64,000 bases of DNA, taken from Rhodococcus qingshengii (GTDB lineage Bacteria; Actinomycetota; Actinomycetes; Mycobacteriales; Mycobacteriaceae). The stretch's first letter is position 1, and each line of letters opens with the position of its first letter. The position numbers and the translations under genes are program-made. The stretch covers positions 310,001-374,000 of the forward strand of contig NZ_JAJNCL010000004.1 of assembly GCF_021025955.1 (NCBI RefSeq). The letters run 5' to 3'. Shown in pieces: positions 1-64,000 of the stretch. Below the pieces are notes generated by a model, which saw only the letters and a program-made list of their open reading frames with translations, was not told the DNA's origin and made no database searches.

Positions 1-284
1 GCTCTGAAAAGCTTCCGTTTATGTGCTCTGAGCGCCGGGTAGGCCCCTGAACACACCAACTGAATCGTTTCTGTGACATTTCTGACCGCACCCGATTACC
101 TGCAGGTGAACAGCCAGCGTTAACCTCAATACATAGGACACCCGGCGTCCGTGAAATCCACGTGAGTGGATGACGCGGCTGGACCCCGTCGAGAGGGGGA
201 CACCGGGATCGACTGGTATCGGGGCGCTGCAGTTCGCATCCGGTGTCACGAGAACCCGGTTCCGGCTCACCCCAGGAGAGTTTG

Positions 285-2114
<1,830 letters not shown>

Positions 2115-2140
2115 TAAACCGCCCCCGTATGTAGTGGCCT

Positions 2141-2180
2141 GATGCCGCATTGGTTCAATTTGATGAACCGATGCGGCATC
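2141..2180 (+). terminator. Hairpin terminator after pckG
   Basis: GATGCCGCAT pairs with ATGCGGCATC and the pairing continues inward (GGTTC/GAACC), giving a 16-bp stem with one G-T pair and an 8-nt loop. There is no U-tract, as is common for actinobacterial intrinsic terminators. Confidence 0.8.
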
Positions 2181-2279
2181 GGTCGTCTGTATGCCCTTGC
2201 CTGTAGCCGTAATGCAGTTCAGCCGTAAAGCAGTGATCAGCGAGCGGGTCGACACACTCGATCCTCAGGAGGACCAGAT

Positions 2280-3215
2280 ATGAGCGGGATCTACAACAAC
2301 GTGACCGAATTGGTCGGGCGCACCCCGATCGTGCGGCTCAACCGTCTGACCGAGGGCCTGGACGCACAGGTTGCCGTCAAGCTCGAGTTCTACAACCCGG
2401 CCAACAGCGTCAAGGACCGGATCGGCGTGGCAATCATCGATGCCGCCGAGAAGTCGGGTGCACTCAAGCCCGGTGGCACCATCGTCGAGGGCACCAGTGG
2501 TAACACCGGTATCGCCCTTGCCATGGTCGGTGCTGCCCGCGGCTACAAGGTCATCCTGACCATGCCCGAGACCATGTCCACCGAGCGTCGCGTGATGCTG
2601 CGTGCTTACGGCGCCGAGATCGTGCTGACCCCGGGCTCCGAGGGCATGGCCGGTGCGGTCGCCAAGGCCAAGGAAATCGTCGAGCAGACCGAGAACGCCG
2701 TCTCGGCCAGCCAGTTCGCGAACCCGGCCAACCCGGCCATCCACGAGGCCACGACGGGCGAAGAGGTCTGGGCAGACACCGACGGCGCCGTCGACATCTT
2801 CGTGTCCGGCATCGGCACCGGCGGCACCATCACCGGCGTCGGACGCACCCTTCGCAAGTACAAGCCCGAGGTCAAGATCGTCGGTGTCGAGCCCATCGAC
2901 TCGCCGATCCTCAACGGTGGCCAGCCCGGCCCCCACAAGATCCAGGGAATCGGCGCGAATTTCGTGCCCGACGTTCTCGATCGCGAGATCTACGACGAGA
3001 TCATCGACGTCTCGTTCCCCGATTCCATCGAGGTCGCTCGCGCACTCGGCACCAAGGAAGGCATCCTGGGCGGCATCTCGTCCGGAGCCATCGTCTGGGC
3101 AGCACTCGAGCTGGCGAAGCGTCCGGAAAACGCCGGCAAGCTGATCGTGGCTGTCGTGTGCGACTTCGGCGAGCGTTACATCTCCACCCCGCTGTTCGAA
3201 CACATCCGGGACTGA
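2280..3215 (+). CDS. cysK: Cysteine synthase A (O-acetylserine sulfhydrylase)
   Basis: PLP enzyme that makes L-cysteine from O-acetylserine and sulfide in the cytosol. The 311-residue product has the lysine that binds PLP in NPANSVKDR (Lys45), the phosphate/substrate loop TSGNTGIA and the glycine-rich [10 protein letters not shown] segment. An AGGAGG ribosome site stands 8 nt before the ATG. The serine acetyltransferase gene starts 5 nt after the stop, so the two genes form a cysKE operon that makes and consumes O-acetylserine and may form the cysteine synthase complex. The CysE C-terminus ends in isoleucine (AMYI), as expected for docking into the CysK active site. Confidence 0.96.
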
Positions 3216-3220
3216 GACTT

Positions 3221-3799
3221 GTGAGTATCCTCGGGACAATTCGCGAGGACCTGCAGGCTGCGCGCGGTCAGGATCCTGCCGCGCGCAGCAATGTGGAGAA
3301 CGCGCTCGTTTATTCAGGGCTGCATGCCATTTGGGCGCATCGGGTTGCGCATCGCATGTGGGCCGTCCCCACCCTACGTGGCCCGGCGCGAGTGCTCTCG
3401 CAGCTGACACGCTTCGTCACCGGCATCGAGATCCATCCCGGTGCCACCATCGGTCGACGGTTCTTCATCGACCACGGCATGGGCGTCGTGATCGGGGAGA
3501 CAGCCGAAGTCGGTAACGACGTGATGCTCTATCACGGCGTCACTCTCGGTGGCCGCTCGCTCGAGCAGGTCAAGCGCCACCCGACTCTGGGTGACCGGGT
3601 CACAGTCGGCGCTGGTGCCAAGATCCTCGGGCCCGTCGTCATCGGTGAAGGTAGCGCTATCGGCGCCAATGCCGTTGTCACCAGGGATGTTCCGGCCGAA
3701 TCCATCGCGACCGGTATCCCGGCGGTGGCGCGGCCACGGACCACAAAGGAAAAACTGGTGGACCCGAACAGTTACATCGATCCTGCGATGTACATCTGA
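3221..3799 (+). CDS. cysE: Serine O-acetyltransferase
   Basis: Transfers acetyl from acetyl-CoA to L-serine, the first step of cysteine synthesis. The 192-residue product is the short form, with a brief alpha-helical N-terminus and a left-handed beta-helix of hexapeptide repeats. The catalytic segment [18 protein letters not shown] is at about residues 80-97 and is followed by YHGVTLGG. The GTG at 3221 sits 5 nt after the cysK stop, which suggests translational coupling. The C-terminal isoleucine fits cysteine synthase complex formation. A near-continuous hairpin follows at 3812-3847. Confidence 0.95.
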
Positions 3800-3811
3800 A
3801 CGTATTCCTCG

Positions 3812-3847
3812 GATGGCCACCCCTCGTGTAGACGACGGGTGGCCATC
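3812..3847. terminator. Bidirectional terminator between cysE and a small membrane protein gene
   Basis: GATGGCCACCC pairs with GGGTGGCCATC. Inside it TCGT pairs with ACGA around a GTAG loop, with one C-C mismatch between the two helices. The two flanking genes converge on it. Confidence 0.8.
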
Positions 3848-3856
3848 GGCGTCTGT

Positions 3857-4165
3857 TCAGGCTCGCGTCAGGTGCCACCCGCGGCGTCCCAGTGCGACGG
3901 CCGTCGCAGCGCCCATTGCCGCCCCGATCAGGGGATAGCAAGCGAGAATTAGCCACTGGGGCGAGTTGTCTGGAAGCGCCATGTAGGAGATGTCTAGGCT
4001 CGACTCGTAGTCGCGACTCATCTGCACACCCCGGATCGGTTCGTACGCACCCTGATAGACGATGGTCTTGTCAGGGCTGGTCAACACGTCGATCAGACTG
4101 CCCACCAGGGGAATTCCTCCGACGACAAATCCCAGAACCGCCAGAATCACGATCAGTGCGCGCAT
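3857..4165 (-). CDS. Small two-pass membrane protein of unknown function
   Basis: A 102-residue product that I do not recognise as a named family. Residues 2-24 and about 70-92 are hydrophobic and likely span the membrane. Between them is a polar loop of roughly 45 residues, rich in Tyr, Asp and Ser. The C-terminus is short and basic. It is transcribed away from the CDF exporter start region, 28 nt downstream of that gene's stop and on the same strand, so it may be the last gene of that unit. Confidence 0.7.
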   Translation of the reverse strand: MRALIVILAVLGFVVGGIPLVGSLIDVLTSPDKTIVYQGAYEPIRGVQMSRDYESSLDISYMALPDNSPQWLILACYPLIGAAMGAATAVALGRRGWHLTRA

Positions 4166-4193
4166 CGAAAGAGCCTATCGCCCGGCCGGAAGT

Positions 4194-5153
4194 TCAGACT
4201 GTGATCGACGGTTCTTCGGGCGTCGAGAGGGTCAGGATTGCCCGCACGACGCGTGGGCTCTGCTCGAGTGAGCGTTCGAGTGCGCGCAACGTGTGGGCCA
4301 CTCGCGATTCCGCGTAGTCGCCGACCAGGTCGACGCTGGCCACCAGGTACACCTGCCGCGGCCCGAGGTATTCCATGCGCAGGAACGTGATTCGGTTGAT
4401 CTCGGGCAGTTGGGTGAGAGCCTCGACGGCTGCTGCCCGCAGCGTCGGCGATGCCTCTTCGCCGACCAGGAAGCGGCGGTTGCGATCGATCAGGATGATC
4501 GCGATGACCCCGAGGAGAATGCCGACGAAGATGGAGCCGAGGGCGTCGGGGATCGGTGAACCGGTGATCTGGTGCAATAGAACACCGACGAACGCGATGA
4601 CCAAACCGATAAGTGCCGCAGCGTCTTCGGCGAACACGGCCCGGGTCGTCGGGTCGGATGTGTTGAGCGCCTGGGCCATGACGTCGCGGTTCACGGCGGA
4701 CGCTTCGGTTCGGAGTTGTTTGTACGCCTGCCGGAACGAGATGCCTTCGAGGATGAACGAGACGCCGAGGACTGCGTAGGCGACACCGAAGTCGGTGGCC
4801 GGTTCGGAATGGAACAGTTCCTGGATGCCGTGGGTGATCGACACACCTGCGCCGAGCGCAAAAAGTCCGAGGGCGGCGAACATCGACCAGATGTAGGCCT
4901 CCCGGCCGTACCCGAGTGGCTGATCTCGGTCGGGAACCCTCTTCGAGCGGCGGTTCGCGATCAGCAGCAGCACTTCGTTGCCGGTATCGGCCCAGGAGTG
5001 GGTGGCCTCGGCGACCATCGAGGCAGATCCGGTGACGATGGCGGCCGCGGTCTTGGCCCCGGCGATCAGTGCGTTCGCCGCAAACGCCAGTACGACTGTC
5101 GTGGTGCTCTCGTCGCCGTTTCCCGTCGGCTCGGCCTTGGGTTCGATACTCAC
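4194..5153 (-). CDS. Cation diffusion facilitator family metal exporter
   Basis: A proton-coupled exporter of divalent metals (Zn, Mn, Fe or Co; the substrate cannot be read from sequence) in the cytoplasmic membrane. The 319-residue product has the CDF hallmark SMVAEATHSWADTGNE at about residues 40-55, in which the conserved HSxxD supplies metal ligands. It has about six hydrophobic segments and a cytoplasmic C-terminal domain from about residue 230. I chose the GTG at 5153 because the product then begins just before the family's start and avoids a 27-residue basic extension that would overlap the hydrolase gene. The upstream hydrolase ends only 10 nt before it, on the same strand. Confidence 0.85.
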   Translation of the reverse strand: MSIEPKAEPTGNGDESTTTVVLAFAANALIAGAKTAAAIVTGSASMVAEATHSWADTGNEVLLLIANRRSKRVPDRDQPLGYGREAYIWSMFAALGLFALGAGVSITHGIQELFHSEPATDFGVAYAVLGVSFILEGISFRQAYKQLRTEASAVNRDVMAQALNTSDPTTRAVFAEDAAALIGLVIAFVGVLLHQITGSPIPDALGSIFVGILLGVIAIILIDRNRRFLVGEEASPTLRAAAVEALTQLPEINRITFLRMEYLGPRQVYLVASVDLVGDYAESRVAHTLRALERSLEQSPRVVRAILTLSTPEEPSITV

Positions 5154-5163
5154 GAACTTCAGG

Positions 5164-6102
5164 CTAGGCGGGTGACGACGGTTTCGTGTGGTGACGCTCG
5201 GCGACGGAGCGCAGCAGTGTGTCGACGGCGTCATGGAACTGCGTCAGGCCCGGCTCTTCGACGGGAAAGTGCCCGCACCCGTTCAGCATCACGGATTCGG
5301 TGGGGGCGTTGATGCGGTGGAGGAACTGCAGACTCAGTTCGGGCGGTGTCCATCGGTCGTCGGCCGGGTGGGTGAGCAGGACGGGCGTCGTCCGAAATGA
5401 TTCGGGCGCGGTGTGCTCGAACGAGAAGTAGCTGCTGAGGAATCCGAGTGGCACCCGAACACCGCCACCGTGCGGATCGGTTGCGCACAGCGTCGCAAGT
5501 TCACGGTTGCTGCTCATGTTCGCGACGTCTGCGACCCAACGTATGGGCACGCGGATACGGCCCACCAGTCGTTCAGTGCGGCGCATCAGGGGAGCGCCGT
5601 AGACACCCATCGGGCCGAACCGCGCCGCGGCAGCTCGGGCCGACGGATTCGAGGGATCGAGCAGACAGGTGGCGACGACAGCGTCGGCCAGACCGGTCCG
5701 CGCGGCTACCTCGTAGGCCAGCAGACCGCCGATGCTGGCTCCCAGCAGTACCAGCGGCCGATCATCGGCTGCCTTCTCGGCTCGGACGAGATCGCAGAGG
5801 AGATCGACCCACTGCTCGTACCGGATGCCGGCGGGATCGGCTGCGACGGTGTCGCCGTACAGCGGAAGATCGGGGAAGAGGACTTCGGCTCCGAGCTTCA
5901 CGCCGATCCCGGCGAACGGCCACAACGCGCCCGAGTACCCGCCGGCGCCGTGGACACCGAGAACCCGAACCGGCGCGTCTGGAACCACTGCCCGTGCGAC
6001 GTGGACGGTGTTGCCGTTCCACTCCCACCACGTCGGGGTCGGCGCCGGCATGTGGTCGGTGTACCGGTCGGGCATAAACTTCGAGTAATCGGCGCTGGTC
6101 AC
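5164..6102 (-). CDS. Alpha/beta hydrolase
   Basis: A 312-residue cytosolic hydrolase with an unidentified ester or amide substrate. The oxyanion segment GVHGAGGYSG lies near residue 50 and the nucleophile elbow GASIGG near residue 122. An acid in HPADDRWTP and the His in NGCGHFPVEE complete a plausible Ser-Asp-His triad. It is divergent from the TetR gene at 6155, only 52 bp apart, so that regulator is the natural candidate to control it. It is followed closely by the CDF exporter gene, though I see no functional link between them. Confidence 0.85.
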   Translation of the reverse strand: MTSADYSKFMPDRYTDHMPAPTPTWWEWNGNTVHVARAVVPDAPVRVLGVHGAGGYSGALWPFAGIGVKLGAEVLFPDLPLYGDTVAADPAGIRYEQWVDLLCDLVRAEKAADDRPLVLLGASIGGLLAYEVAARTGLADAVVATCLLDPSNPSARAAAARFGPMGVYGAPLMRRTERLVGRIRVPIRWVADVANMSSNRELATLCATDPHGGGVRVPLGFLSSYFSFEHTAPESFRTTPVLLTHPADDRWTPPELSLQFLHRINAPTESVMLNGCGHFPVEEPGLTQFHDAVDTLLRSVAERHHTKPSSPA

Positions 6103-6154
6103 CTACACAATTCTCGGTACCCGCGTCGCGGCTGACAACTCGCATCGGAGGACC

Positions 6155-6772
6155 GTGTCGACTCGGCGGAAAAGGCCCTCCCAGCAGCGCTCGAGGGCTA
6201 CCTACGACGCGATCCTGGAGGCAGCTACTCGCGTTTTCGCGTCGGAGGGCATGGCGGCGACCACCAACCGGATCGCTGACGAGGCAGGGGTGTCGGTGGG
6301 CTCGCTCTACCAGTATTTCGGCGACAAGTACGAGATCCTCTCGGAGTTGGCGAACCGTCACGTGAGTGCTGCGCGGGAAAGTTTTGCGGTCTGCCTTGCC
6401 GACATCGTCGAGCGCGAACTCTCCCTGGACGAGGCCGTCCGGATGTTGGTGGAGTGCGCGGTCGAAGTGAACAGTAAGCCGCGAGAGTTCTTTCACCTGC
6501 TCTACGATCAGGTTCCGCGTACGCGTGAGCTCATCGAGCAGGTCGAAGGAATGAATCAGCAACTGGTACTAAGTTTTTCGGTTTACTTGCAGAGCCGCGG
6601 TTTCAGTGCGGACGATGCGTTGTTGACGTCGCGGCTGACTGTGACTGCCGTGGACAGTCAGGTGCATCGGGTTGTGCTGGAATCGGATTCACCCGAAGAA
6701 CTTCGAGTGCGAACGGAAGCCGTCGTGCGGCATACGAGATCGATGATCGCGTCTGCCCAGAACTTGCAGTGA
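6155..6772 (+). CDS. TetR family transcriptional regulator
   Basis: A 205-residue DNA-binding repressor type. An N-terminal helix-turn-helix runs from about residue 15 to 60 (ADEAGVSVGSLYQYFGDKYE), followed by a variable ligand-binding domain. A GTG start with GGAG 7 nt upstream is used. It is divergent from the alpha/beta hydrolase, and the 52-bp gap must hold both promoters. The ligand is unknown. Confidence 0.9.
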   Translation: MSTRRKRPSQQRSRATYDAILEAATRVFASEGMAATTNRIADEAGVSVGSLYQYFGDKYEILSELANRHVSAARESFAVCLADIVERELSLDEAVRMLVECAVEVNSKPREFFHLLYDQVPRTRELIEQVEGMNQQLVLSFSVYLQSRGFSADDALLTSRLTVTAVDSQVHRVVLESDSPEELRVRTEAVVRHTRSMIASAQNLQ

Positions 6773-6776
6773 AAAC

Positions 6777-6817
6777 ACAGAACCCGCTGGGCGCGAAGTG
6801 CGCTCAGCGGGTTCTGT
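6777..6817. terminator. Strong bidirectional hairpin terminator
   Basis: ACAGAACCCGCTG pairs with CAGCGGGTTCTGT, extended inward by a G-T pair and GCGC/GCGC around a 5-nt loop (18 pairs in all). T-rich sequence follows in both directions. It separates the TetR gene from the converging 34-codon gene. Confidence 0.88.
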
Positions 6818-6826
6818 TGTCCTGTC

Positions 6827-6931
6827 TCAGGAACCGAACGGAAGGGTTCCCGGCGGGATCTGGTATCCACTGCTGCCGACGGAGGCGCTGCCCCAGAGTG
6901 CGAGGAAAGCGTTGATGGCGTTGGTGAGCAT
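6827..6931 (-). CDS. 34-residue hydrophobic/amphipathic peptide, unknown
   Basis: A 35-codon frame starting MLTNAINAFLALWGSAS and ending PPGTLPFGS. AAAGGA stands about 8 nt before the ATG, and a strong terminator begins 10 nt after the stop, so the gene has its own expression signals. The first half could form one amphipathic or hydrophobic helix with a Trp at position 13; the second half is Gly/Ser/Pro rich. There is no cleavable signal peptide. I do not recognise a family. Possibilities include a cell-wall-associated small protein or a regulatory peptide. Confidence 0.55.
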   Translation of the reverse strand: MLTNAINAFLALWGSASVGSSGYQIPPGTLPFGS

Positions 6932-7024
6932 ATGAATGTCCTTTGTGAGATGACTGATTCGTTTTCGACGGTACCGGGTGGATCTGTGGATTCGCTGGGA
7001 GTTGGCACCCTTCTGACGGGGTTA

Positions 7025-7054
7025 GCACCCGTTCCGGCAGGTCGGAACGGGTGC
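7025..7054 (-). terminator. Hairpin downstream of the aldehyde dehydrogenase operon
   Basis: GCACCCGTTCCG pairs perfectly with CGGAACGGGTGC around a 6-nt loop, 35 nt after the dehydrogenase stop. A competing pairing (7001-7010 with 7049-7058) shares its bases, so this may be an attenuator-like element and not only a terminator. Confidence 0.65.
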
Positions 7055-7088
7055 CAACTGTCAGCAAAGGGTGCTGGCCTCGGGTGGG

Positions 7089-8534
7089 TCAGCCCACGTA
7101 GCCGGGCGGCATGAGTACGGACTTGGTCTCGCAGAAGGCTTCGAGGCCCTCAGGCCCGTTCTCGCGACCGATACCGGAGTTCTTGTACCCGCCGAACGGT
7201 GATCCGGGATCGAAGGCGTACCAGTTGATCGCATAGGTACCCGTGCGGATCTGCGCGGCAACTTCGAGGCCGTGATCGATGTCGGTGGTCCAGACTGATC
7301 CGGCGAGGCCGTAATCCGAATCGTTGGCGATCTTGATGGCCTCGTCCTCGGAGTCGTACGGGATCACCGAGAGAACGGGGCCGAAGATCTCCTCACGTGC
7401 GATCGTCATCGAGTTGTCCACGTCGGCGAAGATCGTCGGCTCGACGTACCAGCCCTTGTCCAGGCCGGCGGGACGTCCACCACCGAGTACGACGCGTGCG
7501 CCTTCTTCCTTGCCCTTGGCGATGTAGCCCTCGACGCGCTCGCGCTGCTTCTCGGAGATCAGCGGGCCGAGTTGTGCTGCGGGATCGGACGGATCGCCGA
7601 CGGTCATGAAGCCTGCAGCGGTCTTCATTCCCTCGATGACCTCGTCGTAACGCGAACGGGGAGCGAGGATTCGGGTCTGAGCGACACAGGCCTGGCCGGT
7701 GTTCATCAGGCCGGACATGACGAGCATCGGCATTCCGGCGGCGATGTCGGCGTCCTCGAGGATGATCGCGGCGGACTTGCCACCCAGTTCGAGCGAGCAG
7801 CGCTTGAGGTTCTGCGCGGCGATGGCACCGATCTTGCGGCCGACGGCACTGGATCCGGTGAAGGTGATCTTGTCGATGCCCGCATGAGAGACCAGGTATT
7901 CGCCGGTCTCGGCTCCGCCGGGGAGCACGGAGATGACCCCTTCGGGAACACCTGCCTCGGTGAAGATCTCGGCGATCACGTGGACGGAGAGAGGGGATTC
8001 GGGCGCGGGCTTGAGCAGTACGGTGCAGCCGGCGAGCAGTGCGGGTGCCAGCTTGTTGATCGCCAGGAACAGCGGGACGTTCCAGGCCAGCACGGCGGCG
8101 ACGACGCCGACGGGCTCACGGGTCACCTTGGTCTGCCCGAATGCGCCGGTGCGCTTCTCTTCCCACGCGAACTTGTCGGCCAGCTCGGCGTAGTAGCCCA
8201 GCGTCGCCATCGACGGGGTCTGCTGCATCATGCCGACCATGGCGGGCGGCTGGCCCATCTCGTTGGAGATGAGCTGGTTGATTTCCGCGCTGCGCTCTTC
8301 GATCAGCTTGGCGGCCTTGGCGAGGATCGCGCCGCGCTCGGCGGGGGTGGTGCGTGACCACGGTCCCTCGAACGCCGCGCGGGCTGCGGACACGGCCGCG
8401 TCGATGTCTGCCGGTGCTGCTATGGGACAGCTGCCGACGCGCTCCTCCGTTGCGGGAGAGAACACTTCGAGTACCTGGTCGGTGGCCGGGGCCACCCATG
8501 CTCCACCGATGTAGAGCTTGTCGTAGTCAGTCAT
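7089..8534 (-). CDS. NAD(P)-dependent aldehyde dehydrogenase (Rv0223c-like)
   Basis: Oxidises an aldehyde to the acid in the cytosol. The 481-residue product has full family length. It carries the cofactor segment FTGSSAVGR, the general-base Glu in LELGGKS and the catalytic Cys in NTGQACVAQ at about residue 283. The ATG at 8534 has GAGG upstream; an earlier in-frame ATG would overlap the previous gene and has no ribosome site. It is the last gene of a three-gene minus-strand operon, 4 nt after the hypothetical gene. The M. tuberculosis counterpart is probably Rv0223c, which also adjoins the methyltransferase Rv0224c. Substrate unknown; the KstR-like site upstream hints at steroid or lipid-derived aldehydes. 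Confidence 0.93.
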   Translation of the reverse strand: MTDYDKLYIGGAWVAPATDQVLEVFSPATEERVGSCPIAAPADIDAAVSAARAAFEGPWSRTTPAERGAILAKAAKLIEERSAEINQLISNEMGQPPAMVGMMQQTPSMATLGYYAELADKFAWEEKRTGAFGQTKVTREPVGVVAAVLAWNVPLFLAINKLAPALLAGCTVLLKPAPESPLSVHVIAEIFTEAGVPEGVISVLPGGAETGEYLVSHAGIDKITFTGSSAVGRKIGAIAAQNLKRCSLELGGKSAAIILEDADIAAGMPMLVMSGLMNTGQACVAQTRILAPRSRYDEVIEGMKTAAGFMTVGDPSDPAAQLGPLISEKQRERVEGYIAKGKEEGARVVLGGGRPAGLDKGWYVEPTIFADVDNSMTIAREEIFGPVLSVIPYDSEDEAIKIANDSDYGLAGSVWTTDIDHGLEVAAQIRTGTYAINWYAFDPGSPFGGYKNSGIGRENGPEGLEAFCETKSVLMPPGYVG

Positions 8535-8538
8535 CAAT

Positions 8539-9708
8539 TCATTCCTCGGTGTTGTCGGTCGCCGCGAGGGCATACGCGTCGTCTGCCTGTGCGGTGTCGG
8601 TGAAACTGGTGAATCCGTATTTCTCGTGCGGTCCGATGGCGGCTACCTCGAAAAGGCCGGTGCCGGTATGGGTATTCGTGCCTTCGGTGAGCGTGAAGGA
8701 CGCGAGGTTGTCGACGGGGGAGAACATGCGTTGGAACGGTTCGATCTCGTGGACCTTGTGGCGCAGTCCCTGTACGACGAGTTCGCCCTGCCACATTCCG
8801 TGACGCCAGTCCTGTTCGAGCCCGTAGCCGGTGCCGATTCCGATGTAGTTGGCCAGCAACAGTTCGCAGGTGACGGTGAGGACTTCACCGCCTGGCCGGT
8901 GAAAGGTGATGGTCGCTCCGGTGACATCGCGGGTGTCGGGGCAGAACGTCAGTTCGTGTTCGGGCCGGCCGAGCCATTCGTTGTCCCTGGCTTCGTCCGG
9001 CCACACTCGCATGGCTTCTTCGACGATGCGCCTGCCCTGCTCGTCTTCCTGCATGATCACCGAGATCGTGAACTCGTCGAACTGCATGACCGCGTAGATC
9101 CAGAAGAAGTTCTGGATTCCGTCGACGGCGCGTCTGCCTTGCGGTTCGGCTTCTCCGACCGGACGCACACCCCACGAGCGGTCGCGGTTACCTCGCCACG
9201 TCTTCGGGTCGATCGCGAACTTGTCCCCGTCGACGGTGAGCGATCCGGTCCACGTGCCGGTCTGCAGGAAGCGTGAGGTGTCGAACGTGACTCGTTCGAG
9301 TTGACGGCGAAAGTGCTTGGGCTCGAGCGCCGCCGGGATGGTGGCATCGAAGGTGATGTCGAAGGAGAGATCGTATTCGCTGCCCGCTTCGAGGACGACG
9401 CGGAGCTTCTGAAGTCCTTCCAGCACTTCGATGCGCAAAGGTCCGACGGTGGTGTCGGTACGGTCGGCGCCCAGCGCCTTCGACATGCGAGCAACGATGT
9501 GGTCGTCACTGCGGCGAAGCACAGCGAATGCGTCCATGACGCCGAGGTTGGGGTACTGGCCGAGTCCGACGATGAGGAACACGTCGGGGGATTCGGTGGG
9601 GTAGCAGTTGAAGTAGTAGCGGTCGTAGAAGTTTCGATCCGAGGTGGCTACGTGACGGATCGGTTCGGCGATCTGGTGAACGGGATAGTCGTCCATCGGT
9701 GAGAGCAT
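8539..9708 (-). CDS. Conserved hypothetical protein, possibly AttH/hydroxyneurosporene-synthase-like
   Basis: A 389-residue soluble product without signal peptide or membrane segment. It is rich in aromatic residues and beta-strand-like stretches (YDLSFDITFDATIP, FFWIYAVMQFDEFTISVIM). This resembles lipocalin-type repeat proteins of the AttH/CrtC kind, but I can only suggest that fold. The start lies 1 nt after the stop of the phosphotransferase-like gene and the stop lies 4 nt before the dehydrogenase, so the three genes are translated from one message. A second in-frame ATG at 9696 is an alternative start. Confidence 0.8.
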   Translation of the reverse strand: MLSPMDDYPVHQIAEPIRHVATSDRNFYDRYYFNCYPTESPDVFLIVGLGQYPNLGVMDAFAVLRRSDDHIVARMSKALGADRTDTTVGPLRIEVLEGLQKLRVVLEAGSEYDLSFDITFDATIPAALEPKHFRRQLERVTFDTSRFLQTGTWTGSLTVDGDKFAIDPKTWRGNRDRSWGVRPVGEAEPQGRRAVDGIQNFFWIYAVMQFDEFTISVIMQEDEQGRRIVEEAMRVWPDEARDNEWLGRPEHELTFCPDTRDVTGATITFHRPGGEVLTVTCELLLANYIGIGTGYGLEQDWRHGMWQGELVVQGLRHKVHEIEPFQRMFSPVDNLASFTLTEGTNTHTGTGLFEVAAIGPHEKYGFTSFTDTAQADDAYALAATDNTEE

Positions 9709-9709
9709 G

Positions 9710-10897
9710 TCAGGTGAGCCTCTCCCAGTAGGTACCGTCCAGCATGGCGGCCAGCGAAGCGCGGTGCATGATCATGTCGTCAGGGTCTTCGGGTCGCTGC
9801 GACTGTCCGAAAGCTATGGCGCGGGCCTGGATTCGCCACATGATCACCGCCTGGCGAAGTGCAGCGTACGTAACGTAGAACTCCAGATCGTGTGGGATGC
9901 GGCCGGTGATCTCGGCGTAGGTCTGCGCGAGATCCGGCAGTCTCAGGAAGTCGGGAAGGCCGGGTAGGTTCGCCAGGCCGGCGATGTCCTCGAAGAACCT
10001 GTGCAGGAATGCCATCCAGCCCAGATCCATCTCCCGCGGGCCGAGAGTTGCCATTTCCCAGTCGAGTACGGCTACCGGCGCGAAGTCCTGGTACATGACG
10101 TTCCCGATGCGCGAGTCGCCCCAACAGAGCACCGCCGGCGAATCGTCCGCGGGATTGTTCTCCTCGATCCAGTCGAGGGCACGTTCGATGAGCGGTGATC
10201 TGATGCCGTCGGAGACCACCCACTCGTAGTACGCGCGCTGCTCGGCGATGTGTGCTGTGAATGCTTCTCGTGCAGTCGTTCCCGAATTGGGGAGTCGGAG
10301 GAAGTCGAAACGCTCCCAAGGCTTGTCGATGTCATGCAATTGAGCCAGGACGTCGACCGAGTTCTGCTGGAGGGTCTTTCGTTGCTCGGGGGACGCTTCG
10401 GTGACCCACGATCCGAAGTTGTACGGCATGACGTCAGGTGGCACCTCGCCGGAGATGCGTTCCATCACGAAGAACGGCGCACCCAACGCGTCCGGGTCGG
10501 ATTCGGACCAGTACACCGCAGGCACGGGCACCGCCGAGTGCTCGCGCACCTGTGCCATGGTGCGGAACTGGGATTCGAGGTCGTACGTCGGAAAGACCGG
10601 CATGGTCGATTCCGTCGGCGCTACCCGGGCGACCAAGGGATGATGATCGCCGTCCCATGTGGCGTCGAAGAGAATGGTTTCGCTGGACATGCCGTTGGCT
10701 GCGGGCAAGGTGACGTCGGCGACGGTCACGGTCGATCCGGGCGGCACCTTTCCCGCCATCCACCGTTCCAGTCGTTCACGGAGGTCTTCGGTGTCGCGGA
10801 GGGAATCACTCGGTCGGGCGACCTGGGCGTGATGCTCGGCTTCTTCTGTCGAAGAAACGGTCGAGGCAACGTCAGATGAGGAAGCGTCTGGGCTCAC
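9710..10897 (-). CDS. Aminoglycoside-phosphotransferase-like (APH family) protein
   Basis: A protein-kinase-like fold enzyme of the APH family. Many actinobacterial members sit in lipid or steroid catabolic operons and act on something other than antibiotics. The 395-residue product has the catalytic-loop segment CWGDSRIGNVMY and the metal-binding Asp in VAVLDWEMATLG (DWE), plus the ATP-binding lobe near residues 65-130 (LVARVAP contributes no obvious Lys; the lobe is less conserved). AAGGAGGT overlaps the first GTG (10903) and stands 5 nt before the second GTG (10897), so the second is the better start. It heads the three-gene operon and is preceded by a KstR-type palindrome at 10955-10968. 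Confidence 0.85.
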   Translation of the reverse strand: MSPDASSSDVASTVSSTEEAEHHAQVARPSDSLRDTEDLRERLERWMAGKVPPGSTVTVADVTLPAANGMSSETILFDATWDGDHHPLVARVAPTESTMPVFPTYDLESQFRTMAQVREHSAVPVPAVYWSESDPDALGAPFFVMERISGEVPPDVMPYNFGSWVTEASPEQRKTLQQNSVDVLAQLHDIDKPWERFDFLRLPNSGTTAREAFTAHIAEQRAYYEWVVSDGIRSPLIERALDWIEENNPADDSPAVLCWGDSRIGNVMYQDFAPVAVLDWEMATLGPREMDLGWMAFLHRFFEDIAGLANLPGLPDFLRLPDLAQTYAEITGRIPHDLEFYVTYAALRQAVIMWRIQARAIAFGQSQRPEDPDDMIMHRASLAAMLDGTYWERLT

Positions 10898-10954
10898 GGT
10901 CACCTCCTTCCCATAGGTGTCACGCGCAGTGCCCGTAACGGTGTGAGTCAGAAC

Positions 10955-10968
10955 ACTAAAACACGTTA
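10955..10968. promoter_or_regulatory. KstR-type operator candidate
   Basis: TAAAACACGTTACA fits the published KstR consensus TNNAACNNGTTNNA at every fixed base. It lies 58-71 bp upstream of the operon's first start codon. Assignment to KstR is inference; another TetR protein could use it. Confidence 0.55.
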
Positions 10969-11036
10969 CAGAAATTGGGAACAGGTGGCACCCGTTTAGT
11001 GGGACTCCCTGCGGATTTATCAGGGAAGAACGCGTG

Positions 11037-11924
11037 TCAGATCGCGGCGGTGAGCGAGAGCAGACCTGCGCCGGTCAGAGTTCCGGCGCCACCCAGCTCG
11101 GCGGGAACGATCCGGAGCCCGGCGATGAAGGACAAACGGGCATGTCGGGCAGCCGCGTCGAGCATCGGTTGCCACAGTGGTGCACCCGACTGTGCGAAAC
11201 CGCCGCCGATCACCGCGCGGTCCACGTCCAGGAGGGCGGCCGCAGAGGCGATGGCACCACCGAGCGCCGTTCCTGCGCGGCGAAGTGCGTCCACGGCGAT
11301 CGTGTCCCCGCTGTCTGCGCTCTCGGCGAGCTGACGGCCCGTGGTACCCGTCCACCCCTGGCTACGAGCCCATCGCACCGCGGCGGGTCCACTTGCCACC
11401 GTCTCGAGGCAGCCGACGCCCCCGCAACTGCACGGTTCGGAAGAGCCTGGAACGACGAGGTGGCCGATGTGGCCCGCGTTGCCGGTTCGACCTCGCGCAA
11501 TCTCTCCGCCGAGGACAATTCCGCCGCCGATTCCCGTCGAGACGACCAGGCTCAGGAGGTTCGGGGTTCCGCGTCCGGCGCCGTGGTGGAACTCCGCCAG
11601 TGCCGCTGCCGCCCCGTCCATGGCGAGGGCGGTTCCGGCGTCGGGAAAGAGGTTGCGGACGCCCGCTAACAGCTCGAATCCCTGTGCCCACTCGGTGATG
11701 TTGATGGGAGCGACGACGCCGGCGACGGTGTCCACCGGCCCGGCACACGCGATGCCCACACCGTCGACGTCGCGGCCGTCGGCGACTCGCTCGAGTAGCG
11801 CTGCGCACGCTCCCCACGGGCTGGTCTGCGGCGTCGGCACGCTGTCGAACACGGGAACACGGCCATCCTCGGACACGATGCCGGCAGCCATCTTGGTGCC
11901 ACCGATGTCGAGTGCGAGGCGCAT
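11037..11924 (-). CDS. ROK family sugar kinase (glucokinase-like)
   Basis: Probably phosphorylates a hexose or acetylated sugar with ATP in the cytosol. The 295-residue product has the phosphate loop DIGGTK at residues 6-11, the second glycine-rich loop STGIGGGIVLGGE, and the ROK zinc motif EPCSCGGVGCLE near residue 170. The usual catalytic NDA segment reads MDGAA, keeping the Asp but replacing the Asn. No helix-turn-helix is present, so it is a kinase and not a NagC-type repressor. Its start lies 4 nt after the methyltransferase stop on the same strand, which makes the two co-transcribed. Confidence 0.88.
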   Translation of the reverse strand: MRLALDIGGTKMAAGIVSEDGRVPVFDSVPTPQTSPWGACAALLERVADGRDVDGVGIACAGPVDTVAGVVAPINITEWAQGFELLAGVRNLFPDAGTALAMDGAAAALAEFHHGAGRGTPNLLSLVVSTGIGGGIVLGGEIARGRTGNAGHIGHLVVPGSSEPCSCGGVGCLETVASGPAAVRWARSQGWTGTTGRQLAESADSGDTIAVDALRRAGTALGGAIASAAALLDVDRAVIGGGFAQSGAPLWQPMLDAAARHARLSFIAGLRIVPAELGGAGTLTGAGLLSLTAAI

Positions 11925-11928
11925 GCCG

Positions 11929-12699
11929 CTATCGCTTTTCGAGAACCACGACGAGGTTGCTCACGAGGAACTCCCGCAGACCGGGGACTCGGACCATCCA
12001 CCACGCCCACGACGGGTGGTAGCGGGGGATCGCGGCGAGCAACGTTCCCTGGCTGGTTTCACGGGCCCAGCGTAAGCCGTCGGTGGCGCCGACTTTGAAC
12101 AACGACACCCCGAATCTGTTCTTCGGTTCGCGTCCGGTCTTGCGGAGGTACCGCTTGGCCGCGTACTCGCCGCCCAGCGCGTGCCACGGCCCGGTTTCGT
12201 GGCCGCCGAACGGACCCCACCACAGGGTGTACGAGAGAACCATCAAGCCGCCGGGCTTGGTCACGCGCAGCATTTCCTCGGCCATCAGCCAGGGCTCGCT
12301 GACATGTTCGGCGACGTTGGAGGAGAAGCAGATGTCCACGGACGAGTCCAGGAACGGCAGCGCCAAACCGGATCCACGCACCGCGCCGCCCACCGTCAGA
12401 CCCGCTGCGTGCATCTCCGACGGATCGGGCTCGACGGGAATGTAGCGGGCACCGGCGGCCTGGAAGACCTCCGCGAAATAGCCCGGCCCGCCGCCCACGT
12501 CGAGGACAGTGAGGCCGTCGAGGGATCGTCCGGTGTGACCTTCGTGCAGGTCCGAGATCAATTCGACGGAGTCGCGTGCGAGCGCACCGTAGAAGACGTC
12601 GGGTGCGGTCTGCTCGTGGCGGAAGTCGCTGAGCAGGCCGAACGAGCGTTTCAGGGTTGCCCGTCGGCCGAAAATGCGGGTCACTGCGGGCTTGGTCAC
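11929..12699 (-). CDS. Class I SAM-dependent methyltransferase (Rv0224c-like)
   Basis: A 256-residue methyltransferase with the SAM-binding motif VLDVGGGPGYFAE near residue 80, the acidic end of strand 2 (PVEPDP), and the post-I motif FSSNVAEHV. I chose the GTG at 12699, which gives VTKPAVTRIFGRRATLKRSF as N-terminus, in line with the RRATL-beginning mycobacterial relatives; a GTG at 12741 would add 14 residues but has no ribosome site either. The acceptor is unknown. It is divergent from the GT4 glycosyltransferase at 12873, the same arrangement as Rv0224c/Rv0225 in M. tuberculosis, so a role in cell-envelope glycan or lipid modification is likely. Confidence 0.88.
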   Translation of the reverse strand: MTKPAVTRIFGRRATLKRSFGLLSDFRHEQTAPDVFYGALARDSVELISDLHEGHTGRSLDGLTVLDVGGGPGYFAEVFQAAGARYIPVEPDPSEMHAAGLTVGGAVRGSGLALPFLDSSVDICFSSNVAEHVSEPWLMAEEMLRVTKPGGLMVLSYTLWWGPFGGHETGPWHALGGEYAAKRYLRKTGREPKNRFGVSLFKVGATDGLRWARETSQGTLLAAIPRYHPSWAWWMVRVPGLREFLVSNLVVVLEKR

Positions 12700-12872
12700 G
12701 GGTAGCAACTTTAGCCACTGGGGCGCCCGGTCCACGAACACCGTCAGGAGCGCGGCAATACGGACGCTCGAACAGTTAGGGTGTTCGGCAGGGTTACCGG
12801 CCGGTCAGGCGGGGCATCCCGCAGGATCGCCCGAATCGGGGTGACCACCGACCAACTCAGGGAGTAACGCAC

Positions 12873-14087
12873 GTGCGCGAGGTTCTGTTGCTCTGCTGGC
12901 GCGATACCGGGCATCCCCAGGGCGGTGGAAGCGAGCGTTACCTCGAGCAGGTCGGATCACAGTTGGCCGAGCGCGGTATCAAGGTGACGCTGCGGACGGC
13001 GTCGTATCCCGGGGCGCCCGCGTCGGAGGTTCGCGACGGCATCACCATCAGCCGGGCTGGTGGACGTTTCAGCGTGTACCCCCGCGCTCTGGCTGCCATT
13101 GCCGCCGGACGTCTGGGTTTCGGATCGCTGAAGGGCATTCGACCCGACGCGGTGATCGACACCCAGAACGGCATCCCCTTCTTCTCGAAGACCGTGGCGG
13201 GTGCACCGGTCACGCTTCTGGTCCATCACTGCCATCGTGAACAGTGGCCGGTGGCAGGCAAGCTCGTCGGTCGGATCGGATGGTGGGTCGAATCGCGCTT
13301 GTCACCACGCACCCATCGACGTAGCCAGTATCTGACGGTGTCGCTTCCTTCGGCCGAAGAATTGGTGGACCTCGGTGTCGAGCGCGAACGAATTGCCGTG
13401 GTGCGCAACGGTGCCGATCGGCTCCCCGTCGGCGTCGACGCGGGTGGATCGATCACCAGGGCCGAGCGTCCCACCATCTCGGTTCTCTCACGACTGGTGC
13501 CGCACAAGCAGATCGAGGACGCGCTCGAGGCCGTCGCAGCTCTGCGTCCGACGCTTCCAGGCATCCATCTCGACGTCATCGGTGGTGGTTGGTGGGAGCA
13601 GAACCTGCGAGATCGCGCCGCCGAGTTGGGAATCGGTGGCGCCGTCTCGTTCTACGGTCACGTCGACGAGGCCCGTAAACATGAACTCCTTGCGCAGTCG
13701 TGGATTCACCTCATGCCTTCGAGGAAGGAAGGGTGGGGCTTGGCGGTCATCGAGGCTGCGCAGCACGGTGTTCCGACGATCGGCTACCGCAGTTCCAAGG
13801 GCTTGACCGATTCGATCGTCGACGGAGTGACCGGGCTGTTGGTCGGCGGTGAGGACGCCGGCGACGGTGACGTCGCTGATTTGACGCAGGCGGCAGGCAC
13901 CTTGCTCCGCGACCACGAACTCCGTACGGTGCTCGGTGAGAAAGCTCGCGTGTGGTCCGGCGAGTTCTCCTGGGAGCAAACCGGCACCGGAGTGCTCGAG
14001 GTGCTGACTGCACACAAGGACGGTCGGTGGGTCTCAGGACTGGCCGCGCCGCGCGAGTCGAATTCGGTTCTGGTTCAGTCCGACTGA
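12873..14087 (+). CDS. GT4 family glycosyltransferase (Rv0225-like)
   Basis: A GT-B fold retaining glycosyltransferase of 404 residues. The acceptor-side glycine loop HPQGGGSERYLEQV is at residues 13-26 and the donor-side GT4 signature PSRKEGWGLAVIEAAQHG is at about residues 278-295, with the two nucleotide-sugar-binding glutamates of the EX7E motif. GGGAG precedes the GTG start. No signal peptide or membrane segment is seen, so it acts at the cytosolic face of the membrane. It converges with the membrane protein gene downstream, and the two stop regions overlap by 54 nt. Orthologous to Rv0225 by neighbourhood; the sugar and acceptor are unknown. Confidence 0.92.
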   Translation: MREVLLLCWRDTGHPQGGGSERYLEQVGSQLAERGIKVTLRTASYPGAPASEVRDGITISRAGGRFSVYPRALAAIAAGRLGFGSLKGIRPDAVIDTQNGIPFFSKTVAGAPVTLLVHHCHREQWPVAGKLVGRIGWWVESRLSPRTHRRSQYLTVSLPSAEELVDLGVERERIAVVRNGADRLPVGVDAGGSITRAERPTISVLSRLVPHKQIEDALEAVAALRPTLPGIHLDVIGGGWWEQNLRDRAAELGIGGAVSFYGHVDEARKHELLAQSWIHLMPSRKEGWGLAVIEAAQHGVPTIGYRSSKGLTDSIVDGVTGLLVGGEDAGDGDVADLTQAAGTLLRDHELRTVLGEKARVWSGEFSWEQTGTGVLEVLTAHKDGRWVSGLAAPRESNSVLVQSD

Positions 14088-15773
14088 GATCAGCGCGATC
14101 GCACCCATCAGTATCCAGGCGAGATGCGCAGCGATGACGGCAGTTCGGGCACCGGTCGAGGCTTCCTGCGCGGCAAGATCTCCCGGTACGCGGTAAAGCT
14201 CGAGATCGTTGTCGGCGACGACCTGTTCCAATCCGTCGAGTGTCGCTGCCGCCTTGCCGAACTGGCCTGGTGTCTTGCGCTCGATCAGCACCCATCCGAC
14301 TCCGAGATCGGCCAGCTGCGTTGGGCTCCCGCCGGCAAGCAGCAGATCCTCGACCTGGGTGGCCCGGGTTCCCTCGCCGCCGACCGCACCACCGGCAACC
14401 ACCAGTTGGCCGGTCTGCAGAACGTCGAGAGGCAGGAACCGTGGTGCGGGATCGAGGACCGGCGCATCGCCGCTGTAAGGGAAGGCACGGAACATTCCGG
14501 CGGGAAGCACTGCAACGTCACCGGTTTCGTCTCTCAGTTGCTCGGCCACCACGGTCCAGGACCCGGGATAGTGCACGGGTTTCAACGAGCCGCCGACGCC
14601 CCACACCAGATCCGGCAGTGCCACGATCGTCACCACGACGGCGGCAACCGAGAATGTCGGGCGGGGGAGGGAGAACCGATTGCCTGCCCACATCACCGCC
14701 GCGGCGGCAGCGAGTGCGTAGAACGGTACGGCCAGCGCGACCCACTTCTGCGCGTCACGCAGCAGACCGGCTCCGGTGAACACCTCGACCGACCATCGGC
14801 CGACGTCGAGACCCCAGGGCGTGGCGCCCAGGGTCGGAGCCAGCACCGCAAACAGTGCCAGCAGTCCGAGCCCACTGACGACAGGATTCCGGCGTCGGCG
14901 CCACAAAGTGGGCAGACCGGCGAACACCACGATGAGCAGAAGAACCGTTCCCACCAACGCGAAGAGAGTTGTGCGAGTAGACGGTATCGCTGCCGAGTTC
15001 CAGATACCGCCGAGACCGGCGAGGCTGCCGAGGGTCGCGAGACCGGGTTCCGCTCGGGCGGCAAAGGCCGCGACTCCCGCCGGATCGGAACCGTCGCCTG
15101 CTGCTCCGGATACGAAGGTGGCGACCAACCATGGTGAGGCGGCTACGAGGAACAGTCCGATAGCGCCGCAGACACGCCGAAGGGCTGAGTTCCGGCCTCC
15201 CGGGGTGGCAACCACCACCAGCGCAGTTGTCAGAGCGAGCAGGGCGCCGGTAGGTGTCAGGCCCGCGAATGCCAGTGACGCGGCCAACGCCCACCACGAT
15301 CCGGGCGTTGCTCGGCGAACTCCGATTCCGGCACACACGATCCACGGCAGTGCGGCATATCCGGTCAGCAGACTCCAATGTCCTTGCAGCAGACGCTCGG
15401 CCACATACGGGTTCCAGAGCATCACCGTCGACCCGACGAGTTGTGGACCGAGACCGGCAGTCGGCAGCAGAACGGCAACCATGCGTGCCGCGCCCCAACC
15501 GGCAAGCCAGAGCGCCGCGAGCAGGATGAACTTGACCACCAGTCCGCCGTCGATCACGGTGCTCAACGCTGCGATCAGCGCGTCCTGGGGAACAGCGCGG
15601 GCTGCGGCGTCGGTGAGTCCGAGGGCGGAGTCGGTCAGGTACGAGCGCGGCGTGCTGACGGCGTCGCGCAGCAGGAGGTAGCCGGGGCCGAGCAGTGGTC
15701 CGAGGATCAACAGTGCCAGCGCCAGGCTGTACGCCGTAGGCAGGTAACGGCGGTATCCGGCTTGCACTGTCAT
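14034..15773 (-). CDS. Multi-pass membrane protein, GT-C-like (Rv0226c-like)
   Basis: A 579-residue integral membrane protein with roughly ten to twelve hydrophobic segments through residue 400 and one near the C-terminus, separated by a soluble region of about 130 residues. It resembles polyprenyl-phosphate-dependent GT-C enzymes in layout. The first extracytoplasmic loop, where GT-C catalytic acids usually sit, has only weak candidates (Asp residues around 37-60). The ATG at 15773 is 33 bp from the divergent flippase start, so both messages probably have very short or no leaders. In M. tuberculosis Rv0226c has the same partners. Confidence 0.88.
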   Translation of the reverse strand: MTVQAGYRRYLPTAYSLALALLILGPLLGPGYLLLRDAVSTPRSYLTDSALGLTDAAARAVPQDALIAALSTVIDGGLVVKFILLAALWLAGWGAARMVAVLLPTAGLGPQLVGSTVMLWNPYVAERLLQGHWSLLTGYAALPWIVCAGIGVRRATPGSWWALAASLAFAGLTPTGALLALTTALVVVATPGGRNSALRRVCGAIGLFLVAASPWLVATFVSGAAGDGSDPAGVAAFAARAEPGLATLGSLAGLGGIWNSAAIPSTRTTLFALVGTVLLLIVVFAGLPTLWRRRRNPVVSGLGLLALFAVLAPTLGATPWGLDVGRWSVEVFTGAGLLRDAQKWVALAVPFYALAAAAAVMWAGNRFSLPRPTFSVAAVVVTIVALPDLVWGVGGSLKPVHYPGSWTVVAEQLRDETGDVAVLPAGMFRAFPYSGDAPVLDPAPRFLPLDVLQTGQLVVAGGAVGGEGTRATQVEDLLLAGGSPTQLADLGVGWVLIERKTPGQFGKAAATLDGLEQVVADNDLELYRVPGDLAAQEASTGARTAVIAAHLAWILMGAIALISVGLNQNRIRLARRGQS

Positions 15774-15806
15774 GACGCGCACGATACGTGGTGCATCATT
15801 ACTGCC

Positions 15807-17033
15807 ATGCCTCGCCAACCGCTCGATCGCGCCGCCGCGGCCGGGGTCGGCATGGTTTTGGTGGGATCGATGACGGCCAATGTCGCGTCGTACCTGTTGG
15901 CATGGTTGGCCAGCCGATGGTTGGGGCCGGTCGGCTACGGAGAGTTCGCGAGTCTGCTTGCCGCCCAGTTGGTACTTGCGGTTCCGGCATTGGCGTTGCA
16001 GACGGTGGTGGCCCGCGACGCGGTGCGCGGCAAGAGCACAGATGCGTTGCGGTCGTTGGGGTATCGATGCACGGCGATTGTCGCTGTCCTCGCGGTGGCG
16101 CTGGCTCCGGCGATGGCCTGGCTGCTCGACACCGGAATCGTCGCGGCGTTCTCGGCCTTGGTGACTGCGCCCATGTTGGTTCTGCTGGCCACGGAGCAGG
16201 GGTTGTTGCAGGGGCACGGTCGATTCGGCACTCTCAGTGCAGTACTCGCCGGCGCCGGGGTGATGAAAGTCCTTCCGGCAGTGATCGTTCTGGCATTCGG
16301 CGGCGGAGCAGGTGCGGCATTGGTCGCGGGTGCGGCCGGAACCGCGTTGCTGGTGGCGATAGTTCGCGTGGTCGACCGAACCGTCTCGGTGAGCGAGGAC
16401 CGGCCGGTGCGTATCGGCGTCGTCTCCGTGCTCGCGGCGTCGCAGGTTCAGCTCGCGCTTATCGCGTTGTCCTCGCTGGACCTGCTGATCGTCCGCATCG
16501 TCCTCAGTGAATACGACGCCGGTGTCTACGCACTCGGCGCCGTCGCGACGAAGGTGGCGTTCTGGCTGCCACAGGCAGTGGGCGTCGTGCTGTACCCGAA
16601 GATGGCGAATCCGGCGCACTCGGCGCAGGCGGTTCGCTCGGCTCTGGCGGTGCTCGTCGGTATCGGCGCCGTCTTGGTTCTGGGGGCGGCGGTGGCCGGC
16701 CCACTGGTGCCGATGCTCGTGGGCGACGCGTACGCCGCCGTGGCTCCGATGCTGTGGGCCTTCGCCCTGCACGGCGCAGCGCTGGCAGTACTCCAGGGTG
16801 CTTTGCTGTCCGCAATCGCGTCAGAACGCACACGAGTGGCCCTTCTGGCATGGGCAGGGCTGGCTGTGGAGGCGACGGTCATGCTGGTGTGGGCGAAGAC
16901 GCCGGGAGAGTTGATCGGTGTCGCCGTCGTGGTTGCGTCGACGACGGCGTTGGCGGTGTCCGTCGCCGCAGTGCGAAGCGCCGACCGCGCCGGGCCGGCA
17001 CCTCGCAGCGGCGTCAGTTCTCCAGACGCGTGA
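15807..17033 (+). CDS. Wzx/MOP-type polysaccharide or lipid-linked glycan flippase
   Basis: A 408-residue membrane protein with about twelve hydrophobic segments and a short cytosolic N-terminus. Its start, with GPVGYGEFASLLAAQLV near residue 42, is typical of polysaccharide-biosynthesis exporters of the MOP superfamily. It probably moves a polyprenyl-linked sugar across the membrane. It is divergent from the Rv0226c-like gene with only 33 bp between start codons. I know of no flippase between Rv0226c and Rv0227c in M. tuberculosis, so this looks like a lineage-specific addition to the block. Its last 20 nt overlap the end of the binding-lipoprotein gene on the other strand. Confidence 0.85.
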   Translation: MPRQPLDRAAAAGVGMVLVGSMTANVASYLLAWLASRWLGPVGYGEFASLLAAQLVLAVPALALQTVVARDAVRGKSTDALRSLGYRCTAIVAVLAVALAPAMAWLLDTGIVAAFSALVTAPMLVLLATEQGLLQGHGRFGTLSAVLAGAGVMKVLPAVIVLAFGGGAGAALVAGAAGTALLVAIVRVVDRTVSVSEDRPVRIGVVSVLAASQVQLALIALSSLDLLIVRIVLSEYDAGVYALGAVATKVAFWLPQAVGVVLYPKMANPAHSAQAVRSALAVLVGIGAVLVLGAAVAGPLVPMLVGDAYAAVAPMLWAFALHGAALAVLQGALLSAIASERTRVALLAWAGLAVEATVMLVWAKTPGELIGVAVVVASTTALAVSVAAVRSADRAGPAPRSGVSSPDA

Positions 17034-17970
17034 ACAGATCGTCGAAGTAGTCGAGCGTACGCATCGCGGTGTAGACGGATCCGTAGTTGATGTTTCCGCC
17101 CGTGTAGACGACGTTGTCGCCTCGAACTGCGCGGATACGGTTCCACATCGCACGGTCGTCGCTGACGGGATCCACGCCGGGCGCGGTGGTGACGATCATT
17201 CCGTCGGCCGAGTCGAGGGCAGTCACCAGATTTTCGGTGGAGATCTCCTTCTGTCCCTCGACCGGCCACTGGAGTTGCACGCGGAGGTCTTCGGCAACCT
17301 GCGTCGAGATGCCCTTGCGGTTGACGCCGTTGACCTTCTGGTTCACGTAGTTCAGCAGCACAACCTGCTTGCTCGCCAAGCTCTGGGCGTGGCGTTCCTT
17401 CAATCCGGCTGCTCTGTCCTCGTACGCTCCGATGACCTGACGGACGTCGGGGTTCTCGGCGCGCCCCAGCCAGCTCGCCAACTGATCGATGTTCTCGCGC
17501 CACGGACGCGTGAAGTCCATCGGAAGCACAGGCGCTGTCTGGCTGAACTGCTGCAGCGGCCACATGTCGGAGGCCTCACCGATGTCGGTGCAGATGATCA
17601 GGTCCGGTTCCAGCGCGAGAATTGCCTCGACGTTGACCGGTGCCTCGAACACCTGCGCCGCGGGATCAGCCGGAACCCACGGCTCGGCGGCGTCGAAGCT
17701 GTACGCGATGACAGGAAGGCCCATCGCGACGGCCGGTTCGAGGTCGAGTCGGGAGTCGATGGCGACGACGCGCTTCGGGGTGACCGGAATGTCGTAGGTT
17801 CCGAGAGAGGTCGTGACCGTGCGCATCCCGGATGCATCGCCTTCGGTCCCGGCGGATCGTGCGCAACCGGCGGCGAACAGCCCAGAAAATGCTGCCGTGC
17901 CGACCACGAATCTCCGTCGCGTCAGATCGCTGACACAGATGTGCGACCCCAGAACTGTTGATGCGGGCAT
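17014..17970 (-). CDS. Iron-siderophore-type ABC substrate-binding lipoprotein
   Basis: A periplasmic-binding-protein of the FecB/FhuD class, 318 residues. A twin-arginine-like LTRRRFVVGTAAF segment and the lipobox LFAAGC place the lipid-anchored Cys at about residue 36. The mature part has the class III layout, with KRVVAIDSRLDLEPAVAMG early and ALEPDLIICTD midway. GAGGAG precedes the ATG. No permease or ATPase gene is adjacent, so it must work with a transporter encoded elsewhere. I found no clear iron-box palindrome upstream. The ligand (a ferric siderophore, heme or cobalamin) cannot be told from sequence. Confidence 0.88.
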   Translation of the reverse strand: MPASTVLGSHICVSDLTRRRFVVGTAAFSGLFAAGCARSAGTEGDASGMRTVTTSLGTYDIPVTPKRVVAIDSRLDLEPAVAMGLPVIAYSFDAAEPWVPADPAAQVFEAPVNVEAILALEPDLIICTDIGEASDMWPLQQFSQTAPVLPMDFTRPWRENIDQLASWLGRAENPDVRQVIGAYEDRAAGLKERHAQSLASKQVVLLNYVNQKVNGVNRKGISTQVAEDLRVQLQWPVEGQKEISTENLVTALDSADGMIVTTAPGVDPVSDDRAMWNRIRAVRGDNVVYTGGNINYGSVYTAMRTLDYFDDLFTRLEN

Positions 17971-18095
17971 GTGGCTCCTCGTGCTCGGGGTGATCTGGAC
18001 TTCCAGAAAACGCTAAGCCCGTGACTGTGCGGAGGGAACGACCCGTCGCGCCAATCCGTACGCCGATCCGGCAACAACATCCCGAAACGCAGCAA

Positions 18096-18123
18096 AGCGC
18101 CCCTTCCTTGTGGAAGGGGCGCT
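18096..18123 (-). terminator. Terminator of the PorA-like gene
   Basis: AGCGCCCCTTCC pairs perfectly with GGAAGGGGCGCT around a 4-nt loop. On the minus strand it is followed by TTTGCTGCGTTT. It begins 17 nt after the stop. Confidence 0.88.
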
Positions 18124-18139
18124 CTACTTACTGTCTGAA

Positions 18140-19273
18140 TCAGTCCTTGCGCAGATCCGGACGCGGGATCACCTGAGTGTCGTCCGAGGTCCAGTCGTGC
18201 TCACCCGGAGCCGGCTCGGGCGAGCCCTGGCCGCTGGGATTCTGGTTTGTTCCGCCGTGTGCAGCGCGGGCCGGAGTTCCGCCCTTGCCGCCGCGAAGGC
18301 CGAGGAAGATACCGGCGATCAGCGCGATGACGCCGAGGACACCTGCCACGATCGGGACGGTGCGGCCGAACAGCGAGAGCTTGTCCATGCCGTCACGTGC
18401 CTGCTGGACCTGGTACTCGATGGTCGCTTCGTCAAAGGGCAGGGTGACCTTGAGAACCTCGACGTCGACGGCATCCTTGTTGCGTCCGTAGTACTGGTGC
18501 AACTGCTCCTGGCCCTTGACGACAACGCCGGTCTTGGGCTCGACCCACAGGTCACGGACGTTGGTGTACCAACGCGTCATCGTGATCGGAGTAGCGCCAC
18601 CGGGAACGCCCCAGGTGTCGGCCGGCAGGCTCAGCTTGTTGGTGGGGGAGTTGACGACCTTCGACAGGTCGACGGGATCGATCGTCTGCTGGAAGTGGTA
18701 CACCTTCAGACCGTTGATCTCGGTCTCTTCGACGAAGTCGATGTCCTTCGTGGCGCGAGCGTTCAGGTCGAAGTAGGGGTAGCTCTTCTGTTCCGTATTG
18801 AACGGGAACTTGTACTGCAGACCGTCACGGGAAACTTCTTCGGCGGGCTGGTCGCTCGAGGTCTGGACGGTTCCGACCGGATCGTTGGTCGGCATCGAGC
18901 TGACGCGATCGAGCGTGACACGGTCCAGGGTTGCGGTCAGCAGCCCGGTGTCGCCCTGCTTGTCGGTACGACGGACTGTCTGGCCGGCTTCGACGGTGAT
19001 GATGTCGGCGTCGGACGGGTCCTGCGTGGTGACGTAGCGCTGAGCGACGATCGGCACGTTGGTGTCGACCTGTGCTTTTCCGCCGAGCAGGGCCGCCGAG
19101 TTGAGGACGCTACCGGTGCCCGTGGCGACGGTGGTCACCTCGAGGTCGAGTGGCGTCTTCTCCAGCTTGCCTACCGTGTAGGTAGGAATGAGGATGGCGA
19201 TGGCCAAAAGGAAGGCACCGAGGCCCACCAGAATGCAAGGAAGTATCCGGCTCGGCCCTGAGCGTTCCGCCAT
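18140..19273 (-). CDS. DUF3068 / porin PorA family protein (Rv0227c-like)
   Basis: A 377-residue envelope protein. The N-terminal hydrophobic segment (about residues 10-31) acts as signal anchor. A beta-rich extracytoplasmic domain of about 270 residues follows, then a second membrane segment near residues 312-330 and a Gly/Pro/acid-rich cytosolic tail. DUF3068 is also named the PorA family after a Corynebacteriales porin assignment; pore formation by this member is not shown by sequence. It is divergent from the acyltransferase gene, as Rv0227c/Rv0228 are in M. tuberculosis. Confidence 0.9.
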   Translation of the reverse strand: MAERSGPSRILPCILVGLGAFLLAIAILIPTYTVGKLEKTPLDLEVTTVATGTGSVLNSAALLGGKAQVDTNVPIVAQRYVTTQDPSDADIITVEAGQTVRRTDKQGDTGLLTATLDRVTLDRVSSMPTNDPVGTVQTSSDQPAEEVSRDGLQYKFPFNTEQKSYPYFDLNARATKDIDFVEETEINGLKVYHFQQTIDPVDLSKVVNSPTNKLSLPADTWGVPGGATPITMTRWYTNVRDLWVEPKTGVVVKGQEQLHQYYGRNKDAVDVEVLKVTLPFDEATIEYQVQQARDGMDKLSLFGRTVPIVAGVLGVIALIAGIFLGLRGGKGGTPARAAHGGTNQNPSGQGSPEPAPGEHDWTSDDTQVIPRPDLRKD

Positions 19274-19489
19274 GCTGTGACTCCTAACCCGTTAAGTCTT
19301 TCGAGGTTCCCCAACCGGCACAATATGAGCTGCGCAGATCGCATGGGGCCCCCGATGGACACCATGTGTGGCAGAACACTAACAGTCCACCGGCCCGGTT
19401 TGTCGCATGAGGGCATGAATTGGCCAGGCATTTTGTTGCGAGTCCCTGGTGGTTTCCCTCAATCGGCCTGGGGTGCACACTTATCCGTG

Positions 19490-20692
19490 ATGATCAGTTC
19501 CACGAATTCCTCTCAGACGGTCCCGCCACAGGCTCGGGGCTTCGTTCCAGCATTGGACGGTATGCGTGGATTGGCCGCGCTCGGCGTCCTCGTCACCCAT
19601 GTTGCGTTCCAGACGGGTGAAGCGCAGTCCGGGGCGATCGGGCGCGCGTTCGGCCGACTCGATCTCGCCGTAGCGGTGTTCTTTGCTTTGTCCGGATTTC
19701 TGCTGTGGCGCCCCCACTCGGCAAAGGCTCGCGGAATCGGGCAGCCGCAGTCGACCGTCCGGTACTGGATCTCCCGCGCGACGCGCATTCTGCCGGCGTA
19801 CTGGGTGGCAGTGGTCCTGATCCTGCTGTTCCTGCCCGGCGCAGGCGGGGGCTACCAAGTGTGGCTGGCGAATCTCGGGTTGGCGCAGGTATTCGTGCCG
19901 TTGACACTCACCGAGGGGCTCACACAGATGTGGAGCCTGTCGGTCGAGGTGGCGTTCTACCTCCTGTTGCCGTTGTTCGCTTTCCTGATGGCGCGACTAC
20001 GTGGCAACTCGGCCCGGTTCCGGCTGCCGCTTCTGCTCGGGGTGTCGGTCCTGGCCTTGACGTGGGCATTCATTCCGATTCCGACGCCGGACGCCATCCA
20101 CCACGACAACTGGCTGCCCGGTTACCTGCCGTGGTTCGGCGCCGGCATGATCCTGGCCGAGCTGGCAGTGGGCCCATCGACGTGGGTGCATCGCCTCGCG
20201 CACCGTCGGGTACTCCTGACTTTTGTTGCGTTTGTCGCCTTCGTTCTCTCGTGCACCGATCTGGCCGGGCCGGAAGGTCTGGTGCGGCCTGAGCCGTGGC
20301 AGTACGCGATCAAGATTGCTCTCGGCGCGATCATCAGCTTCTCGTTGATCGCGCCCCTGGTTCTGCGCGATCAATCGCAGCATCGGTTCCTGGCCAGTCC
20401 GTTGGCGCTGGCAATTGGACGCTGGTCCTACGGACTGTTCATCTGGCACCTGGCCGTACTGAACGCTGTGTTCCCCGTGTTCGGCATAGTTCCGTTCTCG
20501 GGCAGCTACTTCTACGTCCTGGCCCTCACGGTCGTCCTGAGCGTCGCTGTGGCCTCGGCCAGTTACGCGTTGGTGGAGGAACCGGCGCGCGTTGCGGTGA
20601 CGCGGTGGGAGAAGCGTCGCCACATCGGTGAACCGGCAAAGGGCAGCGCGGCCAACCCGGTCACGACCAAGGCGACCAACATCGAGAACTGA
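19490..20692 (+). CDS. Acyltransferase 3 family membrane protein (Rv0228-like)
   Basis: A 400-residue O-acyltransferase of the OafA/NodX type that transfers acetyl or succinyl groups to envelope glycans or lipids. Near the N-terminus are PALDGMRGLAALGVLVTH, containing the RG..A....H catalytic signature, and FFALSGFLLWRPHS. About ten membrane segments follow, with the second conserved element SVEVAFYLLLPL. ATG at 19490 is taken; GTG at 19487 is equally possible. The last 130 nt overlap the end of aftD on the opposite strand. Confidence 0.9.
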   Translation: MISSTNSSQTVPPQARGFVPALDGMRGLAALGVLVTHVAFQTGEAQSGAIGRAFGRLDLAVAVFFALSGFLLWRPHSAKARGIGQPQSTVRYWISRATRILPAYWVAVVLILLFLPGAGGGYQVWLANLGLAQVFVPLTLTEGLTQMWSLSVEVAFYLLLPLFAFLMARLRGNSARFRLPLLLGVSVLALTWAFIPIPTPDAIHHDNWLPGYLPWFGAGMILAELAVGPSTWVHRLAHRRVLLTFVAFVAFVLSCTDLAGPEGLVRPEPWQYAIKIALGAIISFSLIAPLVLRDQSQHRFLASPLALAIGRWSYGLFIWHLAVLNAVFPVFGIVPFSGSYFYVLALTVVLSVAVASASYALVEEPARVAVTRWEKRRHIGEPAKGSAANPVTTKATNIEN

Positions 20693-23600
20693 ATCGCGAA
20701 CGAGTCGCCCACGTAGCCGCCCGGTGCCCGCCACGGTCCCGTCGAGAGCAGCGTGATGCCGATCATCGCCGCCACGCCGGCGGTGCCGACCAGGATTCGT
20801 GCGGTTCGAGTCGGGCCGAAGAATCGCAGCGCGGCGAGCCCGAGGATCGAGCAGACAACCGCGATCGCCGCTCCCACTCCGCCTCCGATGACGGTGGCCG
20901 CCACGAGCACGCCCACCCATCCCGCCGCGACGCTGCGCCACGGTCGGGGCGGTGTGAGGGGCTTGGACTCTCGGCGAGCGGGGACAAAAGCTGCGAACAG
21001 CAGCGGGATCAGCAACACGAGTCCGCCGAAGATGCCGAGGCGGTACCAACGGTCACTGGGGAAGTCGATGGTGACGGTTCCCGCGGTGCCTGCCGGCACG
21101 ATCCAGCCCTGCTGCCATCCGTTCACGACCACCGGCGTCAGTTCGGAACCGTCCGGCGCCGTGGCGATCCAACCGATGCTGGTGCTCTCGGGATTGACGA
21201 TCAGCTGATCGGTGGACGAGTTCGTGACGGTGAGTTCCCGGTGATTCGCCGTCCACGCGGTCGATTCGAGCGGTGTATTCCGTTGTGCGGGTGATGGATC
21301 GACAGCCGTCAGGTCGAGGTTGTCGACCGAGAACGCTGGGCCGGGTTCGACGACCACCTCGGGCTGTCCCGCAGGCAGGGTCGCCGAAGCGTCCAGGTCG
21401 CACACACGTGCCTCGACGGGTGCGCCGGTGCGTAGCTGCGCCGCCGTCGCGGTAATCGAGGTGGGGAACTGCTGTCCGTCAACCGAAATGGTCGGGCCCT
21501 CGCCGCACGGGACGGTGACGGTGCGGTTGTCGAGTGCGTCCGTGTCCTGCACTCCGGAATCGGCGATCGGGGTTCCGTCGGCCCCGATGACACCGACCTC
21601 GGCGAGGCCGGTGGGCTGCGCCTGGGCGAAGCCGAGTGCCGTCTGATCGAGGACCGGTTCCCAATCGGTGACGCTGAGGACGATCTTGTCGGTGACGTAG
21701 GGGGAGAGGGTAACTCGACTGGTCTGAGGCGTTTCGAGCTCTCGGACCTGCGGGCCGTTGCCGAGGTTCACTGCGACGCTGGTCGGCAGCGACGGGAGGG
21801 TGCCGAGCCCTCGCGTGATGTCCAGACCGGTGACCAGAGTTGGCTCGGGGAGAGTAAGTGTCAGAGTCGGTTTCGGGCCGCCGGGCTCGGTGGTGCGCTG
21901 CGGCGCCGACCACGTGGTGCGTGCGTCCCCGTCGGTGGCAGCGAAGGCAGATCCGCGGGTGTCGCCGATGTCGCTCGAACCCGAAGCCGTGATTCGGCCG
22001 GGGACGGAAAGCAGATCCTCGAGGGCGTTGCCCTGACGCGCCCGGACAGTCAGTGTCGGTGCAACGACCGTGTTTTCGGGCACCATGAGCGTGCGCTGGA
22101 AGCGGCTCGGCTCTTCGGGTATGGCCATGAATGCATTGCTGCACCGCACGCGGTCCGTCGAGTCTGCGCAGGCGTTGCGGCCGGGGAACTCCTGGCTCAG
22201 GTTCCACGCGTTCACGGATGTGCCGGCCGGCGTACTCGGCAGAACCGTGTCGAAACGGATCGGCAGGGCCTTCGGCGCGCTGCGATCGGAGAAGTCTTCG
22301 ACGGAGAGTTCGCTGATGCCGAACTGTGTCCCAGGCGATCCGTTTTCGGTGTGAGTTGCCGTGATGCGTACCCACGGAGTGTTGCCGCCCGGGATCGAGA
22401 CGGTGATGGGCTCGCCCGGACGCTCCACCTTCACCGCCGTGCTGCCGTTCGGTGTGGAGACCTCGAGCCATTTGACAGGGGCGCCGATCGCAGCGGCACT
22501 GGTGGTCAGGTGGAGCAGGCCACTGGAAATCGGTGCGTCGAAGTCGATCTGCAACCACTGACCCAGTGCGCGCTCGATGCCGTTGCTGAACCAACCGGTG
22601 GCCGGATCGCCGTCGACCGTCGATGCGGGGCTACTCGACGGCGAGGTGCCTCCCAGTTGGGTGGCATCGGAGGCAGCGCTGGAAACGGTGATCGAAGCTC
22701 CGCTCCAACGGCCTTCCACGAGAGGCGTGTTCGCTACCGGGTAGTCGGGCACCAGATTGTAGGTACGACGAGCGTCGTCAGGGGTGCGCAGGGCGGAACT
22801 GTGGTTGTCGACCTGACCGAAATCGGTCTCGCGATCGCGCGGGGTGTCGGTGACGGTGACCGAATCGACGGGCAGTCCCGCAGCTTCGGCGTCGGCGGCA
22901 AGAATCATCGGCCCGGTCCCCGGAACCATGCCGCTTTCGTGAAGGCGCACAGCTGATTCCGGCCCACCTTGTACACGCGGAACCTGGTTCAGGTCGACGG
23001 AGTACGGTCCACTGACCGCCGGGGTGCCGTCGGGCGGGGTGACCTCGAAGATCTCGATGGCCGGGTAACCGGGACGCAGATCGCTGTCCGCGACCAGCCC
23101 TTCGATCGGTTCGGGGCTGTCGTCTTCACCGAAGTGGGCGACTCGCTCGATCCCCGGCGAGCCTGCGACCGCCTGGTGCACGAGTATCGGCCTGGCCGAG
23201 CGCGACGTCTCGCCGTCGAGGTCGTTGCGCATCACCAGGTAGTGGATGCCCTGCCCAAGCAAGGTCTGCGCGAGGCCGTCCGACGGACGTCCGTCGGCGA
23301 TGAGGCGTTGCACCGAATCGAGCGCTCGGATGGCACCGGGAGGGGTAAGCGGGACCGAGTCACGCACCGCCCACGGCGTACTCGCCAACGCCTGAAGCGG
23401 TTCGTCACGCGTCAGACCCCAGACCTGGCTGCCGAACGGTGCTCCCGGGACGACCAGGGCACGTTCGGCTTCCGATCCTGGTGAGGTGTTGTCCTCGAGC
23501 CACTGCGCTGCTTCGTTCCAGTACGAGGGGACGTCCGGATACGCACCGCGGGGAGCGAGTTTTCCCGTCCAGGCCAAGGCAGTCGAGAGGGTGAGGGCAA

Positions 23601-24945
23601 CGAGGATCAGGCTGGTCAGTGCAACCATCGGTTCGCGCTCGGGATGGGCGAACGCGCGGCGCCATCGGGCGAGTGGAACCGATCCCGGCAGCGGCACTTT
23701 GGCCAGCAGGTGTGCGAGTCCGAGCACCAGCGGTAGACGGACCAGCGGCTCGAGCTTGTGGACGTTGCGCAGCGGAGCGCCCGCCGAGTCGAGGAACAGA
23801 CGCACCGACTCCGATACCGGCGAGCTGAGTTCACCTACGTACCCCGCGGCCAGACCGGTGATACCGACGAACAGGATGAGCGTCAGCCGGCCGCGAGCGG
23901 GCATGGACCGCATGCAGAGCCCGGCGAGGCCGGCAGCGGCAACCAGACCGGTGGCGACAACTGCTGCGGGCTGGGTGACCAGAACGGCGCCGGCAATGCG
24001 TTCGGGGGAGACGAACGGGGTCCAACTGTCCGTGCCGCGCAGTATCTCGGCGAGCGACGCCCATTGAGTGGTGACACCGGCGGACTCGATGTAGTCCAGG
24101 AACGGTGGGCTGATCTTGCCGAGCAGCAGTAGCGGCACGATCCACCACAGGGTGCCGAGAGCGACGAACAGGGTCCACCAGGCGGTGAACGTCAGCCACG
24201 TTCGGTTGGGTTTGTGCGAGAGCCACCAGATGATCGCGACAAGGCAGGCCGCGGCGGTGGCGACGGCATTGATCGAACCCATGAGAGCGACGGCAAGCGC
24301 GGATTGTGCGGCCAACCGCCTCAACCCCCGTGATTGGTTAGGGAGTCCAGGGACTCCTTTTCCACGCACAGGGCCGAAGGCCAAGACCACCGGCAACAAC
24401 ACCCACGGCGCCAGCATCATCGGCAGGGTTTCCGAGGAAATCGAACCGAGCGTGGTCAGCACGCGGGGAGAAAGCACAAAGGCAACCGCTGCGATGACGC
24501 GCGAACTACGGCTGCCGATGCCGAGAGCCTCGGCAACTCGGATGATGCCCCAGAAACCTGCGATCAGAAGCAGCGCCCACCAGATGCGCTGGGTGATCCA
24601 CGGCGGAACGTTCACCAACTCGCCGAGCGCGAAGAACGGCCCATGCGGAAAGAAATATCCGTAGGCCTGGTTCTGAACCTGGCCGAGCGGGGCTTGACTA
24701 CTCCACTGATGCGACGCGCGTTCGAGAAAACCGAACGGATTCTGCGTCAGGTCGTACTTGGTGTCAGCGGTGATCAGACCCGGCGATTGCAGAAAAGTGA
24801 GAAGAAACGCTACGACGGAGGCGCCGAACAGCCACCGCTTCGACAGGGGCTCTGCTGACGGGGCGGTGTCTAACGAAGACACCGCTGCGTCGGCGGAAGA
24901 ACGGGAACTCGCGAGGCCTGCGCTCTCAGCGGCTGCCGTACTCAA
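20563..24945 (-). CDS. aftD: Alpha-(1->3)-arabinofuranosyltransferase AftD
   Basis: GT-C enzyme that adds arabinofuranose from decaprenyl-phosphoarabinose to arabinogalactan or lipoarabinomannan on the outer face of the membrane. The 1460-residue product has the size of mycobacterial AftD (Rv0236c). It has multiple membrane segments over roughly residues 35-470, a long extracytoplasmic part that includes an F5/8C-like carbohydrate-binding segment near residues 750-890 (STVDGDPATGWFSNG), and three to four more membrane segments after about residue 1290. The likely start is a TTG overlapping the last 20 nt of the DUF2613 gene; a GTG at 24882 is the alternative. The 3' end overlaps the acyltransferase gene by 130 nt. 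Confidence 0.93.
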   Translation of the reverse strand: MSTAAAESAGLASSRSSADAAVSSLDTAPSAEPLSKRWLFGASVVAFLLTFLQSPGLITADTKYDLTQNPFGFLERASHQWSSQAPLGQVQNQAYGYFFPHGPFFALGELVNVPPWITQRIWWALLLIAGFWGIIRVAEALGIGSRSSRVIAAVAFVLSPRVLTTLGSISSETLPMMLAPWVLLPVVLAFGPVRGKGVPGLPNQSRGLRRLAAQSALAVALMGSINAVATAAACLVAIIWWLSHKPNRTWLTFTAWWTLFVALGTLWWIVPLLLLGKISPPFLDYIESAGVTTQWASLAEILRGTDSWTPFVSPERIAGAVLVTQPAAVVATGLVAAAGLAGLCMRSMPARGRLTLILFVGITGLAAGYVGELSSPVSESVRLFLDSAGAPLRNVHKLEPLVRLPLVLGLAHLLAKVPLPGSVPLARWRRAFAHPEREPMVALTSLILVALTLSTALAWTGKLAPRGAYPDVPSYWNEAAQWLEDNTSPGSEAERALVVPGAPFGSQVWGLTRDEPLQALASTPWAVRDSVPLTPPGAIRALDSVQRLIADGRPSDGLAQTLLGQGIHYLVMRNDLDGETSRSARPILVHQAVAGSPGIERVAHFGEDDSPEPIEGLVADSDLRPGYPAIEIFEVTPPDGTPAVSGPYSVDLNQVPRVQGGPESAVRLHESGMVPGTGPMILAADAEAAGLPVDSVTVTDTPRDRETDFGQVDNHSSALRTPDDARRTYNLVPDYPVANTPLVEGRWSGASITVSSAASDATQLGGTSPSSSPASTVDGDPATGWFSNGIERALGQWLQIDFDAPISSGLLHLTTSAAAIGAPVKWLEVSTPNGSTAVKVERPGEPITVSIPGGNTPWVRITATHTENGSPGTQFGISELSVEDFSDRSAPKALPIRFDTVLPSTPAGTSVNAWNLSQEFPGRNACADSTDRVRCSNAFMAIPEEPSRFQRTLMVPENTVVAPTLTVRARQGNALEDLLSVPGRITASGSSDIGDTRGSAFAATDGDARTTWSAPQRTTEPGGPKPTLTLTLPEPTLVTGLDITRGLGTLPSLPTSVAVNLGNGPQVRELETPQTSRVTLSPYVTDKIVLSVTDWEPVLDQTALGFAQAQPTGLAEVGVIGADGTPIADSGVQDTDALDNRTVTVPCGEGPTISVDGQQFPTSITATAAQLRTGAPVEARVCDLDASATLPAGQPEVVVEPGPAFSVDNLDLTAVDPSPAQRNTPLESTAWTANHRELTVTNSSTDQLIVNPESTSIGWIATAPDGSELTPVVVNGWQQGWIVPAGTAGTVTIDFPSDRWYRLGIFGGLVLLIPLLFAAFVPARRESKPLTPPRPWRSVAAGWVGVLVAATVIGGGVGAAIAVVCSILGLAALRFFGPTRTARILVGTAGVAAMIGITLLSTGPWRAPGGYVGDSFAIQFSMLVALVVTGLAALPFAGSPMWRRFSHRVTATRAGSSTNA

Positions 24946-25099
24946 CCTGGTTCAGCACGGAAGAATCTGCGTTTCCGCTGCGGTCGATCTCGGGACGAGT
25001 GTTGTCCGACGCGGCGGCCGTGACACCGAAGATGACGCCGGCACCCAGGACGGCACCGATGACAGCGCTGGCCACACCGGGGACAAGGAACTTCGTCAT
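24926..25099 (-). CDS. DUF2613 small membrane/secreted protein (Rv0236A-like)
   Basis: A 57-residue product beginning MTKFLVPGVASAVIGAVLG. It has one hydrophobic helix (about residues 4-29) and a short polar tail ending NQVEYGSR. This matches the small protein family encoded next to AftD in mycobacteria (Rv0236A). The gene is upstream of aftD on the same strand and overlaps its start by 20 nt, so the two are translationally coupled and a role as an AftD subunit or chaperone is plausible. Structural work on mycobacterial AftD found an acyl carrier protein bound, not this peptide, so partnership is inferred from position only. Confidence 0.85.
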   Translation of the reverse strand: MTKFLVPGVASAVIGAVLGAGVIFGVTAAASDNTRPEIDRSGNADSSVLNQVEYGSR

Positions 25100-25228
25100 C
25101 GCGGATCTCCCAATTGGTCGTTAGTCGGTCGTTCGCGGTCGGACGGACTTACCGGCCCGTACGAACTGCTCGGGTCAAGGTATCACCCGCACTCGAGAAT
25201 CCGGACGATTACCCTCGTGACGTGCTGG

Positions 25229-26317
25229 TCAGTCGAGGGTTTCGGCACCGAGCGCGGTTAACAGGGTGCGCAGTTTCGTGGACGTCTCGTCGAGCTCGTC
25301 CTGCGGGTCCGATTCGGCGACAATTCCGCCACCCGCGCTGGCCCAGGCACTGAGCCCGTCTGCATTGATCTCGGCGCAGCGGATGGCGACCACCCAATCC
25401 CCGTCGCCGGCGTGGTCGCACCAGCCGACGGCGCCACCGTAGAAACGGCGTGGCTCTTCGGTCTCGCGGATGACTTTCAGTGCCGCGTCAGTGGGTGTTC
25501 CGCACAGCGCCGGCGTCGGATGCAGGGCGATAGCGAGGTCGAGCGCAGTTGTGTCGTCTCGCAGCGTGCCGCGGATCGGGCTGGCCAAGTGCCAGACCTC
25601 GTGGGTATTGGTCAGCTCGGGTATCGCCGGTACCGACAATTCACTGCACATCGGTTGCAGGATCTCGCGGATCCATGAGGTCACGAAGGCGTGCTCGGCC
25701 AGGTTCTTCGTCGAATGCAGAAGGCTCTCGCCTGCCTCGCGGTCTTGATCGGCGTCAGCGGACCGCTTTGCGGTCCCTGCCAACGGGCGACAAGTCACGA
25801 CGCGCCCGCGTCGACTGACCAACACCTCTGGTGTTGCGCCGACCAGGCTGTGGCCCTCGAATTCGGCTCCCGCCGCAGAGAGGTCGACGGCAAAGGTGTT
25901 GGCCACGGGATTGAGCGCCGCCATGCGTGCGGCGAGCGCTGCCGGGGAGATCGGGGTCTGCGTCCGAAGCTCCACAGTGCGAGCCGCGACAACTTTGTCG
26001 ACCTCTCCGCTGCGGAGGCGTGCGATCAACTTTTCCACCCGACGGAGATGCTCCGACGACGACGGGATCTCTCGGCCGACCCGGGTCGTGGGCAGTGCCT
26101 GGGGATCAACCGGTTGCCACGGCCGGGGCGTGATCGTTGCCTCGGCAGGCTCGTACAACGCCGTGGCGGCAGCCGGGTCGAAAGGGAGAGCACCGACGAT
26201 CAGCTTTGCCGAACCCGCCGACAAAGCGTTGGCAGCCGCGTCGGAGCTGTCGAAGCTGCGTCGTACGCCGCGGGTGACCACGCTGTGATCGGGGCGCGAG
26301 AGAACAAAACCGTCCAT
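25229..26317 (-). CDS. entC: Isochorismate synthase
   Basis: Converts chorismate to isochorismate for menaquinone or catecholate siderophores. The 362-residue product has the chorismate-binding fold. It contains VDKVVAART with the catalytic Lys, HPTPALCGTP, RRFYGGAVGW and the metal-binding Glu of IRCAEI near the C-terminus. No other men or ent gene adjoins it, so the pathway is not settled by context; the M. tuberculosis homologue Rv3215 is annotated entC and assigned to menaquinone. Confidence 0.9.
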   Translation of the reverse strand: MDGFVLSRPDHSVVTRGVRRSFDSSDAAANALSAGSAKLIVGALPFDPAAATALYEPAEATITPRPWQPVDPQALPTTRVGREIPSSSEHLRRVEKLIARLRSGEVDKVVAARTVELRTQTPISPAALAARMAALNPVANTFAVDLSAAGAEFEGHSLVGATPEVLVSRRGRVVTCRPLAGTAKRSADADQDREAGESLLHSTKNLAEHAFVTSWIREILQPMCSELSVPAIPELTNTHEVWHLASPIRGTLRDDTTALDLAIALHPTPALCGTPTDAALKVIRETEEPRRFYGGAVGWCDHAGDGDWVVAIRCAEINADGLSAWASAGGGIVAESDPQDELDETSTKLRTLLTALGAETLD

Positions 26318-26362
26318 GGTGCATTCGACACTAGTCGGCCGCGGATCAGGAATGCGCGAAGG

Positions 26363-26830
26363 TCACTTACCTGGAGGGACGATCAACACCGGCCGATGAC
26401 TGTGACGCAGAACATGATCCGCGACGCTGCTCTGCAGAAGCGACCGCAAACCCGTCGTACCGCGGGTGCCGGTCACGATGATGTCGACGTCCAATTCGTC
26501 TGCGGTTTCGACGATTGCAGACCAGATCGCGGATCGGCACTCGGCGCTTCTACCTTCGACGGTCAGGCCCGCGGCTTCGGCCAGCGCGACGCCCTCGGCG
26601 AGGGTGACTTTGGCGTCGGTGTACGCGATGTCCTCGACGTCGTCGTCGGGAACCCACTCCGGTTGCATCACCCCGGACAGGCCGGACATGCGAGCGGCCT
26701 GGCGAACCATCGGCTCCCAGGCGGTGACGAGAACAGCACGATTGGCGGAGAGGAAACGCCCCGCATAGTTGACGGCGCGCTTGGCGTTGTCGGAACCGTC
26801 GTACGCGATGAGCATCAGACCTTGTGGCAT
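26363..26830 (-). CDS. Universal stress protein (UspA family)
   Basis: A 155-residue single-domain USP that binds ATP. It has LMLIAYDGSDNAKRAV at the N-terminus and the nucleotide loop VTGTRGTTGLRSLLQSSVA before HRPVLIVP at the C-terminus. GAGGAGG precedes the start, where GTG (26833) and ATG (26830) are adjacent; I take the ATG. The isochorismate synthase gene lies 45 nt downstream. Confidence 0.92.
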   Translation of the reverse strand: MPQGLMLIAYDGSDNAKRAVNYAGRFLSANRAVLVTAWEPMVRQAARMSGLSGVMQPEWVPDDDVEDIAYTDAKVTLAEGVALAEAAGLTVEGRSAECRSAIWSAIVETADELDVDIIVTGTRGTTGLRSLLQSSVADHVLRHSHRPVLIVPPGK

Positions 26831-26931
26831 CACGACCTCCTCGTCAGCGGGGGAATCGGTTCTCTTCCAGGCTACCGTCCCGATGTGCCCGTGAGGGAGT
26901 GTATGGGTACCGGGTCCGTTACGGTCGAGGT

Positions 26932-28116
26932 ATGCGGATCAAGTTTCTGAAGGCTGCGACGACCATTGCTTTGTGCGGAGGGTTGGTTGCGGGATGCTCA
27001 GGCGAAAACGGGACCGCTGATCCTGTTTCGAGCGCCACGCCCAGCACCAGCACAAGCACCGAGATCACGTCGACGCCTGCGTCATCCAGCTCGGCGCCCG
27101 TCGCCGCGTCGTGCGGTAGCGACCTTCTGGCTTCGCTGTCCCTACGTCAGAAACTTGCCCAGCTGCTCAACGTCGGCGTCACCGGGACCGACGACGCGTT
27201 GTCGATCGTGCAGAACGAGGAGATCGGCGGTATCTTCGTCGGAAGCTGGACTGATCAGTCGATGCTCACCAATCGCGAAGTGCCGCAGGTTGCTTCGGCG
27301 TCGAAGTTGCCGTTGATGGTGACGATCGACGAGGAAGGTGGACGGGTTTCGCGCGTCGCGGACATCCTCGGTCCCGATCCGTCGGCCAGGGAAACTGCGC
27401 AGACCATGACAGTGGAACTGACGTACCAGATGGCACTCGAGCGTGGACGCGGTTTGAAGGATCTCGGGATCACGGTCAACTACGCGCCAGACGTCGATGT
27501 CAGCAGCCAACCCGACGACTCCGTGATCGGTGACCGCTCGTACTCCGACGACCCCGAGACCGTGGTTGCCTACGCCGGTGCGTACGCGCAAGGCATGCGC
27601 GACGCCGGAATCTTCCCGGTGATCAAGCACTTTCCCGGGCACGGCAGCGCGTCGGGTGACTCGCACCGAGGTGAGGTGACCACGCCGCCGCTGCAGGATC
27701 TGATCGCGTCGGACCTGATTCCCTTCCGTGAACTGTCGGGGACCGGAGTCGGCGTCATGATGGGCCATCTCGAGGTTCCCGGTCTGACCGAGCCTGGCAC
27801 GCCTGCCAGCATCAGTCCCGCCGCCGTTGCGTTGCTTCGAGACGGAGTGGGTTACGGCGCAGCGCCGTTCACCGGTCCGGTGTTCACCGACGACCTCAGC
27901 GGTATGCAGGCGATCACCGACCGATATGATATTGCCGACGCCGTTCAGGCTGCACTTGCGGCAGGCGTCGATCAGGCATTGTGGCTGACCACCGACGACG
28001 TACCGCGGGTTCTCGACCAACTCGAGCAGGCCGTCGCGTCGGGTGCGCTTCCGCAGGCCCGAGTCGATCAGGCCGTCGTCACGGTTGCCGCGGCCAAAGG
28101 TGCCGTGACCTGCTGA
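26932..28116 (+). CDS. lpqI: Beta-N-acetylglucosaminidase lipoprotein, GH3 (LpqI)
   Basis: GH3 enzyme that trims GlcNAc from peptidoglycan fragments in wall recycling. The 394-residue product has a signal peptide ending in the lipobox VAGC (Cys22), a Ser/Thr-rich linker to about residue 60, and a single catalytic barrel. It shows the NagZ-type loop KHFPGHGSASGDSH with the acid/base His near residue 240 and the nucleophile Asp in VFTDDLSGM near residue 320. M. tuberculosis LpqI (Rv0237) occupies the same place next to Rv0236A and Rv0238. TACGGT six nucleotides before the ATG suggests a leaderless message. Confidence 0.92.
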   Translation: MRIKFLKAATTIALCGGLVAGCSGENGTADPVSSATPSTSTSTEITSTPASSSSAPVAASCGSDLLASLSLRQKLAQLLNVGVTGTDDALSIVQNEEIGGIFVGSWTDQSMLTNREVPQVASASKLPLMVTIDEEGGRVSRVADILGPDPSARETAQTMTVELTYQMALERGRGLKDLGITVNYAPDVDVSSQPDDSVIGDRSYSDDPETVVAYAGAYAQGMRDAGIFPVIKHFPGHGSASGDSHRGEVTTPPLQDLIASDLIPFRELSGTGVGVMMGHLEVPGLTEPGTPASISPAAVALLRDGVGYGAAPFTGPVFTDDLSGMQAITDRYDIADAVQAALAAGVDQALWLTTDDVPRVLDQLEQAVASGALPQARVDQAVVTVAAAKGAVTC

Positions 28117-28142
28117 GTCGAAGCTGCGATTCGACGCACAAT

Positions 28143-28158
28143 CTTACCGTAGAGTAAG
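28143..28158. promoter_or_regulatory. Palindromic operator, copy 1 (before tetR)
   Basis: CTTACCGTAGAGTAAG: half-sites CTTAC and GTAAG, core TTACC-N4-AGTAA, 31 bp before the TetR start codon. The same pattern recurs at 31173-31188 and 43142-43155. Confidence 0.65.
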
Positions 28159-28188
28159 GTCGACATTTACCCTGTGGTTGGAGGAAGC

Positions 28189-28788
28189 ATGGCCGGCGGT
28201 ACCAAGCGACTGCCACGCGCAGTGCGTGAGCAGCAGATGCTCGACGCAGCTGTGGACGTGTTCTCCGACAGGGGGTTTCACGAAACTTCGATGGACGCCA
28301 TCGCGGCCAAAGCCGAGATCTCGAAGCCGATGCTGTACCTGTACTACGGCTCGAAGGAAGAGCTGTTCGCGGCGTGCATTCATCGTGAAGGACTTCGCTT
28401 CCTCGAGGCACTCGCCCCGGCCGGCGCGCCCAACCTGACTCCGCGCGAACAATTGCGCGCCGCTCTCGAGGGCTTCCTCGGGTTCGTGGGCGCAAACCGC
28501 AAGTCGTGGATGGTGCTCTACCGTCAGGCCGTCGGGCAGCAGGCTTTTGCGGGAACGGTGCAGTCCAGTCGCGATCGGTTGATCGAGTTGACCGCGCATC
28601 TGCTCGAGTCCAGCACCAAGGATCCTGATGCCGCGCACGATTACGGGATCATCGCCATCGCGCTCGTCGGTGCCGGTGAGGCAGTAGCCGACCGAGTCGC
28701 GGGTGGGGAAATCGAAGTGGATGCCGCAGCGGACCTACTCGAATCCCTCGCGTGGCGCGGTCTGTCGGGCAAGAAGAAGTCCGAGTAG
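28189..28788 (+). CDS. TetR family regulator (Rv0238-like)
   Basis: A 199-residue regulator. The helix-turn-helix is at about residues 12-58 (FHETSMDAIAAKAEISKP, then YLYYGSKEELF), and the rest is a helical ligand-binding domain. GGAGG stands before the ATG at 28189. It follows lpqI and precedes the fatty-acyl genes htdX, fabG4 and fadA2, the order seen around Rv0238 in M. tuberculosis. A palindrome directly upstream recurs in front of fabG4/fadA2 and fadE5, which makes this protein the best candidate repressor of that set. The ligand may be an acyl-CoA; this is inference. Confidence 0.92.
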   Translation: MAGGTKRLPRAVREQQMLDAAVDVFSDRGFHETSMDAIAAKAEISKPMLYLYYGSKEELFAACIHREGLRFLEALAPAGAPNLTPREQLRAALEGFLGFVGANRKSWMVLYRQAVGQQAFAGTVQSSRDRLIELTAHLLESSTKDPDAAHDYGIIAIALVGAGEAVADRVAGGEIEVDAAADLLESLAWRGLSGKKKSE

Positions 28789-28804
28789 CCCCCAAAAACG
28801 AATC

Positions 28805-28857
28805 TGAGCGAACGTACCTTTCAGTGCGTCCAAGGCGCCGAAAGGTACGTTCGCTCA
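28805..28857. terminator. Perfect 18-bp inverted repeat between convergent genes
   Basis: TGAGCGAACGTACCTTTC is matched by an exact inverted copy at 28840-28857 across a 17-nt loop. It lies between the convergent tetR and htdX genes, so it probably ends transcription from both sides. The length and perfection also fit a dispersed palindromic repeat; no second copy occurs in this window. Confidence 0.7.
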
Positions 28858-28890
28858 ATTGGGGTGGGTGGGAACCCGACAAAACCTAGG

Positions 28891-29757
28891 TCAGCGCAGC
28901 GTCGCAGTGACGTGCGGGTAACCCTTCTTCGGGTGACGCAGCGACAGATCCCAGCCGTCATCGGTGCGGTCGGCGTATGCATTCAGCGTCGCCGGTAGCA
29001 GAATCGGCTTGCCGAAGCGCACGCTGTACGTGACCTTGTCCGCGACAGAACCCTCGACGGTCCGCAGAAGGGCTGCAGCACTCCACATTCCGTGAGCAAT
29101 GGTCTTCGGAAAACCGAAAGCCTTGGCGCCCAGGGACGAGACGTGAATCGGATTGCGGTCGCCCGAGACTGCGGCGTACTTGCTGATCGTGGTCTGGTCG
29201 ACGCGGATGGTGCTCATCGGCATCGGCGGGACCTCGTCGGCCTTGGGCTCCGGTCCGGGCTGGCCGGACAGCGAGGTTTTCTGCTGGTTCAGGAAGCTCG
29301 AGGTCTGTCGCCAGACCAGTTCGCGTCCCACCCGAATTTCGGTGACCACGTCGATCAGCAAGCCCTTGCGGTGCTCACGCAAGTTCTCGGCATGCACCGA
29401 GAGGTCCAGCGGTTCGCTGACGGAGACGGGCCGCAGCGATTCGATGACGTTCTCGGCGTGAACGGAACCGACGGCGGCGAAGGGGAAGTCCTTCGACACC
29501 ATCAGCTTCATCACGGTCGGGAATGCCAAGGTGAAGGGATAGGTGATCGGCAGAGTGTCGCCGAACCGCAGTCCGGTCACACGGCAGTACGCCGCCAGGT
29601 TGTCGGTGTCGACTTTCAATCCGGTGAGGGTGAAGGTCTGCTGTGGCACCGAGCGCGAGTTGGACTTGTTCCACGGCAACAATCCCATTACCGCGCGGGA
29701 GTATATGTCGAGGGTCTTCGGCTGCTCGGTGAGCGCGACGGTCTTAGCTGCCATCAT
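28891..29757 (-). CDS. htdX: 3-hydroxyacyl-thioester dehydratase HtdX (MaoC-like)
   Basis: A double hotdog (R)-specific hydratase/dehydratase, 288 residues. The N-terminal hotdog lacks the active site. The C-terminal one (from about residue 180) has the hydratase-2 motif [19 protein letters not shown] followed by AHGMW. It acts on 3-hydroxyacyl-ACP or -CoA. Its ATG overlaps the fabG4 stop (ATGATG/TGA), so fabG4 and htdX are translationally coupled and could run the reduction and dehydration steps of one cycle. M. tuberculosis Rv0241c is the counterpart, in the same order beside Rv0242c. Confidence 0.92.
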
Positions 29758-31100
29758 GCGCCCAGGAGGCTCTGGCCGCAGACGCGAACGACCTGTCCTG
29801 TAACGGCATTGGAGGCAGGGCTGGCGAAGTATGCGACGGTCTCGGCGACGTCGACGGTCTCGCCGCCCTGCAGGAGGGAGCTCATGCGGCGGCCGGCTTC
29901 GCGGGTGGCGAAGGGGATGGCTGCGGTCATGGCAGTCTCGATGAAGCCCGGTGCGACGGCGTTGATGGTGATGTTCTTCTTCGCCAGGACGGGAGCTTCG
30001 GCGTGAACGAGGCCGATGACTCCGGCCTTGGAGGTGCCGTAGTTGGTCTGGCCGCGGTTGCCCGCGATACCGGCGATGGAGGAGACGTCGACGACGCGGC
30101 CGCCTTCCTTGAGGGCGCCCTTCTCGACGAGGTGCTCGGTGATCTTCTGCGGTGCAAGAAGATTGACGTTCATGACCATGTTCCAGCGGCCTTCGTCCAT
30201 GTTGGCGAGGGTCTTGTCGCGGGTGATGCCGGCGTTGTGGACGATGATGTCCGCGCCGCCGTGACGCTCGAGGAGATGAGCTGCGAGGACTTCGGCTGCG
30301 TCTGCTGCCGTGACGTCGAGAGCCAGGGACGTGCCGCCGACCTTGTTCGCGGTCTCGGACAGTGCTTCGCCGGCGGCCGGGATGTCTGCGCAGACGACGT
30401 GCGCGCCGTCGCGGGCTAGTACCTCTGCGATGGTGGCACCGATGCCGCGGGCTGCGCCGGTGACGACGGCAACCTTGCCTTCGAGCGGCTTGTCCCAGCT
30501 CGCGGGTGCGACGGAATCGTCAGCGCCGACGACGATGACCTGGCCGTCGACGAAGGCGGACTTTGCCGAAAGAAGAAAGCGCAGAGTCGATTCCACGCCG
30601 GATAGTCCGGTGGACGCCTTGGGGGAGACGTAGACCAGCTGAGCGGTGGAGCCGCGCTTGATCTCCTTGCCGACGCTGCGGGTGAAGCCTTCGAGAGCTC
30701 GTTGCGCGACATGCTCGTCGACGCTCGAGGTTTCTTCCGGCGTCGTGCCGAGAACGACGACGCGAGCCGACGGTGCGAGGTTGCGGATCACGGGCTGGAA
30801 GAACTCGAACAGCTGCTCGAGCTCGCTGACCTGAGTGATTCCGGTGGCGTCGAACACGAGTCCGCCGAAGCTGCTGTCGTGTGCCTGAGCTGCCGGGTAA
30901 TCGGAAAGCAGTACGCGCAGTGGTTCTGCGAGCCGACCATTGCCGCCGATGAGGACAGGTCCGGCGAGTGCGGGTTCCCCTGCTTTGTAGCGACGCAGGT
31001 TCTCGGGCCTGGGCAGGCCTGCCTTTGACGCGATGAATGCGCCGGGGGCGGACGAGAGGAACTGTGAATAGAGGTCGGGAGCTCCCTTGCTGGCTGCCAC
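29754..31100 (-). CDS. fabG4: 3-oxoacyl-(acyl-carrier/CoA) reductase FabG4
   Basis: A high-molecular-weight FabG of 448 residues. It has an N-terminal flavodoxin-like domain (about residues 1-205) and a C-terminal SDR domain with [14 protein letters not shown], the Ser of [10 protein letters not shown] and the YGTSK catalytic Tyr/Lys. Mycobacterial FabG4 prefers NADH and reduces long acyl substrates. The GTG start is preceded by GAAGGTAGG. It is divergent from fadA2; the 130-bp gap holds a palindromic operator at 31173-31188. It is coupled to htdX downstream. Confidence 0.95.
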
Positions 31101-31172
31101 GGTCCTACCTTCTGTTGTGTTTCGGGTTGTCTCTCACCGGGCAATCTGAAGAATGCGGCGATAGACAAGTAA

Positions 31173-31188
31173 CTTACTACTGAGTAAG
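31173..31188. promoter_or_regulatory. Palindromic operator, copy 2 (fabG4/fadA2 gap)
   Basis: CTTACTACTGAGTAAG: half-sites CTTACT and AGTAAG. It is 73 bp from the fabG4 start and 43 bp from the fadA2 start, so one bound dimer could cover both promoters. Confidence 0.7.
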
Positions 31189-31230
31189 AATAGTCTCCAA
31201 CAGGTAATCGCACCATCCTTGGAGACGCAA

Positions 31231-32586
31231 GTGACAAGCAAAGCCCGTTCAAATGCAAAGCCCGCCGCACCTCGCACTGCACCGGCCGCAGCCGCTGCGA
31301 AGTCCGCAGGTCAGCGCCGTCCGGTTGCGATCGTCGGCGGAAATCGCATTCCGTTCGCACGCTCGGATAAGGCGTACGCACAGGCGTCCAACCAGGACAT
31401 GTTCACTGCGACGCTCGACGGTCTCGTGAGCCGATTCAATCTGCAGGGCGAGAAGCTCGGCATGGTCGTCGGCGGCGCGGTACTCAAGCACAGCCGTGAT
31501 TTCAATCTCATTCGCGAGTCCGTTCTCGGCAGCGCGCTGAGCCCGTACACGTCGGCGTACGACCTTCAGCAAGCGTGTGGCACCGGACTGCAGTCGATCA
31601 TCGCCGTCGGCGACGCCATTTCGGCCGGCCGCATCGATTCCGGCATCGGTGGCGGCACGGACACCACGTCCGATGCTCCGATCGGCGTCAACGATCAGGC
31701 ACGCGAGTTCCTGCTCTCCCTTAACCGCGCGAAGTCCACGGGCGACCGCATCAAGCTGCTCGGCAACGTCCGTGCGGGCATGCTCGGCCTCGAGATTCCG
31801 CGCAACGGCGAGCCTCGCACCGGCAAGTCGATGGGCGACCACGCTGCGATCACCGCCAAGGAATTCGGCGTGAAGCGCGAGGACCAGGACGAACTTGCCG
31901 CGGCCAGCCACAAGAACATGGCAGCTGCCTACGACCGCGGTTTCTTCGACGACCTCGTCACCCCGTTCCTCGGTCTCACCCGCGACGACAACCTCCGTCC
32001 CGGTTCGACCGTCGAGAAGCTGTCAACGCTCAAGCCGGTCTTCGGAACCAAGCTCGGCGACGCGACGATGACGGCCGGCAACTCGACGCCGCTCACCGAC
32101 GGTGCTTCGGCAGTGCTCCTCTCCACCGACGAGTGGGCCGCCGAGCGCAATCTTCCGGTTCTGGCGCACCTCGTCGATTCCGAAACCGCTGCCGTCGACT
32201 ACGTCCACGGCAAGGACGGGCTGCTCATGGCTCCCACGTACGCGATCCCGCGTTTGCTGGCCCGCAACGGCCTCACCTTGCAGGACTTCGATTACTACGA
32301 GATCCACGAAGCCTTCGCTTCGGTGGTTCTCGCAACCCTGCAGGCTTTCGAATCCGACGAGTACTGCAAGGAACGCCTCGGCCTCGACGGCGCACTGGGC
32401 TCGATCGACCGAAGCAAGCTCAATGTCAACGGATCGTCCTTGGCTGCAGGTCACCCGTTCGCGGCAACCGGCGGACGAATCGTCGCTTCCCTCGCCAAGA
32501 TGCTCGCCGAAAAGGGTTCGGGCCGTGGCCTGATCTCGATCTGTGCCGCCGGCGGCCAGGGCGTCACGGCGATTATCGAGCGGTAA
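31231..32586 (+). CDS. fadA2: Acetyl-CoA C-acyltransferase (thiolase) FadA2
   Basis: Thiolase that splits or forms 3-ketoacyl-CoA. The 451-residue product has the nucleophile Cys in QQACGTGLQS (about residue 116), the catalytic His in YEIHEAFA and in SLAAGHPFAATGGR, and the second Cys in ISICAAGGQG. The N-terminus carries an Ala/Lys-rich extension of about 25 residues. GGAGA stands 5 nt before the GTG at 31231, which decides against the TTG at 31219. It is divergent from fabG4 and ends in a strong hairpin at 32659. Confidence 0.95.
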   Translation: MTSKARSNAKPAAPRTAPAAAAAKSAGQRRPVAIVGGNRIPFARSDKAYAQASNQDMFTATLDGLVSRFNLQGEKLGMVVGGAVLKHSRDFNLIRESVLGSALSPYTSAYDLQQACGTGLQSIIAVGDAISAGRIDSGIGGGTDTTSDAPIGVNDQAREFLLSLNRAKSTGDRIKLLGNVRAGMLGLEIPRNGEPRTGKSMGDHAAITAKEFGVKREDQDELAAASHKNMAAAYDRGFFDDLVTPFLGLTRDDNLRPGSTVEKLSTLKPVFGTKLGDATMTAGNSTPLTDGASAVLLSTDEWAAERNLPVLAHLVDSETAAVDYVHGKDGLLMAPTYAIPRLLARNGLTLQDFDYYEIHEAFASVVLATLQAFESDEYCKERLGLDGALGSIDRSKLNVNGSSLAAGHPFAATGGRIVASLAKMLAEKGSGRGLISICAAGGQGVTAIIER

Positions 32587-32658
32587 CCGCTCCACAATCT
32601 CCCCTCGCGTGTGAAACTGCGCTCACCTGCAGTGATCGGCGCGAGGGGATGTGTAATC

Positions 32659-32691
32659 GGGGATCCGGCCACGAGGGGTGGCCGGATCCCC
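32659..32691 (+). terminator. Terminator of fadA2
   Basis: GGGGATCCGGCCAC pairs perfectly with GTGGCCGGATCCCC around a 5-nt loop and is followed by GAACTCTTT. A second, weaker pairing (CCCTCGCG near 32603 with CGCGAGGG near 32640) precedes it. Confidence 0.88.
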
Positions 32692-32879
32692 GAACTCTTT
32701 GCAAACTTTTTCGCGAAGGCGTGTAACGCTGCAGAATAGCTACCGATATTCATGACAGCCCCGTGTTGCTGCCTGACCCCCGACCTGGCAGCAGCGCGGG
32801 GCTCTCGTATGTCCGGATATCCTGTATTGAGTTGTCGGTGAGCGCCGCAGCGACGGTTGATGCAGCGAGGAGCCAACAG

Positions 32880-35189
32880 GTGAGTGACGAAGAGGGTCCG
32901 TCCGTCGAGAAGACGAACAGCGAGGACTCGTCCCTCCCAGAGCAGGAACTCGAGTCGGTCGAGGAACCTCAGACCCCTGAGGACGCCGAGGCAGTTGTCG
33001 AAGCTGAAACAGTAGAGCCTGAAACAGTAAAGCCTGAACCGGTCGAAGCACCGAAGCCTGTCGACGAAGACGCAATCGATTCCACAGAAGCGACCGTCGA
33101 CGAACCAGCGCTGAACGAAGAAGTAGTTGCTTCCACCGAACAAACCGTGGACGAACCAACCGTCGACGAGCCAACCGTGGAAGAGCCAATCGTCGGCGAG
33201 CCGGCCCACTACCAACTGACCGATGACGAATCGGCAAACGAAGTCACCACCGTCATCCCTGTCGTCCCGGCGGACGACGCACCGCCGACGGAAGTAGTCG
33301 ACTTGGCTCCGGCGACAGAAGCCATCGACGAGCAGACACAGCAGTTCGAGCCCCCGGCAGTTGTGGTTGCCCCGAAGCCGCCGCGCCCCGAGTTCGTGCA
33401 GCAGTACGACACCCAGCAATTCGAACCCATCCAGCAGCAGTACGAGCCTGTTGTCCGCGAACCAGAGATAGTTGCACCCCCGCCACCGCAACAACCGGTG
33501 GCGCCCGCTCCGGCGTCTTCCCGCAAGTGGGTCAAACCGGCGATAGCAGTCGGCGCCATCTTTGCCGTCGCAGTGATTGCCTACGGAGTGGACATCTTCA
33601 CGTCGTCGGGGAAAACTCCCCGAGGCACGCAGGTCGCCGGGGTCGACATCGGTGATCTGACGCCCGCCGACGCGGAAACCACGCTGCGCTCCGAACTCGG
33701 CCCAAGGCTTGTCGAACCCGTAGCCGTCCATGCCGGCGGCGTCGACTCCGAGATCGTTCCCGCGTCTGCGGGTGTCGATGTCGACTGGTCGGCCACGTTG
33801 TCCGGTGTGAACGCTCAGCCCATCAACCCGATCACCCGCATCACGTCGTTCTTCGGCTCCCGCGAGGTTCCGGTCGTGTCGACCGTCGACCAGGGGGCGT
33901 TGGACGCCTCGATGTCGCAGCTTGCGGCAAACAGCGATCGTGCGCCCGTCGAAGGTGCAGTCGTGTTCGAGGACGGTAAGGCGACGGGTATTTCGCCCGC
34001 CGCCGGCCAGGCGCTCGAAGCGCAGCAGGCGGGCGCCACGTTCGCCGCCGAGTGGTCTGACGGTGGCGTCGTCGATCTTCCAGTCGACGAAGTGCCGGTC
34101 ACCGTCACTCAGGCCGGTGTCGATCGCGCACTGCAGGAGATCGCTATTCCGGCCGTCTCGGGTGACGTCGTGGTCAACGGCCGTGACGGCAAGGTCGCGA
34201 CGCTCGGCGTCGACCAGATCGGCGAGGTGCTGACCTTCACACCCGACGGCTCGGGTGGGCTGACCCCGCAGTACAACACGGATGCCGCGATCAAGATTCT
34301 GACTCCGCAGTTGGTGTCGACGGAAGTGCAACCCAAGGACGCGTCGTTCACCTTCGCCGGTGGTAAGCCGACGGTTGTGCCTGGTGTTGTCGGAGATCTG
34401 ATCAACTGGCCGGACACGGTCAAGGAACTTCCGGTTCTGCTGGGCAGCACGGCTTCTCGGGCAACCCCTGCCGTGTACGGTCCGGTTCCGCCGGCGCTGA
34501 CCACCGAAGCCGCGAACGCGCTCGGCATCAACGAGGTGATCGGCGAATTCACCACCGGTGGTTTCGAATACGCGTCCGGTGTGAACATCGGCCTGGCTGC
34601 GTCGGCGATCGACGGTGCGGTCATCAAGCCCGGAGATACGTTCTCGCTCAACGAATACACCGGTCCACGCGGTGCCGCTCAGGGGTACGTCGAGTCAGGG
34701 ATCATCAACAACGGTCGCCCGGACAAGGCTGTCGGCGGCGGTATCAGTCAGCTTGCGACGACGCTCTACAACGCGACGTACTTCGCTGGCATGGACGACG
34801 TTGCACACACCGAGCACAGTTACTACATCTCGCGGTACCCGGAGGCTCGTGAGGCGACAATCTTCGATGGTGCGATCGACCTGCAGTTCCGTAATCCGGC
34901 GAAGACCGGCGTGATGATCGAGACGATTGCGACGTCGTCGAACATCACCGTTCGGATCTGGGGAACCAAAACCGTCGATGTCGCTTCGACGACCGGCGCG
35001 CGTACGTCGCCGACGTCACCGAACACCGTGACGTTGCCGGAGGGGCCTGGCTGTGTGGCTTCGAGCGGTGCGCCCGGATTCACGGTCAGCGACACTCGCG
35101 TGATCACCGACCACGCGAGTGGTGCCGAGATTTCCTCGAACACCCGGACCGTCAAGTACGACCCGGTGCCGATCGTGAAGTGCGAGTAG
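32880..35189 (+). CDS. VanW-domain cell-wall protein with acidic repetitive N-terminus
   Basis: A 769-residue type II membrane protein. Residues 1-215 are cytosolic, rich in Glu, Val, Pro and Thr with repeated TVDEPTVDEPTVEEP-like units. One membrane helix spans about residues 219-238 (AIAVGAIFAVAVIAYGV). Outside follow two peptidoglycan-binding-like modules (about residues 250-540) and a VanW domain near residues 560-690 (GVNIGLAASAIDGAVIKPGD, VGGGISQLATTLYNA). VanW proteins are tied to glycopeptide resistance clusters and wall biology, but the activity is not defined. GAGGAG precedes the GTG at 32880. Because the gene is alone between a terminator and a convergent gene, partners cannot be read from context. 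Confidence 0.88.
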   Translation: MSDEEGPSVEKTNSEDSSLPEQELESVEEPQTPEDAEAVVEAETVEPETVKPEPVEAPKPVDEDAIDSTEATVDEPALNEEVVASTEQTVDEPTVDEPTVEEPIVGEPAHYQLTDDESANEVTTVIPVVPADDAPPTEVVDLAPATEAIDEQTQQFEPPAVVVAPKPPRPEFVQQYDTQQFEPIQQQYEPVVREPEIVAPPPPQQPVAPAPASSRKWVKPAIAVGAIFAVAVIAYGVDIFTSSGKTPRGTQVAGVDIGDLTPADAETTLRSELGPRLVEPVAVHAGGVDSEIVPASAGVDVDWSATLSGVNAQPINPITRITSFFGSREVPVVSTVDQGALDASMSQLAANSDRAPVEGAVVFEDGKATGISPAAGQALEAQQAGATFAAEWSDGGVVDLPVDEVPVTVTQAGVDRALQEIAIPAVSGDVVVNGRDGKVATLGVDQIGEVLTFTPDGSGGLTPQYNTDAAIKILTPQLVSTEVQPKDASFTFAGGKPTVVPGVVGDLINWPDTVKELPVLLGSTASRATPAVYGPVPPALTTEAANALGINEVIGEFTTGGFEYASGVNIGLAASAIDGAVIKPGDTFSLNEYTGPRGAAQGYVESGIINNGRPDKAVGGGISQLATTLYNATYFAGMDDVAHTEHSYYISRYPEAREATIFDGAIDLQFRNPAKTGVMIETIATSSNITVRIWGTKTVDVASTTGARTSPTSPNTVTLPEGPGCVASSGAPGFTVSDTRVITDHASGAEISSNTRTVKYDPVPIVKCE

Positions 35190-35193
35190 GGAA

Positions 35194-36177
35194 CTACTTG
35201 CCGACGAGTGGGCCGAGGGTGCGGCCCGCGAGGTCGACGATGCCTGGCTCTTCGCCGTTGGTGATCAGGTTGATCACGACGCCGTCGATGCCGTGGTCGA
35301 GGATGCGCGTCTGAACTTGCTCGGCGACGTCGTCCGGGCTGCCCACGAAATGACGTTCGGTGGCCTTGGCGACAACGTCCTCCGGCGCCGTGGTGATGTC
35401 GAGACCACGTTCCGCGAGGAATGTCCGCTGATGCGCGCGAGCTTTGTCACCGTCCTCGTCGATCATCATGAACGTCAGGAAGCTGGTCTCGAGGGTTGCG
35501 GGGTCGCGGCCGGCTTCGTCGCAGCGTGCCGCAAGTGCTTCCATCTTGCGCGGCAGTTCGGACGGGTCACAGATGATGTTGAGATGATCCGCGAAGCGAG
35601 CGGCGAGCCCGAACGTCTTCTTCTCTCCGCCGCCGCCGAGCAGGATCGGCAGGTCGTCGCGGACGCGAGGCTCGTTGATGGCGTCCTTGACGTGGTACCA
35701 CTTGCCGTCGAAGGTGGGCCGCTCACCGCGGAGCATCGGCGCGATGATCTGCAGTGCTTCGTCGAGTTTCTGGAAGCGTTCGGTGAAAGTTCCGAACTCG
35801 TATCCGAACGAATTGTGTTCGAGTTCGAACCAACCGGCGCCGATACCCAGGATGGCCCGACCGCCGCTCACCACGTCGAGGGTGGTGACGGTCTTGGCGA
35901 GCATGGGCGGATTGCGGTAGGTGTTTCCCGTGACCAGTGCAGACAACTGGATGGTCTCGGTGGCCGTCGCCAGCGCGGAGAGCGCGGAGTAGGCCTCGAG
36001 CATCGGGGCGTCCGGCGCTCCGATTCCGGGGAGTTGGTAGAAGTGATCCATCACGAATGCAGTGTCGAAGCCTGCGGCTTCGGCTTCGCGGGCCTGCGCT
36101 ATGACGGTGGGGAAGAGGTCCTTGACCGGACCGCCGTAGCTGAAGTTGGGCATCTGGTATCCGAGGCGAGTGCTCAC
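35194..36177 (-). CDS. LLM-class (F420-type) oxidoreductase
   Basis: A 327-residue luciferase-like monooxygenase-fold enzyme, probably using F420H2 or FMNH2. Conserved pieces are GYQMPNFSYGG at the N-terminus, AGFDTAFVMDHF, the loop after LGIGAGWFELEHNSFGYEFG, and PILLGGGGEKKTFGLAARFA near residue 190. The GTG at 36177 starts the family's usual N-terminus; earlier starts add residues overlapping the next gene. It converges with the VanW gene, 4 nt between stops. Substrate unknown. Confidence 0.88.
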   Translation of the reverse strand: MSTRLGYQMPNFSYGGPVKDLFPTVIAQAREAEAAGFDTAFVMDHFYQLPGIGAPDAPMLEAYSALSALATATETIQLSALVTGNTYRNPPMLAKTVTTLDVVSGGRAILGIGAGWFELEHNSFGYEFGTFTERFQKLDEALQIIAPMLRGERPTFDGKWYHVKDAINEPRVRDDLPILLGGGGEKKTFGLAARFADHLNIICDPSELPRKMEALAARCDEAGRDPATLETSFLTFMMIDEDGDKARAHQRTFLAERGLDITTAPEDVVAKATERHFVGSPDDVAEQVQTRILDHGIDGVVINLITNGEEPGIVDLAGRTLGPLVGK

Positions 36178-36262
36178 CGTTTCGACGTTACTCGCGATCG
36201 GTTGACCTGGCACGATTTTACCAACTCTATGGATTCCGTTGTGCCGGGCAGACTTCCGGAAG

Positions 36263-36751
36263 TCAGAGAAGTTCTTCGGCCGCTTCGCGTCGCTTGGCGC
36301 GCTGTTGGTGAAGTTTGACTGCCGCGATTGCGATGCCGCCACCGACGATTCCGCCGACGAGAGCGCCGACCCAGGTGGACGATTCTTCGTAGGAATCGAA
36401 TTTGAGGCGCGCCATGATGCCGACTGCGGCGACGAGGTACAGCGCGATGCTGATCACGACTCGGGGACGGTTGTAGTTGGACAACACGTAGACATCGACG
36501 TCGCGCCGAAGTGCATAGACAATTGTGATCACCGAGCCGAACAGTGCGACGATCAGCAGCGCGAGCGAGATCCACGCCCCGGTTCGGCCGGCGACCCAGG
36601 GCAGAATCGCCGAGCTGACGAAGACTGCCCAGAACACACTCTGCAATCCCACCGCCGAGGCTTCGTTCCAGACGTCGCGCTGGCGCTCGTCCTTGTAGAA
36701 GTCGTCGTCCAGATCTCCGACGAACCGCATTGCCTTCATCATGGTGCTCAT
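36263..36751 (-). CDS. Four-pass membrane protein paired with an XRE regulator
   Basis: A 162-residue membrane protein with predicted helices at about 33-55, 58-80, 97-115 and 126-148 and a basic C-terminal tail. I recognise no catalytic motif. Its ATG overlaps the stop of the XRE gene (ATGA), so the two are co-translated. This regulator-plus-membrane-protein pairing is widespread in bacteria and usually lacks a known function. Confidence 0.8.
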   Translation of the reverse strand: MSTMMKAMRFVGDLDDDFYKDERQRDVWNEASAVGLQSVFWAVFVSSAILPWVAGRTGAWISLALLIVALFGSVITIVYALRRDVDVYVLSNYNRPRVVISIALYLVAAVGIMARLKFDSYEESSTWVGALVGGIVGGGIAIAAVKLHQQRAKRREAAEELL

Positions 36752-36993
36752 GCCGTCTCCTCTGGAATTTCTGCGGTGAGTGCCGATTCGGGTAGGGGAA
36801 AGAGCGCTTCGACGGTGGTCCCCAGCGCCAGTGCCAGACGAAGTGCCAGGTAGACGCTCGGTGCGTAGTCACCACGTTCGACGGAGACGATGCTCTGTCT
36901 GCTCACCTGACCTGCCGTGGCCAGTTGCGCCTGGGTGAGGCCGGCGAGGCGTCGGTGCTCCCGCACGTTGTTGTCGCCAGCCTTTCCAGTCAT
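36748..36993 (-). CDS. XRE/Cro-type helix-turn-helix regulator
   Basis: An 81-residue single-domain DNA-binding protein. The helix-turn-helix is GLTQAQLATAGQVSRQSIVS at residues 18-37, followed by the characteristic VERGDYAPSVYLALRLA. It probably binds the TTGTCA/TGTCAA half-sites that overlap its own promoter (37011-37040). It is co-translated with the membrane protein gene and divergent from a nucleotidyltransferase gene. Confidence 0.9.
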   Translation of the reverse strand: MTGKAGDNNVREHRRLAGLTQAQLATAGQVSRQSIVSVERGDYAPSVYLALRLALALGTTVEALFPLPESALTAEIPEETA

Positions 36994-36999
36994 GGGAAA

Positions 37000-37040
37000 A
37001 GTAAAGAATACTTGTCACTAGATGTCAAGTTTCCTTGTCA
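37000..37040. promoter_or_regulatory. Leaderless XRE promoter with repeated half-sites
   Basis: On the minus strand TTGACA (37028-37023), a 17-bp spacer and TTTACT (37005-37000) end 6 nt before the XRE start codon, which predicts a leaderless message. CTTGTCA at 37011 and TGTCAAG at 37023 form an inverted repeat, and another CTTGTCA lies at 37034, suggesting an autoregulatory operator that also faces the divergent gene. Confidence 0.6.
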
Positions 37041-37058
37041 TATGAGAGGCTGAAGAGC

Positions 37059-37631
37059 ATGCGTGAACGATTTCTCGAGATCGCCCTGGCCAATCCGGTG
37101 GTCGCAACGATCGTGGATCGGGCGCCGAAGTTGGAGTTGGCTGAGTGGTACCTGACCGCAGGTGGGCTCTTCCAAACCGTCTGGAATCACATCGACGGCC
37201 GTGACCCCGGAGCCGGAATCAAGGACTACGACCTCTTCTATTTCGACGCCGGCGATCTGAGCTACGACGCGGAAGATCGCGTGATTCGTTCGGCCGCAAA
37301 ACTGTTCGCCGATGTGGATGTCGATGTCGAAGTGCGCAACGAAGCTCGCGTGCACCTGTGGTACGAGCAGCATTTCGGGATTCCCGGCGTTCCGTTCACC
37401 AGTTGCCGCGACGCTATCGACCACTTCGCTTCCACAACTTGCTGTTTCGGGATCAGCAAGGCATTGGACGGCACCGTCGACGTGTATGCCCCGCATGGAT
37501 ACGGCGATCTTTTCGGCATGATCGTCCGCCCCAACCCGGTGCTGGCGCCGAGAGAGGTTTACGAGGCCAAAGCGGCACGGTGGCGCAGGGAATGGCCTGC
37601 GCTGACCGTGGAGCCTTGGCCTGAGGCCTAG
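37059..37631 (+). CDS. Nucleotidyltransferase family protein (NTP_transf_6-like)
   Basis: A 190-residue cytosolic protein of the nucleotidyltransferase fold. The core is LTAGGLFQTVWNHIDGR then GIKDYDLFYFD, where the paired acids of the DYD segment would bind metal; later VDVDVEVRNEARVHLWY and the C-terminal VYAPHGYGDLFGMIVRPN are typical of the family. GAGG is upstream of the ATG. It is divergent from the XRE/membrane pair with 65 bp between starts and nearly abuts the convergent YhgE/Pip gene. The nucleotide acceptor is unknown. Confidence 0.82.
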   Translation: MRERFLEIALANPVVATIVDRAPKLELAEWYLTAGGLFQTVWNHIDGRDPGAGIKDYDLFYFDAGDLSYDAEDRVIRSAAKLFADVDVDVEVRNEARVHLWYEQHFGIPGVPFTSCRDAIDHFASTTCCFGISKALDGTVDVYAPHGYGDLFGMIVRPNPVLAPREVYEAKAARWRREWPALTVEPWPEA

Positions 37632-37633
37632 AC

Positions 37634-39646
37634 CTAGACCTCGATCGGCGGATGCAACCTGTCCATGGTCCATTGCCGATTGCGACGTGCGGCAAGTGAA
37701 CTGGCGCCGAGTGAGGCGACGAGAAGGCCACCGAGGACGGCGATCGAGACCCACAGCCTCGAGTCGATACCGCCGACGGTGAGTTGTCGTAGCCCGTTCA
37801 CCGCGTAGGTCATGGGGTCGAACGGGTGGATGATCTGGAACGGTTTCGCGGTTGTTTCGACGGGATAGATGCCGCCGGCCGAAACCAGTTGCAGCATCAG
37901 GAACGCCAGGGTGATGACGCGTCCGACAGAGACTCCGAAGATGGCGTTGAACGCCTGGATCAACGCCATGTAGGTGGCAGTGATGAGCATCAGGAATCCG
38001 ACGGTGCCGAGGGCGTGTGTGGGGTGCAGACCGACGGCAAAGTGCACGACCAGGTACATCACGATCACCTGGCAGATGCCGATGAGCAATGCCGGCCAGT
38101 ACGAGGCGAGGACCACTCGCAGCGCACCGAGTCCGTTTGCGATGGGCCGGTTCTGGAGCGGCTTGAGCAGCATCCAGGTGATGATGCCGCCCACGAACAG
38201 CGCGAGGGGCAGGAAGAACGGAGCAAAACCGGTACCGAAGGTGCTGGCGCGGTTCTCGTACGTCTCCTGTAGTTCGACCGGGCTGGAGAGCGTTTGAGCG
38301 GTTGCGGTTCGCTGTTGATCGGTCCAACTGGGAATTTGGCCGGCGCCCTCGGTGAGTTTGGTTGCAAGTTCGGAGGACCCGGCGCGAAGTTGCTCGGTGC
38401 CGTCGGCGAGTTTGGCCGCACCGTCGGAGAGTTGGACGCTACCGTCGGTGAGTTGAACCAGTCCACTACTGAGGGTTTGAGCGCCGTCGTTGACCTGTTG
38501 ACCGCCGTCACGAAGCTGCACCAGACCGTTGCGGAGTTCACCGCCGCCGTTGGCCGCGGCATTCAGCCCGGCTCGGAAGGTGCTCGACGGATCGTCGAGT
38601 TGGTAAGCGAGTTGTTGTGCACCGCTCTTGAGTTCGCTCAGTTGGCCCATGGTCGCTTCACCGAAACCCTGAGTGCGCAGCATGTCCTGGGCAGGCGCGA
38701 GGGCATTGGCGATCTGTTGGCTGACCGGATCCGGGTTCAGTCGAAGACTGGCCACTGCCTGCCCGACCAACTGTGCGACGTCTGATTGTGTGTTCCCGAG
38801 GACGCTCAGTTGGTCGACGACCTGGCTGACGCCACCACTGAGTTGGCTTGCGCCGTCGCCAAGTTGAACAGCTCCGAGATCGAGTTGCCCCAAACCGTCG
38901 GTCAGTGCGAGGACACCGTCCGTGGCGGTGTTGATGCCGGTCGAGAGTTGCGCTGTACCGCCGGCCAGAGTGGCTGCGCCGTCGCGTGCGGTAACCATGT
39001 TGTCGGCCAGCGTTTTCGAGCCCGACGCCAATTCGCCGGCTCCGGCGTTGGCTGTGTTCACTCCGGCCGAGAGCTGGAGCGCTCCGTCGGCGGCCTGTTT
39101 CAAACCTGCACCCGCGTCGGTCAATCCGACCAGAACCGTCTCGACCGACTGCGCGCCGATCTTGTCGCTGACTTGGCTGAGGACCTGCTGGGCGGCATTT
39201 TGACCGATGATGGTGCCGAGGTAGTTGTTGACGTCGTTGAAGGTGAACTGCAACTGCGCTTTGTGGGGGTCCTTGGACGTCGGGGATGCAACGGCCTCGC
39301 TGAAGTTCTCGGGCAGAGTGAGAGAGAAGTAGTAGGTGCCGTCCGAAACTCCCTGTGCGGCTTCCTGTTGTGAGACCAGGTGGAGGTCGAGCTCACCGGA
39401 ATCGAGCAGCGCTTGGCTGACCTCGTCGCCCGCGTTGAGTTCCTGCCCCTGGACCATTGCGCCACGGTCGGTGTTGACCAGCGCTACGGGGACCTTGTTG
39501 ACCTCACCGAATGGATTCCAGAAGGCCCACAGGTACATTGCGCCGTACAGGAGCGGCATCAAGATGATGGTGACGAGTGCAATTCTGGGCATCGCGCCGC
39601 GGGAGAACCGCTTGAGTTCGGTTCCGAGAGACATTCCAGCGAGCAT
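37634..39646 (-). CDS. YhgE/Pip domain membrane protein (ABC-2-type)
   Basis: A 670-residue membrane protein. One helix lies near residues 21-42, followed by a large extracytoplasmic region with a long run of about 10-residue repeats of the form LxxGxxQLxxG (about residues 180-460) that should form an extended coiled structure. A C-terminal ABC-2-like set of five to six helices starts at about residue 485. The family includes the phage infection protein (Pip) of lactococci and the Bacillus YhgE; the physiological role is not established. It lies 5 nt after a gene for an ABC-type ATPase, its likely partner. Confidence 0.9.
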   Translation of the reverse strand: MLAGMSLGTELKRFSRGAMPRIALVTIILMPLLYGAMYLWAFWNPFGEVNKVPVALVNTDRGAMVQGQELNAGDEVSQALLDSGELDLHLVSQQEAAQGVSDGTYYFSLTLPENFSEAVASPTSKDPHKAQLQFTFNDVNNYLGTIIGQNAAQQVLSQVSDKIGAQSVETVLVGLTDAGAGLKQAADGALQLSAGVNTANAGAGELASGSKTLADNMVTARDGAATLAGGTAQLSTGINTATDGVLALTDGLGQLDLGAVQLGDGASQLSGGVSQVVDQLSVLGNTQSDVAQLVGQAVASLRLNPDPVSQQIANALAPAQDMLRTQGFGEATMGQLSELKSGAQQLAYQLDDPSSTFRAGLNAAANGGGELRNGLVQLRDGGQQVNDGAQTLSSGLVQLTDGSVQLSDGAAKLADGTEQLRAGSSELATKLTEGAGQIPSWTDQQRTATAQTLSSPVELQETYENRASTFGTGFAPFFLPLALFVGGIITWMLLKPLQNRPIANGLGALRVVLASYWPALLIGICQVIVMYLVVHFAVGLHPTHALGTVGFLMLITATYMALIQAFNAIFGVSVGRVITLAFLMLQLVSAGGIYPVETTAKPFQIIHPFDPMTYAVNGLRQLTVGGIDSRLWVSIAVLGGLLVASLGASSLAARRNRQWTMDRLHPPIEV

Positions 39647-39651
39647 CGCGG

Positions 39652-40368
39652 TTACCTAGCGCCTTCTTGGTCGGGATTGGTGACTTCTTGGAGCAGGGTG
39701 ACGGCTTCGATGTGTGATCCGTCGGGCAGCGGGTTGACGGTCGACGCGATGATGGTCTGGTAGCTCCCCATCTCGACGAGTCGCTCGACGAGGTATGCGC
39801 GTTCGGAGTCGCGCCGCACCTGTTCGAGATCGTCGACGACAAGCAAGGCCGGCTTCTTCGTGTTCGCGACGGCGATACGCAGCAGGGTCGCCTCGAGTTC
39901 CCCGAGATCGCTGACGTACCGGCCGAGCGCAGGTAACGGATGATCGCCGAAGACGGGGGCACACACCGCTTCGAGTTCGCGATCTCCGGCGCGTCCGATG
40001 AGTTTGTACCAGGGGGCATCCCATCGGATCTGCTCGGTGATCAGATCGCGGACGGTGACGGACTCGGCAAGCTCGTCGATGTCCTCGAACCCGGCGACCC
40101 CGGCGATCTCGAAGATCTCTCGGGGACGCGTTCGACCGAAGACGGACAGTGATCCGGAACTGGCTTTCATTCGTCCGCTGAGTGTCAGAAGTAAGGACGT
40201 ACGTCCTGAACCGGCCGAGCCTTCGAGGATGGTCACACCGCCCGCACGAATCTCGAGATTGACGGGTCCGAACACCGGCCCCCATGGGCCGTCGAGCGCC
40301 AGGTCCGTGGCGGTCAATGCCAGTTCTGGGGCGTAATCGAGTTGTGCGTGCTCTGGTGCGACCACCAT
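39652..40368 (-). CDS. Degenerate ABC-type ATP-binding protein, partner of YhgE/Pip
   Basis: A 238-residue ABC-fold protein. Walker A is intact (LEGSAGSGRTSLLL near residue 50). The signature LSGGQ is replaced by VSDLGELE. Walker B reads ALLVVDDLE, with Asp in place of the catalytic Glu, and the switch His is absent (IIASTVN). ATP binding is likely but hydrolysis would be weak or atypical. AGGTGA precedes the ATG at 40368. The gene stops 5 nt before the YhgE/Pip gene, which supports a two-component membrane machine. Confidence 0.82.
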   Translation of the reverse strand: MVVAPEHAQLDYAPELALTATDLALDGPWGPVFGPVNLEIRAGGVTILEGSAGSGRTSLLLTLSGRMKASSGSLSVFGRTRPREIFEIAGVAGFEDIDELAESVTVRDLITEQIRWDAPWYKLIGRAGDRELEAVCAPVFGDHPLPALGRYVSDLGELEATLLRIAVANTKKPALLVVDDLEQVRRDSERAYLVERLVEMGSYQTIIASTVNPLPDGSHIEAVTLLQEVTNPDQEGAR

Positions 40369-40554
40369 GATCACCTATCTGTCGCTGTACTCGGTCCGAT
40401 ACCGAATCCGAGTGCCGGTTCAGTTGATGTTGTGCTCACCCAATCACATCGGTAGCGGGCGAGCGGTCCCATGAATGGGATGTGTCGGACACGTTCGGCA
40501 ACTTGGAGACCGAACGGTATGTATTCTGTTGGAAACGGAACGGGGGGAGTCGAG

Positions 40555-41175
40555 GTGCCGGTTCGTAGGCGCGGTATGTGCGCGGTACTAGTCATGGCCG
40601 CCCTGTCGGTTGTCTCCTGTGCCGGTGAGCGCGAGTCGCTCCCGTTCGTGTCCAGCGAAGAGCGTTTCGCGTTCACCGGACGCAATCCGGCTGCTGGTCC
40701 TCCGAATGTTCCGACCTTGCCTGCCGAAGATGCGCCATACGGAGCGATAAAGCTGTCGGGGGCTTGGACGGGCGCTGCCAAAGTCTCGGTGCCCGGATCT
40801 GTCATGTGTATCGAATCGGGTTCCGGAGATGCCACTCCAACTGGCTACCGTCAATGGACGTACGAGGTGCACACGAGTTCGTTCTACGAATACGACGGAG
40901 GCGGCGAGTATCCGGGACGCGATTTTCACTTGTACGTCATGGTGAACGAGAGTCCGGAGCAAGGGCGATCCGGAGCGATAGTGAAGTTCTCCGATCAAAG
41001 TGGAGAGTTCGTGTCTTTCGGTATCAGTGACGACTCGCCCTTCGAGATGACCGGTTCCTCGGACCGAACGCGTCTGGCAATCGCAATGACCGGAACGGCG
41101 GCGAGAGCCGGCGAACAACCGACGACGTCGGTACTGTCCGCTCAGATCAGTTGCCCCACCATCGAGCGTCGATGA
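40555..41175 (+). CDS. Lipoprotein of unknown function
   Basis: A 206-residue secreted protein. A basic N-terminus, hydrophobic core and lipobox SVVSC place the lipid-modified Cys at residue 22. The mature part is polar and beta-prone, with two further Cys residues (in SVMCIES and near the C-terminus, ISCPT) that could form a disulfide. GGGGGGAG precedes the GTG start. It is divergent from the ABC/Pip pair, 186 bp apart. I recognise no family. Confidence 0.75.
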   Translation: MPVRRRGMCAVLVMAALSVVSCAGERESLPFVSSEERFAFTGRNPAAGPPNVPTLPAEDAPYGAIKLSGAWTGAAKVSVPGSVMCIESGSGDATPTGYRQWTYEVHTSSFYEYDGGGEYPGRDFHLYVMVNESPEQGRSGAIVKFSDQSGEFVSFGISDDSPFEMTGSSDRTRLAIAMTGTAARAGEQPTTSVLSAQISCPTIERR

Positions 41176-41191
41176 CCGCTGACAACAAAAA

Positions 41192-41222
41192 TGCCGGCCC
41201 CGAAACATTCTCGGGACCGGCA
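41192..41222. terminator. Bidirectional terminator between lipoprotein gene and fadE5
   Basis: TGCCGGCCCCGA pairs with TCGGGACCGGCA with one C-A mismatch, around a 7-nt loop. CTTTTC follows on the plus strand and TTTTTGTTG on the minus strand. Confidence 0.88.
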
Positions 41223-41244
41223 CTTTTCATGAATCAGGAACGAA

Positions 41245-43080
41245 TCAGAATGCTGCTTCGTCGATCTCCATGATGTCGTTCTCGGTGTTCGCGACGATCT
41301 CGCGCGAAGCGGTGAGCTCCGGCAGGACGTTCTTGGCGAAGAAGGACGCGATGGCGACCTTGCCCTCGTAGAAGCTCTTGTCCTTATCGGAAGCGCCGTT
41401 GTCGAGTGCTGCGAGAGCGATCTCGGACTGACGGAGCAGTTGCCAGCCGATGAGCAGGTCGCCGACGGACATCAGGAAGCGGACGGAGCCGAGGCCGACC
41501 TTGTACAGCTGGGTGGGCTGCTCCTGAGCTCCCATGAGGAAGCCGGTGAGCGTGGCAGCCATGGCCTGGACGTCTTCGAGTGCGGTGGCGAGCAGTGCGC
41601 GCTCCGCCTTCAGACGGCCGTTGCCGGCTTCGCTGTCGATGAAAGTCTTGATCTGTCCGGCAACGTGAGCGAGCGCGACACCGCGGTCACGGGCGATCTT
41701 GCGGAAGAAGAAGTCCTGAGCCTGGATGGCCGTGGTGCCTTCGTACAGCGAGTCGATCTTGGAGTCGCGGATGTACTGCTCGATCGGGTAGTCCTGCAGG
41801 AAGCCGGAGCCACCGAGGGTCTGCAGGCTGTCCGTCAGGTACTGGTACGCACGCTCGGAGCCGACGCCCTTGACGATCGGGAGCAGCAGGTCGTTGACGC
41901 GGAACGCGGTGTCCTTGTCTGCGCCCGAGACGAGCTTGGCGACAACCTCGTCCTGGTGTGCTGCGGTGTAGAGGTACACCGCGCGCAGGCCTTCGGCGTA
42001 TGCCTTCTGCATTGCCAGGCTACGACGCACGTCGGGGTGGTGCGTGATGGTCACGCGCGGCGCGGCCTTGTTGGTCATCTGGGTCAGGTCTGCGCCCTGC
42101 GCACGCTGCTTGGCGTAGTCGAGAGCATTGAGGTAACCGGTGGAGAGGGTGGCGATTGCCTTGGTGCCGACCATCATTCGAGCGTGCTCGATGACGTCGA
42201 ACATCTGGGCGATGCCGTTGTGGACCTCGCCGACCAGCCAGCCCTGTGCGGGGATGCCGTGGCCGCCGAAGGTGACCTCACACGTGGCGGAGACCTTCAG
42301 GCCCATCTTGTGCTCGACGTTGGTGACGAAGGCGCCGTTGCGCTCGCCGAACTCTTCGGTCTCGAAGTTGAAGTGCGTCTTCGGGACGAAGAACAGGCTC
42401 AGGCCCTTGGTGCCGGGTCCGGCGCCTTCGGGGCGAGCGAGAACGAGGTGGAAGATGTTCTCGAACAGGTCGTCCGAGTCGGCCGAGGTGATGAAGCGCT
42501 TGACGCCCTCGATGTGCCAGGAGCCGTCGTCCTGCTTGACTGCCTTGGTGCGTCCGGCACCGACGTCGGAGCCGGCGTCGGGCTCGGTGAGGACCATCGT
42601 GGCGCCCCATCCGCGTTCGACGATGGTGGCTGCCCACTTCTTCTGCTCTTCGGTGCCGTTGTTGAACAGCACGTCCGCGAAGGCGGGTCCGGCCTGGTAC
42701 ATGTGCGCTGCGGGCTGTGCGCCCAGGATCAGCTCACCGATGGCCCACACGACAGAGCGGGGAACCGGCACGCCGCCGACCTCTTCGCTCAGTCCCATGC
42801 GGTACCACTCGGCATCCCACAGAGCCTTGAACGACTTCTTGAAGGATTCCGGAAGTGCAACGGTGTGCGTCTCGGGATCGAAGACAGGGGGGTTGCGGTC
42901 CGCGTCGGCGAAAGATTCGCCCAGCGGTCCCTCGGCCAGGCGTGCGACCTCTGCCAGCATGTTGCGGACAGTGTCGGCATCCAGGTCGCCCCAAGCGCCT
43001 TCGCTCAGTGGCTTCTCCAGTCCGAGAACCTCGAAGAGGTTGAACTCCAGGTCCCGAACGTTGCTCTTGTAATGGCCCAT
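41245..43080 (-). CDS. fadE5: Acyl-CoA dehydrogenase FadE5
   Basis: Flavoenzyme for the first step of beta-oxidation, acyl-CoA to trans-2-enoyl-CoA. The 611-residue product has the same length as M. tuberculosis FadE5 (Rv0244c), a larger subtype than classic 380-residue dehydrogenases, with an extra C-terminal domain. Visible elements are [28 protein letters not shown] and [20 protein letters not shown]. The ATG at 43080 has GGGAG upstream. It is transcribed separately from the methyltransferase gene before it; the 89-bp gap contains operator copy 3. In M. tuberculosis it adjoins fadA2; here about 8.7 kb lies between them. Confidence 0.95.
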
Positions 43081-43141
43081 GTCTTCTGCTTCTCCCAGTG
43101 AGGTGGTGCGGTCCAGCACTCCTAGTACCGCCCGAAGTTTA

Positions 43142-43155
43142 TTACTCGTCGGTAA
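43142..43155. promoter_or_regulatory. Palindromic operator, copy 3 (before fadE5)
   Basis: TTACTCGTCGGTAA has the same TTACY-N4-RGTAA form as copies 1 and 2 and is 62-75 bp upstream of the fadE5 start. A further GTTAC half-site lies at 43166-43170, in line with an adjacent GTAAC (43152-43156). Confidence 0.6.
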
Positions 43156-43169
43156 CTTAATACATGTTA

Positions 43170-43802
43170 CTAGCCGTTCTTTGCATTGCCAACACCGGAT
43201 TTGCGTCCGATGACCAGCGCGTCGATCGCGATTCCCGTTTCGGTGTGTCTGTGGGGATTTCCGGCGATCTCGAACTCGAGCTGTCCGCGGAACTCTTGCA
43301 TCAATTCTTCTGGTGTGTAAAGGATTTCGGGATCTTGCGGCCCGCCGACGCCGTAGTCGATGTTGCTTCGGTCGTGACCCAAAATCATGAGGATTCCATC
43401 AGGTTTCAGAGAATTTATGGCACGGTTCACAACCAGGGTGCGTTGTGGTGCGGGCAGATGAAGGTAAAGAAGCAGGGTCAAGTCGTATGCCTGCCCGTTT
43501 CCGGGGGCGTAATCCGCGACGGTGACGTCGCCGCATCGGTAGTCGAGACGGTCGAGGACCGATCGGGGTGACCGGGCCGCGATCGTGCGGGCTTTCTCGA
43601 TCGCGACGGCCGAATAGTCGACGCCGGTCACCTCCCAACCGCGAGTTGCGAGCCACAACGCGTTACGGCCCTCGCCACACGCCAGGTCCAGTGCCTGGCC
43701 GTGGGGGAGGGCCGTTGCGTATTCCACCAGTAATTCGTTGGGAGGAGCGCCCCAGACGAGCTCGGATTCTTCGTACTTCTTGTCCCAGGCGGCCGCATCC
43801 AT
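43170..43802 (-). CDS. Class I SAM-dependent methyltransferase (TehB-like)
   Basis: A 210-residue methyltransferase that begins [18 protein letters not shown], typical of a widespread actinobacterial type near TehB. The SAM motif [16 protein letters not shown] is near residue 45 and the acidic residue of strand 2 lies in [11 protein letters not shown] at 43823, directly after the ABC permease stop, would add seven residues and couple it to that gene. It is the last gene of the ABC exporter unit on this strand; the substrate is unknown. Confidence 0.85.
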
Positions 43803-43823
43803 AGATGACGACGGTAGTGGCAC

Positions 43824-46307
43824 TCAGTTCTTGCGGACACCGTCCATCGGGTTCTTGCGCAGGGCGGCGCGAGTCGGGATCGCGATGGAGACAAACCCGA
43901 GAACCGCGGTCACGGCGACGATGGAACCGTAGATCACCGGTGAGATCGACGGGATCGGCTGCCCGGACACCGCCACGGCGATGCCCATCAGCGGCGGCAG
44001 GGCGATCAGCGATCCGACCACGACGGCGATTCCCACCACCATCAACGATTCGATGCGCATCATCGCTCGGACCTGCTTCGTCCGCGAGCCCACCAGCTGC
44101 AGGAGCGCGAACTCGCGGGAACGCTCGGCAGTGGCGGCGACCAGAGTGTTCACGACGGCGACGGCCAGATAACCGAGTAGGACGAGGACGGCGAGGATGC
44201 TGACCCACGACTGCATACGCCGCTGATCTTCGCCTGCGGCGCCGAACTGGTCCTGGTTCATCGCGGCGATCGAGGGGAAGGACTGCAACGACTGCTGTAC
44301 TTCAGTCGACAGTCCGGGTTCGGCAGTAACCAGAACGGTGTCGATCAGGGCGTCGGTGGAGTGCTGACGCAAAGTCTCGATCGGCATGGTCACGTCCCCG
44401 AATCCGAGGCCGCGACCGTATTTCGCGACGACCATCGGATGCACCAGCGTTCCGTCACCCAGATAGAGGTCGACGCGCTGGCCAACCTTGGCTCCGAGTG
44501 TGAAGGCGCCGTCTTCGCTCACGGCAACGGTATCGCCGGTCAGAGCGCTCAGGTCGCCTTCGGTCACCGCGAGATCGAGGGTCGCGTCGGCACTGGCGGC
44601 GTCGATGCCCTGGGTCGCGATCGCGCTGTCGGCTGAGCCGCCTTCCTCGCCACTCGGTACCGGTAAGACCTGGCTGCGCACCACGGGGTTTGCCGCACTC
44701 ACACCGGGCACCGCTGCAATCGAGTCGAGGAGTGAGGGAGCGATACCGGCCGGAGCGCCGACGATCAGGTCTGCGGTGACGCCCTTGATCGACTGGTTGG
44801 TCGCCTCGGCTGCGACGGTGCTCTGGCTGAAGAACTGCACCGAGCCCAGCGCGATTGCGAGAGCCAAGGGAACAACGGCCGACGAGAGTCGCCTCGAGTT
44901 GGATTCGGCGTTGGCGGCAGCGAGAACTTTCGACGCCGATCGGCTACGGCGCAGAGGGCCGCCGAGGGCCTTGATGATGCCGCGCACCAACAACGGGCCG
45001 AGCAGCGCGACCGAGAAGATCAAGAGCAGCGCGCTCGAACCGGCTCCGGCGGCTGCCACGCTGCCGGGCAGGAAAGCTGGGAGGATGCACGCGCTGAGGC
45101 CGGCGGCGCCGAAGATCAGCCCGGTGATGATGCGTCCGAGGCCCAGTTTCGCCGGGCCGCTTTCGGATTCGCGGAGTGCTTCGACAGGGTCGAGCTTTGC
45201 CGGCCGACGGGCAGCGATCGCAGCGGCAGCGCGGGCAGTGAGTACGCAGATCAGGAATGCCGCGATCGCCGGAAGGGGGCTGTAGGCCAACGCAAAGTCT
45301 GTGGGCATGACCCCGGCGGCGGCGAACTGTGCGCCTAGAACTCGGGCGAGCAGATATCCGGGCACCGCGCCGAGGGCCGCAGCAGCTGCAGCAACGAGCA
45401 GCACTTCACGCCCGATCATGACGTGGACCTGCCGAGTGGTGGCTCCGATTGCACGCAGCAGAGCGAACTCTCGGCGCCTGGCGTTGATCGAGAGCGACAG
45501 TGTGCTGGAAACGACGAACATGCTGACCATCAATGCAAGGCCCGCAAACGTGGCGCAGAGCACGATCAACTGAGTCCGCGCAGCGCCGGCGTCAAGGAAT
45601 TCGATGCCTCCGCGAGCGGTGCCGGTCGAGATCTCGGCGCCGGTCCCAGCGAGTGCCTCGCGAGCGAGAGCGGCGGCATTCACGCCTTCGGGTGCGATCA
45701 ATCCGACTGCGGTGAACGAGTTCTGGTGCGGCCACAACCGGTCGGCCTCTTTGTCGTCGAGGAAGACCAGTGCCGGACGGTCGGGTGACGGCAACGAAGA
45801 GGAATCTGCTGTGCCGACAACGGTGTAATCGCCCACTAAGCCGCCGTGAGCCAGCGTGATTCGCTCGCCGAGCGCGGCGCCGGTGGTCGAGACCACCTCG
45901 TCGCGGCTCTGCGGAGCGCGCCCCTCGGCGAGCGAGTACGGCGCCAATTGTGCTGTGTTCCAAGGATGTGCGTCGAGTACGACGCCCTCGGCGGTGCTGA
46001 CGGGGACGGAGATGTCGGGAACCACCGTGACGTCGAGTGCCTCGAGCTTGCGGACCGCATCACCGTCGAGGAGAACTCGCTCGGCAAAAGGCTGATCGGC
46101 GTCTTCCTTGACGACGAGTGCCTGCGGCGCGCTGACCACGGCGTCGGCACCGGCGTAGAGATGTGGTGAGACTCCGCCTCGCACTCCTGATTCCAGCAGT
46201 ACACCCAAACCACAGGTGAGGAGGGCCGCGCAGAATACGGAGACGAACACGGCGACGAACCCGGAGCGGTGCGCTTTCAGATGGGCAAAAGTGTGCGCTT
46301 TCATCAT
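43824..46307 (-). CDS. FtsX/MacB-type ABC transporter permease
   Basis: An 827-residue permease built as two FtsX-like halves. Each half has one helix at its start (about residues 12-34 and 480-500), an extracytoplasmic domain, then three helices (about 255-400 and 720-820). This duplicated form is common in Gram-positive exporters of antimicrobial peptides or lipoproteins. Its ATG overlaps the stop of the ATPase gene. Together with the adjacent two-component system it resembles drug- or peptide-sensing detoxification modules. Confidence 0.9.
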   Translation of the reverse strand: MMKAHTFAHLKAHRSGFVAVFVSVFCAALLTCGLGVLLESGVRGGVSPHLYAGADAVVSAPQALVVKEDADQPFAERVLLDGDAVRKLEALDVTVVPDISVPVSTAEGVVLDAHPWNTAQLAPYSLAEGRAPQSRDEVVSTTGAALGERITLAHGGLVGDYTVVGTADSSSLPSPDRPALVFLDDKEADRLWPHQNSFTAVGLIAPEGVNAAALAREALAGTGAEISTGTARGGIEFLDAGAARTQLIVLCATFAGLALMVSMFVVSSTLSLSINARRREFALLRAIGATTRQVHVMIGREVLLVAAAAAALGAVPGYLLARVLGAQFAAAGVMPTDFALAYSPLPAIAAFLICVLTARAAAAIAARRPAKLDPVEALRESESGPAKLGLGRIITGLIFGAAGLSACILPAFLPGSVAAAGAGSSALLLIFSVALLGPLLVRGIIKALGGPLRRSRSASKVLAAANAESNSRRLSSAVVPLALAIALGSVQFFSQSTVAAEATNQSIKGVTADLIVGAPAGIAPSLLDSIAAVPGVSAANPVVRSQVLPVPSGEEGGSADSAIATQGIDAASADATLDLAVTEGDLSALTGDTVAVSEDGAFTLGAKVGQRVDLYLGDGTLVHPMVVAKYGRGLGFGDVTMPIETLRQHSTDALIDTVLVTAEPGLSTEVQQSLQSFPSIAAMNQDQFGAAGEDQRRMQSWVSILAVLVLLGYLAVAVVNTLVAATAERSREFALLQLVGSRTKQVRAMMRIESLMVVGIAVVVGSLIALPPLMGIAVAVSGQPIPSISPVIYGSIVAVTAVLGFVSIAIPTRAALRKNPMDGVRKN

Positions 46308-47089
46308 CACCAGTCCCCGAGGTGTGTCATGCGCTCGGCGATCTGCTGCGGTGTCGGTCGGTCGATGTGCCCGACCAGTTTCCCGTCGGCGAGGAACAGC
46401 ACACGATCGGCGTACGACGCGGCCACCGGATCGTGCGTGACCATGACGATGGTCTGGTCGAACTCGGCGGCCGTTCGGCGCAGCAATTCCAGAACCTGCT
46501 TGGCGCTGCGGGAGTCGAGGGCGCCGGTTGGTTCGTCGGCAAAGAGTGCGTCGGGGTGGGTGACGAGGGCGCGCGCGATGGCGACGCGTTGCTGCTGGCC
46601 GCCGGACAGTTCGGAGGGCTTGCGCTTTCGGTGTGATCCGAGCCCGACGGATTCGAGGACGAAGGTCAGGTACTGCTTGTCGGCTCGTCGTCCGGCGAGA
46701 AGTAGCGGAAGCGTGACGTTCTGCTCGACGTCGAGAGCGCCGAGCAGGTTGTATGCCTGGAAGACGAAACCGATGTGATCGCGTCGGAAGATGCTGCGGG
46801 CCTTCGGCTTCAGCTGTGAGATCTCGGTGTCGCCCAACCACACCGATCCGCTGCTCGGTCGGTCGAGGCCCGCGGCGCAGTGCAGGAAAGTGCTCTTACC
46901 TGATCCGGACGGGCCCATCACGGCGGTGAAGGTGCTGCGCGGCAGGGTGAGGCTGATGTTGTCGAGGGCGGTCACGGCGCCGCGGCCGTTGCCGTAGACC
47001 TTGCTGACGCCTTCGAGTCGCACGGCAGATGTTCGAGCGGCCGTGGCACCAGGAGCCGGCGGGGCGAGGACCGAGTGTCGATTCTTCAT
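46307..47089 (-). CDS. ABC transporter ATP-binding protein (MacB/LolD type)
   Basis: A 260-residue ATPase with Walker A GPSGSGKST, Q-loop VFQAYNLL, signature LSGGQQQR, Walker B ALFADEPTGALD and switch His in MVTHDP. The ADEPTGALD and VFQxxNLL forms are typical of the MacB/LolD subfamily that drives FtsX-type permeases. It starts at the ATG 47089 after an N-terminal extension of about 20 residues. It is divergent from the sensor kinase gene, 109 bp apart. Confidence 0.93.
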   Translation of the reverse strand: MKNRHSVLAPPAPGATAARTSAVRLEGVSKVYGNGRGAVTALDNISLTLPRSTFTAVMGPSGSGKSTFLHCAAGLDRPSSGSVWLGDTEISQLKPKARSIFRRDHIGFVFQAYNLLGALDVEQNVTLPLLLAGRRADKQYLTFVLESVGLGSHRKRKPSELSGGQQQRVAIARALVTHPDALFADEPTGALDSRSAKQVLELLRRTAAEFDQTIVMVTHDPVAASYADRVLFLADGKLVGHIDRPTPQQIAERMTHLGDW

Positions 47090-47198
47090 GGGATGAACGC
47101 TATGGAGATTCGGCATTCGTCGACATCCAGCAGAGTCCCGAATCGATGGTGTAGCCAGCTGTAGTGGATCGTGCGGTGCGGTGCGGCATGCTGGTGCA

Positions 47199-48437
47199 GT
47201 GAAGAAGAGAACCAGGGCTGCGGTGTACGTACTCGTCGAAGGTGCGGCAGCTGTGGTCTCCTTGTTCCTGTTGATGGTCGGTCTCATTCTTTTGTCGCTC
47301 TCGATTTTGATCGTCGGCTGGTTGCTGTTGCCGTCGTACGTGCGAGTGCTCCGGTGGTGGGCGGGCCTGGCTCGAGGGCGAACGGCTGCGTACACCGGGC
47401 GCCCTGTTCTGCAGCGATATCCGCCGATGCCGAGCAATCCGACATTCGGGGACTGGAGCAGGTTCCTCACCGATCAGTCGACGAGGCGCGACGCGGCCTG
47501 GTTGTCGATTCATGGTCTGGGTGCTTTCGTCGCGGCGATGCTGACAATTGCGCTGCCACTCGGTGCACTCAATGCGATTGCCGTCCCGCTGTACTGGCAG
47601 CAGATGCCCGCGGGCGAACCCGTCAACAATCCGTACCCCGTGACGTCGTGGTTGGGCGCGGCGGGAATGCCGTTGATCGGCATCCTGTACTTCCTGATCG
47701 CGTGGTGGTTGATCCCCGCGATGGCGAAATGGATCAGCTGGTCGACCACGACTTTGCTTGCGCCGGATACGCGTTCGGACCTCTCGAAGCGCGTCACCGC
47801 CCTGACTGCCAGCCGCGCTGCAGCGCTGGACGCGCATTCGGCCGAACTCAAGCGGATCGAGCGCGATCTGCACGACGGCGCGCAGAACCGTCTGGTCGCG
47901 GTGGTGATGATGCTGGGGATGGCCGAGCGATCGTTGCAGATCAACCCGGACCAGGCTCTGCCACAACTGCATCGGGCCCAAGGTGCGGCCACCGAGGCGT
48001 TGAGCGAACTCCGGACGTTGGTGCACGACATCTATCCGCCGATCCTCGACGAACTCGGCCTGGAGGGTGCGATCTCGGCGCTCGCAGGGCGCTCCACCGT
48101 GCCTTGTGTGCTCGAGATCGACGAGCTCCGCCGTGCCCCGGCTGCCGTTGAGGCTGCTGCGTACTTCGTCGTCGCCGAGGCTTTGACCAACGTCGCAAAG
48201 CACAGTGGAGCGAGCAGCGTCACCGTCACGGCAAGGACGGAGGCGTCTGCCGACTCGTTGGGTGAGACGATGCTCATCGACGTGATCGACGACGGTCACG
48301 GCGGCGCGAACGAACGGCCGGGCGGCGGCGTGGCGGGCATCCGGCGCCGGGTCGAGGCTTTCGAAGGAACCGCCGCACTGGAGAGCCCGGAGGGTGGACC
48401 GACAACGATGAGGGTGGAACTACCGTGCGGATTCTGA
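47199..48437 (+). CDS. Sensor histidine kinase (NarL-partner, HisKA_3 type)
   Basis: A 412-residue membrane sensor. Four hydrophobic segments lie before residue 195, including a pair enclosing about 50 extracytoplasmic or loop residues. The phosphoacceptor His is in RIERDLHDGAQNRL (about residue 225), and the HATPase part has AEALTNVAKHSGA and DDGHGGA. The start codon is uncertain (GTG 47199 or 47181; neither has a clear ribosome site). It overlaps the response regulator gene by 13 nt. Confidence 0.9.
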   Translation: MKKRTRAAVYVLVEGAAAVVSLFLLMVGLILLSLSILIVGWLLLPSYVRVLRWWAGLARGRTAAYTGRPVLQRYPPMPSNPTFGDWSRFLTDQSTRRDAAWLSIHGLGAFVAAMLTIALPLGALNAIAVPLYWQQMPAGEPVNNPYPVTSWLGAAGMPLIGILYFLIAWWLIPAMAKWISWSTTTLLAPDTRSDLSKRVTALTASRAAALDAHSAELKRIERDLHDGAQNRLVAVVMMLGMAERSLQINPDQALPQLHRAQGAATEALSELRTLVHDIYPPILDELGLEGAISALAGRSTVPCVLEIDELRRAPAAVEAAAYFVVAEALTNVAKHSGASSVTVTARTEASADSLGETMLIDVIDDGHGGANERPGGGVAGIRRRVEAFEGTAALESPEGGPTTMRVELPCGF

Positions 48438-49066
48438 TTGCCGAGGACGACGCTCTCCTGCGCGAAGGGCTTGCACTGCTGCTTCGCGGAGAGGGATTCG
48501 AGGTGTCTGCCGTCTCCGACGCTACACAGTTCCTTGCGGTGTTCGAGGAGACCGCCCCCGACGCCGCGGTGCTCGACGTCCGGATGGCTCCCACTTTCAC
48601 CAATGAGGGACTTCGAGCGGCGATCGAGGTGCGCAAGCTTCGCCCGGGCTTTCCCGTCCTGGTCCTTTCTGCGTACGTCGAGGATCGCTACGCCGGTGAA
48701 TTGTTGGCGGGCGGCGCCGGTGGCGTCGGCTACCTGCTCAAGGAACGGGTCGGCAAGGTAGCCGAGTTCGTCGACGCGTTGAACCGGGTCGTCGACGGCG
48801 GAACCGTGATGGATCCCGAGGTCGTATCCCAACTGATGAGCCGTCGACGCGCCGACGATCCGATCAGGTCACTGACCCCACGCGAGTCCGAGGTCCTCGG
48901 ACTGATGGCAGAGGGGCTGGGAAATCAGGAAATCGCCAGGAAATTGGTCGTCAGCGACACTGCTGTGAGCAAGCACATAGGAAATATCTTCGCGAAACTC
49001 GGCCTGGCGGCTTCCGAAAGCGGGCATCGTCGTGTTTTGGCAGTTCTAGCTCATTTGCGCGCCTGA
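48425..49066 (+). CDS. NarL/LuxR-type response regulator
   Basis: A 213-residue regulator. The receiver domain has the acidic pocket EDD near residue 8, phospho-acceptor Asp51 in AAVLDVRM and the switch Lys in YLLKERVG. The C-terminal GerE helix-turn-helix is LTPRESEVLGLMAEGLGNQE followed by VSDTAVSKHIGNIF. The GTG start lies inside the kinase gene. The likely target is the divergent ABC exporter operon. Confidence 0.93.
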   Translation: MRILIAEDDALLREGLALLLRGEGFEVSAVSDATQFLAVFEETAPDAAVLDVRMAPTFTNEGLRAAIEVRKLRPGFPVLVLSAYVEDRYAGELLAGGAGGVGYLLKERVGKVAEFVDALNRVVDGGTVMDPEVVSQLMSRRRADDPIRSLTPRESEVLGLMAEGLGNQEIARKLVVSDTAVSKHIGNIFAKLGLAASESGHRRVLAVLAHLRA

Positions 49067-49227
49067 TCGAGGATCTGGACTACATACCTGACCGAAGCGT
49101 AATGTGAGCCAGCCTCATGTTGTCGCCGTGACCGAACGGTGACCTGAGAGGCAGTGGCTTATGTCCACTACGTAACGTGTGATGTCGAATGCCTGTCATC
49201 ACCAGAAACCAACGAGGAGATCGATCA

Positions 49228-50256
49228 ATGGGTAAGCCGATTGCCAGTGTGGCCGGAGGTCGGCAGTCCGTCCTTCTCGGGCTCGGCGTTCACCGCCCGG
49301 AGCGAGTCGTGACCAACGACGAGATCTGCGAGCTGATCGATTCCACCGACGAGTGGATCCAGACGCGATCGGGTATCAAGTCGCGCCGCTTCTCCGGCGA
49401 AGGCGAAGGCATCCTCGCCATGTCGATCAGCGCTGCCCGTAAAGCACTGGACGTCAGCGGCATTGCGCCCGAGCAGATCGGCGCCGTGATCATCGCGACG
49501 TCGACGTGGGACTTGCAGACCCCTCAGGCCGCATCCATCGTTGCGCATGAGCTCGGTATCAAGGGTCCGGCTGCATTCGACGTCGCAGCAGGTTGCGCCG
49601 GTTTCTGCACCGCCCTGGCCGTGGCCAGCGACCTCGTTCGCGGTGGCACCGTAGATCACGTTCTCGTCGTCGGCGTCGAGTTGATGAGCGAGGCCACCGA
49701 GCCCACCGATCGCAGCGTTCGCTTCATCTTCGGTGACGGCGCCGGCGCAGTTGTCGTCGGCCCGAGCGATACCGTCGGCATCGGCCCGGTCGAGTGGGGT
49801 TCTGATGGCAGCCAATCCGACGCCATCGTTCAGGAGCCGAGCTGGCTCGACTACACCAAGGACCCGACCGGCCCTCGTCCGTGGATCAAGATGGCCGGTA
49901 CCGCGGTGTTCCGCTGGGCCGCCTTCGAGATGGGCAAGGTCGCCACCCGCACGCTCGAGAAGTCGGGACTGGGTATCGAGGACATCGACGCTTTTGTACC
50001 GCACCAGGCAAACCAGCGCATCAACGAGGTCATCGCTCGCAGCATGAAGCTGCCTGAGGGCTTCCCGGTCTCCAACGACATCGCCGAGACAGGCAACACG
50101 TCCGCGGCGTCGATCCCGCTCGCCATGGAGCAGATGCTGCGCGACGGCCAGTGCAAGGCCGGCGACAAGGCCCTGCTTCTCGCCTTCGGTGCCGGTCTGT
50201 CCTTCGCCGGTCAGGTTGTCGTCATGCCGCCGTTGGCTGGGGCAGAATCAGCCTGA
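49228..50256 (+). CDS. fabH: 3-oxoacyl-ACP synthase III (FabH-like)
   Basis: KASIII-type condensing enzyme that starts acyl chains from an acyl-CoA and malonyl-ACP. The 342-residue product has the Cys-His-Asn triad: VAAGCAGF (Cys123), FVPHQANQR and AETGNTSAAS. Also present are GIKSRRF and the GDGAGAVVVG segment. GAGGAG is upstream of the ATG at 49228. It is a single-gene unit closed by a UUCG-loop hairpin. Fab, pks or mycolic genes are not adjacent, so a primary or a specialised role cannot be separated by context. Confidence 0.92.
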   Translation: MGKPIASVAGGRQSVLLGLGVHRPERVVTNDEICELIDSTDEWIQTRSGIKSRRFSGEGEGILAMSISAARKALDVSGIAPEQIGAVIIATSTWDLQTPQAASIVAHELGIKGPAAFDVAAGCAGFCTALAVASDLVRGGTVDHVLVVGVELMSEATEPTDRSVRFIFGDGAGAVVVGPSDTVGIGPVEWGSDGSQSDAIVQEPSWLDYTKDPTGPRPWIKMAGTAVFRWAAFEMGKVATRTLEKSGLGIEDIDAFVPHQANQRINEVIARSMKLPEGFPVSNDIAETGNTSAASIPLAMEQMLRDGQCKAGDKALLLAFGAGLSFAGQVVVMPPLAGAESA

Positions 50257-50272
50257 TCTTCACTCGTACGTA

Positions 50273-50306
50273 CTGAGCGCCTCGAACTTCGGTTCGGGGC
50301 GCTCAG
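50273..50306 (+). terminator. Terminator with UUCG tetraloop after fabH
   Basis: A 15-bp stem (CTGAGCGCCTCGAAC with GTTCGGGGCGCTCAG, one T-G pair) is capped by TTCG closed by C-G, the very stable C(UUCG)G tetraloop. Confidence 0.85.
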
Positions 50307-50350
50307 TCGTTTCCAGGAGGGCGGTCGTTTCCAGGAGGGCGGTCGTTTCC
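50306..50350. repeat. Tandem 18-bp repeat, 2.5 copies
   Basis: GTCGTTTCCAGGAGGGCG occurs twice in a row and a third time as its first 9 bases. It abuts the terminator and lies just before the MurJ-like gene; each unit contains AGGAGG. Confidence 0.85.
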
Positions 50351-50373
50351 GGTCCGGCGCGTTGAGCACTGCG

Positions 50374-52008
50374 ATGTGGCACCCTGGCGAGATGGTCGAG
50401 AGCGTGGGGGAGTCCGAACGTACGGGTGAGACGGGCGGCAGCTTGGCAAAGATGGGCGGGCAAGTGGCGCTCGCCAGCACGGTCAGCCGGATCACCGGTT
50501 TCGTCCGCACCCTTGCCCTTGCCGCTGTCCTGGGCATTGCCCTGGTCAGCGATGCGTACAACGCGGCCAACAGCTTCCCCAACATGGTCTATCAGCTCCT
50601 CCTCGGCGGGATTCTCGCCAGTGTCCTGCTTCCGTATCTGACGCGGCAACGACGCCGTGGGCGGACGCTCGAACGTGAGCAGACGCAGCGCGTCCTGACT
50701 GTGGGAGCGCTTGCTCTTGCTCTCGTGACGGCAGTGGCCGTGGTGTGCGCGCCGCCGCTGGTCTCGGCCGTGATCGATGATCCGGCTCAACGCGAGCTCA
50801 CGACGCTCTTCGCGTATTTGCTTCTGCCGGAGATCTTCTTCTACGGCATCACGGCGATGATGACGGCTGTGCTCAGTGTTCGATCGGTGTTCGGTGCGCC
50901 GGCCTGGGCGCCGGTGATCAACAACGTCGTCCTTCTGGTGACGGTCGCAGTCTTCCTGTGCATCCCGGGGCCGGTGGCTCTGACTCCCGAGTCGATGACA
51001 ATGGCGCAGGTTCTGGTGATCGGTATCGGTACTCTGCTCGGGATCGTGGCGCAAACCGCCGTCGTTGCTCGAGCGCTGCACCGCAACGGGTTTCGGTGGC
51101 GCCTTCGCGTGCGGGTCGTCCCGCACACCTGGCGCCCGGTGCGCGTCGGGGCGCCGTTGCTCGGGTGGGTTCTGGTGTACGTCGTTGCCGGTCAGGTTGG
51201 GGTGTGGGTGACGATGAAGGTGACGCTCTCACGTCACGTCTACTCGATGTACACGCACGCGGATCTGCTGTTTCAAGTGGCGTACGGCATTCTCGGTGTG
51301 TCGTTGTTGACGGTGCTGATGCCGCGGATCGCCAGGTCGGTTGCTGCGGGTGACGACGTCGGCGTCGTATCCGATCTCGGCCGGGGAGCCCGGTATTCGG
51401 TGGTGGCGCTGATTCCGGTTACCGTGGCGCTCATGGTCTTCGGCCCTTCGTTGACCACCCTGATCTTCTTCGGCCGAGTAGACGGCAGCAGCGCCCGGTT
51501 GATCGGAACTGCCGTGGCAGTCAGCGCATTCGGGCTGGTGCCGTTTGCGATGGTCATGCTTCAGCTTCGAGTGTTTTACGCCGACAACAACACCCGAACT
51601 CCCGCGGCGATAGCCGTGGTGATGGTAGTTGCCAAGACGGCGCTTGTTCTTCTTGCGTCACTGTCGGCGAGTGACGAAACGCTGGTCCTGGCCGTCTGTG
51701 CAGCCAGCTCGTTCTCCTACGTGTGCGGAGCGGTGCTGGGCCACGTCCTGCTTCGAAAGCGATATGGACTGTTGGGATTCCGCCACGTGCGGGCCACCGT
51801 CGGAAGGATTTCGACGGCGGCAGTTCTGGCAGGCGGTTGTGCGCTGGCTTTGGTGGTGGCGGTTCAGAATCGAGTCCCCGAGCCCAGACTTGCTGCTGCT
51901 GTTTCCTTGTCGGCGGGTGCAGCCGTTGGTGTCATTGTCCTGTTGGGCGCGTGCAAGGTGGTCGGTGTTCCCGAGATTCGTCGGGCCCGAGCCCTACTGT
52001 TGTCCTGA
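50374..52008 (+). CDS. MurJ/MviN-like lipid flippase
   Basis: A 544-residue MOP-superfamily membrane protein with about 14 helices. The MviN signature region is GFVRTLALAAVLGIALVSD near residue 45, followed by NSFPNMVYQLLLGGILASV. It is much shorter than M. tuberculosis MurJ (Rv3910), which carries pseudokinase and sugar-binding domains, so it is either a paralogue or a lipid II flippase without the regulatory part. Start is uncertain: ATG 50374 or 50392. Its end overlaps the phosphodiesterase gene by 15 nt. Confidence 0.85.
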   Translation: MWHPGEMVESVGESERTGETGGSLAKMGGQVALASTVSRITGFVRTLALAAVLGIALVSDAYNAANSFPNMVYQLLLGGILASVLLPYLTRQRRRGRTLEREQTQRVLTVGALALALVTAVAVVCAPPLVSAVIDDPAQRELTTLFAYLLLPEIFFYGITAMMTAVLSVRSVFGAPAWAPVINNVVLLVTVAVFLCIPGPVALTPESMTMAQVLVIGIGTLLGIVAQTAVVARALHRNGFRWRLRVRVVPHTWRPVRVGAPLLGWVLVYVVAGQVGVWVTMKVTLSRHVYSMYTHADLLFQVAYGILGVSLLTVLMPRIARSVAAGDDVGVVSDLGRGARYSVVALIPVTVALMVFGPSLTTLIFFGRVDGSSARLIGTAVAVSAFGLVPFAMVMLQLRVFYADNNTRTPAAIAVVMVVAKTALVLLASLSASDETLVLAVCAASSFSYVCGAVLGHVLLRKRYGLLGFRHVRATVGRISTAAVLAGGCALALVVAVQNRVPEPRLAAAVSLSAGAAVGVIVLLGACKVVGVPEIRRARALLLS

Positions 52009-53151
52009 GGACAGGAGCGGTACCAGCAGTTCGTCCGGAGTGAGGGCACCGTGCTGTCCACGAAGGCCGGACAGTCCCGATTCGACAGATCGACGTACGA
52101 CCGCCACGTCCCCGGAAGCAATGGCGATGACATCGCCGATCCGGCCGTGATACTCGGAATGCACTGCGGGCCCGAACAACCCCGCGACAATGCCCTCCGA
52201 TCTCGTCCCGATCCACATGCGGTCACCCAGTTCGGCGCGCCAGCGGTCCGCAACATCTTGTGCGGCGCCTTCTCTGGTGTGGATGTGACGACAACGTGGT
52301 TCACCGGCAAGAGCGAGTACGTCCTTGGACAGCATCGGAGTGTTGTCGAAGTCGATCTTGTTCTCGTCCAACACGTCGACCATTCCGTGGTCTGCTGTCA
52401 CCAGCAATCTCACGTCCGGACCGAGAGCGGCAGCAAGTTGTTCGACCAGTCGATCGACAAGCATCAGTTGGAATGTCCACGGTTCGGACTCGGGCCCGTA
52501 GACGTGGCCCAGCGCGTCGATCTCACTGATGTAGCAGTACGTGAATGTCCGGTCCGCGGATTTCGACGCGGCCACCGTGCGAGCGAGGAGGTCTCCGTAC
52601 GCCTGGATCCCGGCGAACTGGGCACCGCGCATTCCCGCCCGGGTGAGGCCGCTGCCGTCGAATTTGGACGGAACGACGGTAGTGACGGTGATGCCGGCGG
52701 CCGCTGCGCGATCGAAGGTCGTGGCCTGCGGCTGCAGGGTCTCCGGGACGATGGAGTCGGTCTGAGAATCCTTCTTGCCTGCGCTGTGCCAGCCCAGCCA
52801 GTTGAACACCGAATCGGCTTCTTCGACGTAGGACTGGTAGCCGGTGATGCCGTGCGCTCCCGACGGCAGACCGGTCCCCAGCGAGACGATGCTGGTGGCC
52901 GTCGTCGTGGGGAATCCTGCCCGTATGGGCGTTCCGGCGAGCGAATTCAGGAATGGTGCATGTTCGGCGTTGCGGGCGAGCAAATTCGCGCCCATCCCGT
53001 CTACCAGCAGAATGACGGTCTTTTTGCTGGGCTGCAGATCGAGACGGTTCGCTTCGCCGCTCACGCCGAGGGAAGCGAGTACCGACGGCGCAAGCGTCGA
53101 CAGAGTCGGCTGCGAGTACACATCGAGGAGAAGAGGGGCGGGGGCGGGCAT
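51994..53151 (-). CDS. Type I phosphodiesterase/nucleotide pyrophosphatase family protein
   Basis: A 385-residue alkaline-phosphatase-fold hydrolase. Metal and nucleophile motifs are VILLVDGMGANLL near residue 48, GFPTTTATSIVSL near residue 80 (Thr nucleophile), CYISEIDALGHVYG near residue 210 and VTADHGMVDV near residue 250. There is no signal peptide, so it should act in the cytosol. Substrate unknown (nucleotide, phospholipid or phosphonate-type diester). Confidence 0.88.
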   Translation of the reverse strand: MPAPAPLLLDVYSQPTLSTLAPSVLASLGVSGEANRLDLQPSKKTVILLVDGMGANLLARNAEHAPFLNSLAGTPIRAGFPTTTATSIVSLGTGLPSGAHGITGYQSYVEEADSVFNWLGWHSAGKKDSQTDSIVPETLQPQATTFDRAAAAGITVTTVVPSKFDGSGLTRAGMRGAQFAGIQAYGDLLARTVAASKSADRTFTYCYISEIDALGHVYGPESEPWTFQLMLVDRLVEQLAAALGPDVRLLVTADHGMVDVLDENKIDFDNTPMLSKDVLALAGEPRCRHIHTREGAAQDVADRWRAELGDRMWIGTRSEGIVAGLFGPAVHSEYHGRIGDVIAIASGDVAVVRRSVESGLSGLRGQHGALTPDELLVPLLSSGQQ

Positions 53152-53224
53152 CCCATGAGATTAGGCGTTGGACGCAGAAAACTGCATACCTTCTGGGCGA
53201 GTGTTCAAATCTGCGCGCGGAAGT

Positions 53225-53998
53225 TCACCCCATGATCGTCGAGATCTGGAACTTGGCACCGAGAGGATCGGCCACCGATGCGAGACGGCCGAAGGGCGTG
53301 TCCTCGGGATCCCGCAAAACGCTGCCGCCGAATTCGACGACCTTGGCGACTGCAGCATCCGTGTCGTCCGCCCCGAAGTACACCTGCCAGAACGACGGCA
53401 CCTCCGCCGGGAGGAACGAGCTGGCATCCATCAAACCGGCGACGACGGTGTCGCCCTGCTTGGCCTGTGAGTACCGGAACTCGTCGCTGTCGCCGATGGA
53501 CTCGTAGGTCCAGCCGAACACGTCGGTGTAGAACGGCAGAACTGCGGCGTAGTTCTTGGACAATGTCTCGTGCCACACCGGTGTGCTCGCCTCGCCCACC
53601 AGCCCGAAGCCATTGTGCTGATCTGCCTGCCAGATACCGACGACGGCACCGGCCGGATCGCCCACGATCGCCATGCTGCCCTGGGGACCGACCTGCATCG
53701 ACGGCATCATGATCATGCCGCCTGCGGCTTCGGCCTTGGACGCCGACGCTGCCGCATCAGCAGAGGAGATGTAGGTGGTCCAGACGTCGCCGTACGGGTT
53801 TCCCTCCTGCTGGGGGCCTAGCCCGGCGATGGGCTGACCGTCTTTGCTGAAGATCGCGTAGCCGCCGTACTGCGGGTCGTCGTTTGCGTCAGCCTGCCAA
53901 CCGAACACGTTGGTGTAGAAGGATTTGGCAACCGCGGTGTCTGAGCTGGTGAGGTCGATCCAACAGGGCGTTCCGTCGAGCGCTGTACGTGCGGGCAT
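53225..53998 (-). CDS. VOC (glyoxalase/bleomycin-resistance fold) protein, two domains
   Basis: A 257-residue protein with two beta-alpha-beta-beta-beta halves of about 120 residues each. The first begins GTPCWIDLTSSDTAVAKSFY and ends PAGAVVGIWQA; the second begins PVWHETLSKNYAAVLPFYTD and ends PLGAKFQIST. AGGAGAG precedes the ATG. Members act as metal-dependent dioxygenases, isomerases or binding proteins; the function is not readable here. The 260 bp upstream of it to the next gene hold no gene I can support. Confidence 0.85.
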   Translation of the reverse strand: MPARTALDGTPCWIDLTSSDTAVAKSFYTNVFGWQADANDDPQYGGYAIFSKDGQPIAGLGPQQEGNPYGDVWTTYISSADAAASASKAEAAGGMIMMPSMQVGPQGSMAIVGDPAGAVVGIWQADQHNGFGLVGEASTPVWHETLSKNYAAVLPFYTDVFGWTYESIGDSDEFRYSQAKQGDTVVAGLMDASSFLPAEVPSFWQVYFGADDTDAAVAKVVEFGGSVLRDPEDTPFGRLASVADPLGAKFQISTIMG

Positions 53999-54258
53999 AT
54001 GAAAACTCTCCTTTACCGAAACGGATACACAAGCAAGGGCGCAGAGCGGGCTGGCCAACGAAGGCGCGAATCTCACGCTACGCGCGTACCCCGACACATT
54101 CCCAGGGCTCGAGAGCATTGGAGTATCTGACCGTTGGCGCTTGCCTGTGGGCCGGACCTTCCGACGTCATCTTCGCCGGACCGTCCTCGAGACGCCGAAG
54201 TTGATGGGGCACTTGCTCGATCGGCAAGGACATTCCACCGGTGTGGTGCCGGTAAGGG

Positions 54259-55203
54259 TCAGCTCCTGATCAACCCCGTGCGATCGAGCCACGCGAGCGT
54301 ATGACGTGAGAACTCGTCCGGAATCTCCAACTGAGGGGTGTGGCCGGTGTCGCCGAGAATGATGGTGGTCCAGTGTGGATGAGCGGCAGCCGCTGCCCGT
54401 GCGGCCTCGACCGGGACCAGTCGATCGCGGTCGCCGTGCATCAGGAGCGTCGGAGTCATGATCTCTCGCAGGGTCTTTCGATACGAGGCCGGGCGGGCGA
54501 GGGTCCTCAGCAGTGACCGTGCTGCCTGGAGGAACTCGGCATCCTGAGCGGGTTCGTTGCGGCGAATCGCCGTCAGGGCGGCGCCCGCTTCGAGAACCGC
54601 GGGGTCTGCTCGCGTCGGATCGGCGAAACACAATCTGGTCATCTGTGCGGCCAATTGGTGGTCTGACATCTTCCGACGTCCGAAGCCGAGAACCTGCTCA
54701 CCGACGTACGGCATCGAGTAGAGCGCGAATTGTGCGGCGACGGTCAGGTCGGGAAGTTGGACGGGCAGGGGGAGTGCCGGATCCACCAGGACCAGGCCGG
54801 CCACTGATTCGGGACTGGCGTGGGTCGCCATCGCGGAGACCATTCCGCCCATGGAATTGCCGAACAGGACGGCGGGTTCACCGACCACTGTGTCGAGAAA
54901 GCGATTCAGGAGTGCTGCGTTGGCATCGACGCCGGTGTGTCGCCCACGGGCAGAGGTGAGTCCGAATCCCGCGAGGTCCAGTGCGTACACACGCGTGTGC
55001 GCCGCCAGTGCTGGTGCCACCCGTACCCAGTTGAGGTGTGAGCCGCCCAGTCCGTGAACGAGCACGATGGGCGGCGCTCCGCTGGGACCGCCGAAGTCGA
55101 TCCAGTGAACATCACCACCAAGATCGGTGATGTTGCTTGTCCCGCCCCACGGGTGCGTAAGGGTGCTTCCGTCGGCGACTTGGGCCGAAACAGCGGATTC
55201 CAT
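54259..55203 (-). CDS. Alpha/beta hydrolase
   Basis: A 314-residue hydrolase. It shows the oxyanion loop LVHGLGGSHLNW near residue 47, the nucleophile FGNSMGGM near residue 115, the acid in LMHGDRDRLVP and the His in GDTGHTPQLE. ATG at 55203 avoids a short extension with no ribosome site. Substrate unknown. It is divergent from a 48-codon gene at 55416. Confidence 0.88.
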   Translation of the reverse strand: MESAVSAQVADGSTLTHPWGGTSNITDLGGDVHWIDFGGPSGAPPIVLVHGLGGSHLNWVRVAPALAAHTRVYALDLAGFGLTSARGRHTGVDANAALLNRFLDTVVGEPAVLFGNSMGGMVSAMATHASPESVAGLVLVDPALPLPVQLPDLTVAAQFALYSMPYVGEQVLGFGRRKMSDHQLAAQMTRLCFADPTRADPAVLEAGAALTAIRRNEPAQDAEFLQAARSLLRTLARPASYRKTLREIMTPTLLMHGDRDRLVPVEAARAAAAAHPHWTTIILGDTGHTPQLEIPDEFSRHTLAWLDRTGLIRS

Positions 55204-55415
55204 ACCTGACAGGATGCACCGAGGTGCGGTGGTAGTCACGCGCTCGTCCCAGTTCGAGATCCGAAATTGTGCGCTCGATCACGGGTTTTCGAGAAGCTCA
55301 CGAAACGGTCAAAACGGAATTTGACTGGTACCAAGCATTTTTCGCGCTCGGTTCACGAAGTTCGAAGGCGCCCGGCGCGCGTCTCGACGATGTGGGTTCG
55401 GGCATACTGAAAACC

Positions 55416-55562
55416 ATGTGGTGGATGGTCGGGCTCATAGTGCTGGCCGCGTTGGTTTTGGCATCCGTTGTGGTCGGTTTCGTTTTCCGCCGCCCGATCG
55501 CCGAAGACAAGTCGGCGGTGCTTGCCTTCGACGACGCCACCTCTCAGCCCCAGCGCGACTGA
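55416..55562 (+). CDS. 48-residue single-pass membrane protein
   Basis: Begins MWWMVGLIVLAALVLASVVV, which forms one membrane helix (residues 2-24), followed by FRRP and an acidic C-terminal tail of about 20 residues. CATACT ends 7 nt before the ATG, so it may be leaderless. Its end overlaps the convergent SDR gene by 19 nt. No family recognised. Confidence 0.5.
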   Translation: MWWMVGLIVLAALVLASVVVGFVFRRPIAEDKSAVLAFDDATSQPQRD

Positions 55563-56305
55563 CCACCGTCGAGCGGAATTGTTGCTCCGGTCAGATAAGC
55601 GGCGTCCGGGCCGACCAGGAAAGCCACCGCAGTGCCGATGTCCGTTTCGCAGTCTCCGATCCTCCGCAGCGGAATCCCGGCAACAAAGGCGGCAGCCTCT
55701 TCCGGGCGCGCATCTGCCCAACGCTGTAACCCGGGTGACGACGCGTGTGGCGCCACCGCGTTGACACGGATCCCGTCGACGCCCCATTCGCACGCTGCTG
55801 CGCGGCTGAGGGCTCGGACGGATTCCTTCACGGCCGCGTATCCGCCGTAGCCGGCAGCGTCCCAGCGGACGGCCACGGAACTGACCATGTTGATGATCGC
55901 CCCGCCTCCGCGCTCCTTCATGAACGGATAGCACGCTTGCATGGTTCGCAGCGTCGCGACGGGACCGGATGTCAGTCCGTCGGCAAGGCGCTCCGGAGTG
56001 AGGTCGAGGACGTTGCCGAGCGGGTTGAGGCTGGCGTTGTTGATCAGAATGTCGACGCCGCCGAACAGTTCCACTGTTCGCGACACGGCGGCGGTGATGG
56101 AATCCGCGTCGGCGATGTCCACGAGTACCGGTTCGGCACGGCCGCCGCGTTCGGTGATTTCGTTACATGTGACGACGAGTTTCGACTCGGTCCGGCCCGC
56201 CACGGCGACGGAAGCACCTTCCTTGGCGAGTGCCAACGCAACTCCCTGGCCGACGCCTTGCCCTGCACCAGTGATCAGGGCCACTTTTCCATCCAACTTG
56301 CCCAC
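55544..56305 (-). CDS. Short-chain dehydrogenase/reductase
   Basis: A 253-residue classical SDR. The cofactor motif TGAGQGVGQG is near residue 13, NNAS near residue 85, the catalytic Ser is in MVSSVAV and the Tyr/Lys pair in YAAVK. VAGRTESKL after strand 2 suggests NADP preference (Arg). AGGAGA stands 7 nt before the GTG at 56305, which decides against the ATG at 56326. Substrate unknown; a hydrolase and a P450 lie nearby. Confidence 0.9.
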   Translation of the reverse strand: MGKLDGKVALITGAGQGVGQGVALALAKEGASVAVAGRTESKLVVTCNEITERGGRAEPVLVDIADADSITAAVSRTVELFGGVDILINNASLNPLGNVLDLTPERLADGLTSGPVATLRTMQACYPFMKERGGGAIINMVSSVAVRWDAAGYGGYAAVKESVRALSRAAACEWGVDGIRVNAVAPHASSPGLQRWADARPEEAAAFVAGIPLRRIGDCETDIGTAVAFLVGPDAAYLTGATIPLDGGQSRWG

Positions 56306-56420
56306 TGCTGTTCTCCTGCTCGTCATTCAACGGTTCCCGAAGCGTTGTCCTAATCGCGCATTGTTACTCGTGGGTTCCCGCTGGATGAGATGTGAGTTAC
56401 GTCCCACTTGGTGGCACCAC

Positions 56421-56448
56421 TTTAAAACTCGGCTGTCTTACGTATATT
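56421..56448 (+). promoter_or_regulatory. Probable promoter of the 42-residue peptide gene
   Basis: TTTAAA and TATATT are separated by 16 bp, about 63 nt before the ATG at 56511. Confidence 0.4.
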
Positions 56449-56510
56449 GTGAGCGCCGTTACATACCGGGCGCGCGGACCGCGTACACATTCCATGATGA
56501 GGAGATAGAC

Positions 56511-56639
56511 ATGGGTTCCACAGCAGACGACCTCAAGGCTTGGGAAGCAATCGGCAAGGGCATCGGCGGAGTTGCCGGTCTCTTCGCTGGTGTTATCGCA
56601 ATCATTTCTGCAGTCACCGCTGCACAGTCGCTTTCCTGA
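56511..56639 (+). CDS. 42-residue small hydrophobic protein, unknown
   Basis: Begins MGSTADDLKAWEAIGKG. A charged N-terminal 16 residues is followed by a Gly/Ala/Ile-rich helix of about 25 residues ending AAQSLS. It has no signal peptide. GAGGAGA stands 6 nt before the ATG and a long hairpin follows the stop, so it is a well-equipped stand-alone gene. Small helical Corynebacteriales porins (PorA/PorH of Corynebacterium) are similar in size and lack of signal peptide, but I see no sequence match. A bacteriocin-like or holin-like peptide is also possible. Confidence 0.65.
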   Translation: MGSTADDLKAWEAIGKGIGGVAGLFAGVIAIISAVTAAQSLS

Positions 56640-56661
56640 TCCGTTTTTCGGATAGGTAGCA

Positions 56662-56708
56662 CTCCGGCCCGCGACCTGAAGGCATTGCCTTCGGGGCGCG
56701 GGCCGGAG
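56662..56708 (+). terminator. Long hairpin terminator of the 42-residue gene
   Basis: CTCCGGCCCGCG pairs with CGCGGGCCGGAG, and after one A-G mismatch the stem continues to GAAGGC/GCCTTC around a 3-nt loop: about 21 pairs in all. Confidence 0.88.
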
Positions 56709-56753
56709 GTTTATCCGTACCCGAGTATCTGTGTCTTGCAGGAACATTCATCT

Positions 56754-57600
56754 TTATGGTAGGTCGACTGCCGCTGGTATATCCACACCTTCTTCGTAGA
56801 CCTGGGGCCCGAAGTTCGGCAGCGGAGTGAAGTCGAGTGTCGCTTCCGAACCGCGGTAGTGGCGGAAGTAGTAAAGCGATCTGTCCGGCCGGACCAACGT
56901 GTCGGGTTCGGTTGTCTTCCAGGCCCAGTGGACGTCTGCTCGCAGAATCTCCGACAGCCGCAATATGTTCTTGCAGCCGTGCCTTTGTAGCCCAAGGCAT
57001 TTGAGCGTGTCGACGTCTCGTAGTTGTACGTCGCGCGTCCACCTGGATTCGTAGATCAGAGCATCGAGAACCACATGGTATGAACCCGCCTGAGCGACGC
57101 CGTCAAGTAGAACCTCCCAGCCCAATTCTGTTGCGTGTTGGAGGTATTCGTTGGCGTCGATGAGTGCTGCCCACGCGACGGTGTCGCGGTATCGACTCAC
57201 GTAATCGGCGTAGGCCTCCACCTGTCCGTGCGCGATCCGACTCTCCGCGTCGCGCGGTTGCCAATCGATGATCGTCGCCGGAAAGTCGTGCAGCTCTTGC
57301 GGAACGCGACCCGAACTTCACTGTCCGACATCGATCGAGTGAAGGCGCCGTAAGAATTGCCGCTCTTGTCCTCGCTGCGTCCGTGCCAGTGGTTGAGGCT
57401 GAATGCGCTTGTCTTGCGGGTGGACCCGGCGGAACCGGTGTTGTCGTAGAGAGCAACCTCCCGGCCTTGCCCGATGTGGTGCAGACACCAGTCTCTGATG
57501 AAGGGGAGATGCTCGCGGGGAGCAGGACCGCAACCACTGCGCGTCGTCCGGAGTGCTCTGCGCGGATGTGAGTTGCTCGATGCTGATCGTAGGAACGGTT
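56754..57600 (-). pseudogene. Frameshifted glycosyltransferase (GT2/GT92-like)
   Basis: Pieces of one glycosyltransferase lie in three minus-strand frames. RRAVVAVLLPA (about 57525-57555) is continued in another frame by REHLPFIRDWCLHHIGQ and VALYDNTGSAG. Near 57290-57310 the sense moves to a third frame that reads QELHDFPATIIDWQPRD, WAALIDANEYL (the acidic donor-binding motif region) and CKNILRLSEILRADVHW, ending at 56754. A stop codon lies just upstream in the last frame, so no simple single start rescues it. The gene is broken by at least two frameshifts, or the assembly has errors here. It lies between the 42-residue gene and the P450 gene. Confidence 0.65.
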
Positions 57601-57612
57601 GATCGTAGAACG

Positions 57613-57642
57613 TTGACACATCTGACTATTTGTCTCATAGTC
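57613..57642 (+). promoter_or_regulatory. Leaderless P450 promoter with overlapping inverted repeat
   Basis: TTGACA (57613-57618), a 17-bp spacer and CATAGT (57636-57641) end 6 nt before the P450 ATG. GACTAT (57624-57629) and ATAGTC (57637-57642) form an inverted repeat over the spacer and -10, a good operator position for the TetR protein encoded downstream. Confidence 0.6.
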
Positions 57643-57647
57643 GAGTC

Positions 57648-58883
57648 ATGACAACCGCTGTGTCACAATCGCCACGATTTGTTCCTTCCACCGGGGAGTC
57701 CTGGCGTTCGCCGTGGGCAATGTACGACGCATTGCGCGAGAACGATCCTGTTCACAATGTTGTGCCGGAAGCTGCGGCGCAGGACGACTACTGGGTGCTC
57801 ACCCGTCACGAAGACGTCTACAACGCTGCTCGCGATTACGAGACATATTCGTCGGCAAAGGGATTGACCACTGTCTACGGTGAACTCGAGCGGATCGGGA
57901 TGCAGGACAATCCGCCGTTCGTGATGCAGGATCCGCCCGCGCAGTCGGAGTTCCGGCGCATGGTGTCGAAGGGGTTCACCCCGCGTCAGGTGTCGGCGGT
58001 CGAGCCGATGGTCCGCGAATTTGTCGTCGAACGTATCGAGGCGTTGAAAGCGCGTGGCAGCGGCGATATCGTCGTCGAATTGTTCAAGCCGTTGCCGTCG
58101 ATGGTTGTCGCACATTATCTGGGTGTGCCGGAATCGGACCGTGATCAGTTCGACGGCTGGACCGAGGCCATTGTTGCTGCCAATTCGGCAGGTGGTGTGG
58201 CCGCAGCGGCGACGACGGCGCAGGCCGCCACCGGTGAGTTGATGATGTACTTCGCTTCGCTGATCGAACGCCGCAAGGTCGAACCGGGTGACGACACGAT
58301 TTCGCACCTACTGGCCGCTGGGCTCGGTGAAGAAGGCGACATGTCAGGCTTACTGTCGATTCTGGGCTTTGCCTTCACTATGGTGGCCGGTGGAAACGAC
58401 ACCACAACAGGAATGTTGGGCGGATCGGTGGCGATGCTGACCGAACGCCTCGACCAGCGTCAGATCCTGTTGGACGATCCCGCATTGATCACTGACGCAG
58501 TCGACGAACTGCTTCGACTCACCTCACCGGTCCAAGGTCTGGCACGCGCCACGACGCGGGATGTGGCCTTGGGTGGCAAAGTGATTCCGGCAGGACGTAA
58601 GGTTTTGCTGATGTACGGTGCGGCAAATCGTGATCCCGAAAAGTACGGACCCGACGCGGCGGAGTTGGACGTCTTGCGCCGGCCACAGAAGATTCTCACC
58701 TTCAGTCATGGCGCCCACCATTGTCTGGGTGCGTCGGCCGCTCGGATGCAGGCACGAGTTGCGTTGGAAGAGTTGCTCTCCCGGATTCCGGACTTCCATG
58801 TCGACATCGACGCGATGCAGTACGCACCCGGCAATTACGTCCGCCGTCCGCTCACCGCCCCGATCTCGGTTAGCCGGCCGTGA
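57648..58883 (+). CDS. Cytochrome P450
   Basis: A 411-residue soluble bacterial P450 that hydroxylates an unknown small molecule with electrons from ferredoxin. It has the I-helix oxygen-activation motif AGGNDTTTGM, ExxR in VDELLRL, and the heme-thiolate loop FSHGAHHCLG with Cys359. No ferredoxin or reductase gene is adjacent. The ATG at 57648 has no ribosome site and fits a leaderless message. The stop overlaps the TetR GTG by 4 nt (GTGA), so the P450 and its likely repressor are co-translated. Confidence 0.95.
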   Translation: MTTAVSQSPRFVPSTGESWRSPWAMYDALRENDPVHNVVPEAAAQDDYWVLTRHEDVYNAARDYETYSSAKGLTTVYGELERIGMQDNPPFVMQDPPAQSEFRRMVSKGFTPRQVSAVEPMVREFVVERIEALKARGSGDIVVELFKPLPSMVVAHYLGVPESDRDQFDGWTEAIVAANSAGGVAAAATTAQAATGELMMYFASLIERRKVEPGDDTISHLLAAGLGEEGDMSGLLSILGFAFTMVAGGNDTTTGMLGGSVAMLTERLDQRQILLDDPALITDAVDELLRLTSPVQGLARATTRDVALGGKVIPAGRKVLLMYGAANRDPEKYGPDAAELDVLRRPQKILTFSHGAHHCLGASAARMQARVALEELLSRIPDFHVDIDAMQYAPGNYVRRPLTAPISVSRP

Positions 58884-59443
58884 GCAACGACTGGCTCGGT
58901 GAGGGCCGCGCTTTGGCAGCAGCCGAGAAGATCCTCGACAGCGCGGCACAATTGTTCGTCGAAAAGGGCGTCGCAACGATCGGCATGGCGGAGATAGCTT
59001 CTGCTGCAGGATGTTCACGGGCCACCCTGTATCGGTACTTCGAGAATCGGCAGGCTCTACACATCGCGTTCGTTCACCGCGAAGCTCGCAGACTGGGAAC
59101 TGCGATCGCGGAATCGGTAGCAGCCATCGACGATCCGAGCGAGCGCCTCGAAACGGCGATGCTCGCGGCGGTGTCCGCGGTACGCAGCACGCCGACGTTG
59201 GCTGCATGGTTCACCCCGGGAGATGCGAGTCTTGCCGGTGAACTTGCCAATTCATCCGACGTCATCAACGGACTGGGGGTTGCGATGCTCGGTGACACCG
59301 GTGCCGAGGTAGCCACTCGAGCACGCTGGATCGTGCGAGTGATCCTCTCGCTGCTCATGGTGCCGGGGGCGGACCAGAACGACGAGCGAGAGTTGGTGCG
59401 TGAGTTCGTTGCTGCGCTGTTGACCGCAGGAAGGACCGCCTGA
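58880..59443 (+). CDS. TetR family regulator coupled to P450
   Basis: A 187-residue regulator with its helix-turn-helix at about residues 13-58 (AEIASAAGCSRATLYRYFEN). It is translationally coupled to the P450 gene by a GTGA overlap and so is probably an autoregulated repressor of the pair, relieved by the P450 substrate. Confidence 0.9.
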   Translation: MSNDWLGEGRALAAAEKILDSAAQLFVEKGVATIGMAEIASAAGCSRATLYRYFENRQALHIAFVHREARRLGTAIAESVAAIDDPSERLETAMLAAVSAVRSTPTLAAWFTPGDASLAGELANSSDVINGLGVAMLGDTGAEVATRARWIVRVILSLLMVPGADQNDERELVREFVAALLTAGRTA

Positions 59444-59560
59444 TCATCCCTTCCGGGTGATGTGCGAGAACATCTTCGAAGAGAGGGCGATTCCGCTCCT
59501 CATCCATCGATGCGTGGCTCGACAAACGTCCACCCCGAAACGCGAAGCTGATCTGCACGG

Positions 59561-60181
59561 TCATTCGAAACGGGAAGGATCTCCCGCTCCGACGCGCACG
59601 ATCTCGGGGGCACCGGACGAATAGTCGACGACCGTGGTGGGTTCGGTTCCGCAGTCACCCGAGTCGATGACCGCGTCGAGTTGGTGGTCGAGTTCTTCCT
59701 TGATCTGCCAGCCGTCCGTCATCGGCTCCTCGGCGCCGGGCAGCAGAAGGGTGCTGGAGAGGATCGGCTCACCCAATTCCTGAAGGAGCGCACGCACGAC
59801 CGGGTGGCTGGGAATGCGCACCCCGACGGTCTTCTTCTTGGCGTGTGCCAGCCGCCGCGGAACTTCCTTCGTGGCGGGAAGGATGAAGGTGTATTGGCCC
59901 GGTGTGGCCGCTTTCACCGCCCGAAACGCCGAGTTGGTGACGTGGACGAAGTGCCCGAGCTGCGCGAAGTCGGCACAGACGAGTGTGAAGTGGTGATCCG
60001 ACCGCAGATGACGGATCTCGCGGATCCGATCGGTGCCCGAGTGATTGTCCATTCGGGCGCCCAAGGCATAGCAGGAATCGGTGGGGTAGGCGATGACCGC
60101 GTCGTTGCGCAGCATTTCGACGATCTGGCTGATCGCGCGCGGCTGCGGGTTTTCGGGATGCACGTCGAAGTATCGGGCCAT
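59561..60181 (-). CDS. YrdC/Sua5-YciO family protein (threonylcarbamoyl-AMP synthase-like)
   Basis: A 206-residue YrdC-domain protein beginning MARYFDVHPENPQPRAIS, the YciO branch. It has AVIAYPTDSCYALGARM near the N-terminus, KKTVGVRIPSHPVV in the middle and SGDCGTEPTTVVDYS near the end. True Sua5/TsaC makes the t6A precursor for tRNA; YciO relatives may do another reaction, so it need not be the essential copy. An ATG at 60181 follows an in-frame TTG. Confidence 0.87.
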   Translation of the reverse strand: MARYFDVHPENPQPRAISQIVEMLRNDAVIAYPTDSCYALGARMDNHSGTDRIREIRHLRSDHHFTLVCADFAQLGHFVHVTNSAFRAVKAATPGQYTFILPATKEVPRRLAHAKKKTVGVRIPSHPVVRALLQELGEPILSSTLLLPGAEEPMTDGWQIKEELDHQLDAVIDSGDCGTEPTTVVDYSSGAPEIVRVGAGDPSRFE

Positions 60182-60207
60182 CAACCCAGCTTAGTTCAGC
60201 CGGCAGA

Positions 60208-60633
60208 TCACGAATGCCGTTCACCGTTCAGACTGTGGTCGGCGAGCAATCCCGTCAGTTCTTCGGCGTAGGCGAGTTGCTTACGCAAGTGTATGCAGCT
60301 TGCTTCCGCTCGGGTATGGCAGGCGGTGACGAATTCGGTTGCACCGGTTCGCATCGATGCGTCCGAAGCTTTGTCACCGAGCACTGCCAGAGAATCGAGG
60401 AGCTGTTTCATTTCTTCGAGACTGAATCCGAGCGGCTTCATTCGTCGGATCACCAGTAGCCGCTGGACGTCGGCCTCGGTGTACAGGCGGAAACCTCCGG
60501 CGCTCCGCTCGGACGGGGTCACCAGACCGACCTCGTCGTAATGACGGATCGTCTTGATCGACAGTTCGGTGCGCTCGGCAACCTGACCGATCTGCATGTT
60601 CTGCCCCTGGCCCGCGTGTTCCGGCTCAGACAT
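60208..60633 (-). CDS. MerR family regulator
   Basis: A MerR-type activator of 141 residues, or 129 if the ATG at 60597 (with AGGGG upstream) is used. The winged helix is IGQVAERTELSIKTIRHYDE followed by GFRLYTEADVQRLL; a dimerisation helix follows. The C-terminal part has two Cys residues (VTACHT and ASCIHL) that could bind metal or sense redox. It lies 35 nt after the SulP gene on the same strand and is the likely activator of that gene's 19-bp-spacer promoter. Confidence 0.88.
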   Translation of the reverse strand: MSEPEHAGQGQNMQIGQVAERTELSIKTIRHYDEVGLVTPSERSAGGFRLYTEADVQRLLVIRRMKPLGFSLEEMKQLLDSLAVLGDKASDASMRTGATEFVTACHTRAEASCIHLRKQLAYAEELTGLLADHSLNGERHS

Positions 60634-60668
60634 CACTCCCACTTTCGTCGCGCTCGGCCTTCATCCTC

Positions 60669-62168
60669 TCAGTGACTGTCGCCCAGACGACCGGACAGGC
60701 GCAGATGGCGCTCGGCCGACGCGCCGTCGAGGCCCACGATCTCGACCTTCTTTCCTCTGGCCGCGTACTTGGTGGTGACTGCGTCCAGGGTCGCCACGGT
60801 CGATGCGTCCCAGATATGAGACTCGGAGAGATCGATGACAATGTTCTTCGGGTCGCCGGCGTAGTCGAACTGGTAGATCAGATCGTTGCTCGATGCGAAG
60901 AACAACTCGCCCCGAACCGCATAGACGCGGGTGTCCTCGTCCGGATGCGCTACGTCGACAACTTCGGTGAGGTGCGCGACGCGGCGGGCGAAGATCACCA
61001 TCGCGGTGATCACTCCGACGATCACGCCGTAGGCAAGATTATGGGTCGTGACAGTGACGGACACCGTGACCAGCATGACCACTGTTTCGCCGATCGGCAT
61101 GCGGCGCAGTGTCTTCGGATTGATGCTGTGCCAATCGAAAGTGCCGACCGAGACCATGATCATGACGGCCACCAATGCGGCCATCGGAATCAACGCCACG
61201 ACGTCGCCGAGGCCGACCACGAGTATCAGCAGGAACACGCCTGCGAGGAAAGTCGAGATCCGAGTGCGAGCGCCGGAGACCTTCACGTTGATCATGGTCT
61301 GGCCGATCATCGCGCACCCTCCCATACCTCCGAAGAAGCCGGTGACGATGTTCGCGACGCCTTGGCCCCACCCTTCTCGGGTCTTGTTCGAGTGGGTATC
61401 CGTGACGTCGTCGACGAGCTTGGCCGTCATCAACGATTCGAGGAGTCCGACGAGCGCCATGGCCAACGCGTACGGAGCAATGATCGACAGTGTGTGCATG
61501 TCCAGAGGGACGTCGGGGAACAGGAGCGTCGGCAGGCTCGACGGAAGTTCGCCCTCGTCGCCGACGTCGGGAACGTCGAATGCGAAAACGACTGTGGCGG
61601 CGGTCAGTAGCACGATCGCCACCAGTGGAGCCGGGACCGCGTTCGTCAGTTTCGGCAAGAACACGAGGATCAGGAGGGCGACGGCCAGGAGTGGGTAGAC
61701 GAGCCACGGAACATCGATCAGATGGGGGAGTTGGGCGATGAAGATCAAAATGGCCAGTGCGTTGACGAATCCCACCATGACGCTGCGCGGGATGAAACGC
61801 ATCAACTTTGCGACGCCGAGGAGGCTCAACACGATCTGGAGAAGGCCGGCCAGAAGGACTGTCGCAATCAGGTAGTCGATTCCGTACTCGCGGGTCAGAG
61901 GAGCGACGACCAGTGCGACGGCGCCAGTGGCCGCGGAGATCATGGCAGGTCGTCCGCCGACGACGGCGATGGTCACAGCCATCGTGAACGACGCGAACAG
62001 TCCCACCCGCGGATCCACCCCGGCGATTATCGAGAACGAGATCGCTTCGGGGATCAATGCCAATGCCACGACCAGTCCGGCCAAGACTTCGGTTTTGAGT
62101 CGGCGAGGTGACCCAAGCGCGGCCCGTACCGAGTTGTCGTTGGTGGATGAAGCGGTGGTTACTGCCAT
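60669..62168 (-). CDS. SulP family anion transporter with STAS domain
   Basis: A 499-residue membrane transporter for sulfate, bicarbonate or another anion. The SulP signature region near residues 30-90 (LAGLVVALALIPEAISFSII) is followed by about eleven helices up to residue 385. A cytosolic STAS domain of about 110 residues then begins YAVRGELFFASSNDLIYQF and contains VIDLSESHIWDASTVA. AGGACGG is upstream of the ATG. Its promoter carries a MerR-type operator, and the MerR gene is next in the unit. Confidence 0.93.
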   Translation of the reverse strand: MAVTTASSTNDNSVRAALGSPRRLKTEVLAGLVVALALIPEAISFSIIAGVDPRVGLFASFTMAVTIAVVGGRPAMISAATGAVALVVAPLTREYGIDYLIATVLLAGLLQIVLSLLGVAKLMRFIPRSVMVGFVNALAILIFIAQLPHLIDVPWLVYPLLAVALLILVFLPKLTNAVPAPLVAIVLLTAATVVFAFDVPDVGDEGELPSSLPTLLFPDVPLDMHTLSIIAPYALAMALVGLLESLMTAKLVDDVTDTHSNKTREGWGQGVANIVTGFFGGMGGCAMIGQTMINVKVSGARTRISTFLAGVFLLILVVGLGDVVALIPMAALVAVMIMVSVGTFDWHSINPKTLRRMPIGETVVMLVTVSVTVTTHNLAYGVIVGVITAMVIFARRVAHLTEVVDVAHPDEDTRVYAVRGELFFASSNDLIYQFDYAGDPKNIVIDLSESHIWDASTVATLDAVTTKYAARGKKVEIVGLDGASAERHLRLSGRLGDSH

Positions 62169-62195
62169 GAGATTCCGTCCTGATGAGGTTCTCAG

Positions 62196-62226
62196 ACTCT
62201 ACCCTCCCGTAAGGGTAGAGTGTGAA
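62196..62226 (-). promoter_or_regulatory. MerR-type promoter and operator of the SulP gene
   Basis: On the minus strand TTCACA (62226-62221) and TAGAGT (62201-62196) are 19 bp apart. The dyad CTCTACCCT-N6-AGGGTAGAG (62197-62220) fills the spacer. Overlong spacers filled by a dyad are the mark of MerR-activated promoters. Confidence 0.75.
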
Positions 62227-62361
62227 CGGAGATTTGACAGTGCCCCTTACCAGGTATTTACCTACTGTGCGGTTTTTGTTGATCGAAAACTGGCCAATTC
62301 GGGCGTTCGCTCCGTTGAAGTTCGGCGGCAAACGTCAATCAGGTTGTTCCGAGAGTGCATC

Positions 62362-62958
62362 TTGTCAAAACGCTTACTGAATGCTGCGCTGCTAGCCGGC
62401 CTCTTTGCCGGTGGAACCGCGGTGGCCGTGATTCCGGCGACCGCGGCACCCGTTGTAGAAACCACGTCGACAACTTTTCAGGTCACGTGCCGTGCAGTTC
62501 CGAGTGCGTTCTCCGGGCCGTCTTCAGACGGAAAGCCTGCCACGGTGCGGGTTTCGGCTCCTGCGGTCGTAGCGCCAGGTCAAGTCTTCGACATCGACCT
62601 AGATCCGGGTAGCGTCCAGATCCCGAACGATGTGAGCGGCGCAAGCGTCAAGAAGATCTCACGTTTGAAGATTGATCTTCCGATTCCGGCCAACGCGGAG
62701 TTCGTCTCGGCGACGGTCACCGATCCGGGCAATGTTGTTGCCGGGAAACCTGCTTCGGTGATTCGTGTCAACGAAGACGGCACTCCCGCAGCGGACGGTC
62801 CGATACTCCGGTTGTCCGGCGCAAACGAAGCGATCGGCAACAGTCCGTCATCGTCGTCGGGTGCGCACGGCGGGCTTGCGATCAATGCTCAGTCCGGTGC
62901 CGAGACGAACATCGGGGACATTTTCTCGAAGCTGCCGACGGGTTCACTCGGAGGCTGA
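62362..62958 (+). CDS. Secreted protein of unknown function
   Basis: A 198-residue product with a signal peptide (LLNAALLAGLFAGGTAVAVI, cleavage likely after TAA or ATAAP near residue 28). A single beta-rich domain follows. The mature part contains one Cys (FQVTCRAVP) and ends in a Ser/Gly-rich tail. The start is a TTG with GAGAG upstream; no ATG or GTG fits. It is divergent from the SulP gene. I do not recognise the family. Confidence 0.7.
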   Translation: MSKRLLNAALLAGLFAGGTAVAVIPATAAPVVETTSTTFQVTCRAVPSAFSGPSSDGKPATVRVSAPAVVAPGQVFDIDLDPGSVQIPNDVSGASVKKISRLKIDLPIPANAEFVSATVTDPGNVVAGKPASVIRVNEDGTPAADGPILRLSGANEAIGNSPSSSSGAHGGLAINAQSGAETNIGDIFSKLPTGSLGG

Positions 62959-63041
62959 GTTACCTCGTCAGGCTGGGAACGTCGACGTTTCGGCTTGAAA
63001 TACGGGTGTGTGATCGAATACTGGAATGACAGGTTCGAATC

Positions 63042-63680
63042 GTGCCGAGTAGCCGCAACGCCGGCGTTCCCTATTTTTCGCAATGGGAGTCTCCTGAGCT
63101 TGTCGACGACATTCTGTCGGGCCGGATCCGGACGGAAGACGATCCGGCCTGGTCTGCATCCGGCGCAAGTACTCCGGAGGACTACGCATTCTGGTCGTGG
63201 CGTGGATGCGGGATCGCCTGCCTTCGAATGGTATTGGCGAATTCGGGAGTTCTGCCGCCACCGGCAATGGTCCTCATGCGAGAACTGGAAGCTGCGGGTG
63301 CATACCGGCGAGACGGTGATCGGGTTGCCGGAATGATCTACCAGCCGTTCGTCGAGTACCTCTCGACACAATCATGGGGTCTCGAGGCAACCTCCGTCGC
63401 TCCACTACCTTTGGATCAACTCAGCGATCACATGACCGCACCGGATCGTTTCGCCATGGTGTCTGTGCATGCTTCGATTCGTGATGCGGAATCCGGTACG
63501 CCCCCGCCGAGTCGGATCGGCGGTCACCTCGTTCTGGTCACCGATTGCACCGACGAGGGCGTGACGTTTCACAACCCCTCCGGTAGGACGAAGGAAACGC
63601 AATCCGGTGTATCGATGGGATGGGAGACGTTCGATCGGTATTTCGCGGAGCGCGGGATACTTCTCACCGCGCATGGATGA
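63042..63680 (+). CDS. C39-like cysteine peptidase family protein
   Basis: A 212-residue protein of the papain-like C39 fold. The candidate nucleophile is Cys56 in WRGCGIACLRMVL. The His is in GGHLVLVTDC and the Asn in VTFHNPSG. GVPYFSQWESPEL at the N-terminus is the common opening of these domains. No signal peptide is seen with the GTG start, so it is either cytosolic or exported another way. Some relatives carry only a binding role, and peptidase activity is inferred from the triad. Confidence 0.82.
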   Translation: MPSSRNAGVPYFSQWESPELVDDILSGRIRTEDDPAWSASGASTPEDYAFWSWRGCGIACLRMVLANSGVLPPPAMVLMRELEAAGAYRRDGDRVAGMIYQPFVEYLSTQSWGLEATSVAPLPLDQLSDHMTAPDRFAMVSVHASIRDAESGTPPPSRIGGHLVLVTDCTDEGVTFHNPSGRTKETQSGVSMGWETFDRYFAERGILLTAHG

Positions 63681-63985
63681 GATCGAGGGTCTCGAATGCT
63701 CGGCGCGCCGATGCCGTCGTTCGTCTCGAGTTTTCGACCACTCGTCGCATCAGTCCACGAGCAGGGACTTTAGCCCCCGGCAATTACCTACCACTCGGTA
63801 TATTCTGCGAAGGTACGGACTTCGTGAACCGATGTGAGTTGGCTCCGGGGGACGTGCCGGCCTCGCAGGACCGCCCGCAAAGTCAGCCCGGTGAGGCCAC
63901 CAGAAGTTCGCGTATTTCGACAGATTGCCGCTGGGTCCGTCCGCTACGAGGGGAGCGGACGGACCTGACAGCACGAGAGAGTGCC
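63681..63985 (+). other. Non-coding stretch with a probable structured 5' leader
   Basis: I see no supported gene here. TATATT at 63799-63804 could be a -10 element, which would give a leader of about 175 nt before an ATG at 63986. The leader holds GGCCTC/GAGGCC pairing (about 63863-63893) and a perfect hairpin (63934-63965) 20 nt before that ATG. It matches no riboswitch consensus that I can recall. Confidence 0.45.
63934..63965 (+). promoter_or_regulatory. Perfect hairpin just before the edge gene
   Basis: GGTCCGTCCGCT pairs with AGCGGACGGACC: 12 bp around an 8-nt loop. Its position in a leader suggests control of the downstream gene by attenuation, or a processed leader. Confidence 0.6.
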
Positions 63986-64000
63986 ATGCCTGAACGTGGT
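63986..64000 (+). CDS. Start of a gene cut by the window edge
   Basis: ATG followed by CCTGAACGTGGT (MPERG), with GAGAG 6 nt upstream. Only five codons are visible, so identity cannot be given. Confidence 0.35.

Follow-up and report, generated by a model that had tools for sequence, protein, structure and literature searches.

A palindromic core with two flank classes ahead of fatty-acyl and etf genes of Rhodococcus and its relatives, and candidate TetR-family readers

Genes and palindromes of the window

The window, by which we mean the whole 64-kb stretch of DNA analysed here, contains three exact copies of the palindrome TTACYNNNNRGTAA: ahead of a gene for a TetR-family regulator (hereafter TetR), between fabG4 and fadA2, and ahead of fadE5. 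We distinguish two versions by their flanks: class A (CTTACYNNNNRGTAAG), in which the shared core has C..G flanks, and class B (AAGTTACYNNNNRGTAACTT), in which it has G..C flanks. The genes and sites concerned are as follows.

28144..28157, no strand: predicted class A operator site before tetR, atcTTACCGTAGAGTAAggt, 31 bp ahead of the likely ATG (28189)
28189..28788, plus strand: TetR-family regulator with TetR_N and TetR_C_46 domains; the ORF is open from GTG 28174, and the likely start is ATG 28189
28891..29757, minus strand: htdX-like MaoC-domain dehydratase, 3′ of fabG4 (Pfam PF01575)
29754..31100, minus strand: fabG4-like 3-oxoacyl reductase, SDR (Pfam PF13561 and PF00106)
31174..31187, no strand: predicted class A operator site in the fabG4/fadA2 intergene, aacTTACTACTGAGTAAgaa
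31219..32586, plus strand: fadA2-like thiolase with an uncertain start codon (Pfam PF00108 and PF02803)
41245..43080, minus strand: fadE5 acyl-CoA dehydrogenase (Pfam); the ORF is open from GTG 43119, and the likely start is ATG 43080
43142..43155, no strand: fadE5 site, read on the minus strand as aagTTACCGACGAGTAAtaa, 61 bp ahead of the likely ATG 43080

Pfam agreed with the gene identities put forward in the original prediction for this DNA, namely TetR, htdX (MaoC), fabG4 (SDR), fadA2 (thiolase) and fadE5 (acyl-CoA dehydrogenase), and the coordinates bear out its distance of about 8.7 kb between the end of fadE5 and fadA2. The N-terminal helix-turn-helix domain of the window TetR (TetR_N, PF00440) scored 65.1 bits against a cut-off of 24, and PDB chains called FadE5 were among the best matches of the window fadE5 product. 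The same prediction had described three copies of the palindrome, with no other in 64 kb; the exact scan found precisely these, and TTACYNNNNRGTAA was matched in none of 100 dinucleotide shuffles of the window. At one mismatch, three further matches appeared in the window (at 96, 12794 and 32573), the last of them at the 3′ end of fadA2. The intergenic site lies 73 bp ahead of the fabG4 start as called and 31 bp ahead of the TTG of fadA2. At the fadE5 site of the window, one half is a full class B half, and the other belongs to neither class.

Across the whole own genome, 21 exact copies of TTACYNNNNRGTAA were found versus 4 for the control, which was the same pattern read backwards, so the motif is not randomly distributed there. 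When Y and R were left free under limited flanks, the count was 26 sites versus 13 for the control; 20 of these 26 have both Y and R, which argues that these positions matter. Most of the 18 sites outside the window are no more than about 120 bp from a gene start, and those found by lipid genes are listed below.

L001 and L014: enoyl-CoA hydratases
L002: secretory lipase
L003: thiolase
L005: AMP-binding acyl-CoA synthetase-like protein
L007: DUF4442 protein
L008: reductase with male-sterility and SDR domains
L009: flavin-type reductase
L010: acyl-CoA dehydrogenase
L011: etfB
L096: AurF/SDR pair
L097: Fe-S protein, taken as EtfD

Six sites (L004, L006, L012, L013, L015 and L098) have no clear lipid link nearby. 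Both flanks were of class A at 6 of the 21 sites (tetR, fabG4/fadA2, L007, L008, L010 and L014) and of class B at two (etfB and etfD); at the fadE5 site, one side is B and neither is A. The class A site at L014 sits within a long inverted repeat, and this repeat could be a terminator.

Conservation and gene set of the class A sites

We examined 80 named loci from Rhodococcus, Rhodococcoides, Prescottella, Antrihabitans and Nocardia. The exact core was present ahead of tetR in 75 of the 80, with four of the five misses only one base off, and ahead of fabG4 in 71 of 73, the upstream region of both misses falling outside the locus. Among 54 family loci, the exact core was detected in all 49 fabG4 promoters, in 48/49 fadA2 promoters and in 46/53 tetR promoters, with 4 more of the latter at one mismatch; the remaining 3 of the 53 tetR promoters had no site even at one mismatch, and two of these were from genus g28. 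The motif is thus present in the orthologous promoters; its absence there would have spoken against the original prediction.

The flanks were similarly constant, as all 49 family fabG4 sites had C before and G after the core. Family tetR promoters (n = 53) were divided into 38 with class A flanks, 8 mixed and 7 without an exact core, and taken together, none of the 102 tetR or fabG4 promoters had a B flank, while 87 were exact class A.

To these promoter counts we added a gene-blind scan of 61 genomes with the patterns AWCTTACYNNNNRGTAAGWT (class A) and AWGTTACYNNNNRGTAACWT (class B), of which the reversed controls gave no matches in any of the 61 genomes. The class A pattern identified 72 sites in 41 genomes: 18 at fabG4/fadA2, 12 at tetR, 14 at a DUF4442 gene, 10 at an acyl-CoA dehydrogenase and 9 at a reductase/SDR. 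Together, these five gene families accounted for 63 of the 72 sites, four of the nine reductase-family sites being at an SDR that matches only the second half of the reductase. Of the other nine, four had no query match, and the rest were found at a thiolase, a hydratase, an SDR and two distant acyl-CoA dehydrogenases. The predicted class A set hence exceeds what had been claimed, with the DUF4442 gene, the acyl-CoA dehydrogenase and the fatty-acyl reductase/SDR gene recurring. DUF4442 is a hotdog fold. The PDB match of the DUF4442 protein was PA1835 (1yoc).

A TetR ortholog was detected in 55 of the 61 genomes, and the remaining six had distant matches only. Exact class A sites were found in none of these six versus 41 of the 55 with an ortholog, in genomes that are related to each other. 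Judged from these sequence comparisons, the view that the tetR and fabG4/fadA2 sites form one very conserved predicted operator adjoining fatty-acyl genes is supported.

Class B sites at etfB, etfD and fadE5

Among the 30 closest relatives, the exact core was present ahead of etfB in 28 and ahead of etfD in 22, with 5 more etfD promoters at one mismatch. The fadE5 promoters of the same relatives had the exact core in 10/30 and a one-mismatch site in 20/30, mostly with the last GTAA changed to GTAG. Genus g4, of which two etfB promoters and three etfD promoters were read, gave no site within one mismatch in any of them. With 20 etfB and 20 etfD promoters of more distant genomes added to the 30 closest relatives, etfB (n = 50) showed 35 B, 10 A and 1 mixed site, with 4 promoters lacking an exact core, and etfD (n = 50) showed 23 B, no A and 11 mixed sites, with 16 lacking it. 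The corresponding figures for fadE5 (n = 30) were 1 B, no A, 9 mixed and 20 without an exact core; by these counts the fadE5 sites amount to a strong class B half on one side and not to a full class B palindrome. At exact cores, the split was thus 87 A and 0 B for tetR and fabG4 versus 10 A and 59 B for etfB, etfD and fadE5, the genomes being related and not independent. The gene-blind scan with AWGTTACYNNNNRGTAACWT gave 43 class B sites in 28 genomes, 24 of them at etfB, 17 at etfD, one at a fadE5 homolog and one elsewhere.

The fadE5 site falls outside class A, as the window site has no A half and none of the 30 fadE5 promoters is A; it is likely, on flank comparison, that it groups with the etfB and etfD sites and not with those of tetR and fabG4. 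The original prediction of a single regulon is accordingly retained for tetR and fabG4/fadA2, which share one operator, but not for fadE5, which has other flanks. Its further claim, that the moved fadE5 site has been kept by selection, is still favoured by the conservation observed, although the selection would probably act through a second regulator.

Two of the six genomes lacking a TetR ortholog belong to genus g8, and both have retained class B flanks in their etfB and etfD promoters; in one of them (G007), class B also stands ahead of a fadE5 homolog. The etfD promoters of both g8 genomes additionally have a C..C site, one half of which is class A. Since g8 keeps class B without TetR, TetR cannot be the class B reader in this genus, and it is likely that class B has a reader other than TetR. 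If TetR nevertheless read both flanks, perhaps unequally strongly, and controlled fadE5, etfBA and etfD too, this would be in line with the core TTACYNNNNRGTAA and the outer AA..TT common to both classes, with mixed sites such as that of g11 etfD, and with the class A flanks of etfB in 10/50 promoters. We consider such a single regulon unlikely and rank it below two readers, given the flank split, with no B flank in the 102 tetR and fabG4 promoters, and the class B sites of the g8 genomes.

Class A flanks at etfB were found in genera g7, g9, g11, g13, g16 and g18. Judged by the topology of a tree built from TetR, FabG4 and FadA2, in which g7 and g13 are not represented, the eight class-A-etfB genomes placed form one clade, together with two g9 genomes in which etfB was not read. 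This looks like a single change of side of the etfB promoter, from B to A, by a mirrored base-pair flip.

Candidate readers and known systems

The nearest characterised relative of TetR, by both sequence and fold, is FasR (Rv3208 of M. tuberculosis; PDB 6o6n, 6o6o and 6o6p), which matched TetR with an E value of about 1e-19 and has a fold alike. The two have in common the SKPxLY start of the helix and lipid genes as targets, and they differ by an identity of about 30% and in four helix residues. FasR also differs in its known target, fas-acpS, which it activates; according to published work, it binds DNA ahead of fas-acpS at three inverted repeats, and long acyl-CoA releases it (PMC7382501, PMC7652896). 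The predicted recognition helix of TetR comprises residues 51-58. Residues 50-57 were SKPMLYLY in 55/55 TetRs, and residues 50-58 were SKPMLYLYY in 50/55, the other five differing at residue 58 only. FasR had SKPVLYQHF at residues 50-58 in 19/19 distinct proteins and in 31/33 with further FasRs added, and the FasRs of genus g4 (L475 and L476) have the same helix as the others.

The core TACYN4RGTA was detected in the fas promoters of 14 out of 20 genomes, where a first-order Markov model gave a mean of 0.1 and a largest value of 2 in 300. Class B half-sites numbered 8 in these promoters versus 1.2 expected, and class A half-sites 1 versus 1.2 expected. Among the six fas promoters without the core, three had a class B half (L407, L408 and L412) and three, L409 and the two of g8, had neither half. 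In two of the 14 promoters with the core, those of g28 (L416 and L417), it lies 440-480 bp upstream and its flanks are class A, which counts against FasR as the class B reader. FasR is present in g8. As a paralog of TetR with a differing helix, and with the core found in fas promoters, FasR is likely the best candidate reader of class B among those considered here; the fas-promoter data support it without proving it.

Class B could also be read by a third regulator, neither FasR nor this TetR. No conserved class B site was found ahead of fasR in the 20 FasR-like loci scanned (one of which, L405, is not FasR), class B is absent from the g8 fas promoters, and a TetR_N search of the own genome listed 150 matches, so that other candidates are plentiful. 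However, FasR and TetR have SKPxLY in common, the known FasR target promoters hold the same core, and of the 56 g8 TetR loci found, the 30 scanned for an autoregulatory class B site included none that stood out. A third reader is therefore improbable in our view, to about the same degree as TetR reading both classes. A site with 4 mismatches ahead of the FasR gene of G007 was rejected, as it was not kept by G035. A chance origin of the palindromes, or a structural role that needs no regulator, such as that of the terminator possible at L014, is very improbable, as the core had 159 sites versus 1 for the reversed pattern across the named loci (n = 80) and 101 versus 0 across those of the family (n = 54), and its position ahead of the same genes is conserved.

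We therefore find moderately probable the existence of two operator types, class A bound by the local TetR and the class B-like sites of fadE5, etfB and etfD bound by the paralogous FasR, a reading based on directly computed sites, conservation, flank split, gene sets, loss of class A with TetR and fixed helix differences. Under these two readers, TetR would repress its own gene, htdX-fabG4, fadA2, and the DUF4442, acyl-CoA dehydrogenase and fatty-acyl reductase/SDR genes, and fatty acyl-CoA filling its pocket would release it from DNA, as with FasR. FasR, reading this core with its flank mirrored, would couple fas with the beta-oxidation electron path (etfBA, etfD and fadE5). Four recognition-helix residues (M/V53, L/Q56, Y/H57 and Y/F58) may keep TetR and FasR apart, and etfBA would have exchanged the FasR type for the TetR type in one clade. 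More tentatively, we propose that Mycobacteriales have a pair of sister acyl-CoA sensors kept apart by a single mirrored base pair: FasR, linking fatty-acid synthesis to the respiratory side of beta-oxidation (fas, etfBA, etfD and fadE5), and TetR, for a chain-processing set (fabG4, htdX, fadA2, acyl-CoA dehydrogenase, DUF4442 and fatty-acyl reductase/SDR), with etfBA rewired in one clade by a flip of that base pair. This would be a natural case of paralog insulation, in which two regulators share a core, a single base pair discriminates, four helix residues differ, and in one clade a promoter has seemingly switched.

PDB 3f1b, a TetR-like regulator from Rhodococcus sp. RHA1, is an ortholog of the window TetR (383 bits over residues 4-204; 87% identity in the structural match). 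Its title gives no function, operator or ligand, and a whole-word literature search retrieved no paper on 3F1B as a Rhodococcus TetR; a conserved regulator with a solved structure but functionally blank would hence gain a predicted operator and regulon. Among the acyl-CoA-responsive TetR regulators, FasR and B. subtilis FadR resemble TetR in fold. The Rv0238 likeness of the window TetR is a label from the original prediction. According to the accessible part of PMC4482099, five TetRs are conserved across all the mycobacteria analysed, Rv0238 among them; it is absent from the 30 regulators of the motif table as displayed there. A literature search, with most subscription papers outside its reach, gave no published Rv0238 operator and no TetR or FasR control of etfD, fadE5 or fabG4-htdX. 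MadR, the mycolic acid desaturase regulator, is likewise a mycobacterial TetR answering acyl-CoA; we rejected it as a reader, since its consensus as given in the available portion of PMC8872791, TCTGTG-N7-GT, is unlike both classes.

Of the class B genes, etfB and etfD resemble the EtfBA-EtfD pair of M. tuberculosis, which is needed there for acyl-CoA dehydrogenases to work (PMC8593149). In the sections of that paper available, etfD expression is IdeR- and peroxide-dependent and no TetR is named for the pair. A regulator is proposed here for EtfBA and EtfD, which M. tuberculosis needs in order to grow on fatty acids and cholesterol (PMC8593149). If the proposal is true, the cell would be able to control fatty-acid processing independently of its electron outlet.

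Sites in the genome of R. qingshengii

Four predicted operators with one class B side (flank type G..C) and no class A side (C..G) were identified in the organism's own genome, and the genes that they precede are possible additional class B targets.

Own-genome sites that are class B on one side and class A on neither (locus:position)
L001:1501, before an enoyl-CoA hydratase gene
L003:1501, before a thiolase gene
L006:1501, before a malic-enzyme ORF
L098:4001, before the gene of a LuxR-type response regulator

A class A site was also found at the centre of a 38-nt inverted repeat whose 16-bp arms match perfectly (L014:1489-1526; contig C33, around 346300), upstream of an enoyl-CoA hydratase gene, at which a predicted operator and a terminator may overlap. 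Within the window, a motif copy with one mismatch (32573-32586) overlaps the 3′ end of fadA2.

Promoters of tetR and fadE5 in other genera

In two genomes of genus g28 (L165 and L166), no site was detected upstream of tetR, even with one mismatch allowed; tetR autoregulation may have been lost in them. The fabG4 site was retained in both.

The fadE5 upstream regions of the Nocardia loci L074, L079-L081, L083, L085 and L087 carry a tandem pair of boxes, at which the first is an exact TTACYNNNNRGTAA and the second, GTTACCCGCGAGTAG, lies about 25 bp further, closer to the gene.

Fragments of etfD in G020

In G020, a genome of the family scan, two distinct N-terminal halves of etfD-like genes, with identities of 89% and 82%, were found close to contig starts and a third fragment at a contig end (contigs C23, C31 and C12), which may reflect a duplication or an assembly break.
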